A stretch of DNA of 38,188 nucleotides from an uncultured Bacteriovoracaceae bacterium (GTDB taxonomy: Bacteria > Bdellovibrionota > Bacteriovoracia > Bacteriovoracales > Bacteriovoracaceae), in contig CALHLC010000060.1 of the NCBI GenBank assembly GCA_938034385.1, positions 1 to 38,188 of the forward strand, given 5' to 3'. The position numbers and the translations under genes were made by a program. Under the pieces are notes generated by a model, which saw only the letters and a list, made by a program, of their open reading frames with translations, made no database searches and was not told the origin of the DNA. Of the stretch, positions 1 to 38,188 are shown piece by piece; position 1 is the stretch's first letter; each line of letters opens with the position of its first letter.

Positions 1-500
1 CAGCACCAACGAGTCCAACAGCACCAACGAGTCCAACAGCACCAACGAGTCCAACAGCACCAACGAGTCCAACAGCACCAACGAGTCCAACAGCACCAAC
101 GAGCCCAACAGCACCAACAGCACCAACAGCACCAACAGCACCAACGAGCCCAACAGCACCAACGAGCCCAACAGCACCAACGAGTCCGACAGCACCAACG
201 AGTCCGACAGCACCAACGAGCCCAACAGCACCAACGAGTCCGACTTCACCAACTTCACCGACTTCACCGACTTCACCAACTTCACCGACTTCACCGACTT
301 CACCGACTTCACCGACTTCACCGACTTCACCGACTTCACCAACTTCACCGACTTCACCAACTTCACCGACTTCACCAACTTCACCGACTTCACCAACTTC
401 ACCGACTTCACCAACTTCACCAACTTCACCGACTTCACCGACTTCACCGACTTCACCGACTTCACCAACTTCACCAACTTCACCAACTTCACCAATTTCA
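1..500 (+). repeat. In-frame tandem repeats (18-bp then 9-bp units)
   Basis: Bases 1-243 are degenerate 18-bp units encoding APTSPT, with some PTAPT variants. Bases ~244-500 are 9-bp units encoding SPT that alternate between CCA and CCG for Pro and between ACT and AAC-containing forms. The array continues beyond the left edge. The units keep the frame, so copy number can change without breaking the gene. Confidence 0.9.
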
Positions 501-1538
501 GCTTCCCCTATTCCTGTCGGGCCTTTCCCGCCTGTTGTGTCCCCAATAGGACCAATTACTCCTCCACCTGCAGTTTGTTTAAAAGAAGACACCCTCGTTG
601 AAGTGAATATAGATAGAATAACCCCAGAAAAAAGAACGTTTATTGAGATAACATTTTTTGATGGGAGTAGATTTTTGTTTTTACCAAATTATGAAGTAAA
701 CATTAAAAATCATGGAATGATCAAAATGAGAGATCTTGAAGCTAATGCAAAAAAACAGGTTCAGGGTGGATTGCAAGGAATAAGAAAAGTAATTCTGGAT
801 AAAAGAAAAAGAAATCAGAGTAAAGTTGGAATTCAAACTATTATCCCTGGAGATTTTATTAAGTCATGGAATCATTTTGAAGAGAGAGTAGAGTTTAGAG
901 AAGTGATTTCAACTTTTAAAAAGAAATATGTACCTTACTTATTTGAAATAAAAACGAAATCTGGTAAAGAATTACACGCAACCGCAGATCATATGTTTTA
1001 TTGTTTAACTTCTGGTAGATATTTACGATCTGATAAATTATCAATAGGAACTCATTTAAGAACAAATCGTAGAGAGGTTGATGAGGTCCTTAGTGTTAAA
1101 AAATATAAAACTTTAGAAAATGTATATAACTTAGAAGTTGAAGGTTATTCAAACTATTTTGCTGAAAATGTTTTGTCAGATGGGATGCATCTGAAATTAG
1201 ATTTTTATAAAAAAGTTAATAATTTAATAACTACAAAAAAAATACCAATGACAAGAATGAGACCAGGGTTAACTTTAGGTTTAACGGTGGGAAGTTTTGA
1301 AGTTGCAATGGCTTTTAGTGGGATGTCTGGGACAGGCTCAGCTGGTGGTGGCATGGGAGGTCCTCCTTCTGGAGGAACGACAACGTCTGGATCAACAACG
1401 TCTGGATCAACAACATCTGGATCAACAACATCTGGATCTACGACATCTGGATCTACGACATCCGGATCAACAACAGGAAGTTCAAAAGCAAGTGGGGGAG
1501 GACATACCACTGGCTCAGGTGGTGAAATACAAGAATGA
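1..1538 (+). CDS. Pro/Thr/Ser-repeat protein with Hint (intein-like) domain, 5'-partial
   Basis: The reading frame is open from the window edge, so the N-terminus lies outside. The first ~240 bases encode APTSPT-type hexapeptides, bases ~240-500 encode SPT tripeptides, and a short Pro-rich linker follows. A Hint-type module starts at the Cys codon at 576 (CLKEDTLVEV, like intein block A). It has a block-B-like ATADH motif near 980 and ends with VYNLEVEGYSNYFAENVL near 1180. The usual terminal His-Asn is absent: the sequence reads SDGMHL. A Gly-rich linker and TTSGS pentapeptides (about 1378-1470) complete the C-terminus. Hint domains self-cleave or splice proteins; whether this one is active is unknown. 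The GTG at 537 is not a plausible start, because the repeats upstream are in the same frame. The stop overlaps the next gene (ATGA), so the protein heads an operon with PAP2 and HTTM genes. It is probably secreted or surface-exposed, which is inferred. Confidence 0.8.
   Translation, partial: APTSPTAPTSPTAPTSPTAPTSPTAPTSPTAPTSPTAPTAPTAPTAPTSPTAPTSPTAPTSPTAPTSPTAPTSPTAPTSPTSPTSPTSPTSPTSPTSPTSPTSPTSPTSPTSPTSPTSPTSPTSPTSPTSPTSPTSPTSPTSPTSPTSPTSPTSPTSPTSPTSPISASPIPVGPFPPVVSPIGPITPPPAVCLKEDTLVEVNIDRITPEKRTFIEITFFDGSRFLFLPNYEVNIKNHGMIKMRDLEANAKKQVQGGLQGIRKVILDKRKRNQSKVGIQTIIPGDFIKSWNHFEERVEFREVISTFKKKYVPYLFEIKTKSGKELHATADHMFYCLTSGRYLRSDKLSIGTHLRTNRREVDEVLSVKKYKTLENVYNLEVEGYSNYFAENVLSDGMHLKLDFYKKVNNLITTKKIPMTRMRPGLTLGLTVGSFEVAMAFSGMSGTGSAGGGMGGPPSGGTTTSGSTTSGSTTSGSTTSGSTTSGSTTSGSTTGSSKASGGGHTTGSGGEIQE
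1378..1470 (+). repeat. 15-bp tandem repeat encoding TTSGS
   Basis: About six 15-bp units (aca acg tct gga tca and close variants) encode a Thr-Thr-Ser-Gly-Ser linker on the C-terminal side of the Hint domain. The codons vary at third positions (tca/tct, acg/aca), so the array is old enough to have diverged or is under selection for the protein sequence. Confidence 0.85.
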
Positions 1539-2320
1539 AGCAGAAGCGAAAATTTTTCTATTTGTTAAAAAAGAGAGAGTTGAATATTAGAGACTACTTT
1601 TTTATTTTGTTGGTAATCTCTTGTAGTGTAGATGAAAAAAATTTGAAGTTCTCTACTACTCAAGAGTGGGATCGAGAAATTTTAAAGTTTTCTAAAACTT
1701 CAGAGGTTATAATGCCTTTAGAAAAATGGGAAGAGATTCTCAAAGTAAAACCACCTCCAAGTGAATCAAAAATAATTAAAGAAGAAATAGAGTATCTTTT
1801 GGACTTAGAAAAAAAAAGAACACAATCAGATGTTAAGAAGATCATAGATGAAGTCTTTTTTGTTGCATATGGAAAATATGGGTTACAAAGAGAACCGTTA
1901 ACAAGAAAAAAATATAGATACTTAAAAGAAGTTTTAAATATAGCACATACCGAGTTAGCACGAGTATTAGTTTATTATAAAAAGAAATTTGATAGAGTTA
2001 GACCAAGCTTCTATGACAAACGTTTGAATGTTGCAATTAAAGTGCCTGGCCATCCTAGTTATCCATCAGCTCATGCAGCTCAAGCCTTTATGGTTGCTGA
2101 AGTTTTAGCCTTTGTAAATCCTAAAGGGCGTTCAAGGTATAGGGAATATGCTGAACAAATTAGTTTTCATAGAGAGTTAGCAGGTCTCCATTATCCCTCT
2201 GATTCTAGAGCAGGAAAAATTCTGGGAGTGAATTTTGCTCATGTCTTAATGTATAGTAAACAAATAAAAAACCTTATTGGGAAAACAAAAAAATTAAGAG
2301 AAATGAAAGCCGAAAAATAG
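1535..2320 (+). CDS. PAP2/vanadium haloperoxidase-fold lipoprotein (acid phosphatase-like)
   Basis: This 261-residue protein carries the three active-site motifs of the PAP2 superfamily. They are KX6RP (Lys149 to Arg156-Pro157), PSAH (177-180, the PSGH motif) and RX5HX3D (Arg213, His219, Asp223). Family members remove phosphate from lipids or small molecules, or act as vanadate-dependent haloperoxidases; the substrate here cannot be told. A hydrophobic stretch ending LLVISC with Cys30 looks like a lipobox, although the N-terminus before it is unusually long, so a later start is possible. The start codon overlaps the stop of the Hint gene (ATGA), suggesting translational coupling. The next gene follows after three bases. 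All motif residues are present, so it is probably active in the periplasm or at a membrane face. Confidence 0.8.
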   Translation: MKQKRKFFYLLKKRELNIRDYFFILLVISCSVDEKNLKFSTTQEWDREILKFSKTSEVIMPLEKWEEILKVKPPPSESKIIKEEIEYLLDLEKKRTQSDVKKIIDEVFFVAYGKYGLQREPLTRKKYRYLKEVLNIAHTELARVLVYYKKKFDRVRPSFYDKRLNVAIKVPGHPSYPSAHAAQAFMVAEVLAFVNPKGRSRYREYAEQISFHRELAGLHYPSDSRAGKILGVNFAHVLMYSKQIKNLIGKTKKLREMKAEK

Positions 2321-2323
2321 AGG

Positions 2324-2917
2324 ATGAATAAAAGTCAAAAGATCGTCTTCTACTTTATTACGTTTTTTATAATATTCCCGACATTTGATAAATGTTTTCT
2401 AGATCATGTTACCTGGCATTTCTTTGATCGAAAAAAGGCACATTATACTACATATGATTTTTTTCGAAGACCATTTAATTTCGTGGCAAACAAAATTGGA
2501 AGTAATGTTTTTTGGAAAATGTATTCGCCTGTCGGACGAGTCGCCCGTTCTTTAAAATATTATGGAGTTAAAGGTAAAGAAGTTACTTCTCTTAGTTTCT
2601 CTAATGTAGAAAACATTCAGGAAAAGGGCCTTCTTTGGTCTCAATTTTCTAACAATGCTTTTTCTAAGATTAATAAGCTCGTATTGGATACAACTATAGC
2701 GAAAAATCGAGAATTATTAGGACAGTATTTATGTAATTATGAGCTACAAGAAAATAATATTAAATTTGAAAAAATTGAAGTTTGGCAAGAGAGTGCGAAC
2801 ATACCAGATTTAAAAAATAATAAGAATTGGGATTTCAAGAGTGTTGAAAAAGAGAAGTCGAGAATATTAGAGTTTGATTGTCATGACTTTAAAAAAGTGA
2901 GTCCTTTTAATGCTTGA
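2324..2917 (+). CDS. Membrane-anchored protein, likely partner of the downstream HTTM protein
   Basis: I do not recognise this 197-residue protein as a named family. It has one N-terminal hydrophobic segment (about residues 8-22) and then a soluble, presumably periplasmic domain. The stretches FWKMYSPVGRVARSLKYYG and LGQYLCNYEL resemble, by eye, the 'W-MF-P' and 'RYLC' patterns of proteins often found beside HTTM/gamma-carboxylase-like genes. That resemblance is weak and inferred. It lies three bases after the PAP2 gene and overlaps the HTTM gene by eight bases, so the two are probably translated together and may act as one complex. Confidence 0.6.
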   Translation: MNKSQKIVFYFITFFIIFPTFDKCFLDHVTWHFFDRKKAHYTTYDFFRRPFNFVANKIGSNVFWKMYSPVGRVARSLKYYGVKGKEVTSLSFSNVENIQEKGLLWSQFSNNAFSKINKLVLDTTIAKNRELLGQYLCNYELQENNIKFEKIEVWQESANIPDLKNNKNWDFKSVEKEKSRILEFDCHDFKKVSPFNA

Positions 2918-3710
2918 GAAGAAGGTCCATTTTTCTAATAAATCTTTTTTTAGGTTTAAATGTCTACTTGTAGCAATGATTCTCTTTGTTTATTTGAACA
3001 GGTTTTTGAATTGGGAGTTTTTATATGGACCAGAAGGTTTAGTGGAATCAATTGGTTTTATTCAAGGATTGATGAAATTCAATATTTTAGAAACTAGAAG
3101 CATCATTATTCATTGGTTAATATATTTGATTTCAATATTAAGTTGTATTGGGATTTTTTGTGATAAAACATTTCGACTCTCAATCATTTGGAACTTTTTA
3201 ATGTTTACTTCCATGGCTACTAAACACAGTTTCTCTTGGCTAAGTGAGGATGGAACGTATATTTCTGTTCTCCCTATGCTGCTTTTGATCTCCACTTCAA
3301 AAGAGAGAATAACATTTCATCGTTTTTATATTTTAAAATTTTTATTTTTAACCATTTATGCAAGTGGATTATTTTGGAAGTTTTTCTATGATCCTTATAC
3401 ATACTTATCTGGAGAAGCCGCATATTTTGTTCAACATGAAAGATTTTTTCCTAGGTTTCCAAGTATATTTCTTTTTCAAATCTACGGAGGCATAATATCA
3501 AAAATTGTGACGTGGGGAAGTTTGTTAAGCCAATTTATATATATTTGTTGCTTGGTTTCATCAAATAGAGTGCTAAGAAAAATGGGGTGTTATCTTATCT
3601 TTGGTTTTCATCTCGGAACATTCATTGTTTTAGAAGGAACGGCTCTTTTTGCATTGTCGTTTATACCATTTACTTATTTAGTTTTAAAAGAATATGAGTA
3701 CTCAGACTAA
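2910..3710 (+). CDS. HTTM-domain (vitamin K-dependent carboxylase-like) membrane protein
   Basis: This 266-residue integral membrane protein has about six hydrophobic segments. It shows HTTM-like features: an early RFLNWEFLYGPEGLVES segment, the central KHSFSWLSEDG, and FYDPYTYLSG near a later helix. HTTM proteins are the bacterial relatives of the membrane half of gamma-glutamyl carboxylase; most bacterial members have unknown reactions. It ends the four-gene operon that begins with the Hint protein. The start lies inside the preceding gene. The HTTM assignment is moderate, because it comes from pattern and topology rather than a profile search. Confidence 0.6.
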   Translation: MLEKKVHFSNKSFFRFKCLLVAMILFVYLNRFLNWEFLYGPEGLVESIGFIQGLMKFNILETRSIIIHWLIYLISILSCIGIFCDKTFRLSIIWNFLMFTSMATKHSFSWLSEDGTYISVLPMLLLISTSKERITFHRFYILKFLFLTIYASGLFWKFFYDPYTYLSGEAAYFVQHERFFPRFPSIFLFQIYGGIISKIVTWGSLLSQFIYICCLVSSNRVLRKMGCYLIFGFHLGTFIVLEGTALFALSFIPFTYLVLKEYEYSD

Positions 3711-3845
3711 ATTGGAATTATTAATTTAAAACTCAAATTATGAAGGAGTGAGAAGTACTTGATTTCTCTACTATCTAAATACTTTACGGACAAATAATGA
3801 ATCCCTACTATATGAAGACAAATTTAATTATCAAAGGAGAATAAG

Positions 3846-4313
3846 ATGATTTTTGATTTCGTAAAAAATGCAGGTGAGAAGATGATGAGCTTTTTTAATA
3901 ATGATCATTCAAATGAGCAAAAAGCAGAAAAGATTACTGAATTTGTTGGAAAAATGGGATTTGAAGTAAATAATTTTTCAGTTAAAGTTGATGATGATCA
4001 AGCTCAAGTTTGTGGTGAGGCTTGTGACCAAGCTACCAAAGAGAGAACTATCGTTGCTGTTGGAAATGTTGAAGGAATTGCAAAAGTTGAAGATATGTTA
4101 ACAGTTGCTGCAGTTGAAGAGTCTGTTCCAGCTCCAGTTTTTTATACAGTTAGATCTGGAGATACACTTTCTAAGATTTCTAAGTCTTATTATGGAGATC
4201 CAATGCAATATAATACGATTTTTGAAGCTAATAAGCCTATGCTTGCTGATCCGAATAAAATTTATCCGGGTCAAACTTTGAGAATTCCAGGTGGAAACCC
4301 AACTATCGCATAA
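3846..4313 (+). CDS. kbp: Kbp/YgaU-like BON-LysM protein (potassium-binding)
   Basis: The 155 residues match the layout of E. coli Kbp (YgaU, 149 residues). A short N-terminal helix (MIFDFVKNAGEKM) comes first, then a BON domain at about 20-90 (ITEFVGKMGFEVNNF through IAKVEDMLTV). A LysM domain follows at about 98-150 (YTVRSGDTLSKISKSYYGD, NKIYPGQTLRIP). Kbp binds K+ in the cytoplasm and changes shape on binding. There is no signal peptide, which fits a cytoplasmic protein. A strong Shine-Dalgarno (aaaggagaa) sits just upstream and a hairpin terminator follows the stop, so the gene is probably monocistronic and well expressed. Confidence 0.88.
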   Translation: MIFDFVKNAGEKMMSFFNNDHSNEQKAEKITEFVGKMGFEVNNFSVKVDDDQAQVCGEACDQATKERTIVAVGNVEGIAKVEDMLTVAAVEESVPAPVFYTVRSGDTLSKISKSYYGDPMQYNTIFEANKPMLADPNKIYPGQTLRIPGGNPTIA

Positions 4314-4320
4314 TTTTTGT

Positions 4321-4353
4321 GCCCTTATTTATCACAAATAAGGGCTATTTTTC
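4321..4353 (+). terminator. Rho-independent terminator of the Kbp gene
   Basis: A perfect 10-bp stem (GCCCTTATTT / AAATAAGGGC) with a 5-nt loop is followed by TATTTTTC. It lies eight bases after the stop codon. Confidence 0.85.
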
Positions 4354-4462
4354 ACTCCTTTAAGAGCAATATATTTAAAGAAGCTTATTAATCCTATAAA
4401 AATTACACTCCGCAGCATTTTAATCCTATATTCTGTTACTTTTAAAGAAAAAGGATACAGAT

Positions 4463-5080
4463 ATGAAAAAATCAATTGTTTTATTACTTTTATCTATCGG
4501 TTTTATTTCTTGTTCTAAGAACAGAAATTTACCTTATGATAGTGAAGCTTTTAAAAAGCATGTTGCAGTTCAAAAGTTGAAAGATGCAAAAAAAGAAGAA
4601 GCCGCTAAAGCATTAAAAATAAAAGAAGAAGCAGAGAAGGTAGAAGCTCAAGAGAAGTCTGAAGCTAAAGAAAAAGAATTACTAGCACAAGAAGAAGCTA
4701 AAATTTCTATTCCTTCGCAAGAAGAGACGAAAGAACAGTTTTCTCAAATGATGGATAGCGCTTCAGAAAAAATCGAAGCTACATTATTATCAAATGAAGA
4801 AGTTGTTTCGGACTTACAAGAGATAATGAATAATCAAGCAGAAATTAGTGCAGGAACATTTGATATTGATAAATGTACTCAATCTATAAGACTTGCAGTT
4901 CAGAAAAACTTAAGTGAGAAAATCGATGCCAAAAGTGATGTGAATGTAACAGCTCAAGGGATAAAGACTAAAAAAGATGATACGTTTGTTGGTCCTGTTC
5001 AAGACGATGATGTTGAGTTGAATATTGAAATTGCAGGTAAGAAGTTTAAGTATATTGTTTCTGAATTATTAAATAAATAA
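4463..5080 (+). CDS. Small charged lipoprotein, unknown function
   Basis: This 205-residue protein has a lipoprotein signal (MKKSIVLLLLSIGFISC, Cys17). A long Lys/Glu/Ala-rich segment (about 35-95) is likely to form a coiled coil. The compact C-terminal region contains one Cys (DIDKCTQSIRLAV) and several beta-prone strands. I do not recognise the family. A good Shine-Dalgarno (aaaaagg) precedes the start, and it has its own terminator, so it looks like a single-gene unit. A role as an envelope spacer or structural lipoprotein would fit the shape but is only a guess. Confidence 0.75.
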   Translation: MKKSIVLLLLSIGFISCSKNRNLPYDSEAFKKHVAVQKLKDAKKEEAAKALKIKEEAEKVEAQEKSEAKEKELLAQEEAKISIPSQEETKEQFSQMMDSASEKIEATLLSNEEVVSDLQEIMNNQAEISAGTFDIDKCTQSIRLAVQKNLSEKIDAKSDVNVTAQGIKTKKDDTFVGPVQDDDVELNIEIAGKKFKYIVSELLNK

Positions 5081-5090
5081 GTTGAATTAT

Positions 5091-5131
5091 TGCTCTTTAA
5101 TCATTGAATTGATGATTAAAGAGCAGTTTTC
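5091..5131. terminator. Hairpin terminator between convergent genes
   Basis: A perfect 14-bp stem (TGCTCTTTAATCAT / ATGATTAAAGAGCA, 5091-5104 and 5112-5125) with a 7-nt loop is followed on the plus strand by GTTTTCTC. It lies 10 bases after the lipoprotein stop and 17 bases before the 3' end of the opposing gene. It may serve both strands, but the minus strand lacks a clear T run. Confidence 0.75.
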
Positions 5132-5142
5132 TCACTTATCTA

Positions 5143-5937
5143 CTAGAAATTTACTATTCCATATAGATAAAAGCTGTCATCTCTAGAAGCAAAGGTAAGA
5201 GGTTGTCTCTCTCCTCTCTCATCATATAAATTACTACCATTACTGTGACCTATCATAAGTGTAAAAGTCTTATTGAAATTATAGTAAAGATCTTGGTAGG
5301 TAGCGAAATTATCATCAACTCTTCTACCTGTTGAGTCCCATTGCATTTGAAAACTGAAATATATTTCTAGGTAAAACTTTAAATAAGATAATTCTACCCA
5401 AAACTGATTACTAAGGGCCTGATCAATTGTATTTTGAATTTTAGAGAGAGGATTATCTGGCTCCACTAAAACAGTATTGGCTTTATTAAAGTTACGAGTA
5501 TACATTGGCTTAAAAACAAATGTTGCAGATAGATCACTGTTTCTGATCTTTGGTGTGTAACCAAAAATAGGCGAATAATCTATCCTTGGAATAAACTCTT
5601 TATTGTCTTGAGAACCTTCAGAGAAAGGAAGATATACCCTTAACTCCGACCTAACATTCCATAGATCATTTTTATAAAAATTAAATCGATGTCTTAATCT
5701 AGCATCTGATAAGCTTGATTCATCAGCATCATCAAAATTAAGAGAAGCTCCTAGTCTGGCTTGAAGGTTATGAGTATTTTGTAAATTCCACCCTAGGTAA
5801 TACGTTAAACTTCCATTAGAAGAGTCTCCTAGGATATCATTGCTTTTTTGAGTTAAGCCCAACCAAACTGAATGTGATACCTGTGTATAACCACTAATCG
5901 AAATCAAAAAACAAAACATCAATTTATATAATTTCAC
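5143..5937 (-). CDS. Outer-membrane beta-barrel protein, unknown function
   Basis: This 264-residue protein has an N-terminal signal peptide (cleavage likely near SGYTQ). It shows alternating aromatic/polar strands throughout (LTYYLGWNLQ, FVFKPMYTR, YLKFYLEIYFSFQM) and ends with Phe (YLYGIVNF), the usual signal for outer-membrane insertion by the BAM complex. The start is GTG, chosen because AGGAGG lies five bases upstream (5942-5947 on the minus strand). A late GHSNGSNLYDERG segment superficially recalls the HxSNG active site of phospholipase A (PldA), but its placement and surroundings differ, so I do not assign that enzyme. It is divergent from the methyltransferase gene across about 106 bases. 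Confidence 0.7.
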   Translation of the reverse strand: MKLYKLMFCFLISISGYTQVSHSVWLGLTQKSNDILGDSSNGSLTYYLGWNLQNTHNLQARLGASLNFDDADESSLSDARLRHRFNFYKNDLWNVRSELRVYLPFSEGSQDNKEFIPRIDYSPIFGYTPKIRNSDLSATFVFKPMYTRNFNKANTVLVEPDNPLSKIQNTIDQALSNQFWVELSYLKFYLEIYFSFQMQWDSTGRRVDDNFATYQDLYYNFNKTFTLMIGHSNGSNLYDERGERQPLTFASRDDSFYLYGIVNF

Positions 5938-6043
5938 TATGCCTCCTCGAATTTATAGACTCTTATGATTTTCATCTATTTCTAATTTGTCGTAAAGCAT
6001 AAACTCAATTGAAATACAATCAACTTTAAGGTAGGTCTTAAGT

Positions 6044-6715
6044 GTGAAAACTTTATTAATACTAACCTTTTTAGCTCCAGTTTTGGGGCTGTCTAGAAAG
6101 CCCGTACCAGCTTCTCAGTACGAGCAATTAACTGGAAAGAAGCTAAGCAAAGACAAGAAAGCAAAGTGGGATAAGCTCTATAGTAATTCTAAGTTTGTTT
6201 ACGGGAAGGCTCCTTCAAAATTCTTATCACAAAGCTATCAGTTTATTCCATTTGGATCTTCTGTTTTAGATCTTGGAATGGGAGAGGGAAGGAATGCTGT
6301 TTTTTTAGCTCAAAAAGGTTATCAAGTTACTGGGGTTGATTTAAGTAATATTGCAGTAAAGAAAGCTCAGCTTTTAGCAAAAGAGTTTGGAGTTAAAATT
6401 AAGACTATTGTAGCAAATCTTCAAGATTATGAATTTGCTGAAAACTCTTTTGATTCAATTATATGTTTTTATTGGGTAGATAGAAAAATGTTATCTAGGA
6501 TTCATAAATGGTTAAAGCCTGGAGGAACAATCATCTATGAAGCTTTCACTTTAAGACAGAGAGAGAATCAAAAAAATCCAGATCCACTGTCATATTTTTT
6601 AGAAGAAGCAGAATTATTAACGTTATTTAAGAATTATAAAATTTTAAAATTTGAAGAAGCAGATCATCTAGATGAATTTAGATCTAGTGTTATTGCTAAG
6701 AAAGGGAAGAAGTAG
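6044..6715 (+). CDS. Class I SAM-dependent methyltransferase with apparent signal peptide
   Basis: The 223 residues contain a Rossmann-type methyltransferase core. Motif I is VLDLGMGEGRNAVFLA, the acidic end of beta2 is VTGVDLS, and motif IV/post-I is FDSIICFYWVDR. The TehB-like lead-in (WDKLYSNSKFVYGKAPSKFL) sits before motif I. The GTG start at 6044 has AAGGTAGG eight bases upstream; no Met occurs between it and motif I, so the hydrophobic N-terminus (MKTLLILTFLAPVLGLS) seems genuine. That would export the enzyme or anchor it, which is odd because SAM is cytoplasmic. The stop is followed immediately by the ATG of the QueD-like gene, implying an operon. The substrate is unknown. Confidence 0.8.
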   Translation: MKTLLILTFLAPVLGLSRKPVPASQYEQLTGKKLSKDKKAKWDKLYSNSKFVYGKAPSKFLSQSYQFIPFGSSVLDLGMGEGRNAVFLAQKGYQVTGVDLSNIAVKKAQLLAKEFGVKIKTIVANLQDYEFAENSFDSIICFYWVDRKMLSRIHKWLKPGGTIIYEAFTLRQRENQKNPDPLSYFLEEAELLTLFKNYKILKFEEADHLDEFRSSVIAKKGKK

Positions 6716-7621
6716 ATGAAAATTACCTTATTTTACGATCATGTCACAGTGTTAGATTATGCCTACTTTTCAGAACATCTTGGGCCTGTAGGGCATTCTC
6801 AAGTTGTTGATGTGGAATTTATTGGAAAAACAGATCATGAAGGAATGCTTTATGATTTTTCATTGGCAAAAAAGAAGGTTAAAGAAATTATAGATAGAGA
6901 GTGTGACCATCGATTTGTCGTTCCCAAAGCAATGACAACAATGAAGGACGGACAAGCTCATATTAAAACCTCTTTTGGTTTTGGTGACGAGTCAATTGAA
7001 TATTGGTGTCCTGCTGAAGGAATTTGTGAAATTCCATTTGCTCATGTAAGTGATGCAACCTTAGTAACGCATTTAGAAGAGCTAGTAATGAAGGAGATGC
7101 CTGAAACGGTGAGTGCCATTAAATTAAGCTTAAGGCCTGAGATCTTAGAACCAGAAGCTTCATTTTTTCATTATACACACGGACTAAAAGATCATTATGG
7201 AAATTGCCAACGATTAATTCATGGGCACAGAAGTACTTTAAATGTTTTTAGAAATAGCATTCGTGATTATGAATTAGAAGAAATGCTTGCCAGTGATATT
7301 TTCTCTAGCAATATTCACTTTGTTATGTGGGATAATATCACTAACAAAGAAGAGATCATAAAGTCTGAGGATATGGAATTTCCAGTAGGGAGATTACCAA
7401 ATACTCCTTTTGTTGAAATTGAATATACTTCACAGCAAGGTAAGTTTAGAGCAAAACTTCCTGGAAAGATTTGTTATATAACACCTAAAGAAACTACAGT
7501 TGAAAACTTATCTATACATTTTTGTACCTTAATAAAATCTGAATATGCTCTAGAGAATGAGCAAATAACAGTCAATGCTTTCGAAGGGATAGGAAAAGGC
7601 TCAACTACTACTCTTGTTTAG
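6716..7621 (+). CDS. Duplicated 6-pyruvoyl-tetrahydropterin/QueD-like synthase
   Basis: The protein (301 residues) is about twice the length of QueD/PTPS enzymes and appears to contain two related modules. The first (about 1-140) has GHSQVVDVEF, a DFSLAKKKVKEII helix and CDHRFV, like the DFG-L-K-V and DH-FLN motifs of QueD, but no catalytic Cys. The second (about 150-301) has THGLKDHYGNCQRLIHGH, combining the zinc His residues and the catalytic Cys. It ends near AFEGIGKGSTT, where family members place a substrate-binding Glu. QueD makes 6-carboxytetrahydropterin for queuosine; related enzymes make other pterins. No other queuosine gene is in the window. It starts directly after the methyltransferase stop. 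Confidence 0.75.
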   Translation: MKITLFYDHVTVLDYAYFSEHLGPVGHSQVVDVEFIGKTDHEGMLYDFSLAKKKVKEIIDRECDHRFVVPKAMTTMKDGQAHIKTSFGFGDESIEYWCPAEGICEIPFAHVSDATLVTHLEELVMKEMPETVSAIKLSLRPEILEPEASFFHYTHGLKDHYGNCQRLIHGHRSTLNVFRNSIRDYELEEMLASDIFSSNIHFVMWDNITNKEEIIKSEDMEFPVGRLPNTPFVEIEYTSQQGKFRAKLPGKICYITPKETTVENLSIHFCTLIKSEYALENEQITVNAFEGIGKGSTTTLV

Positions 7622-7633
7622 TATTCTTTGATG

Positions 7634-7668
7634 CTAGGTCTCTTTTCAGCTATGATGAGACCTAGAGG
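7634..7668 (+). promoter_or_regulatory. Leader hairpin touching the helicase ribosome-binding site
   Basis: A 9-bp perfect stem (CTAGGTCTC at 7634-7642, GAGACCTAG at 7657-7665) with a 14-nt loop lies between the QueD-like stop and the helicase ATG. No T run follows, so it is not a typical terminator. The only purine-rich ribosome-binding candidate (AGAGG, 7664-7668) begins inside the right arm. It could tune translation of the helicase. Confidence 0.45.
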
Positions 7669-7680
7669 TACACCGTTGTT

Positions 7681-10281
7681 ATGTTATTAGCTGATTATAA
7701 AATTCCAAAATCTCATGAACTTTTCTTAGAGATTTCAAACGAAATCAATACTATTCGAGAAAACAAACTAAAAGAAACTCCTGATGCCAATCAGAAAGAA
7801 AAAATTAGGAGCGTAGATGAAGCAATCACGATTCTAAAAGTCTTATCTGTATTTAAAGATCTCGTTGAAAAGTTTTTAAGTAAAAACCCCAGTTTTGTCC
7901 CTGTTATTGAAGGTGACTTTTTAAGATTAGAAAAATTAGAAAATAAAAGAGGTATTCAAGATAAAATTCTATTCCATGATCATCTTTTCTTCAAAGAAGA
8001 TGACTTTCCTGTTTCTATAGAGGGTGAGTTTTTAAGTGATATTGTGCCTAATTATCCTGATGTATTTAAAAACTGGATTGAAGAATATATCGGAATCCAT
8101 GAAAAAAATGAATTAGAACTAAGAGAGAAATTTAATGATAAGAAAAATCTAAGTTCTCTTGAGTGTCAGTGCTTTGATTGCGTAAGCTTGTATAGAACGA
8201 GAGTAGCAGAAGTTACAAAAGAAAAAGTTTTAAAAAGAATCTCTAAATTAGAAGATGATATTGATAATGGGATAGCGAGTGACTTAAAGATCAATAAGTT
8301 ATCATATTTATATCAAGATGCTCATAAACAAATACAAAGTATTTTAAAAAGATCTAGGCAGAATTTAAGGAAGTCGAGTTTTAATAAAATTAGTAATGAC
8401 TCTAAAGACTTAATTAAGAATAAATTTTTCTATCAAGTAGGAGAGAAGAATACGGCGAGCTTTTATGTTGAAAAACTAAAGGCCTTTTTGTTTTCCAACT
8501 TAGATGGGGTAAAACCTGAATTCTTTGCACAAGAAGAGTTAGAGAGGTTTTTCACTAGATTAAAATATAATATTTGGAGACCAGCGAGTTTTTTAAAAAA
8601 TGATTTTGCTAGGTTTACCCAAACTCTTCTAGCTCTTAAGAGAAAAGATGTATCGTCTGGAATTCTAACACAGTATTTAGGACAATTTTGGATTCACTCT
8701 AAAGCGAGAAGAAAAAACAGACAAATTATCTATCACATGGGACCAACTAATTCGGGTAAAACTTATAACGCAATCGAAGCATTGGCTAAAGCTAGTAGAG
8801 GTTGTTATCTAGCTCCGCTTAGGCTTTTGGCAGGTGAGATTTATGACACGCTAAATACTAAAGGAGTTCCAACTACTCTTTTAACTGGAGAGGAGGTTAT
8901 AGAAACTCCTCACGCTGAACATTTCTCATCTACAATTGAGATGGCCAGACTTAAAGATGAGTTTGACTGTGTTGTAATTGATGAGATTCAAATGATCTCA
9001 GATAAACAAAGAGGTTGGGCATGGACCCGAGCACTCATCCATATGGATAGCCAAGAGATTCATTTGTGTGGAGATGCTTCAGCTCTTGAATTAGTTGAAA
9101 AGATTCTAAAATTAACAGGAGATGAATTATCTATTAATCAGTATGAGAGAAAAACGGAGTTAATAGTTGAGTCTGGGCCAGTGGAGATGGAGAACTTAAG
9201 ATCGGGTGACGCTCTGATTGTATTCTCGAGAAGAAATGCTTTGAAGAATAAAATTGCACTTGAGAAAATTGGTCACAAGGTTTCTATTATTTATGGTGCA
9301 CTTAACCCTGATGTTCGAAGAGAACAGGCAAGAAGATTTGATAGTGGTGAGACAAGCATTATTGTAAGTACAGATGCAATTTCTATGGGAATGAACTTAC
9401 CAGTGAAAAGGATTGTCTTCTCTACATTTGTGAAGTTTATAGCATCTAAAGAATATCACTTAAGCTCAAGTGATATAAAACAAATTGCTGGAAGAGCAGG
9501 GAGATTTGGAAGGTTTCCTAAAGGTTTTGTGACTTATATTGATAATGAGAAGAACGAAGGTGGAGTAGATACTCTAAAAGGATCTCTTGAAGGTACGTTA
9601 GAGCCAAAAACTAGCTCAATGCTTGGACCAGATCTAGATCTTTATTTAAGTGTTAACTCGGCCTTGAGCGATGAAGGGCTAGTAACACTAAGGTTTTCTG
9701 AGTTTTTACGATTATTTAACGAAATGGATTTCAGTGAACCATTCTTATGCGTTAAATTGTCAGAAATGATTGAAGTAGCAGAGATGATTGAGGCCATAGA
9801 CGATAGACATGGTAATACCATGAAGCCTAAAGATATTTTTGGATTTTCATGTGCTCCGGTAAGTTTGAGAAATCCAGACCACCTGGAATATTTCTTATTA
9901 ATAGTTAATAAATTTGCCAACCAATCAGTGATAAAGAATCGGTTAATTGACTCAAAATCTATAAGTATTGATTATTTAGAAACAGCTATTAAGAGTGTTG
10001 AATTATATCAATGGCTTGCAAGGCATTTTGAAATGCAATATTTTGAATTTGACTCGCTTGAACTGAGTGGAAATAAGAAATCAGCAGTTGAGCAACTTAA
10101 TTTATTACTTTCAGAGAAAACAATTAAGTATTATAATCCAAGAGCACGCTTTAGTAGAGGGCGTGGAAATAATGGGCCTAGAAAAAAGAAAAAGTTTAAT
10201 AAAAAAACATCTCATGGAAAAAAAGCAAAGTTTAGTAAATCAAGCAAGAAAAATTCTCGAAGGAGAAAACCTAAAAAGTAA
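7681..10281 (+). CDS. SUV3-type superfamily 2 RNA helicase
   Basis: This 866-residue helicase has a core resembling mitochondrial SUV3. It has Walker A MGPTNSGKT (~353-361), APLRLLAGEIYD (Ia), VVIDEIQMIS (II, DEIQ) near 431, HLCGDAS (III), STDAISMGMNLP (V) and QIAGRAGRFGR (VI) near 601. A SUV3-C-like segment follows (MKPKDIFGFSCAPVSLRNP). SUV3 unwinds RNA, in mitochondria together with PNPase. The first ~340 residues are a helical, charged extension I do not recognise, with one CxCxxC-like cluster (LECQCFDCVS). The last ~45 residues are Lys/Arg/Ser-rich and likely bind RNA. The 3' end overlaps the DUF455 gene in another frame. A cytoplasmic role in RNA processing or decay is expected by family. 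Confidence 0.85.
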   Translation: MLLADYKIPKSHELFLEISNEINTIRENKLKETPDANQKEKIRSVDEAITILKVLSVFKDLVEKFLSKNPSFVPVIEGDFLRLEKLENKRGIQDKILFHDHLFFKEDDFPVSIEGEFLSDIVPNYPDVFKNWIEEYIGIHEKNELELREKFNDKKNLSSLECQCFDCVSLYRTRVAEVTKEKVLKRISKLEDDIDNGIASDLKINKLSYLYQDAHKQIQSILKRSRQNLRKSSFNKISNDSKDLIKNKFFYQVGEKNTASFYVEKLKAFLFSNLDGVKPEFFAQEELERFFTRLKYNIWRPASFLKNDFARFTQTLLALKRKDVSSGILTQYLGQFWIHSKARRKNRQIIYHMGPTNSGKTYNAIEALAKASRGCYLAPLRLLAGEIYDTLNTKGVPTTLLTGEEVIETPHAEHFSSTIEMARLKDEFDCVVIDEIQMISDKQRGWAWTRALIHMDSQEIHLCGDASALELVEKILKLTGDELSINQYERKTELIVESGPVEMENLRSGDALIVFSRRNALKNKIALEKIGHKVSIIYGALNPDVRREQARRFDSGETSIIVSTDAISMGMNLPVKRIVFSTFVKFIASKEYHLSSSDIKQIAGRAGRFGRFPKGFVTYIDNEKNEGGVDTLKGSLEGTLEPKTSSMLGPDLDLYLSVNSALSDEGLVTLRFSEFLRLFNEMDFSEPFLCVKLSEMIEVAEMIEAIDDRHGNTMKPKDIFGFSCAPVSLRNPDHLEYFLLIVNKFANQSVIKNRLIDSKSISIDYLETAIKSVELYQWLARHFEMQYFEFDSLELSGNKKSAVEQLNLLLSEKTIKYYNPRARFSRGRGNNGPRKKKKFNKKTSHGKKAKFSKSSKKNSRRRKPKK

Positions 10282-11032
10282 ATTAACTGCTTTTGAAAAT
10301 CCTATATTTGATCAAGTTAAAGATTATTCTATTAAGGAGCCTGGCCGACTAGAGAAGCTAAAGTTTTCTAATAAAAAGCTTAAATTTCCTAAGAATTTTG
10401 AACATATTGAATCAAGAGCTCGGGCTATTCACGCTTTTGCAAATCATGAATTATTGGCTATCGAAATTATGTGTCTGGCATTATTAAAGTTTAGTCATAT
10501 TGATGGTTTGACTTCATTTAAAAAGTCATTAATTAATACAATTCATGATGAACAAAAACATCTAAGTTTATATATTAAAAGAATTGAAGATCTTGGATAC
10601 GAGTTTGGTGATTTTCCTTTGAACTGTTATTTTTGGAGTCAAAGCCTCGAAATAAAAAGACCGGCACAATTTAGTGCTATGATGTCATTAACTTTTGAAG
10701 CCGCTAATTTAGATTTTTCTCATCACTATATGAATGAATTCAGAAAGATAGGAGATAAGGAAAGTGCAGATATTATGAAGGTTGTCTTTGATGATGAAGT
10801 CAATCACGTTCATTTGGGTCTTCATTTTATGAATTCCTGGAAAGAGAGACAGAAAATTTGGGATTATTATGTCGAAAACTTAATCTTTCCCCTTACTCCT
10901 GCGAGATCGAAAGGCATATATTATCAAAGAAGCTTTAGAGAATTAGCAGGATTTAATGATGAATATATTAAAAGTTTAGAGAACTTCGATGATGGTTATA
11001 GGATAACGAATAGGAAAAAATGTACTACTTAG
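10172..11032 (+). CDS. DUF455 ferritin-like di-iron protein
   Basis: With the ATG at 10172 this is 286 residues. It has the E...ExxH...E...ExxH pattern of ferritin-like di-iron proteins: Glu93 (HELLAIEIM), Glu127/His130 (DEQKH), Glu176 (LTFEAANLD) and Glu209/His212 (DEVNH). The surrounding helices match the DUF455/MiaE-like family (RPAQFSAMMSLTFEAANLDF, DDEVNHVHLGLHF). Such enzymes use two irons for oxidation or hydroxylation; the DUF455 reaction is unknown to me. The start is uncertain: ATG 10172 has a GAGG 11 bases upstream, and ATG 10214 is an alternative. Either way it begins inside the basic tail of the helicase gene (68-110 bp overlap) and overlaps the ATP-grasp-like gene by 13 bp. Confidence 0.78.
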   Translation: MGLEKRKSLIKKHLMEKKQSLVNQARKILEGENLKSKLTAFENPIFDQVKDYSIKEPGRLEKLKFSNKKLKFPKNFEHIESRARAIHAFANHELLAIEIMCLALLKFSHIDGLTSFKKSLINTIHDEQKHLSLYIKRIEDLGYEFGDFPLNCYFWSQSLEIKRPAQFSAMMSLTFEAANLDFSHHYMNEFRKIGDKESADIMKVVFDDEVNHVHLGLHFMNSWKERQKIWDYYVENLIFPLTPARSKGIYYQRSFRELAGFNDEYIKSLENFDDGYRITNRKKCTT

Positions 11033-11901
11033 ATTTTTACGAGCCATTTGGAACGAATACTCGTTGGAATAGTCTTTTTGATTATTTATATTTTTTTATT
11101 GAGGGATCTGAGTTTTATACACGTAATAATTTTTCAGAGGAGTATGTTAAGTATTTAGATGATCGTTTTTCAATAAAAGCGAAATTTCGTAAAAGAAGAC
11201 CTTATCACCAGTTTAAAAACTTTATTTACTTTAATGATAAACAAGCAAACTCTCTTCTGCACTCAAAAGAACCATTTTTTAAATTTCTAAAAAAGCAAGG
11301 ATATTTTTATCATGAAGCGTTTATTACTAATGAAAGTTTAGATAGGCCTGGATACATATATAAAATGTTGACTGGATTTTCTGGTAGAGGGATTTTTGAA
11401 GATTATATGAAAGATACTATGATAGTGGAGAAAAAACTTGATAGAGTTTTGGATTTCAGTATCTTTTTTCATAATGGAGAGTTAATCATTTATGAAAATA
11501 TTGTTGATAAAACCTTCCATTATAAAGGTAGTGTCTTTGATAAAAGCAACCTTTATGACCCTAAAGCTTTTCTTCATGAGAAGTCTGTTTCAGGGCCAGT
11601 GATAGATGATTTTTTAAAAATATTACAAACTTCTATTTCCTTCGTTAGTGGTATAAGTAATGGATTTTCCATTGATTACTTTATTTATCGATCAGACGGA
11701 GGACTACGAATTCATCCTGGTTGCGAGGTAAATGATAGAAAAACTATGGGTTACTTATTTTACCAAGTACTATTAAGGCATTTTCCAAAATCGAGCAAAG
11801 CTATGTTCTCGCTTGAGAAAAAAATACCTGAAAAGGGAGTAAGGTTGTCTCCTTTAAATGCAACCTTTCCAGTCCACTACTTAGATCTCTCTGGATTATA
11901 A
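11020..11901 (+). CDS. ATP-grasp-like protein, unknown substrate
   Basis: I recognise no named family, but three stretches of the 293 residues line up with ATP-grasp motifs. YKMLTGFSGRGIF (~118-130) looks like the Lys plus Gly-rich phosphate loop. VEKKLDRVLDFSIFFHNGE resembles the adenine/central strand region. FSIDYFIYRSDGGLRIHPGCEVNDR (about 222-246) resembles the Asp-strand-EvNxR metal-binding segment, ending in TMGYLFYQ. ATP-grasp enzymes join a carboxylate to an amine or thiol through an acyl phosphate. The gene starts 13 bp inside the DUF455 gene, so the two products are probably made in step. No signal peptide is seen. Moderate confidence in the fold, none in the substrate. Confidence 0.6.
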   Translation: MYYLDFYEPFGTNTRWNSLFDYLYFFIEGSEFYTRNNFSEEYVKYLDDRFSIKAKFRKRRPYHQFKNFIYFNDKQANSLLHSKEPFFKFLKKQGYFYHEAFITNESLDRPGYIYKMLTGFSGRGIFEDYMKDTMIVEKKLDRVLDFSIFFHNGELIIYENIVDKTFHYKGSVFDKSNLYDPKAFLHEKSVSGPVIDDFLKILQTSISFVSGISNGFSIDYFIYRSDGGLRIHPGCEVNDRKTMGYLFYQVLLRHFPKSSKAMFSLEKKIPEKGVRLSPLNATFPVHYLDLSGL

Positions 11902-11927
11902 TTGTATTAGAAGTATAATTAAACTAG

Positions 11928-12836
11928 ATGTTAAAATTTCTAAAAAGTCTATTTAAGAAAAATGGTTCTTCTCCTTCGACTAGCGATGAAGAATACCTTG
12001 ATTTTAATGACTATACAGATGTGAGTATAGATCTAAAAAATATTCATACAAGAAAGTCATCTAAATTAAATTTAAAACCTAAAATTGAAGAAAAAATTAT
12101 AGCAGATATCATACCTAAAATTGATCCGGAATTTAAGGCAACTCCCAAGGAAGATAAAGAATTTGCTACCAATAGTAGAATTATTTTTGTTGATGAAAAA
12201 GAAGAAACAGAGGTAAATACCAGAGACTTTGCTCGCCTAGGAGAATTACTTAAAAAAGAATCGAACTCTAAAGGAGTCGACTCTTTTGAAAAATCACAAT
12301 TAGTGTTGCAGAAAAAAAGAGATGATTTTACAATTAAGAAATCTCCAAAACAAAGAAGAAATGTAGTCACTAATACTAATATTCATTCATCTCAAACGAT
12401 GTCTAAAACATATGAAACAGTGAACTTTAAGATGGATGGACCAGAGAATAAGAAAAGTAAAAAATCGTTATATTTACTTATCTTAAGCTTGTTAGGTTTA
12501 ATTACTCTTTTCATTCTTTTAAATTCTGACTCAGAAGATCCTGAAGTCACATCTGAAACAACTCAGGATAGAGTGGAAGAGCTAACTCAAACTTCCAAGC
12601 CTAAACCGAAAGTTATTAGACATAAAATAAATTATAAATCTTCTGGAGCAGGACTTGTATATAGTTGCTCAGCAAAGCATTGGGCCTGTGTTGATAATAA
12701 GAATTTTAAGAAATGTAAGCTTAGCTCGAAACAGAAAGTGTGTATTGGAGTGAAAGTTTATAAATCTAAAAAAGGTTGTCAACGAGTACAACAAAAAGCG
12801 ATCAACCTGAATAAAAAATTAAAGTCTTGTCTCTAG
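11928..12836 (+). CDS. Single-pass membrane protein with Cys-rich C-terminal domain
   Basis: No family is recognised. The first ~175 of 302 residues are charged, low-complexity and probably cytoplasmic and disordered. One transmembrane helix follows (LYLLILSLLGLITLFILL, ~181-199). The last ~100 residues hold six Cys (YSCSAKHWACVD, FKKCKL, KVCIGV, KGCQR, KSCL). A type II topology would put these in the oxidising periplasm, where they could form disulfides. The C-terminal module could be a small binding domain; that is a guess. The gene begins 26 bp after the ATP-grasp-like gene and ends 1 bp from the opposing HD-GYP gene. Confidence 0.7.
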   Translation: MLKFLKSLFKKNGSSPSTSDEEYLDFNDYTDVSIDLKNIHTRKSSKLNLKPKIEEKIIADIIPKIDPEFKATPKEDKEFATNSRIIFVDEKEETEVNTRDFARLGELLKKESNSKGVDSFEKSQLVLQKKRDDFTIKKSPKQRRNVVTNTNIHSSQTMSKTYETVNFKMDGPENKKSKKSLYLLILSLLGLITLFILLNSDSEDPEVTSETTQDRVEELTQTSKPKPKVIRHKINYKSSGAGLVYSCSAKHWACVDNKNFKKCKLSSKQKVCIGVKVYKSKKGCQRVQQKAINLNKKLKSCL

Positions 12837-12837
12837 A

Positions 12838-13596
12838 TTAAGCCGCTTCTTCTTCATCACCAATTTTATATTCAAATTCTTTAAAATCATCAATAAGAGT
12901 AATAAAGGTTTTATCTTCTTTGGTACTATGTCTTCTTTTCATAGCTTTAACAAAAGCCTTTGCAAGGAGTGGGTCAAATTGAGTACCAGCGTTTTCTAAG
13001 ATTTCACTATAAGCAATATCAACACTCATTCCATCTCTGTAAACTCTGGAAGAAGTAATTGCATCAAATGTATCAGCAAGAAGAATAATTCTAGAAAAAA
13101 GAGGTATTTGATTACCAGATAATTTATCAGGATACCCTCTACCATCATATCTTTCATGGTGATGTCTGGCATTAAGTGCAATTTGCTCGAAACCCTCGAA
13201 ATCTTTTAAAATCTCATAGCTCATTTCAGGATGTCTCTTCATCACTTCAAATTCATCATCTGTTAATCGGTGAGGTTTTGATAAAACTCTATCAGGGATT
13301 CCAATTTTTCCAATATCATGAAAGAGAGCAGAGAGTTCAAGGTCATACATTTGCTCATCATTCATATTCATATGATCAGCCAAGATAAGGCAATTTTGAG
13401 CAACTCTTAGACTATGTCCATAAGTATAGTTATCTTTTAGATCGAGAGTTTTGAGAATGCTTCTTACGGCCATCTCATAAACCTTCTTGTCTTCCTTGGT
13501 GGCTAAACCACTGGAAGATTTCACTAATTTTAATGACTTTCTATTTTTACTCATACTTGTCTCTATATGAGTTATCGGTTGAAGTTTTAATTTCAT
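12838..13596 (-). CDS. HD-GYP domain protein (cyclic-di-GMP phosphodiesterase family)
   Basis: Most of this 252-residue protein is one HD-GYP domain. It has GHSLRVA (His61), FHDIGKIGIPD (92-102, the HD pair at 93-94), RHPEMSYEIL, HHERYDGRGYP (136-146, the GYP motif) and LADTFDAITSSRVYR. All metal and substrate motifs look intact, so hydrolysis of cyclic-di-GMP is likely. There is no receiver, PAS or membrane segment, so it is a stand-alone effector. The 5' end is uncertain: ATG 13596 has no clear Shine-Dalgarno, whereas an in-frame ATG at 13554 (MSKNRKSL) is preceded by a weak GAGAC. It is divergent from the next gene with only 38 bp between. Confidence 0.88.
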   Translation of the reverse strand: MKLKLQPITHIETSMSKNRKSLKLVKSSSGLATKEDKKVYEMAVRSILKTLDLKDNYTYGHSLRVAQNCLILADHMNMNDEQMYDLELSALFHDIGKIGIPDRVLSKPHRLTDDEFEVMKRHPEMSYEILKDFEGFEQIALNARHHHERYDGRGYPDKLSGNQIPLFSRIILLADTFDAITSSRVYRDGMSVDIAYSEILENAGTQFDPLLAKAFVKAMKRRHSTKEDKTFITLIDDFKEFEYKIGDEEEAA

Positions 13597-13634
13597 TAAG
13601 CTTAAATGAATTGTAGGAGAAAGAAGGTTAAAAT

Positions 13635-14708
13635 ATGATTTATTTGGTCAACTTTGCGGACAAAGAGCAAGCTTTAGTTCAAGAACACTTAAACCTAAGA
13701 GACTTTAAAGTTTTAACTGAGAAGCAATTCTATGAGGTAGAGCTCTTAGATAATTCGATCTGTCTTGTGAATGATATAGAGGTAGATCTCTCTAAGATTA
13801 CTAACAATAAGAGAGTTCAATTTATAGGGTATAATTGTAAGAGCTCAGAAATGATAAATTTCTCTAGTTTAAGTAAACAATCTTTAGAAAATACTCAGCA
13901 TATCCTTGATAAATTTTCTTTGTCCATGAGTAGAGAAAATTATCTTTTTAATAGAATTAAACAATCGAACCAAAAAATTAAGCAATTAATCTTAACCTTA
14001 GAGTCTGATGTAGAGAATAATAAAAAAAGATATAAGAAAGTTCGAAATTTTTTAAAAAAAGATTTCAAGAATGTCTCTTTTCAAACTTTGTTTAAAGTTG
14101 GTTTAAACTCTGGTTCTGAAATTCAAGAGATTTTTGAATCTCAGACACATGTGTATTGGGTTTTTATTCATACTGATAATTATGAGGCGTCTTCTGAATT
14201 TTATTCTATCTTGGCAGAGTTAAGTAATAAAGTAGAAATAAGTCTGAACTTCTTAGTAGCAACTTTATTAGAAAAATCAAAATACCTTCCCAACAAAAAA
14301 GAAAATCTTCAGTTATTTATCGGTTGCTTAAGCAAGAAAGACTTAAAGCTTGATGCTTATTTATTTGGAAACTTTTATGTATTAAGTACAGTCAAGGAAC
14401 ATATTTATTTTAGAAAAAATATTCCTTTTGATTTAGACTTCCTAGAAAGAGGAAAAATAAGCTTTCAATTCTCAAGAGATGAGAAAGTATTGATTTTATC
14501 TCCTGGGGCGTTGCAAAATCTAGATGATTTTAAATCTGATGATGAACTAATAGCATTTATACTCAAGCATTTGAGCACAGGTAAAGATGACTTACTAGAT
14601 GAAATTATGTTAGATTTAGCTGATATCCAAAAGGGGAGATTCTTTGATTTCGACGCTAGTTTAGGATATCTGGAGGTTTCTAAAAATGCGATTATTGATA
14701 TTTCTTAG
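13635..14708 (+). CDS. Degenerate SpoIIE/PP2C-like regulatory protein (putative pseudo-phosphatase)
   Basis: This 357-residue protein matches no family outright. Its layout resembles receiver-coiled-coil-SpoIIE phosphatases. The N-terminus (~1-70) is a short alpha/beta domain, ~100-150 a Lys-rich helix, and ~155-320 follows the SpoIIE order. There, SGSEIQEIFES stands where GGDYYDFF is expected, VYWVFIHTDNYEASSEFY where the GDVSGHG strand falls, LQLFIGCLS and LDAYLFGNFYVL follow, and EKVLILSPGALQN replaces the GD-LLLYTDG segment. The metal-binding Asp residues are missing, so catalysis is unlikely if the alignment holds. A good Shine-Dalgarno (aggagaaagaagg) precedes the start. The last 23 bp overlap the next gene. 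Confidence 0.55.
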   Translation: MIYLVNFADKEQALVQEHLNLRDFKVLTEKQFYEVELLDNSICLVNDIEVDLSKITNNKRVQFIGYNCKSSEMINFSSLSKQSLENTQHILDKFSLSMSRENYLFNRIKQSNQKIKQLILTLESDVENNKKRYKKVRNFLKKDFKNVSFQTLFKVGLNSGSEIQEIFESQTHVYWVFIHTDNYEASSEFYSILAELSNKVEISLNFLVATLLEKSKYLPNKKENLQLFIGCLSKKDLKLDAYLFGNFYVLSTVKEHIYFRKNIPFDLDFLERGKISFQFSRDEKVLILSPGALQNLDDFKSDDELIAFILKHLSTGKDDLLDEIMLDLADIQKGRFFDFDASLGYLEVSKNAIIDIS

Positions 14709-15558
14709 CTTTATTTCTTTGCACACATTTTCTCAAAATATCGAAGGCTGCTTAAAAAGAGATTTTAGTAGTAAAATTACAAACTCCGATTTTATGTGGG
14801 GATTAGTAAACTATGAGTTAAATATCTCGAAAAAAAGATGTGTCATAACTTTATTTCAAGACAAAGTTTTAAAGTCTGAATGGAAAATCGATATTTGTAG
14901 AGAACCTATTCATATCAAAGCAATGCAATACTTTACGAATAAAGAATATATCAAAGAGATGGAATGTAATACCAAATCAAAAAATACGTTTTGCAAAAAA
15001 ACGGCAGAACTTTCAAGGCTACTTCAAAAAGAAGCTTTGATTCATGCCAAGGGTGAAAGAGAAGATTTAAGCTCAGAACATGGTCAGGTTTATTGTTTAT
15101 ATAAATTAATTAATGAATATTTATTACATGATGAGATTTTTTCTATGAATAAATCATATGAGAATGCACAATTTCATGGTGTAAGCTTTGGGGCAAAGAC
15201 AACAAAGAGAATGACGAACACTTTTGTTGAGCCGACATTGACAACAACAACCTCTACTACTCAATCAGTTTATATTACTGAAGATGAAATAAAAGAAGGG
15301 ACTGACCCAATAGACCCATCTTTTAATGAGGTTCGAGAAGATGAAGAGGTAAAGGTTCAAGTCGTTGAGCCGACACCAACTTTGAAAGATGTCGAGCAAG
15401 AAGTAATAGAAAAGGTCAACGCTGAAAATAAGGTCAATCCAGAAGAAGCATTTAACAAAGGTGTAAGCGATCCTGCTAATCCAGAATTAGAAAAGCATAT
15501 TGAGTCAAACGAAGAGATAAAAGTTCTACCAGCAGTTGAACAGTTAGATTCTTTTTAA
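14686..15558 (+). CDS. Secreted protein with Cys-rich N-terminal domain and acidic tail, unknown
   Basis: No family is recognised. The 290 residues begin with a signal peptide (MRLLIFLSFISLHTFSQ). A ~130-residue domain with at least six Cys (EGCLKRD, KKRCVITL, DICREP, KEMECNTK, TFCKKTA, VYCLYK) follows, likely disulfide-bonded in the periplasm. After residue ~165 there is a Thr-rich stretch (TLTTTTSTTQS) and a long Glu/Val/Pro-rich tail of the kind that spans an extended distance. The gene overlaps the SpoIIE-like gene by 23 bp, so the cytoplasmic and exported products may be co-regulated. It abuts the opposing gene with no spacer. Confidence 0.65.
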   Translation: MRLLIFLSFISLHTFSQNIEGCLKRDFSSKITNSDFMWGLVNYELNISKKRCVITLFQDKVLKSEWKIDICREPIHIKAMQYFTNKEYIKEMECNTKSKNTFCKKTAELSRLLQKEALIHAKGEREDLSSEHGQVYCLYKLINEYLLHDEIFSMNKSYENAQFHGVSFGAKTTKRMTNTFVEPTLTTTTSTTQSVYITEDEIKEGTDPIDPSFNEVREDEEVKVQVVEPTPTLKDVEQEVIEKVNAENKVNPEEAFNKGVSDPANPELEKHIESNEEIKVLPAVEQLDSF

Positions 15559-15828
15559 TCAATTATTTTTTCGAAACATATACTTAAACTCAGTTAAAGC
15601 AAGATAAATCATAATACCTACGATACCTATCCAGCATTCGATAGCATAAAGTCTTCTCTTTACGATAAGCTCAAAATCCGCTGTAGCGGCTGCATCCCAT
15701 AAGGGACCTGATTGGCTCGGATCAGCTTTTAAGACGAAAAATACAACATAAGCGCAGTAAAAAATTTCAACCAGGAGGTTAATAATTACAAAATAATGGA
15801 GCCCTTTAAAAAAAGTTCTTTTATTCAT
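15559..15828 (-). CDS. Small two-helix membrane protein, unknown
   Basis: The 89 residues form two hydrophobic helices (about 13-33 and 64-81) separated by a polar loop (LKADPSQSGPLWDAAATADFE). No family is recognised. Its start overlaps the end of the upstream minus-strand gene by eight bases, making it the last member of the minus-strand series that runs from the beta-barrel gene at 21038. It ends exactly where the convergent plus-strand gene ends. Confidence 0.6.
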   Translation of the reverse strand: MNKRTFFKGLHYFVIINLLVEIFYCAYVVFFVLKADPSQSGPLWDAAATADFELIVKRRLYAIECWIGIVGIMIYLALTEFKYMFRKNN

Positions 15829-16834
15829 TTTCTATCCTATAGTTAATCACAGATTTCATTTGGACACCTTTCAGTGAACGTCTAATCCATGATGGAGAGG
15901 TACCCTTAATAGAGTATACTAAATTTCTAGAAGTTCTAGTAATAGTAAATTTAAGATGTGATAAATGCTTTCCATTAATTTTTATAGAAGCATTTTGAGA
16001 AAAAGATTGATTCATGTTTAAGAAACGAAGATCTGGAAGGGGAGAAGCAAAGACTAGTTCTCCTGTTTTTTTCTCGGTATCCTTATATTTATGAAAAGAT
16101 TGAATAGACTTTAGTTCATAATAATCATTATTTTTTATAAAATGAAACTTCGAAAATAGATTATCACCAATTATAACTTCATTGTTCTCATTTAGAACTT
16201 GTTGGTATTGAAATGAAGTTGCTGCACATCCAAATACCGTTTGGGAAATTTTAAAAGACATTGGGATTCCTAAAAGTTTTTGTAACGAGAAGGGAATATC
16301 ATTCTTACAAACTCTATTGTATTTAAGAGAGCTAAGGAAAATAGAAAAAAGACCAAGGTCTTTGCTATGATTCATCGTATTTCCATTGAGAAAAAACGGA
16401 GTATTAGAAGGGGGGGATCGTCTCAATTTCAAAGAAATCGATTTTTTCTCTTTATTTGAATAGTTTACAAAATAAAACTTATCATCTTCAGTAACGGTTA
16501 TTTCATTAAGATAAGATTTAATTTTTAAGACAGAAAAAAGTTCAGTGACTTCTTTTTCATCTAATTTGTTATAACCAGCTATTTGTTCACCATTAGGTTT
16601 GGACTCCAAAGTAAACCAAATCTTTTTCTCGCCTATATATGTTGATGAAATCTCGAGCATGGAATAAGGTCCCTCGCTCATGCAAAAGACATAGTCACAA
16701 TCAAAGTATAGTCCAAAAGTCATGCAAGGTATTATTGGAGGACCAGTAAGAGGATTTTCGCACTGATAAGTATTAGCTATTGGCGGTGGTGCCTTAATTG
16801 ATCTTTTTGAAATAAAATAAGAAAGAGGATTCAT
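15821..16834 (-). CDS. Conserved-looking hypothetical protein, unknown function
   Basis: I cannot place this 337-residue protein in a family. There is no N-terminal signal or membrane helix. The start is rich in Pro and Cys (SIKAPPPIANTYQCENPLTGPP, IIPCMTFGLYFDCDYVFC), with at least four Cys before residue 55. The rest is rich in beta-type alternation (KKIWFTLES, DKFYFVNYS, FHFIKNNDYYELKSI). A second Cys pair (RVCKND, FGCAA) lies mid-protein. It begins two bases after the transsulfuration lyase gene, so it is in the same transcription unit, but nothing ties it to sulfur metabolism by sequence. Confidence 0.6.
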   Translation of the reverse strand: MNPLSYFISKRSIKAPPPIANTYQCENPLTGPPIIPCMTFGLYFDCDYVFCMSEGPYSMLEISSTYIGEKKIWFTLESKPNGEQIAGYNKLDEKEVTELFSVLKIKSYLNEITVTEDDKFYFVNYSNKEKKSISLKLRRSPPSNTPFFLNGNTMNHSKDLGLFSIFLSSLKYNRVCKNDIPFSLQKLLGIPMSFKISQTVFGCAATSFQYQQVLNENNEVIIGDNLFSKFHFIKNNDYYELKSIQSFHKYKDTEKKTGELVFASPLPDLRFLNMNQSFSQNASIKINGKHLSHLKFTITRTSRNLVYSIKGTSPSWIRRSLKGVQMKSVINYRIENE

Positions 16835-16836
16835 AC

Positions 16837-17985
16837 TTATTTAAAAGCTTGCTCAAGGTCCTTTTTCAAGTCTTCAACATTTTCTATCCCAACACTTAAT
16901 CTAATAAGGTTATCAGAAATATTTAACTTCTTTCTCATGGTAAGAGGCACAGAAGCATGAGTCATAATTGCGGGGTGATTAGCAAGACTTTCAACTCCTC
17001 CTAAACTCTCTGCTAGTTTAAAGAACTTAAGTTTTGATAGAAATTTTCTAGATTCTTTTATTCCACCCTTTAGATAAAATGAAATCATTCCTCCATATCC
17101 AGACATCTGCTTCTTTGCAATTTTATGTTGAGGGTGATCTTTAAGTCCTGGGTAGATTAACTTTTCAACTTTTGTATGTTTTTGAAGGTACTTTACAATC
17201 TCTTTGGCCCCTTGCTCATGAGCTTTCATTCGAATTGCTAAAGTTTTAAGCCCTCTTAAAACCAACCAACTATCAAATGGTGATTGAGATGGTCCTATAG
17301 AGTTTTGCAAATACCAAATCTGATCATAGATCTTTTTTGAATTCATCATCATGGCCCCACCAACTATATCACTATGACCGTTGATATATTTAGTTAAGGA
17401 ATGGACGACAATGTCAGCTCCAAAGTCCATAGGTTTTTGGAAAATAGGAGACATAAAAGTATTATCAACGATTAAGATCGTTTTATATTTTTTACAGAGT
17501 TTAGAGATTTTTGCAATATCACTAATTTTAAGTAGTGGATTGGTTGGAGTTTCAATCCATAGAAGATAGGGCTTAAGTTCTTTTAAGCTCGACTCAACTA
17601 ACTTCAAATCAGTTGTATCTATGAAATGAGATTTATAATGCTTATCAAAAACATTATTTAATAATCTATTTGTTCCCCCATATACATCATCACCACATAA
17701 GATATTTCTTCCTTTTGGGATAGAGTGAATGATTAGAGTAACAGCTGCCATTCCAGATGAAGTAGCGATACAATATTTTGCATTTTCAATCCCGGCCAGA
17801 CATTCTTCTAGTCTTGTTCTTGTTGGGTTATGACTTCTTGTATATTCATACCCTTGATGCTTACCAGGAGAGCTTTGAACATATGTTGAAGTTTGATGAA
17901 TAGGAGGCATGATAGATCCAGTCACAGGATCAGGATGACCTCCAAGGTGAATGACCTTAGTTTCAATTTTCATATCTTTTTTCAT
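16837..17985 (-). CDS. Cystathionine gamma-lyase/gamma-synthase family PLP enzyme
   Basis: This full-length (382-residue) Cys/Met-metabolism PLP enzyme has YTRSHNPTRTRLE (48-60) as phosphate-binding region, SSGMAAV (76-82), ETPTNPLLK, VDNTFMSP and HSLTKYINGHSDIVGG with the PLP Lys199. The C-terminal ESLGGVESLANHPAIMTHAS is also typical. Lyases cleave cystathionine to cysteine; synthases make it from O-acylhomoserine. Sequence alone does not separate them, but the cystathionine beta-synthase gene 27 bp upstream favours the lyase, giving homocysteine-to-cysteine reverse transsulfuration. The GshA gene further upstream would use the cysteine. Cytoplasmic. Confidence 0.9.
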   Translation of the reverse strand: MKKDMKIETKVIHLGGHPDPVTGSIMPPIHQTSTYVQSSPGKHQGYEYTRSHNPTRTRLEECLAGIENAKYCIATSSGMAAVTLIIHSIPKGRNILCGDDVYGGTNRLLNNVFDKHYKSHFIDTTDLKLVESSLKELKPYLLWIETPTNPLLKISDIAKISKLCKKYKTILIVDNTFMSPIFQKPMDFGADIVVHSLTKYINGHSDIVGGAMMMNSKKIYDQIWYLQNSIGPSQSPFDSWLVLRGLKTLAIRMKAHEQGAKEIVKYLQKHTKVEKLIYPGLKDHPQHKIAKKQMSGYGGMISFYLKGGIKESRKFLSKLKFFKLAESLGGVESLANHPAIMTHASVPLTMRKKLNISDNLIRLSVGIENVEDLKKDLEQAFK

Positions 17986-18012
17986 AATTAACCTCGAAAA
18001 AGAGAATTAGTC

Positions 18013-19056
18013 TTAGACTATAGTAACATCTGTTTTAGGTAAAACACTATTGATACTTGCTGCGAGCTTTTGATCAATAGGCTCAAGCTTATAAGAGTGA
18101 GATGTCATCCATTCGTTATTATAGATTTTACTAACATACTTAGATCCAGAATCTGGTGCAATTACAAGTATCTTTTCTGGATTATCAAGAGTTTTTGCAT
18201 ATTTAATAGCTCCAAGGACTGCTGCACCTGAACTTCCTCCAGCAAAAATACCTTCAAGTTGTAAAAGCTGTCTTGTTAAAACAAATGATTCTTCATCTTC
18301 AACAGTAATGAACTTATCAATGGCCTTAAAATCAATAGTTGTAGGGATAAAATCTTCACCTAGACCTTCAAGAACATAGGAGTGAGCTTCGCTCATTTCA
18401 CCTGTTTCATGAAAGTGCTTAAGAATAGACCCTTTAGGATCAACTCCTATGACTTTCAAATTAGGCATTTTCTCTCTTAAGAACTTACTCGTTCCAGAGA
18501 TCGTTCCCCCTGTTCCAACTCCAGCAACGAGTGCATCAAATTGGCCCTCAGTCTGTCTGAAAATTTCAGGTCCAGTAGAGTGGTAGTGAGAGTTTGGATT
18601 GTCTTGATTATGATATTGATTAGTATAAAAACAATCTAGATTTTCAACTAAACTAGCTGCAACGCTATAATATGACCTAGGATCATCAGGCTCAACGGCT
18701 GTAGGGCATAAAACTACAATCGCTCCCATCGCTTTCAGGGCATTGATTTTTTCCTTAGATTGCTTATCTGCCATGACAAAGACGGCCTGACAGCCGTGTA
18801 CAGAGGCAAATAAGGCTATCCCAGCTCCAGTATTTCCACTAGTGGCTTCAACGATTAGTCCGCCTGGTTTTAGCTCTCCTGCTTCCATAGCAGTTTGGCA
18901 GATATACTTCCCAATTCTATCTTTTATCGATCCACCAGGATTTAAGTATTCAAGCTTTACATAGATTTCAGAATCTATATGTTCAGCCACTTTTCCAAGT
19001 TTAATGATTGGAGTTTCACCAATAATATCGAGAATGTTTTGATCAAATTTTTTCAT
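18013..19056 (-). CDS. Cystathionine beta-synthase-type PLP enzyme (no CBS-pair domain)
   Basis: This 347-residue fold-type II PLP enzyme has GGSIKDRIG with PLP Lys45, TSGNTGAGIA (72-81) for the cofactor, VGTGGTISG, and GGSSGAAV. Its C-terminal APDSGSKYVSKIYNNEWM is closer to cystathionine beta-synthase than to O-acetylserine sulfhydrylase. The regulatory CBS-pair domain of animal enzymes is absent, as in many bacterial forms. It condenses homocysteine with serine to cystathionine. Its ATG lies two bases after the GshA stop, and the gamma-lyase follows, so the three enzymes form one pathway-ordered unit. Confidence 0.88.
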   Translation of the reverse strand: MKKFDQNILDIIGETPIIKLGKVAEHIDSEIYVKLEYLNPGGSIKDRIGKYICQTAMEAGELKPGGLIVEATSGNTGAGIALFASVHGCQAVFVMADKQSKEKINALKAMGAIVVLCPTAVEPDDPRSYYSVAASLVENLDCFYTNQYHNQDNPNSHYHSTGPEIFRQTEGQFDALVAGVGTGGTISGTSKFLREKMPNLKVIGVDPKGSILKHFHETGEMSEAHSYVLEGLGEDFIPTTIDFKAIDKFITVEDEESFVLTRQLLQLEGIFAGGSSGAAVLGAIKYAKTLDNPEKILVIAPDSGSKYVSKIYNNEWMTSHSYKLEPIDQKLAASINSVLPKTDVTIV

Positions 19057-19058
19057 TT

Positions 19059-20279
19059 CTAGTCCTGATTTTGGATATTCAATATTTCATGTCCAGCAGC
19101 AATTGTCGAGATTCTAGCTATAGTAGAATAAACTCCCTCTTTAGCCTTATGGTCAAACCCTTCATGGATCTCGCTGATACAAAATTTCTGATAGACCATG
19201 CCGCGAGCATTCAAGTTTCCGCTAGCATCTTTTAAAGGATTTGCTCTCAAGAACCCACCAACAGGTTTACCACCGATGAGATAAATCGTTATCTCAGCAG
19301 GCCCACCATCGTGGGTTAAGACTGTATCGACACCTTCTTGAACAATTACCGAGGTGAACTTAATCTTATTTTTTCCGATGTCCATTTTATTTCGTTTTTT
19401 TCTATTCATGGAAAGAATTTCATCTGGTCCATCAACAACCATAATACCCATTCCATAAGTTCCTTGGTTAGCCTTGATGAAGATCTTTTTATCAGCTCCA
19501 ACTTCAGATTGAATAGACTCAACACTCTTAGCAAGTTCTTCAAGACCTTCTTTAGTGCTGAAATCGATATTCTCAGCAACATTGAACTTTGCTTGCAAGA
19601 GGTTTGGATTTATTGAAAACTCTTCACAAAATTTGTCAGCGATTGTTTTGTAATGAAGAAAATGAGCACCTTTTGTTCGGACCTGCCATCCAAGTCTAGG
19701 AGTTGGAACAACCTTTTTCTCAACTTTTTTCCAATCAATCTCAATGGGACTTGATTGGTCATGATTTAAAACAATTAAATCATAAATTCCATTTTTAGAA
19801 TAAATATCATCTTCAAACTTTGCTTTAAGAATTTTTAATTCATGGCCAGATTTAGAAACTAAGTCTAACTCATCACTGTCTTCAAATAAGTTTTCATCTA
19901 AACTAATGATATCAACTTCGAAATCATATTTACTTAAAAGAGTATGAAGAGAGTAAAGGTTATCAAGATAAAATAAGTTTTTAGTATGAGATTCAGGAAT
20001 AAGTGCAACTTTTTTTGTATCTGGATTAAGGGCCAGAACTTCTTTTTTGATTCTCTCGGCTGTGATATTAAAATCAAGAGTACAGATATTATTAAATCCA
20101 GCAGGGTAGAGGTTATTATCTACCGGAGCAAATTTATTTAAACTCTCTCTTATATCTACACTATTATAGAAAGGAACAGGTACATGAGAGTAATGTTCAT
20201 CAAAGTATTGATTTATTTTATTCCAATTATGTGTGACGAAATTTTCTAATTCTTCTTTATTGTTAATTTGAAAGTTCAT
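19059..20279 (-). CDS. gshA: Glutamate-cysteine ligase, proteobacterial GshA family
   Basis: The 406 residues match the GshA family found in diverse proteobacteria (Pfam GshA), not the E. coli type. They contain VPVPFYNSVDIRESLNKFAP, DNNLYPAGFNN, LIVLNHDQSS, GWQVRTKGAHFLHY, the ATP-grasp-like KANQGTYGMGIMVVD (~270), MNRKKRNKM, VIVQEGVDT and PVGGFLRANPLKDASGNLNA. It joins Glu and Cys to gamma-glutamylcysteine, the first step to glutathione. No gshB is present in the window. It starts immediately after the beta-barrel gene's stop (TAG-ATG) and leads into cystathionine beta-synthase two bases downstream, tying cysteine supply to its use. Cytoplasmic. Confidence 0.88.
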   Translation of the reverse strand: MNFQINNKEELENFVTHNWNKINQYFDEHYSHVPVPFYNSVDIRESLNKFAPVDNNLYPAGFNNICTLDFNITAERIKKEVLALNPDTKKVALIPESHTKNLFYLDNLYSLHTLLSKYDFEVDIISLDENLFEDSDELDLVSKSGHELKILKAKFEDDIYSKNGIYDLIVLNHDQSSPIEIDWKKVEKKVVPTPRLGWQVRTKGAHFLHYKTIADKFCEEFSINPNLLQAKFNVAENIDFSTKEGLEELAKSVESIQSEVGADKKIFIKANQGTYGMGIMVVDGPDEILSMNRKKRNKMDIGKNKIKFTSVIVQEGVDTVLTHDGGPAEITIYLIGGKPVGGFLRANPLKDASGNLNARGMVYQKFCISEIHEGFDHKAKEGVYSTIARISTIAAGHEILNIQNQD

Positions 20280-21038
20280 CTAAAACTTAAAGTAAGGAAC
20301 AATGAGTAGTTTCATATAAGCTCCAGACAACTCAGACTGATTATCAATAGAAGCATTAAATGGTTTATGGAGATGGGCCATAAATGAAATGCTAAATCTG
20401 TTTGAGAGATCAAGGTCAAGTCCTGCAAAAGCATTGACTCCAAAAACTGACTTTGAGCCAGAATCTTTAGGAGTATTAGAAGTTGCACTTAAAATTCTTT
20501 GAGCTGAAGGAAAATAAAATCCAAACCCACCTCCAAAAAAAGGTGCAAACTTATCATAATCAAAGATCTTTGCTTTAACGCCTATATTAAAAGACTTTGT
20601 TGAAAAGCTTTCTTTATTTAAGCTAAATTTATGAGCATGAAGATTTGCTATTAATTGAAACATAAAGCTAGATTTAAAATTATAGTATAAATCAAAAGCC
20701 AAAGCGTCTTCGGCCCAAGTTGCATAATCTCCAAAAAGAAATGCTTGTCCAAAACCTATTCCGACCATATGTCTTCTGCCAAGTGAAGTATTGGGATCAA
20801 CAAATTGAACGCTATTTTGAGGTACAACTGGAACTGGTTGAACTGCTTCTTGATTAGGTTGACCAGTTTGAGGTTGAACTCTAATAATTTTTCCTTGTGG
20901 AGCCTGATTTGTTGGCTGAACAATAACACTTGGTTGAGGGTTAGCAATTTGAATTGTTTCCTGTGCAAAAGTCTGAAAACAAAAAGGCCCCACACTAATT
21001 AGTACGAGGCCGTATATAAAACTTAAAATGTTTTTCAC
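20280..21038 (-). CDS. Outer-membrane beta-barrel protein with Pro/Gln-rich linker
   Basis: This 252-residue protein has a signal peptide (MKNILSFIYGLVLISVG...FAQ). A ~55-residue Gln/Pro/Val-rich linker (about 28-85) follows, then an OmpA/opacity-type 8-strand barrel pattern: RRHMVGIGFGQAFLFGDY, AFDLYYNF, FAPFFGGGFGFYFPS, FGVNAFAGLDLDLSNRFSISFMAHL, ending in LLIVPYFKF. The terminal Phe is typical for outer-membrane insertion. It is the first gene of the tight minus-strand run into gshA (no intergenic bases), though its link to sulfur metabolism is not evident from sequence. Substrate or partner unknown. Confidence 0.75.
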   Translation of the reverse strand: MKNILSFIYGLVLISVGPFCFQTFAQETIQIANPQPSVIVQPTNQAPQGKIIRVQPQTGQPNQEAVQPVPVVPQNSVQFVDPNTSLGRRHMVGIGFGQAFLFGDYATWAEDALAFDLYYNFKSSFMFQLIANLHAHKFSLNKESFSTKSFNIGVKAKIFDYDKFAPFFGGGFGFYFPSAQRILSATSNTPKDSGSKSVFGVNAFAGLDLDLSNRFSISFMAHLHKPFNASIDNQSELSGAYMKLLIVPYFKF

Positions 21039-21072
21039 TTCTAGTCCTTAAGTAAGATTTCTATAAAAAATC

Positions 21073-21498
21073 TTAGTTCAAAGTCTGAGGAGTTTCAATT
21101 CCAGTATTTAAGTTATTTAAATAATTCGCCACATCTGGAGAAGGCATAGCTGGTTTTACCTCTTTAGGTGCAGCCATTTTTTCCTCAGTCACGTGACTTC
21201 CAATGTTAGCTTTGATCTCAAGAGATTTTATGTATCCCGTGAAGATTCCAGCATCTGACTTGATCACTCTTTTTAATAATTCAGTGTTTTCAAGACCAGT
21301 GTTTTTCTTTTCTTGATCAAAAAGTAATTGGATCTGAGTAGTATAAGTAATGTCTCTACCAGACTTGTTATCAATAACCTTTATTTCGTTACCGTCTCTT
21401 ATAATCTGAGCGATCTCTTCTAAGGTTACGTAGCACGACTGATGGGTGTCATATAGCTTTCTATTCTGATACCGTTTAATGATTCTCACTTTTTCCAT
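21073..21498 (-). CDS. phaR: PhaR-type polyhydroxyalkanoate synthesis regulator
   Basis: The first ~62 of 141 residues match the PHB/PHA accumulation regulator DNA-binding domain: IIKRYQNRKLYDTHQSCYVT, LEEIAQIIRDGNEIKVIDNKS, GRDITYTTQIQLLFDQE. PhaR proteins sense polyhydroxyalkanoate and repress granule-associated genes; some relatives act as general regulators. The tail (SDAGIFTGYIKSLEIKANIG) is shorter than in full PhaR. No PHA synthase or phasin gene is in the window, so the target is unknown. A ggagtctc element lies just upstream of the ATG (minus strand). It is followed by a 34-bp gap before the beta-barrel gene and may be co-transcribed with it. Confidence 0.85.
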   Translation of the reverse strand: MEKVRIIKRYQNRKLYDTHQSCYVTLEEIAQIIRDGNEIKVIDNKSGRDITYTTQIQLLFDQEKKNTGLENTELLKRVIKSDAGIFTGYIKSLEIKANIGSHVTEEKMAAPKEVKPAMPSPDVANYLNNLNTGIETPQTLN

Positions 21499-21738
21499 TG
21501 AGACTCCCTTGTTAATTAAAATTCATTTGACCCTTCTCATAAATGCGATGCCTTAAATGCACTGCAATTTGTGAGGTAAGTCATAACCATTACGCAGGGT
21601 GTTTTTAGCAACACATTGCACATAAAGTCAACTCGATTAGTCAGAATCTTATTTATGTACGTAAGTAGCTAAAATTACTGAGCCTATTTGTGAAAAAATT
21701 ACCTAGTAGCGTCATTTAGAACAAGTAATTGATCATTT

Positions 21739-21763
21739 CCTCCGATGAATATCCATTGGAGGG
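21739..21763 (+). promoter_or_regulatory. Hairpin sequestering the Shine-Dalgarno of the TPR lipoprotein gene
   Basis: CCTCCGATG (21739-21747) can pair with CATTGGAGG (21754-21762) through nine pairs, one of them G-U, around a 6-nt loop. The right arm contains the whole GGAGG ribosome-binding site of the TTG start at 21771. Opening this stem would be needed for initiation, so translation may be controlled by temperature, a ligand, an RNA or upstream translation. Only the pairing is visible; the regulation is inferred. Confidence 0.5.
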
Positions 21764-21770
21764 CGAGAAT

Positions 21771-23660
21771 TTGTTAAGAGTTTTCCCATTATTTATGTCC
21801 TTATTCTTAGTGATCTCATGCAATATAACGTCATGTAGCACTTCAAAGAAGGTCAAATCAAAGCTGAAGATCTCAAAAATGAGTAATCCCTGCGTTGATT
21901 GCGGCTCAGTTAAGTCTCAATCAGAGCATCTTTATTTAGAGAAAATGAAAAAGAAATTCTCTAAAGCTGAAAGTAAATTTGTAAAGAGTCATATTCTAAG
22001 AGATCTCTATCTTAAAGGTACGACTTATGAAGGAAATTATGAATTCGATAAATCCGAACAATTCTTTGAACTTTTAACAAAGCTCACTCCCAAAGATCCT
22101 CATCTACTTAGCAAATATATAATGAGCTTAGTGAGAAACGGGTCAGTTGAGAAGGCCTTAGTTATTTTAGAAGATATGAACCTTGAAGAATTAGACCATG
22201 AAGAGAGTACTCAGCTTCAACAACTTCAAGCCAGTGTTTATGAATCATTAGGAAACTTTGAAGGAGCTGCTCATGTCTATGATAAAGTTTTGAGCGATCA
22301 TCCTGGAGATATAGATGTTTGTATGAAGCGAGCTTTTTTAGAGCGAGAAAATTCAACAGATAGCGCAATAAAGACACTAAAGAGTTGTCACGACAAAAAT
22401 ACAAATGATGAACATAAATCAGAATTAAGCTTTAAGATGGGAAGATTATTTTTAGATCTTGGAGAGTTAAAAAATGCTGAGAAATATTTTAAGCTTGCTT
22501 ATCAAGAATATCCTGAAAATTCGAAGTCTCTTGCAGCAATAGGAGTCATACTAGGTGAGACGAGAAGAGTTGATGTAACTCTTTCAATTTTTAAAAATCA
22601 TCTAAAGAATTATCCAGACGATTATTTAATATCTAAGAGATTGATGGATCATTATGTAGAGCGAGAAAAGTATGAAATGGCCCTTCCTTATATGGAGAAA
22701 ATGGTTGATTTAAACCCGAAAGATCCAGCAGTTAAATATAAGCTTGCCTATTTATATAGGGAGGTTGCTGCTTACGACCAAGCAATTGACGCTTTAAATG
22801 AAGTGATTCCTTTTGGCGTAGAAGTAGATAAGGCCCATTTTTTTATGGGAGATTTATATATAAAAAAGAAACAATTTAAAAACGCAACTTTAGCATTTAA
22901 AAAGATAAAACCAGAAAGTAGTTATTATGCTGAAAGTAAAATGCGTGAAATGAATTTATTGCGAGATATTGCGTTAACTCCATCAAGGTCAATTGCTACT
23001 GGCAAAAGCAACGAGATTAAGAATTACTTTACTTCTCTTGAGGATATAAAAAAAGAAGCAAAAGGTGGATTAGACTTTGAGGTTGGAGTCAATAAATCGC
23101 TATATTGGAAGAAAAAGAAAAATTTCAAAAAAGCAGCTAAAGCTTTAGAGGAAATAAAAAATCATAAGAAATTTAATGATGATCATAGTTTTTTTCTGGC
23201 ATCTATGTATGAACAGAATAAGTTATTTGATAAGGCTGACAAGATAGTACTTGAAATGATCAAACTTGATCCGGGTAATGCTCAAGCTTATAATTACATT
23301 GGATATTCACTCATTGAAAGAGTGCCTAGTGATTTAAAGAGAGCAAAAATTTATCTGGAAAAAGCTCTGAGTTTAAAACCAACAGATGCTCATATTCTAG
23401 ATTCTATTGGTTGGCTTTATTTTAATATGGGCAACTATAAACAAGCTATCCATCACCTAAAGAAGTCATTTAGTAATGGGATGGAAAATGATTTTACTGT
23501 GAATATGCACCTTGGTATGACCTATCAAAAACTTGGAGATCAATATCAGGCAAAAAAGTACTTCGACAAATCTCTTATTCATGCCACCTCTGACCTTGAA
23601 AGAGAGAGTATATTTAAGCTATTAAAGCCTACACTTAAAAAGATGCCAGCTTCCATTTAA
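21771..23660 (+). CDS. TPR-repeat lipoprotein
   Basis: I place the start at TTG 21771 rather than the in-frame ATG at 21729. GGAGGG lies seven bases before the TTG, and the protein then begins directly with a lipoprotein signal (MLRVFPLFMSLFLVISC, Cys17). The 629 residues contain many 34-residue TPR helix pairs, for example SEQFFELLTKLTPKDPHLL, AEKYFKLAYQEYPENSKSL, AIDALNEVIPFG, AKIYLEKALSLKPTDAHIL and AIHHLKKSFSNG, through residue ~620. A CVDCGS stretch follows the signal. TPR lipoproteins act as periplasmic scaffolds for assembly or turnover machinery; the partner here is unknown. A hairpin covers the ribosome-binding site. The next lipoprotein gene is 17 bp downstream. Confidence 0.85.
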   Translation: MLRVFPLFMSLFLVISCNITSCSTSKKVKSKLKISKMSNPCVDCGSVKSQSEHLYLEKMKKKFSKAESKFVKSHILRDLYLKGTTYEGNYEFDKSEQFFELLTKLTPKDPHLLSKYIMSLVRNGSVEKALVILEDMNLEELDHEESTQLQQLQASVYESLGNFEGAAHVYDKVLSDHPGDIDVCMKRAFLERENSTDSAIKTLKSCHDKNTNDEHKSELSFKMGRLFLDLGELKNAEKYFKLAYQEYPENSKSLAAIGVILGETRRVDVTLSIFKNHLKNYPDDYLISKRLMDHYVEREKYEMALPYMEKMVDLNPKDPAVKYKLAYLYREVAAYDQAIDALNEVIPFGVEVDKAHFFMGDLYIKKKQFKNATLAFKKIKPESSYYAESKMREMNLLRDIALTPSRSIATGKSNEIKNYFTSLEDIKKEAKGGLDFEVGVNKSLYWKKKKNFKKAAKALEEIKNHKKFNDDHSFFLASMYEQNKLFDKADKIVLEMIKLDPGNAQAYNYIGYSLIERVPSDLKRAKIYLEKALSLKPTDAHILDSIGWLYFNMGNYKQAIHHLKKSFSNGMENDFTVNMHLGMTYQKLGDQYQAKKYFDKSLIHATSDLERESIFKLLKPTLKKMPASI

Positions 23661-23677
23661 TCTTATAAAATTATCTC

Positions 23678-24385
23678 ATGAGATTATTTTTAGTGATATT
23701 CCTTTTAGGGTGTCAAACCATACCTAAACTTGAAGACGAACACGCTCAAGTGATGAACTTTCAATCATTTAAGAATAATATCCAAGGCTTTTGTTTAAAT
23801 GGTGAAGGTAAAGGAAGAATCCAAGCAGGTGATCAAGGCTTTACGCTTGGTTATGATACTGAAAACCCAGATCCTAATACTTTTATTTTAACAGTTTATA
23901 TTCCTTTGCGTGGAGGAGAAGACTTAAAGATCCATAGAGTGGGAAGTGGTTATCAATTCTCGGGTGGATTTTTGAAACTTATGAAGTCTCGATTTTTTAA
24001 ATTCGCTGACTCAAATCCAAACTATGAAAGAGACGATTTAAATAAATTTTTACTTTTTTTGGGTGAAGAAATATTTAAATCAGTAGATTTTTCAAAAAAA
24101 TCTGACCAGGAACTAAATTCTTACTTCACCAACTGGTGCACTGAGACTCCAGGATTAAAATGCACCTCGCAAAGCAAAGCAAAGATTACTAATGTGATGA
24201 GCCATAGTTCTGAAGTGATCAAGAAAACCCCTAATTTTGACCTTTTGTGGAAAAGTACCAATCTTACTCCCGATATAACGCCTTATTACAAACAGAGCTT
24301 TTTTGAGCTCAATAAGGCCAATCAGACTGTCCTTTCAGCAAGGCTATATGTAAATCAATGCCATTCAGGCACCAGTAGATTGTAA
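23678..24385 (+). CDS. Lipoprotein, unknown function
   Basis: The 235 residues begin with a very short lipoprotein signal (MRLFLVIFLLGC, Cys12). No family is recognised. The N-terminal half is beta-rich (KGRIQAGDQGFTLGYDT, TFILTVYIPLRGGEDLKIH) and the C-terminal half helical. Four Cys follow the lipid Cys: GFCLNGEG, NWCTETPG, LKCTSQ and NQCHSG. The gene starts 17 bp after the TPR lipoprotein, so the two may assemble together at the same membrane. It ends 75 bp before the transporter operon. Confidence 0.7.
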   Translation: MRLFLVIFLLGCQTIPKLEDEHAQVMNFQSFKNNIQGFCLNGEGKGRIQAGDQGFTLGYDTENPDPNTFILTVYIPLRGGEDLKIHRVGSGYQFSGGFLKLMKSRFFKFADSNPNYERDDLNKFLLFLGEEIFKSVDFSKKSDQELNSYFTNWCTETPGLKCTSQSKAKITNVMSHSSEVIKKTPNFDLLWKSTNLTPDITPYYKQSFFELNKANQTVLSARLYVNQCHSGTSRL

Positions 24386-24460
24386 GAAGCAAATTATTGA
24401 TAATAGAGGTCACTATCAGTAAACTGGGTTGGACTAATCTTAATTATTCAAGGGGGATAA

Positions 24461-26227
24461 ATGAAGAATTTAATATTCATTCTAGTACTGTCTATTTTTT
24501 CATGTACTAAAAACAGTTCAACAAGTTCAACTGCCGGCGCAGCTGCTGGTGGAGAAAAAGTTTTAAATCTAGTTGTTACAGCTGATGTAAAAGGATTTGA
24601 TCCTAACCAAGCATCAGACTTGTATGCGGGAAATGAAGTAGCAAGAGTTTATGAAGGCTTACTTCAATTTCATTATTTAAAAAGACCTTATCAATTAGAA
24701 CCAAATCTAGCTGACGGTATGCCAACTGTAGGTGATGGTGGTTTAAGTTATACTTTTAAACTTAAAAAAGGCGTTATGTTTCATGACGATGCTTGTTTTC
24801 CAAATGGAAAAGGAAGAGAGTTAACTGCCGAAGATATTGCTTATTCAATTAAAAGAATGGGGGATCCTAAAGAACAATCAAAAGGTTGGTGGTTAATTGA
24901 AGGAAAAATTGCTGGTTTAGATGATTGGAGAAAAAATGGAAACTCTGATTATACAAAAGAGATCGCTGGGATAAAAGTAATAGATAAGCATACAATTAAG
25001 TTTACTTTATCTAGACCATTTCCTCAGTTCTTATATGCATTTGCTATGCCATTTACTTATGCTGTAGCTAAAGAGGCTGTTACAAAATATGGAAAAGAAT
25101 TTGTTAACCATCCAGTAGGTACTGGTCCATTTATCACTGGAAAGTATAACCAAGGTAATCAAATTGTTTATACAAAGAATCCAAATTATAGAACAGTCAC
25201 TTACCCATCTGAAGGAGAGAGTGGAGATTCTGCGAAAGGATTTTTAAAAGCTGCAGGTCAAAAACTACCATTAGTAGATAAGATCGTTGTAAAGATTATG
25301 AAAGAAGAGCAAACAAGATGGCTTAACTTTTTAAAAGGTAATTTAGATGCAATGGGAATTCCAACGGAGCAGTTTACAAATGTAATGGTTCCAGGAAAAG
25401 GTCTTTCTGATAAGTTTAAAAAGATGGGAGTGATGGAGAGAAAAAGTGTAGGCCTTGATGTGACTTATACTGCTTTTAATCATGAACATGAGCTATTCAA
25501 AAATAACGTAAAGTTAAGACAAGCAATGAGTCTTGCTCAAGATAGAGATATGGTTAATAAGAAATTTTATCAAGGTATTTCAATTCCAGCTCAATCAATT
25601 ACTCCTCCAAATATTGCAGGTCATATTGATGGATTTGTTGGTCAATACCAAAATTTAAATATCGTAAAAGCAAAAGAGCTATTATCTGAAGCTGGATTCC
25701 CTGAAGGGAAAGGTCTTCCAGAAATTACTCTTCACTATACTTATAATACGAAAAGTCGTCAGATTGCTGAGGTTTTCCAACAAAATATGAGTAAAATTGG
25801 TGTGAAAATTAAGCCAGTTGGGGTGACTTGGCCTGAGCTTATGAAAGTAGTTAATACTAAACAATCAATGATGTTTTCAATGGCTTGGGGAGCAGATTAC
25901 CCAGATGCTGAGAACTTTTTACAATTATTATATAGCAAGAACTCTGCTCCAGGAGCGAATGGTTCTAACTATAGTGACCCAGAGTATGATGCTATGTTTG
26001 TAAAAGCTTCAATGATGGAAGATTCTCCAGAAAGAACGGCTTTGTATGAAAAAATGTACAAATATGTTTCTGAAAAAGTTCCTTGGATCTTAGGTTTCCA
26101 TAGAGTAGGCTATGGTCTAAGTCATGGTTGGTTTAAAAACTACAAGTTTACTGAATTTAACCATGGTGTAGCTAAGTATTATGATATTGATAATGCTGCT
26201 AAGGGCGAATTAAAAACTAAGCTTTAG
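24461..26227 (+). CDS. Peptide ABC transporter substrate-binding lipoprotein (family 5)
   Basis: This 588-residue solute-binding protein starts with a lipoprotein signal (MKNLIFILVLSIFSC, Cys15). Family-5 (OppA/DppA) features include ADVKGFDPNQASD, VARVYEGLLQF, YTFKLKKGVMFHDD, LTAEDIAYSIKRMGDP, GTGPFITGKY, LRQAMSLAQDRDMVNKKFYQG and AKELLSEAGFPEGKG. The WGADYPDAENFLQLLYS region resembles peptide-binding members. It captures oligopeptides or similar ligands outside the inner membrane and hands them to the permeases encoded next. A strong Shine-Dalgarno (aaggggg) precedes it. The four transporter genes follow in order with 0-8 bp gaps, forming a complete importer. Ligand not determinable. Confidence 0.9.
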   Translation: MKNLIFILVLSIFSCTKNSSTSSTAGAAAGGEKVLNLVVTADVKGFDPNQASDLYAGNEVARVYEGLLQFHYLKRPYQLEPNLADGMPTVGDGGLSYTFKLKKGVMFHDDACFPNGKGRELTAEDIAYSIKRMGDPKEQSKGWWLIEGKIAGLDDWRKNGNSDYTKEIAGIKVIDKHTIKFTLSRPFPQFLYAFAMPFTYAVAKEAVTKYGKEFVNHPVGTGPFITGKYNQGNQIVYTKNPNYRTVTYPSEGESGDSAKGFLKAAGQKLPLVDKIVVKIMKEEQTRWLNFLKGNLDAMGIPTEQFTNVMVPGKGLSDKFKKMGVMERKSVGLDVTYTAFNHEHELFKNNVKLRQAMSLAQDRDMVNKKFYQGISIPAQSITPPNIAGHIDGFVGQYQNLNIVKAKELLSEAGFPEGKGLPEITLHYTYNTKSRQIAEVFQQNMSKIGVKIKPVGVTWPELMKVVNTKQSMMFSMAWGADYPDAENFLQLLYSKNSAPGANGSNYSDPEYDAMFVKASMMEDSPERTALYEKMYKYVSEKVPWILGFHRVGYGLSHGWFKNYKFTEFNHGVAKYYDIDNAAKGELKTKL

Positions 26228-26235
26228 GAAATTAA

Positions 26236-27171
26236 ATGCTTCAATATTCAATAAGAAGACTATTATACATAATCCCAGTTTTACTGGGAGTATGTTTTAT
26301 AGTCTTTTTTCTATTTAATGTAGTTGCAACTGATCCAGCAGCTCAGCAATTAGGAAAGCATGCTACGGCAAGCTCTATTGTAGAATTAAGAAAAGAGCTT
26401 GGGTTAGATCGATCTTACTTTGTACAATATTTAGATATTGTGAAGTCTGCTTTTACTTTTGATTTTGGTCGTTCTTGGTCATCTCATCAAAAGATTTCAG
26501 ACATATTAATGAATAAAGCTGGAGCATCTTTATCTTTAACTATACCAGCTTTTATAATTTCTATGTTCTTAGGGATTTCATTATCACTTTTCGTCGCTTT
26601 TTATAGAGGACGTTTAATAGACTATGCAACTATGCTTATTTGTATCGCAATGATGAGCATTTCGTATTTAGTTTATATTATTGTTTTTCAATATGTTCTA
26701 GCTTATGAATGGGGACTTTTTGAAGTGTCTGGATATGAAAGTGGTTTTCCTGCTTTTATTCCTTATGTAGCACTTCCAATTCTCATCTCAGTGGTAACAT
26801 CCTTAGGACCTGATATCAGATTTTTCAGAACGATTATGTTGGATGAGATTTACCAAGACTATGTAAGAACAGCTAGAGCAAAAGGATTAAGTGAAAAAGT
26901 GATTCTTTTTAAGCACGTTCTTAGGAATGCACTGGTTCCTATTATTACTTACATTATTATTCAATTACCTTTTTTAATCTTGGGAGCACTTTTATTAGAA
27001 AGCTTTTTTGATATTCCTGGACTTGGAGGAGAGTTATTAAGAGCACTAAACTCGTCTGATTTCCCAGTGATTAAAGCTTTTACTGTACTTACGGCAATTG
27101 CCTATATGGTCTTTAGTCTTGTTACAGATATTTTTTATGCCCTTGCTGATCCAAGGATAAAGTTACAATAA
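26236..27171 (+). CDS. OppB/DppB-family ABC transporter permease
   Basis: This 311-residue permease has about six membrane helices. The N-terminal MLQYSIRRLLYIIPVLLGVC is the usual OppB-type start. The EAA coupling loop is RTARAKGLSEKVILFKHVLRNALVPI. The C-terminus (ESFFDIPGLGGELLRAL) is also typical. It forms half of the inner-membrane channel of the importer. It lies eight bases after the binding-protein gene, and its stop overlaps the next start (TAATGG). Confidence 0.9.
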   Translation: MLQYSIRRLLYIIPVLLGVCFIVFFLFNVVATDPAAQQLGKHATASSIVELRKELGLDRSYFVQYLDIVKSAFTFDFGRSWSSHQKISDILMNKAGASLSLTIPAFIISMFLGISLSLFVAFYRGRLIDYATMLICIAMMSISYLVYIIVFQYVLAYEWGLFEVSGYESGFPAFIPYVALPILISVVTSLGPDIRFFRTIMLDEIYQDYVRTARAKGLSEKVILFKHVLRNALVPIITYIIIQLPFLILGALLLESFFDIPGLGGELLRALNSSDFPVIKAFTVLTAIAYMVFSLVTDIFYALADPRIKLQ

Positions 27172-28031
27172 TGGAAAAAGAATACTCATTGTGGGCAGAT
27201 GCCTTTAGGCGTTTAGCAAAAAACAAAATAGCACTGGTTTCTCTCGTGATAGTTATTGTTTATGCTGCAATCGCACTTTTAGTTACCTTTGGTCTATTAG
27301 CTGATGATTGGGCACAAGAAGTTGGGCCAGCAAATGTTGCACCAGCCGCTGATTACCTTTTAGGAACGGACTTTTTAGGTAGAGATGTTTTAAAGAAAGT
27401 TATTTATGGAACTCAGGTTGCAATGACAGTTGGTTTCTTTAGTTGTGCTATCGCTATTCCTATCGGGGTAACTCTTGGAGCTATCGCAGGGTATTTTGGT
27501 GGTATTGTCGATGATGCAATTGTTTGGTTTTATACAACATTTGCTTCTATTCCATATTTAATGATGATTATCGCAATCGCTTATGTCATGGAAAGAGGAC
27601 TAAAAACAATGTGTATTGTTTTAGGGGTTACTTCTTGGGTTGGACTTTGTCGTTTAGTTCGTGGAGAAGTTATAAAACATAGAAATAGAGATTATGTTCA
27701 AGCAGTAACAGCTTTAGGTGGGGGACACTCTAAAAAAATATTTACACATATTTTACCCAACGTTTTTCACTTAGTTATCATTAATGCTTCATTAAGATTT
27801 CAGAGTGCGATTAAATCTGAAGTAATTCTTTCTTATCTTGGTCTTGGAGTACAAAACGTTCCAAGTTGGGGGAAGATGATTGATGATGCTAAACAAGATT
27901 TGATGCAAGATCGTTGGTGGCAATTAGTTGGAGCATCTTTTGCGATGTTTTTAATTGTTCTAGCTTTAAATATTTTAGGAGATGCACTAAGAGATGCACT
28001 TGATCCGAAATTAAAAGGTCAGGAGTCTTAA
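27171..28031 (+). CDS. OppC/DppC-family ABC transporter permease
   Basis: The 286 residues include the OppC-type features: an N-terminal helix (IALVSLVIVIVYAAIALLV), the periplasmic loop with YLLGTDFLGRDVLKKVIYG, and the EAA loop (YVQAVTALGGGHSKKIFTHILPN). The ending YLGLGVQNVPSWGKMIDDAK is diagnostic for this permease family. It pairs with the OppB-like protein. The gene overlaps the previous one by one base and abuts the ATPase gene without a gap. Confidence 0.9.
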   Translation: MEKEYSLWADAFRRLAKNKIALVSLVIVIVYAAIALLVTFGLLADDWAQEVGPANVAPAADYLLGTDFLGRDVLKKVIYGTQVAMTVGFFSCAIAIPIGVTLGAIAGYFGGIVDDAIVWFYTTFASIPYLMMIIAIAYVMERGLKTMCIVLGVTSWVGLCRLVRGEVIKHRNRDYVQAVTALGGGHSKKIFTHILPNVFHLVIINASLRFQSAIKSEVILSYLGLGVQNVPSWGKMIDDAKQDLMQDRWWQLVGASFAMFLIVLALNILGDALRDALDPKLKGQES

Positions 28032-29747
28032 ATGAGTAAAAATCTTTTAGACGTAAAAAACTTAACGGTTGAGTTTCACACAGGTGAAGGGATCACAAGG
28101 GCTGTTGATAACGTGAGCTTTACTATTGCTGAAGGTGAAACGGTAGGACTAGTTGGAGAAAGTGGTTCAGGAAAATCTGTTACATCGCTTGCTGTGATGG
28201 GATTGATACCAAACCCTCCCGGAAAGATTACTCAAGGTGAAATTTTATTTGAGGGCAAAGATATAGTTACTGCTAGTGATTCTGAAATGAGAGCATTGAG
28301 AGGAAATGATATTTCGATGATTTTCCAAGAACCAATGACAGCTTTAAATCCTTTATTTAAAGTTGGAGCTCAAATTTGTGAATCAATCATGCTTCATCAA
28401 AAAGTTGGAAAAAAAGAAGCTTGGAACAAGGCCTTGGAGCTAATGCACCAAGTTGGGATTCCTAATCCTAAAAATAGAGCACATTCTTATCCTCACGAAT
28501 TATCTGGTGGTCAGAAACAAAGAATCTGCATTGCTATGGCAATTGCTTGTTCTCCAAAACTTTTAATTTGTGATGAACCAACAACTGCTCTTGATGTAAC
28601 TATTCAAAAACAAGTTTTAGAATTAATAGAAAACCTTCAAAAAGTTCATAGGATGGGAGTATTATTTATTACTCATGATCTTGGTGTTATTGGTGATATT
28701 GCTGATGATGTTTTAGTTCTTTATAAAAGTAAGCTCGTTGAACATGATAATGTAAAAAAGATTTTCACTAATGCAACTCATCCTTATACAAAAGGTCTTC
28801 TCTCATGTCGACCAGGAATCAAGCATAATCCGAGAAGACTTCTAACGGTTAGTGATTATGTTGATGCTGATGGAAACGAAAAAGTTGTACCAGCAGCAGC
28901 ACTTGAGCCATATGAGAAATCTTTTGAATTCACTGATGCTAAAAACCCGGTACTTTTAGAGATTAATAACTTAAAAACTTATTACCCAATCAAAGCTGGT
29001 TTTTTTAGAAAAACAATTGCTCACGTAAAGGCCGTTGATGATGTGAGTTTTAATATTAGACGTGGAACAACTTATGGTCTTGTTGGAGAATCTGGCTGTG
29101 GCAAGACAACTCTTGGGAGATCTATATTAAGATTAGTTGAACCAACTGAAGGACAAGTTCTCTATGACGGAATAGATGTAACAAGTTTAAATAGCACTGA
29201 TCTTAGAAATTTAAGATCAAAAATGCAGATTATATTCCAAGATCCATACTCATCCCTAAATCCTAGAATGACGATTTCTCAAATCTTAACTGAACCAATG
29301 GAAATTCATAATATTGGAGAGAGTAAAAAAGAGAGATTAGAATTAGCAAAATCTCTAGTGAGTAGAGTAGATCTTGAGCAAAATCACCTTGCAAGATATC
29401 CACATCAATTCTCGGGTGGGCAAAGGCAAAGAATAGCAATTGCAAGAGCTCTTGCAGTGAACCCAGAATTTATCATTTGTGATGAGTCTGTATCAGCTCT
29501 AGATGTATCAGTTCAAGCTCAGGTTTTAAACCTACTTCAAGATTTACAAGAAGAGCGTAACCTTACTTATATCTTTATTTCGCACGATTTAAGCGTTGTG
29601 AACTATATCTCAGATTACGTAGGAGTTATGTTTCAAGGGAAACTAGTGGAGCATGGAACAGCTAAAGAAGTTTACACGAATCCACGTATGGCCTATACAA
29701 AGAACCTTTTAGAGGCCATTCCTAAAGGAATTCCAAAAACTGTCTAG
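28032..29747 (+). CDS. Fused OppD-OppF-type ABC transporter ATPase (YejF-like)
   Basis: These 571 residues hold two complete ABC ATPase domains in one chain, as in YejF or GsiA. Domain 1 (~1-270) has GESGSGKS, LSGGQKQRICIAMA, ICDEPTTALD and FITHDLGVI. Domain 2 (~310-571) has GESGCGKTT, FSGGQRQRIAIARAL, ICDESVSALDVS and FISHDLSVVNYIS. Each includes the family's C-terminal oligopeptide signature (THPYTKGLLS; MAYTKNLLEA). All catalytic motifs are intact, so the fused subunit can power the importer as an intramolecular dimer. The start directly follows the OppC-like stop. No further transporter gene follows; the tRNA-Leu gene is 62 bp downstream. Confidence 0.92.
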   Translation: MSKNLLDVKNLTVEFHTGEGITRAVDNVSFTIAEGETVGLVGESGSGKSVTSLAVMGLIPNPPGKITQGEILFEGKDIVTASDSEMRALRGNDISMIFQEPMTALNPLFKVGAQICESIMLHQKVGKKEAWNKALELMHQVGIPNPKNRAHSYPHELSGGQKQRICIAMAIACSPKLLICDEPTTALDVTIQKQVLELIENLQKVHRMGVLFITHDLGVIGDIADDVLVLYKSKLVEHDNVKKIFTNATHPYTKGLLSCRPGIKHNPRRLLTVSDYVDADGNEKVVPAAALEPYEKSFEFTDAKNPVLLEINNLKTYYPIKAGFFRKTIAHVKAVDDVSFNIRRGTTYGLVGESGCGKTTLGRSILRLVEPTEGQVLYDGIDVTSLNSTDLRNLRSKMQIIFQDPYSSLNPRMTISQILTEPMEIHNIGESKKERLELAKSLVSRVDLEQNHLARYPHQFSGGQRQRIAIARALAVNPEFIICDESVSALDVSVQAQVLNLLQDLQEERNLTYIFISHDLSVVNYISDYVGVMFQGKLVEHGTAKEVYTNPRMAYTKNLLEAIPKGIPKTV

Positions 29748-29753
29748 ATTTAC

Positions 29754-29782
29754 TTGTCAAAACTAGCCAAAATCGATAATTT
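29754..29782 (+). promoter_or_regulatory. Possible promoter of tRNA-Leu
   Basis: TTGTCA (29754-29759) and TAATTT (29777-29782) are separated by 17 bases and end 27 bases before the mature tRNA. The fit to sigma-70 elements is partial, so this is a tentative call. Confidence 0.4.
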
Positions 29783-29809
29783 CACTATTACCATCTTACT
29801 TTATTTTAT

Positions 29810-29892
29810 GCCCGAGTGGTGGAATTGGTAGACACGCTAGACTTAGGATCTAGTGCTAACGCGTGGAGGTTCAAGTCCTCTCTCGGGCACCA
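29810..29892 (+). tRNA. tRNA-Leu (anticodon UAG)
   Basis: The acceptor stem is GCCCGAG / CTCGGGC (29810-29816 with 29882-29888), followed by A and an encoded CCA. The anticodon stem is CTAGA / TCTAG around the loop CTTAGGA, with anticodon TAG at 29844-29846. A long variable arm and a T arm with loop TTCAAGT are present, as expected for a class II leucine tRNA. It reads CUN-type Leu codons. Confidence 0.95.
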
Positions 29893-30356
29893 TTTAACAA
29901 ATTTAATTTTTCATCTTTTCAAAACAAATTCTAACTATTTAATTTTATTAACCTACGTTATTTTGGGGTTGACCGTATCTCGTTTTTATTATTTCACAAT
30001 GTTTCGGAGTGTTTCAGGAAATTGGCTTGGTTTGGCTTACTCCTGGCTTAGTCAGTTCCAAGGTGAGCAAAAATCCTTAGAGACTAAGAAGCACCTTTAC
30101 TGCATTTTGTTATGACCGCAAATGAGAAGAAATCGTATTTTATAGCTAGTGAGATTTCGTGCACTATTGAAAAGAATAATGAGGAAAATTTATTCTAAAA
30201 TTTAAAATGTTAACTTGAGAGGTCTTTTTTGAGCAGCAAGAAAAAGGTCACTGAAAAGTGACCTTGAATTGATAGTTTAAATATTTGTGTATTGATATTC
30301 TTACAAGTGATTTAGAGAATGTACTGCAATATATACTAACTTAGATACATGCTAAA
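29893..30356. other. Gene-poor AT-rich stretch after tRNA-Leu
   Basis: No coding region with a credible start and ribosome-binding site was seen here on either strand. Its one clear structure is an 8-bp hairpin (AAGGTCAC / GTGACCTT, 30244-30265). On the plus strand no T run follows the hairpin; on the minus strand the stem is followed by TTTTTCTTG, so it would act as a minus-strand terminator, although no minus-strand gene lies immediately beside it. No second copy of the tRNA 3' end, which would mark an integration site, is visible. Confidence 0.5.
30238..30265 (-). terminator. Possible minus-strand terminator hairpin
   Basis: On the minus strand, an 8-bp perfect stem with a 6-nt loop is followed by five T residues. 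No minus-strand gene ends next to it (the nearest ends at 31028, beyond a plus-strand gene), so it may be a remnant or may end an unannotated transcript. Confidence 0.4.
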
Positions 30357-30875
30357 ATGTTATTGAAATATACTTTGAATTTAAATAAAATATTCAATTC
30401 TATGAATCAAATATATTCACAACATTCTCATTTTTGGAAATATCATATTTTATATCAATTTTTATCAATGTGGATTTTTTTATTTATTGTCTATCTTAAA
30501 CCTAGTTTTCTACCTTTAGATGGCATCGAGTTAGGTTTGCTGTACTTTGTTTACTTATATATTGTTATCAAAGGTTTTTGGCCTCTTGGTATTTTTTATA
30601 CTGACACAGATATTCTAATCCCTAAGTGTAATAAAAAAATGATTCAAAAGAAATTAGCAAATGATTATGGATATGCATCAGGTTTAATAACTGAAGAAGA
30701 CTTTGAAAAAATTCCTTTTTCGGAGATTTCAAATATAAAATGGAAAAAAGAAACTTCTCATCGTTTAAAAGAAAAATGTACTCTTTCTTTTAAACAATCA
30801 AATTTAAAGCCAATTAGTTATACGTTTTATGATAACTATGATAAAGATCACTTTTTATCTAAAATAGATCTTTAA
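30357..30875 (+). CDS. Small membrane protein, unknown function
   Basis: The 172 residues have two hydrophobic helices in the first half (about 31-50 and 58-77). A soluble, Lys-rich C-terminal domain (FSEISNIKWKKETSHRLK, CTLSFKQSNLKPISYTFY) has the look of a PH-like membrane-associated domain. No family is recognised. Neither ATG 30357 nor the in-frame ATG 30402 has a clear Shine-Dalgarno, so the start is unsure. It lies between a gene-poor stretch and the 101-bp inverted-repeat element. These hints suggest it may be a recent or poorly expressed gene. Confidence 0.5.
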   Translation: MLLKYTLNLNKIFNSMNQIYSQHSHFWKYHILYQFLSMWIFLFIVYLKPSFLPLDGIELGLLYFVYLYIVIKGFWPLGIFYTDTDILIPKCNKKMIQKKLANDYGYASGLITEEDFEKIPFSEISNIKWKKETSHRLKEKCTLSFKQSNLKPISYTFYDNYDKDHFLSKIDL

Positions 30876-30902
30876 ACAAATTTTAAATGGCCTCTGAATA
30901 TA

Positions 30903-31003
30903 CTCGCTTAATAGTGGAAACTAACTGTAATTTTGGTTATGAAAAAGCTGATGAATCATCAATGATTACAAAATGTTAGAGTTAGTTTCCACTATTAACC
31001 GAG
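30903..31003. repeat. 101-bp inverted-repeat (palindromic) element
   Basis: Two 24-bp arms (30903-30926 and 30980-31003) are perfect inverted repeats except for one C-C mismatch (30907/30999). The 53-bp centre folds further: TTTTG pairs with CAAAA (30931-30935, 30969-30973), and TGATG with CATCA (30949-30953, 30957-30961). The whole forms one long imperfect hairpin between the ends of two convergent genes. No T run follows on either strand, so it is not an ordinary terminator. It could be a MITE-like element, a structured RNA or a recombination site. Only one copy is in the window. Confidence 0.75.
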
Positions 31004-31027
31004 AAGACCGTACAATAAGGATAAAAA

Positions 31028-31576
31028 CTAAGAGCCTTGTCTGGTACAAAGGGCCTTTTTTATTTTAATTGGGTTTTGAAACTGATTGTTACTTAATCCT
31101 TTAATATCTAATTCAAAGCTAGATAGGCCAAGAAAATATCCAATATTTACAAAGTCTTCAACTGTATAGTTCTCATCTAATTGGTTTCCAATTAAGTATT
31201 TAATCTTTCGTTTATTTGCTTTTGTATCGATCTTTAGCTTTAAGATCATATTTGATTTCTTAGAACCTTCTTTTGCAAGTTCCATTACTCCTGTTGAGAC
31301 ACCATCTTGATTGAAGGAAAAATCGTTACTGATTATATTATCATTTCCAGTGAATCGATGATAAAAAAGACTCCCAGGGTGATCAGATGAAAAGATCACT
31401 TTGTCTTCAGTTATATTTTGGTGTATCTGAACACTTTTAACATCAATTTCATTGCCTTCAAATCCTTCATAAAATTCAAATGTTGCACAAAGACTTTTAT
31501 TACAACCTGAACATATTGGTCCATAGGCAAAAGAGTTGAGTCCTAAAAGTAGCGATATTATAGATAGTGGTTTCAT
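31028..31576 (-). CDS. Secreted protein, unknown function
   Basis: The 182 residues begin with a signal peptide (MKPLSIISLLLGLNSFA). A Cys cluster follows just after cleavage (GPICSGCNKSLCATF), and a lone Cys near the C-terminus (KKALCTRQGS) could pair with it. The rest is beta-rich. I do not recognise the family. The start is supported by AGGAG a few bases upstream on the minus strand. It lies 122 bp downstream of the beta-barrel gene in the same direction; that gap probably contains its own promoter. Confidence 0.65.
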   Translation of the reverse strand: MKPLSIISLLLGLNSFAYGPICSGCNKSLCATFEFYEGFEGNEIDVKSVQIHQNITEDKVIFSSDHPGSLFYHRFTGNDNIISNDFSFNQDGVSTGVMELAKEGSKKSNMILKLKIDTKANKRKIKYLIGNQLDENYTVEDFVNIGYFLGLSSFELDIKGLSNNQFQNPIKIKKALCTRQGS

Positions 31577-31698
31577 TATTTCTCCTGAAAGTTTGATTTG
31601 ATATACCTTTAGTTTATAGCGATATCAAGACGAGCTTATAAAAATTATAGATTATTAAGGAGAACTTGCTTGTAATAGATTTGAGTGAGAGTAAGTGA

Positions 31699-32514
31699 TT
31701 AGAATGAAAAGGCGTACCCTAGACCATACTTTGCCTGCAAGCTGGATATTGGCGAGTGAGATACTTTTTCAACATCATGACCTAGAAACGGGGCGTTGGT
31801 GACTTTAACTAAAGTTGCTTTTAATTCCAGCTCAATATAGAGCTTATCAAAAAACGTAACTCTAGGAGATAATGAAAGGTGAGCTCCAAACCCTGTGATC
31901 TTGAAAGGGTTATCAACAACTTCTTTTTTTTGAGCATCTCTATATACTAAAGTCTTGGTTTTAGTTACTAAAATCCCTGGGCCAATCCCTTCTCTTAGTT
32001 GGAAAGCAATCTTATTGTTGAAAAATCTTTTGATGTCTTGAGAAAACTCAACCCCAGTAAAGACGTAATTATAACCATCGGAATGTTCATATTCTAACCA
32101 AGAGCTATTACCAGTAGTCTCAATTGTATTCCAGGTTAAAGGAGTATTAGATTTTGGATCATAAGTATTACCTGTATAATTACCAAAAATTTTATAGTTT
32201 CTAGAATTATCTAGAATCCACTTCATATGATCTGTTCCCAGAACGATAGCTAAGTTAGGTTTAAGTTGATAACCAAGCTTAATATTATATTGAGGAACAA
32301 ATATCCGATCAAAAGAAAAATAATTTTTAAAACTGAATTCGGTTTGTCGATCTTCACCTCTTGCACAAGCAACTTCGAAAGTTCCATCTTTTGTTCTAAA
32401 CTTAATATTAGATTTTGAATGCCAAGATCTGTTATAAGACCATGATAAAAAAAACTTCTTTGCAGCAAAAGCTGGCAGCTGGATAAGAAGTAATATGATA
32501 CAGATTTTTTTCAT
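31699..32514 (-). CDS. Outer-membrane beta-barrel protein, unknown function
   Basis: This 271-residue protein has a signal peptide (MKKICIILLLIQLPAFAA), alternating strands (FFLSWSYNRSW, NIKLGYQLKPNLAIVLG, NYVFTGVEFSQ, GFGAHLSLSPRVTFF, LYIELELKATL) and a C-terminal AKYGLGYAFSF ending in Phe, as for outer-membrane barrels. One Cys (VACARGED) lies in a loop. No close family is recognised. It is 50 bp downstream of the next minus-strand gene (starting at 33797), so co-transcription is possible. Confidence 0.7.
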   Translation of the reverse strand: MKKICIILLLIQLPAFAAKKFFLSWSYNRSWHSKSNIKFRTKDGTFEVACARGEDRQTEFSFKNYFSFDRIFVPQYNIKLGYQLKPNLAIVLGTDHMKWILDNSRNYKIFGNYTGNTYDPKSNTPLTWNTIETTGNSSWLEYEHSDGYNYVFTGVEFSQDIKRFFNNKIAFQLREGIGPGILVTKTKTLVYRDAQKKEVVDNPFKITGFGAHLSLSPRVTFFDKLYIELELKATLVKVTNAPFLGHDVEKVSHSPISSLQAKYGLGYAFSF

Positions 32515-32564
32515 TTTAGAACTATAATGCTAGTTCAGAAAATTAGTAATGAACAATGTATTTC

Positions 32565-33797
32565 TTATTTAGCCGTGAAATGCTTCACACAATAAGTCAT
32601 TCTGGTTACGTGGGAGAGAATATTACGAGCTTTTATATTATTTTCAAAAAAGATAGGGACACCTGAAAGGTATTTCTTTAATGTTTTTTCTTGTGAGTTA
32701 CTAACTTTTTTCTTTATTGAGTTGCGAACAAGCTTGTTGTTATCTATTGCATTATCTAGTTGTTCGACTAGGTCCTCTTTGATTGATAATAGCTCTTTTT
32801 GTTCCTGTGCATTTAGTTTTATTCCATATTTATCTAAAATATCGTCTATTTTGTTATTAGTAAGTTCATCAAGGAAGTTGAGAATGACTTTAGATTGTAG
32901 GCTTGCGGTTTCTATTAAGGATTGTGCATGATTTGCCTTATCTATTTTTAAATCAGGGAAAGTAGAATCTATTAATTTCGTTAACTCTGAAAAACAGTTT
33001 TTAGTTAAAGCATTATAAGTAGCCTCCCTTCCAAGTGAGTCGGATTGGTAGATGGAATTTAGTATGAATGCTAAACCTGGATCTAGATTTTTTTGTTTTT
33101 TAAAGCTATTGGATTTTAAATTTTCAAGATTTAAATAATAGATAGAGTCCTCATAAGAGTTAATGTTCTTACCAATTTTTCTTCTTACATTTTCTTGTTC
33201 TGAATAAACTCTAATGCCTCCAGCGAAATTATCGAAGAAACCATCTGGCAAAAGAGGGTTGCTTAATGAGCGTTGACCTCTAAATGCTTCAAATGAAACA
33301 ATAACTTTATCAACATATCTATTTTCCTTAAGGTCAATAAATGAAGTGTTTTCTTGAAGTTTAACTAACTCAATCCCATTACCTTTTTTAAACTCAATTA
33401 ACATGCTTGCATGGGCCTCAAGTTCTTGAAGTTCCGGTCTTTTCTTAGCTGCCCATTTTTCTTTTACAATTTTCATGGATTTAGTACGAGATTGAGCAGA
33501 AATAACTTTGTTTTCACCTTCTACTTTTACACCCTGAACCTTAGCAATAAAATGCTTACCTTCATGCTTGAAGTTTGCAATATAAAGAGCATCACTTTCT
33601 AGTCCAAGGATCATTTTCTCACCTGCAGTTAATATAATAGGAGTTCTCTTTTCTTTGTTTTCAATGAATTGAGAGAGGAACTTACCTTGAGGCATGGACT
33701 CACCATTTTGAGTAAATCTGCTGAAATTTACAAAAGAGACCCTTGGTGTTTGAGCAAGACAGACATATGTAAAAAGAAAAAGAATAAAGTACTTCAT
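32565..33797 (-). CDS. Secreted protein, possibly DUF4105-like
   Basis: The 410 residues begin with a signal peptide (MKYFILFLFTYVCLAQ). Two short stretches recall DUF4105-type periplasmic proteins: HASMLIEFKKGNG with a His and TYNALTKNCFSELTKLID with a Cys. They could form the Cys/His pair of a papain-like fold. The match is by eye and tentative. The last ~100 residues are helical and charged, ending in a Cys-containing segment (MTYCVKHFTAK). Residues ~20-180 are beta-rich. It is the first of the three minus-strand envelope genes; its upstream 255 bp is shared with the divergent gene at 34053. Confidence 0.55.
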   Translation of the reverse strand: MKYFILFLFTYVCLAQTPRVSFVNFSRFTQNGESMPQGKFLSQFIENKEKRTPIILTAGEKMILGLESDALYIANFKHEGKHFIAKVQGVKVEGENKVISAQSRTKSMKIVKEKWAAKKRPELQELEAHASMLIEFKKGNGIELVKLQENTSFIDLKENRYVDKVIVSFEAFRGQRSLSNPLLPDGFFDNFAGGIRVYSEQENVRRKIGKNINSYEDSIYYLNLENLKSNSFKKQKNLDPGLAFILNSIYQSDSLGREATYNALTKNCFSELTKLIDSTFPDLKIDKANHAQSLIETASLQSKVILNFLDELTNNKIDDILDKYGIKLNAQEQKELLSIKEDLVEQLDNAIDNNKLVRNSIKKKVSNSQEKTLKKYLSGVPIFFENNIKARNILSHVTRMTYCVKHFTAK

Positions 33798-34037
33798 TTA
33801 TAATTAGCATTATATCAAAAGCTAGTATTAAAACTTCACTAGTTCTAATACTTCCATTCACCGAGGAAGTGACTCTATTATTTAGGAGTAATCTTAAACC
33901 TTATGTCTTTTTCCAAAAATTTTTTCTTTAAGATTCTAGTTTAGAGACCTATAGTTGAGTAAGAGAGTTGTAAGATGATTTTGAGAGCTTAGTATGCAAG
34001 ATAGCATCACAATATAGATATATCTTTTTTTAGTGTT

Positions 34038-34043
34038 TATAAT
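34038..34043 (+). promoter_or_regulatory. Candidate -10 element immediately upstream of the SGNH-like gene
   Basis: A perfect TATAAT lies only nine bases before the ATG at 34053, and no Shine-Dalgarno is present. The same arrangement (TATAAT at 38023-38028, ATG at 38037) precedes the truncated paralogue. If used, transcription would start at or next to the ATG, giving a leaderless message. No convincing -35 box is seen. Confidence 0.4.
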
Positions 34044-34052
34044 AACGAAATA

Positions 34053-35109
34053 ATGTTGAAAGTATTACTAATTGTATTATTAGGTTCAAGCTTTACGTAT
34101 TTAAAAGTATTTAACTTGCTTATGCCTATTGAGTGTTATGACTTATTTCTCAATGATGAAATAGCAAAATCAAAATATATATCTAGTAAATTAAATGAGA
34201 GTGAAGAGAACGTTAAACAGAAGTCGATTATTGTAGGAGACTCTGACATAATGCTCGCATTAGACCCTAGAGTTTTAGGTAAAGATTGGCTTGCATTCAC
34301 GAGAGGAGGGACTGACTTAGAAAGAGAATATTACTTCCATAAGATGTTAAAGGAAAAAAAATATAAAAATATAATTTATGGTTTTAACCTCTCGCTAACT
34401 CACTATGTTACCTCGGGAGAAGTGACTCACTTTGATAGAGATCTAATTACAGGGATGATAGAGTACAAAGAATTGATTGAAATGGTTGTGAATTCATTGT
34501 TTTTTTCATTCAAAAAAAAAAATAATGATTAGAGATTCATTTCAAAGGATCTTATTAGGAATTCTCAGTAAGTTTTTTATTGGAGTGAACTATATAAGGG
34601 ATACAATCAAGAATAAAACATTTTTTAGGTTGCCTTTTTTAGACTTGCCAGCAAGGAGATGTGGAAATCGAAGTTTTCTCCATGAAAACATTGAGAACTA
34701 TTCAAAACAACAGGGTTATCGATTTTCAACAGAAGAAAATGCATTAGTTCCCAAAATAGCGGAAGAGGAAGAATATCTTTTTGATAATATTGAATCACTT
34801 AACGTGAGAAGCTATTTAATAACTCCAATGCTTGAAAATCTCATGAACATGTCTGAATGTCTTTTTATTACTGTTCCGCCTAAGATAAAAACTGATAATA
34901 ATAAAGTTTATTATGAATCAGTAAAAAAATATAAAAAATACTTAAACCCGATTATCAGCAAGTATAAAAATGTAAAATTTCTTGAAACTGATTGGTTATA
35001 TCCATATTATAATTTTTCTGATGCCCATCACATGAATTTAGCAGGAGCTCAAAAATTTACTCAAAACTTGAAAGAAATAATTCAAAATACGGATTGTAAG
35101 AGTAATTAG
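34053..35109 (+). pseudogene. SGNH-hydrolase/DUF1574-like protein, split by a frameshift at A11
   Basis: Two reading frames (34053-34532, 159 residues; 34525-35109, 194 residues) together look like one protein of about 350 residues. The first half has an N-terminal signal anchor (MLKVLLIVLLGSSFTYLKVF) and the nucleophile block SIIVGDSDIML, with Asp in place of the usual final Ser/His context. The second half carries the late block FSDAHHMNLAGAQKF, where SGNH/DltD/DUF1574-like proteins place the catalytic Asp-x-x-His. The frames change at a run of 11 A (34512-34522); ten A would join them. This could be a broken gene, a phase-variable switch, transcriptional slippage or a sequencing error. Family members act on cell-surface polysaccharide acylation; that role is inferred. 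Confidence 0.6.
34512..34522 (+). repeat. A11 homopolymer at the frameshift point
   Basis: Eleven A residues sit where the upstream frame (codons starting at multiples of 3) must move by +1 to enter the downstream frame. Removing one A would fuse the two halves in frame. Confidence 0.85.
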
Positions 35110-35249
35110 TAGCTTTATAAGAGAAATTAAAGTTGCTCGCCGCGTTATCAGGTTCTTTCTTGAAAAATTTACACTTCAGCTACCCTCTAAATAATAATTC
35201 TTCATATTTGTATATTTAAGTGTATACCTAGTTTTAACAAAGGAAACCC

Positions 35250-36848
35250 GTGAATAGTACAACATTTGAGAGCTTAGACTTAAACCCAAATATATTTAGA
35301 GCAATTCAAGATTTGGGGTTTGAATCTCCGACTGACATCCAAGCTCAATCAATTCCCTTATTAAGAGAAACTGATGGAGATTTTATCGGGCAAGCTCAAA
35401 CAGGAACTGGTAAAACTGCTGCATTTTTAATTCCTTTATTAGAGAAAATTAATCCAAACGCTAAATCAGTACAATCGCTTATTTTAGCTCCTACTAGAGA
35501 ACTGGCAAATCAAATAGAAGTGGAGATTCAAAAGTTAGGAAAATATACAAATATAAAATCAACAACTGTTTATGGTGGTTCTTCTTATGAGAAACAGATT
35601 AGAGCTTTAAAAAAAGATAGACCTCAGATTGTTGTTGGGACTCCTGGTAGAGTTTTAGACTTAATTAGAAAGAATTTTTTGCGATTAGATGAAGCTAAGT
35701 ATTTTGTCTTAGATGAAGCTGATGAGATGCTAAATATGGGATTTCTTGAGGACGTGAAAACAATACTTGAAGAGTTTAATGAGCAAAGACAATTAATTAT
35801 GTTTTCTGCAACTATGCCAAAAGCAATTTTGGGACTAATAAAAAAGTCATTTAGAAATTACGAGATGGTTAAAGTAAAAAAAGAGTATTTGAAAAAAAAT
35901 ATAGATCAAAAGTACTTTATCGTTAGAAATAAACATTTAACTGAAGCCTTGGCTCGATTAATTGATGTTGAAGATGATGTTTATGCGATTGTCTTTTGTA
36001 AAACTAAAATTGAGACAAAGGAAGTTGGAGCAGACCTAAGAACAAGAGGTCATAAAGTAGAAGTCTTAAATGGTGATATGGGACAAAATGAAAGAGATTA
36101 TGCTCTTAGAAAGTTCAAAGAGAAAAAGTGTAATATCATTGTTTGTACAGATGTTGCAGCCAGAGGAATAGATGTTCAGGAAGTAACTCATGTTTTTAAT
36201 TACGGGTTGCCTCAGAGTAATGATTCTTATGTTCATAGGATTGGAAGGACAGCTAGGGCCGGTAGGTCAGGAAAAGCTTATACTTTAGTTACTCCTCGAA
36301 CTGTTTTTGCCATTAGAAAAATTGAAAAAGATACTCAGCAAATTATAACTCCAGCAAAACTTCCTAAAGTTGCAGCACTGAAAATGCAAATCGTGAAAAA
36401 AGAGCTCGAGACTTTAATGCCTATGTTAAGTGTTTTACGAGAAAAAGGTTCTGACTTTAAAACAGATGATTCATTTGAGTTATTTAAAGAGCAGTTTGGA
36501 GAACTTGAAAGAGAAGAAATTTTAAAATTAATGTTTACTTGGAAATTAAACAAAACAATTAGACATTATAATAACCTTGAAGAAATTGAAGGAACTGCTG
36601 AGTCAGGAGGATCTGGACGATCAGGTCGAAGACGGGATAGATCTCGATCAAGAGATAGACGACCAGCTGGCAGAAGTGGAGATAGAAGCGAGAGAAGAGA
36701 TTCATCTCGAGGAAGAAGACGTGCTAGCTCTGGAGGCGGTGGTCGATCAGAATCTTCTGGTTCCGATAGAAGAAGGTCTAGATCAAATGATTCCAGGCCA
36801 TTTAGGGACTCAGGAAGGGCGTCTCAAAGATCGTCTGGCCGTAGATAG
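35250..36848 (+). CDS. DEAD-box RNA helicase with Arg/Ser/Gly-rich tail
   Basis: The 532 residues carry all DEAD-box motifs: Q motif (TTFESLDLNPNI, SPTDIQ), AQTGTGKT (46-53), PTRELANQ, GTPGR, LDEADEM (DEAD ~154-157), SATMPK, VCTDVAARGIDV and HRIGRTARAGRSG. After ~450 the tail is a low-complexity Arg/Ser/Gly region of about 80 residues likely to bind RNA. The layout resembles DeaD/CsdA or RhlE relatives that remodel ribosome assembly intermediates or mRNA, often in the cold. GTG 35250 is chosen because AAAGGAAA lies six bases upstream. It is a single-gene unit; a hairpin without a T run follows. Confidence 0.92.
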   Translation: MNSTTFESLDLNPNIFRAIQDLGFESPTDIQAQSIPLLRETDGDFIGQAQTGTGKTAAFLIPLLEKINPNAKSVQSLILAPTRELANQIEVEIQKLGKYTNIKSTTVYGGSSYEKQIRALKKDRPQIVVGTPGRVLDLIRKNFLRLDEAKYFVLDEADEMLNMGFLEDVKTILEEFNEQRQLIMFSATMPKAILGLIKKSFRNYEMVKVKKEYLKKNIDQKYFIVRNKHLTEALARLIDVEDDVYAIVFCKTKIETKEVGADLRTRGHKVEVLNGDMGQNERDYALRKFKEKKCNIIVCTDVAARGIDVQEVTHVFNYGLPQSNDSYVHRIGRTARAGRSGKAYTLVTPRTVFAIRKIEKDTQQIITPAKLPKVAALKMQIVKKELETLMPMLSVLREKGSDFKTDDSFELFKEQFGELEREEILKLMFTWKLNKTIRHYNNLEEIEGTAESGGSGRSGRRRDRSRSRDRRPAGRSGDRSERRDSSRGRRRASSGGGGRSESSGSDRRRSRSNDSRPFRDSGRASQRSSGRR

Positions 36849-36870
36849 AAAAGCCGCCCATGTCACTTGT

Positions 36871-36891
36871 TCCCGAGGGTTTTGCTCGGGA
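36871..36891. terminator. Hairpin after the DEAD-box helicase gene
   Basis: TCCCGAG / CTCGGGA forms a perfect 7-bp GC-rich stem with a 7-nt loop, 22 bases after the stop codon. No T run follows on either strand, so intrinsic termination is uncertain; it could instead stabilise the 3' end. Confidence 0.4.
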
Positions 36892-36939
36892 TCAATGAAG
36901 TCATATTTAAATTGATGAAATAAGTGATATAATATTGAT

Positions 36940-37398
36940 GTGAAAAATATCATTTTAATTTTCTTGTTATTATCTTGTGCTAGTGCAGAACAAAAATCCC
37001 GCTCTATTTCTTCGGTTTCAAAAAAACAGTTTTGTGGCAAAGTAGAGGAAATGAACTCAAAGTTTAGCAAGGTAGAGTTTCAACTCCCATTAGAAGCTAG
37101 GGTAAGTGAAAAAATGAATGTCTTCGTAGCTAAAAATCTACAAAAATTGATCAATTTTTTGCCTCCTGGAGCAAAGCTCTCCAAGGGAGACGAAAATGGG
37201 GTACTGGTTGGGACCAAGCATAGTATTCATAGCAATATAAACTCTATATTATCACATCACTTAATGACTATTCCTCTTTCAACCTTAGAGAACATAGGAA
37301 AGTCTTATGTGGCAAGCGATACCAATGGCTTTCTATGTTTTAGTCGTGACGGAGAAGATTCGACAGTAAGCACTAAGGAAGATACTTTTAACCAGTGA
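36940..37398 (+). CDS. Small lipoprotein, unknown function
   Basis: The 152 residues begin with a short lipoprotein signal (MKNIILIFLLLSC, Cys13) from a GTG start. No family is recognised. A Cys shortly after the signal (KQFCGKVEE) and another near the end (GFLCFSRD) could form a disulfide. The stop overlaps the start of the phospholipase-A2-like gene (GTGA), so the two are translated together and this protein may chaperone, inhibit or tether the enzyme. That role is inferred from coupling alone. Confidence 0.65.
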   Translation: MKNIILIFLLLSCASAEQKSRSISSVSKKQFCGKVEEMNSKFSKVEFQLPLEARVSEKMNVFVAKNLQKLINFLPPGAKLSKGDENGVLVGTKHSIHSNINSILSHHLMTIPLSTLENIGKSYVASDTNGFLCFSRDGEDSTVSTKEDTFNQ

Positions 37399-37829
37399 AA
37401 TATTTCTTAGTACCACTACTTTTTATTTTTAATTCATATGCCTTAGATCCTTTTGAGACAGACGGATGTACTTTTATTATAGATAGACCAATTTTTTCTA
37501 AGAAAAAGAGCTTCAAGCCTTGTTGCTATCTCCATGATATTTCATATTGGATAGGAGGAAGTAAAAAACAAAGAAAAACCTCTGATAAAGAGTTGAAAAA
37601 ATGTATAAAAAAAGAATCTAATGGTTTTTATGGATCTTTGTTTTACTTAGGTGTTAGAACAGGTCATCTCTCTCCAATCAAGTCTAGATTTCAGTGGGGC
37701 TGGGGACGAAAAGATAAAGACTTTTCTACTCCTTCAGGAGCAACATTATCAAAAGCGAAGCTATATTTTAACTCTAACGAAGTGAACGAATATTTAGATC
37801 ATCTGTATTCTATTGATGAAGTAAAGTAA
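37395..37829 (+). CDS. Secreted phospholipase A2-like protein
   Basis: The 144 residues contain a signal peptide (cleavage near NSYA-LDP) and the PLA2-type active-site segment. KPCCYLHDISYWIGG gives the Cys43-Cys44-x2-His47-Asp48 core, followed by a downstream DKELKKC helix (Asp64, Cys70). An early DGC (23-25) could supply the calcium loop and a disulfide partner. PLA2 enzymes cleave the sn-2 acyl chain of phospholipids using the His-Asp pair and Ca2+. The protein would act in the periplasm or outside the cell. The GTG start overlaps the preceding lipoprotein's stop, implying coupling. Activity is plausible because all core residues are present. Confidence 0.78.
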   Translation: MKYFLVPLLFIFNSYALDPFETDGCTFIIDRPIFSKKKSFKPCCYLHDISYWIGGSKKQRKTSDKELKKCIKKESNGFYGSLFYLGVRTGHLSPIKSRFQWGWGRKDKDFSTPSGATLSKAKLYFNSNEVNEYLDHLYSIDEVK

Positions 37830-38036
37830 GAAAATTTTTCAAGGTAATAATTATTTGTTGTATTTTAAATGAAGAGTAATTGGTTTTCACCTCTGAAAAA
37901 AAATTGTTTATAAAATTTATCTAAGTTTTTTCTGTAAAAATTGACTCATAGTTCTTGCTAGTTGACCTATCAAGTAAGATAAACTTCTAACTCTAAACTG
38001 GTCTCTTGTTTGTATTAATGTTTATAATTAAGAATA

Positions 38037-38159
38037 ATGCTTAAATTATTATTCATAATATTAATTGGGTCTTCTTTCATTTATTTAAAGGCTTATAACT
38101 TTTATATACCTGACCTTTCCCCCTTATTTCATACCACTATCAAACTCGGTTTAACATAG
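38037..38159 (+). pseudogene. Truncated paralogue of the SGNH-like gene at 34053
   Basis: The 40-codon frame encodes MLKLLFIILIGSSFIYLKAY and then YIPDLSPLF before diverging and stopping at TAG 38157. It closely matches the start of the gene at 34053 (MLKVLLIVLLGSSFTYLKVF). Both copies also share TGTTTATAAT just upstream of the ATG. The rest of the coding region is missing or frame-shifted within the remaining sequence, so this is either a decayed duplicate or a gene disrupted near the window edge. Confidence 0.65.
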
Positions 38160-38188
38160 CTTTTTTCTATTTTTATAATTTTAGCTTT

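What the first reader, a model, noticed from the sequence alone, without database searches (positions are those of the whole stretch)
7681..11901. Overlapping trio: SUV3-type RNA helicase, DUF455 di-iron protein and ATP-grasp-like protein
Seen: the DUF455 start lies inside the helicase's basic tail (68-110 bp overlap) and the ATP-grasp-like gene overlaps DUF455 by 13 bp. Known: SUV3 helicases act on RNA, ferritin-like di-iron enzymes oxidise substrates, ATP-grasp enzymes form amide-type bonds. Inferred: translation is coupled, and the last two may modify one substrate in sequence, possibly an RNA- or translation-linked one. I know of no described pathway with this trio.
Basis: partly seen in the sequence, partly recalled or inferred. 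Interest (0 to 1): 0.68.

Follow-up and report, generated by a model that had tools for sequence, protein, structure and literature searches.

The report
Conserved two-step iron oxidase and ligase
Two overlapping genes in this Bacteriovorax-like bacterium encode an iron-dependent oxidase and an ATP-using bond-forming enzyme that travel together, and are fused into one protein in other bacteria, so they very probably make one unknown oxidised, peptide-like small molecule; the RNA helicase next to them is only a neighbour.

Summary
The three overlapping genes are real, but the functional unit is a duo, not a trio. ORF 11020-11901 has no Pfam or NCBIfam match, yet folds confidently (pLDDT 90.7) as an ATP-grasp enzyme nearest to peptide ligases (8ynd, 3wvq, BesA), with conserved Mg-site-type D219/E236/N238. 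The DUF455 product folds as a ferritin-like bundle with all six expected di-iron ligands invariant. In 72 sampled genomes of the order, 62 have both genes, 10 neither, none one alone. Outside the order the two are fused into one 590-800 aa protein, in other Bdellovibrionota and in 23 of 188 genomes of the class of a Verrucomicrobiota MAG (41-48% identity). DUF455 proteins linked to this ATP-grasp form their own 100/100 clade. The SUV3-type helicase is in all 72 genomes, including the 10 without the pair, and strong matches are absent from fused-gene genomes; an RNA or translation link is not supported. Best reading: a bifunctional di-iron oxidase plus ATP-grasp ligase acting on one small, probably amino-acid-derived substrate. 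The logic is known (mangotoxin), with another oxidase fold and a fusion; no description of this pair was found. Substrate unknown.

The parts
10172..11032 (+). DUF455 (PF04305) ferritin-like di-iron protein, 286 aa from ATG 10172 (longest frame from GTG 10067; alternative ATG 10214). Candidate iron ligands at codons 10463 (E), 10550 (E), 10559 (H), 10697 (E), 10796 (E), 10805 (H)
   Evidence: PF04305 E=3e-46; AF2 pLDDT 94.8, ferritin-like fold; six ligands invariant in split, fused and standalone groups apart from truncated rows
11020..11901 (+). ATP-grasp ligase of a family without Pfam or NCBIfam model; glycine-rich loop near 11374-11391 (GFSGRG), Mg-site-type residues D219 (11674), E236 (11725), N238 (11731), and R240 (11737)
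   Evidence: AF2 pLDDT 90.7, pTM 0.90; nearest solved folds ATP-grasp peptide ligases Z 16-17.5; residues invariant or nearly so
11020..11032 (+). 13-bp overlap of DUF455 and ATP-grasp genes (probable translational coupling)
   Evidence: sequence; same spacing class in 58 of 60 loci
10172..10281 (+). 110-bp overlap of the helicase 3' end (basic tail) with the DUF455 start; long overlap mostly limited to this genus
7681..10281 (+). SUV3-type DExQ RNA helicase with Lys/Arg-rich tail: syntenic neighbour, judged NOT part of the functional unit
   Evidence: PF22527 E=1e-62; present in all 72 order genomes sampled, also those without the pair

Best explanation
The DUF455 gene and the ORF at 11020-11901 encode the two halves of one enzyme system: a ferritin-like di-iron oxidase and an ATP-grasp carboxylate-amine ligase of the dipeptide-ligase type. 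The ligase would activate a carboxylate as an acyl phosphate with ATP and join it to an amine, and the di-iron site would activate O2 to hydroxylate or desaturate the same molecule, before or after ligation, giving an oxidised, probably amino-acid or dipeptide-like metabolite. In most other lineages the two are one polypeptide; in the window's order that gene was split once into two overlapping genes. Shown by computation: both folds, conserved metal- and ATP-site residues, strict co-occurrence, adjacency, fusion. Inferred: that both are catalytically active, that they act in series on one substrate, that the substrate is small and amino-acid-like, and that the split form is the derived one. 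The helicase is a neighbour that shares the transcription unit at most.
For: Adjacency: all 80 best DUF455 loci hold the ATP-grasp gene next to DUF455 (77, within 1.2 kb) or fused to it (3). Co-occurrence: 62 both, 10 neither, 0 discordant among 72 order genomes. Fusion: 15 of 19 loci from other families of the phylum carry both domains in one 590-800 aa frame; 23 of 188 genomes of the class of a MAG recorded as Verrucomicrobiota have a full-length fusion at 41-48% identity. Profile-profile match of split ATP-grasp to the fused C-terminus: 98.1% probability, E=8e-14. Clade: split plus fused DUF455 form one group, 100/100, apart from standalone DUF455; split forms one group, 99/95. Ligase type: nearest folds are peptide ligases 8ynd Z 17.5 (rmsd 3.5, 262 aligned), 3wvq Z 17.0 (rmsd 4.3, 273 aligned), BesA 8yi6 Z 16.1 (rmsd 4.3, 271 aligned) and SAOUHSC_02373 7r8q Z 16.0 (rmsd 3.9, 261 aligned), ahead of PurK and others near Z 13; weak LdmS dipeptide-ligase matches for a fused protein (8.6e-5) and a Bacteroidales homologue (8.4e-8). 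Oxidase type: E98, E127/H130, E176, E209/H212 (numbering from 10172) invariant in all groups apart from truncated rows; profile near-misses in the PDB are mostly ferritin-like proteins, above all aldehyde decarbonylases. Dispensability as a unit: genomes lacking the pair keep helicase and flanking genes.
Against: No substrate, product or activity is known; no paper on DUF455 enzymology was found. Fold similarity shows no function, and the DUF455 Foldseek E-values are weak (best 7e-3) with Z 14-15 for a helical bundle, only modestly above background. The fused genes outside the order have no conserved neighbours, so no precursor-making or transport genes point to a pathway. In one order genome (G045) DUF455 is on another contig while the ATP-grasp gene stayed by the helicase. 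LdmS matches are far under the equivalog cut-off (21-31 versus 475 bits).
Confidence: 0.6

Rival explanations
1. The pair modifies a macromolecule (a protein or ribosomal peptide side chain, a C-terminus, a lipid or cell-wall unit): the ATP-grasp domain forms the amide or ester and the di-iron domain hydroxylates the same site.
For: ATP-grasp enzymes of graspetide and pheganomycin type act on peptides (PMC8939145; 3wvq Z 17.0). The fusion stands alone in many different gene contexts, as expected of an enzyme that acts on an abundant cell component.
Against: No conserved partner gene lies beside fused genes; closest folds include dipeptide ligases for free amino acids. No precursor search below ORFs of 70 aa was made.
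Confidence: 0.2
2. The DUF455 half is not an oxygenase but a metal- or ligand-binding ferritin-like protein that regulates, supplies iron to, or structurally supports the ATP-grasp enzyme.
For: Top structural matches of DUF455 mix Dps/bacterioferritin and oxygenases at nearly the same Z; ferritin-like proteins without oxygenase activity are common (own knowledge).
Against: The ligand spacing (E, ExxH, E, ExxH) and longest structural coverage fit aldehyde-deformylating oxygenase (186 aligned, Z 14.6, rmsd 3.2); clade-specific residues in the metal-ligand motifs (H92, Y134, N179 in 10172 numbering) suggest a substrate pocket tied to the ligase partner.
Confidence: 0.12
3. The trio works together on RNA or translation, as the first reader suggested (helicase unwinds, the other two modify an RNA-linked substrate).
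For: Overlapping or closely spaced genes in one direction in most genomes of the order.
Against: Helicase in all 72 order genomes including 10 without the pair; no strong SUV3 match in fused-gene genomes; the whole block is syntenic; inserts of 0.8-1.6 kb between helicase and DUF455 in five sampled loci; pair missing from the locus while helicase stays.
Confidence: 0.04
4. The DUF455/ATP-grasp adjacency is only inherited synteny without a functional link.
For: Neighbouring genes over about 10 kb are also syntenic in the order.
Against: Fusion into one protein in two phyla, no sampled genome of the order with one gene alone, DUF455 clade restricted to the linked form.
Confidence: 0.02

Closest known systems
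Mangotoxin pathway: di-iron oxidase MboA with ATP-grasp ligases MboC/MboD (PMC13185094)
   Same: Di-iron oxidase encoded with ATP-grasp amino-acid ligase; oxidised short peptide product
   Different: MboA is a heme-oxygenase-like di-iron oxidase in a five-enzyme cluster; here the oxidase is ferritin-like DUF455, fused to or overlapping the ligase, usually without further cluster genes
BesA (8yi6) with the BesE hydroxylase of the beta-ethynylserine pathway (own knowledge for the pathway)
   Same: ATP-grasp fold close to ORF3 (Z 16.1); ligation to an amino acid coupled with oxidation of the dipeptide
   Different: BesE is a mononuclear Fe/2-oxoglutarate enzyme; separate genes; no DUF455
LdmS, L-aspartate-L-methionine ligase (NF047900; SAOUHSC_02373 7r8p/7r8q, identity of the two from own knowledge)
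   Same: Fold (Z 16.0) and weak profile match of fused and Bacteroidales homologues
   Different: Far below the equivalog cut-off; LdmS has no oxidase partner known to me
ATP-grasp peptide ligases 3wvq/3wvr (PGM1 type, own knowledge) and Streptomyces 8ynd/8ynq
   Same: Best structural matches of ORF3 (Z 17-17.5)
   Different: 10-13% identity; natural-product enzymes versus near-universal gene in an order
Cyanobacterial aldehyde-deformylating oxygenase (4kvq, 5k53)
   Same: Ferritin-like fold over 186 residues, same ligand order E / ExxH / E / ExxH
   Different: About 13% identity, acts on fatty aldehydes, no ATP-grasp partner
Standalone DUF455 proteins (other Bdellovibrionota families)
   Same: Same Pfam family and metal ligands
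   Different: Separate clade (100/100), no ATP-grasp match in 20 loci

Membership tests
DUF455 (PF04305) | Pfam model above gathering score | tested here: met
   158.3 bits versus 34.3
Ferritin-like di-iron proteins | Four-helix ferritin-like bundle | tested here: met
   AF2 pLDDT 94.8; Z 14-15 to bacterioferritin, Dps and ADO; Foldseek best E 7e-3 only
Ferritin-like di-iron proteins | Six ligands E, ExxH, E, ExxH | tested here: met
   Invariant in 61 split, 14 fused, 19 Verrucomicrobiota-class fused and 20 standalone rows, apart from one gap at some sites in truncated rows
Ferritin-like di-iron proteins | Iron bound and O2-dependent oxidation | not testable with these tools
   needs protein
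ATP-grasp superfamily | ATP-grasp fold | tested here: met
   AF2 pLDDT 90.7; top matches all ATP-grasp
ATP-grasp superfamily | Glycine-rich loop and Mg-binding acid/Asn near the C-terminus | tested here: met
   D219, N238, R240 invariant, E236 all but one row, S121/G122 mostly conserved, also in fused and distant standalone rows
LdmS dipeptide ligase (NF047900) | Equivalog cut-off 475 bits | tested here: not met
   21.4 bits (fused), 31.4 bits (Bacteroidales), no hit for the window protein
PGM1/BesA-type ATP-grasp peptide ligases | Amide bond between amino acids or peptides | not testable with these tools
   only fold resemblance
HDO di-iron oxidase plus ATP-grasp systems (mangotoxin kind) | Oxidase of heme-oxygenase-like fold | tested here: inconclusive
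   DUF455 best matches are ferritin-like; HDO chains were not listed, which excludes nothing
HDO di-iron oxidase plus ATP-grasp systems (mangotoxin kind) | Oxidase gene linked to ATP-grasp ligase gene | tested here: met
SUV3 helicase (gene 7681-10281) | DEXQc_Suv3 domain | tested here: met
   210.5 bits versus 27
SUV3 helicase (gene 7681-10281) | SUV3_C domain above cut-off | tested here: not met
   10.7 bits versus 27; hence called SUV3-type, not SUV3
Graspetide systems | Short precursor peptide gene beside the ligase | not tested
   only ORFs of 70 aa or more were clustered

The most novel reading that the evidence does not exclude
An undescribed bifunctional enzyme family, ferritin-like oxygenase fused to a dipeptide-type ATP-grasp ligase, makes an unknown oxidised peptide-like metabolite or cofactor across Bdellovibrionota and Verrucomicrobiota without a dedicated gene cluster.
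Probability: 0.45. Interest if true: 0.75.

Novelty: new variant of a known kind. Interest (0 to 1): 0.55.

Why it matters
It gives a DUF455 subfamily a partner and a testable chemistry, and it places an unmodelled ATP-grasp family (no Pfam or NCBIfam name) as its companion. A one-protein oxidase-ligase that stands alone in genomes of two phyla would be missed by gene-cluster mining, so it points to a metabolite outside current searches. It also warns that strong synteny with a helicase in one order is not evidence of an RNA role.

Tried and rejected
Helicase as partner: rejected on phyletic pattern and absence from fused genomes. Glutathione role (GshA lies at 19059-20279 and the second step of glutathione synthesis is ATP-grasp): the genome has its own GSH-S_ATP match elsewhere and GshA lies about 7 kb away on the other strand; not pursued. 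Direct Pfam, NCBIfam and PDB sequence searches with ORF3 gave nothing useful; alignment-based structure prediction settled the fold. MiaE and COQ7 as relatives of DUF455: one weak COQ7 match (E=0.003, far under cut-off); MiaE did not appear among the listed fold matches, which excludes nothing. Conserved neighbours of the fused gene as a substrate hint: none found. A second ATP-grasp copy in G004 lies in a carbamoyltransferase/glycosyltransferase operon without DUF455, which hints at small-molecule or surface-sugar chemistry but is one case. Promoter and terminator scans gave no more than shuffles. Literature searches for DUF455 and for ATP-grasp with ferritin-like found no description of this pair; the library lacks most subscription journals.

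Full report
What is there. The window (contig C60 of a 2.67-Mb genome) carries on the + strand a SUV3-type helicase (7681-10281), a DUF455 gene and an ORF of 293 aa (11020-11901). The DUF455 start is best placed at ATG 10172: an 'agaggg' motif lies upstream and the 83% identical relative in L063 starts at the same residue.

Is the third ORF ATP-grasp? No Pfam, NCBIfam or PDB sequence match of value exists. Homologues from the same order gave an alignment with a K...GFSGxG loop, an R..DFS motif, and D...ExNxR. With 63 sequences AlphaFold2 gave pLDDT 90.7, pTM 0.90. Foldseek and VIA-align list ATP-grasp enzymes throughout; the best are a Streptomyces peptide ligase (8ynd Z 17.5, rmsd 3.5, 262 aligned), 3wvq (Z 17.0, rmsd 4.3, 273 aligned), BesA (Z 16.1, rmsd 4.3, 271 aligned) and SAOUHSC_02373 (Z 16.0, rmsd 3.9, 261 aligned), with PurK-type enzymes near Z 13. 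D219, N238 and R240 are invariant and E236 nearly so in split, fused and distant standalone rows. So the answer is yes, and an active enzyme is likely.

Is DUF455 a di-iron protein? PF04305 matches at 158 bits. With 58 sequences the model has pLDDT 94.8 and is a ferritin-like bundle; Dps, bacterioferritin and aldehyde-deformylating oxygenase lead at Z 14-15. This is only modestly above what helical bundles reach by chance, and Foldseek's best E is 7e-3. What makes the case is the pattern E98, E127xxH130, E176, E209xxH212 (numbering from 10172), invariant in all four groups tested apart from truncated rows.

Do they belong together? In 61 loci of the order, 58 of 60 pairs are spaced -47 to +3 bp. 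Among the 80 best loci in the species-level collection, the ATP-grasp gene is beside DUF455 in 77 and fused in 3; those 80 were chosen by closeness to the window protein, so they are mostly of one order. Among 72 genomes of the order sampled in the phylum searches, 62 have both genes, 10 have neither and none has one only (G049 has just a distant, short DUF455 match). Outside the order the ATP-grasp domain is the C-terminal half of a 590-800 aa protein whose N-terminal half is DUF455: 15 of 19 loci (of the rest two are cut by contig ends, one has the two domains in overlapping frames, one has no DUF455). The profile of the split ATP-grasp matches the fused C-terminus at E=8e-14. One fused protein comes from a MAG recorded as Akkermansia (Verrucomicrobiota); 23 of 188 genomes of its class, itself included, have a full-length relative, at 41-48% identity to it. 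The split and fused DUF455 rows form one clade (100/100) apart from 20 standalone DUF455 proteins, and the split rows form one clade (99/95), which is most simply one gene fission at the base of the order; the root is not known, so the direction is inferred.

Is the helicase part of it? No. It is found in all 72 sampled order genomes, including the 10 without the pair; strong SUV3 matches are absent from the fused-gene genomes. Its neighbourhood is syntenic over about ten genes, so adjacency there says little. In G055 and G040 the same locus runs straight from helicase to the usual next gene with the pair missing. In five sampled loci 0.8-1.6 kb separate helicase and DUF455. In G045 the ATP-grasp gene stays by the helicase while DUF455 is elsewhere.

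How it most likely works. Shown: folds, conserved sites, physical and evolutionary linkage. Inferred: the ATP-grasp half forms an amide through an acyl phosphate, the DUF455 half uses O2 at two irons to hydroxylate or desaturate, and both act on the same small, amino-acid-derived molecule. The dipeptide-ligase leaning rests on the fold ranking and on weak LdmS profile matches of a fused protein (8.6e-5) and a Bacteroidales homologue (8.4e-8), neither near the family cut-off. The lack of conserved neighbours around fused genes suggests that the protein suffices on its own with a common metabolite.

Against what is known. A di-iron oxidase paired with ATP-grasp ligases is a known logic: mangotoxin's MboA with MboC/MboD, and at least 25 clusters of heme-oxygenase-like oxidases with ATP-grasp (PMC13185094); earlier genome analysis predicted such pairs (PMC2922099). 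Here the oxidase has a different fold and the two are fused or overlapping outside any cluster. No description of this pair was found in the open library. I therefore rate it a new variant of a known kind, with function open.

Noticed in passing
window 6716-7621: One protein with two 6-pyruvoyl-tetrahydropterin-synthase/QueD-like domains, found upstream of the helicase in only 5 of the sampled loci.
   Followed up: partly
L242 6525-11501 (G004): A second, DUF455-free copy of the ATP-grasp gene in a tight operon with a carbamoyltransferase, a 408-aa unknown and a group-1 glycosyltransferase.
   Followed up: partly
L302 and L111 (G045): DUF455 and its ATP-grasp partner lie on different contigs, the ATP-grasp gene remaining beside the helicase.
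   Followed up: partly
window 1-495 and 537-1538: Tandem repeats of 9, 18 and 54 bp at the start of the window, followed by a gene with an intein/HINT-type splicing domain (PF14890, E=1e-9).
   Followed up: no
window 16837-20279: Minus-strand genes that read as cystathionine gamma-lyase-type, cysteine-synthase-type (by eye) and GshA glutamate-cysteine ligase (PF08886 tested); parts of the block are conserved in 21-35 loci.
   Followed up: no
window 11928-12836: Conserved gene of unknown function downstream (56 loci) with a hydrophobic stretch and a cysteine-rich C-terminus; no Pfam match.
   Followed up: no
L243 7992-9200, L245 5986-7191, L244 7977-9173: Standalone relatives of the ATP-grasp half in Bacteroidales (weak LdmS match) and in a Streptomyces natural-product-like cluster.
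   Followed up: partly
window 21073-21498: PHB/PHA accumulation regulator domain (PF07879); whether the genome makes polyhydroxyalkanoate was not checked.
   Followed up: no
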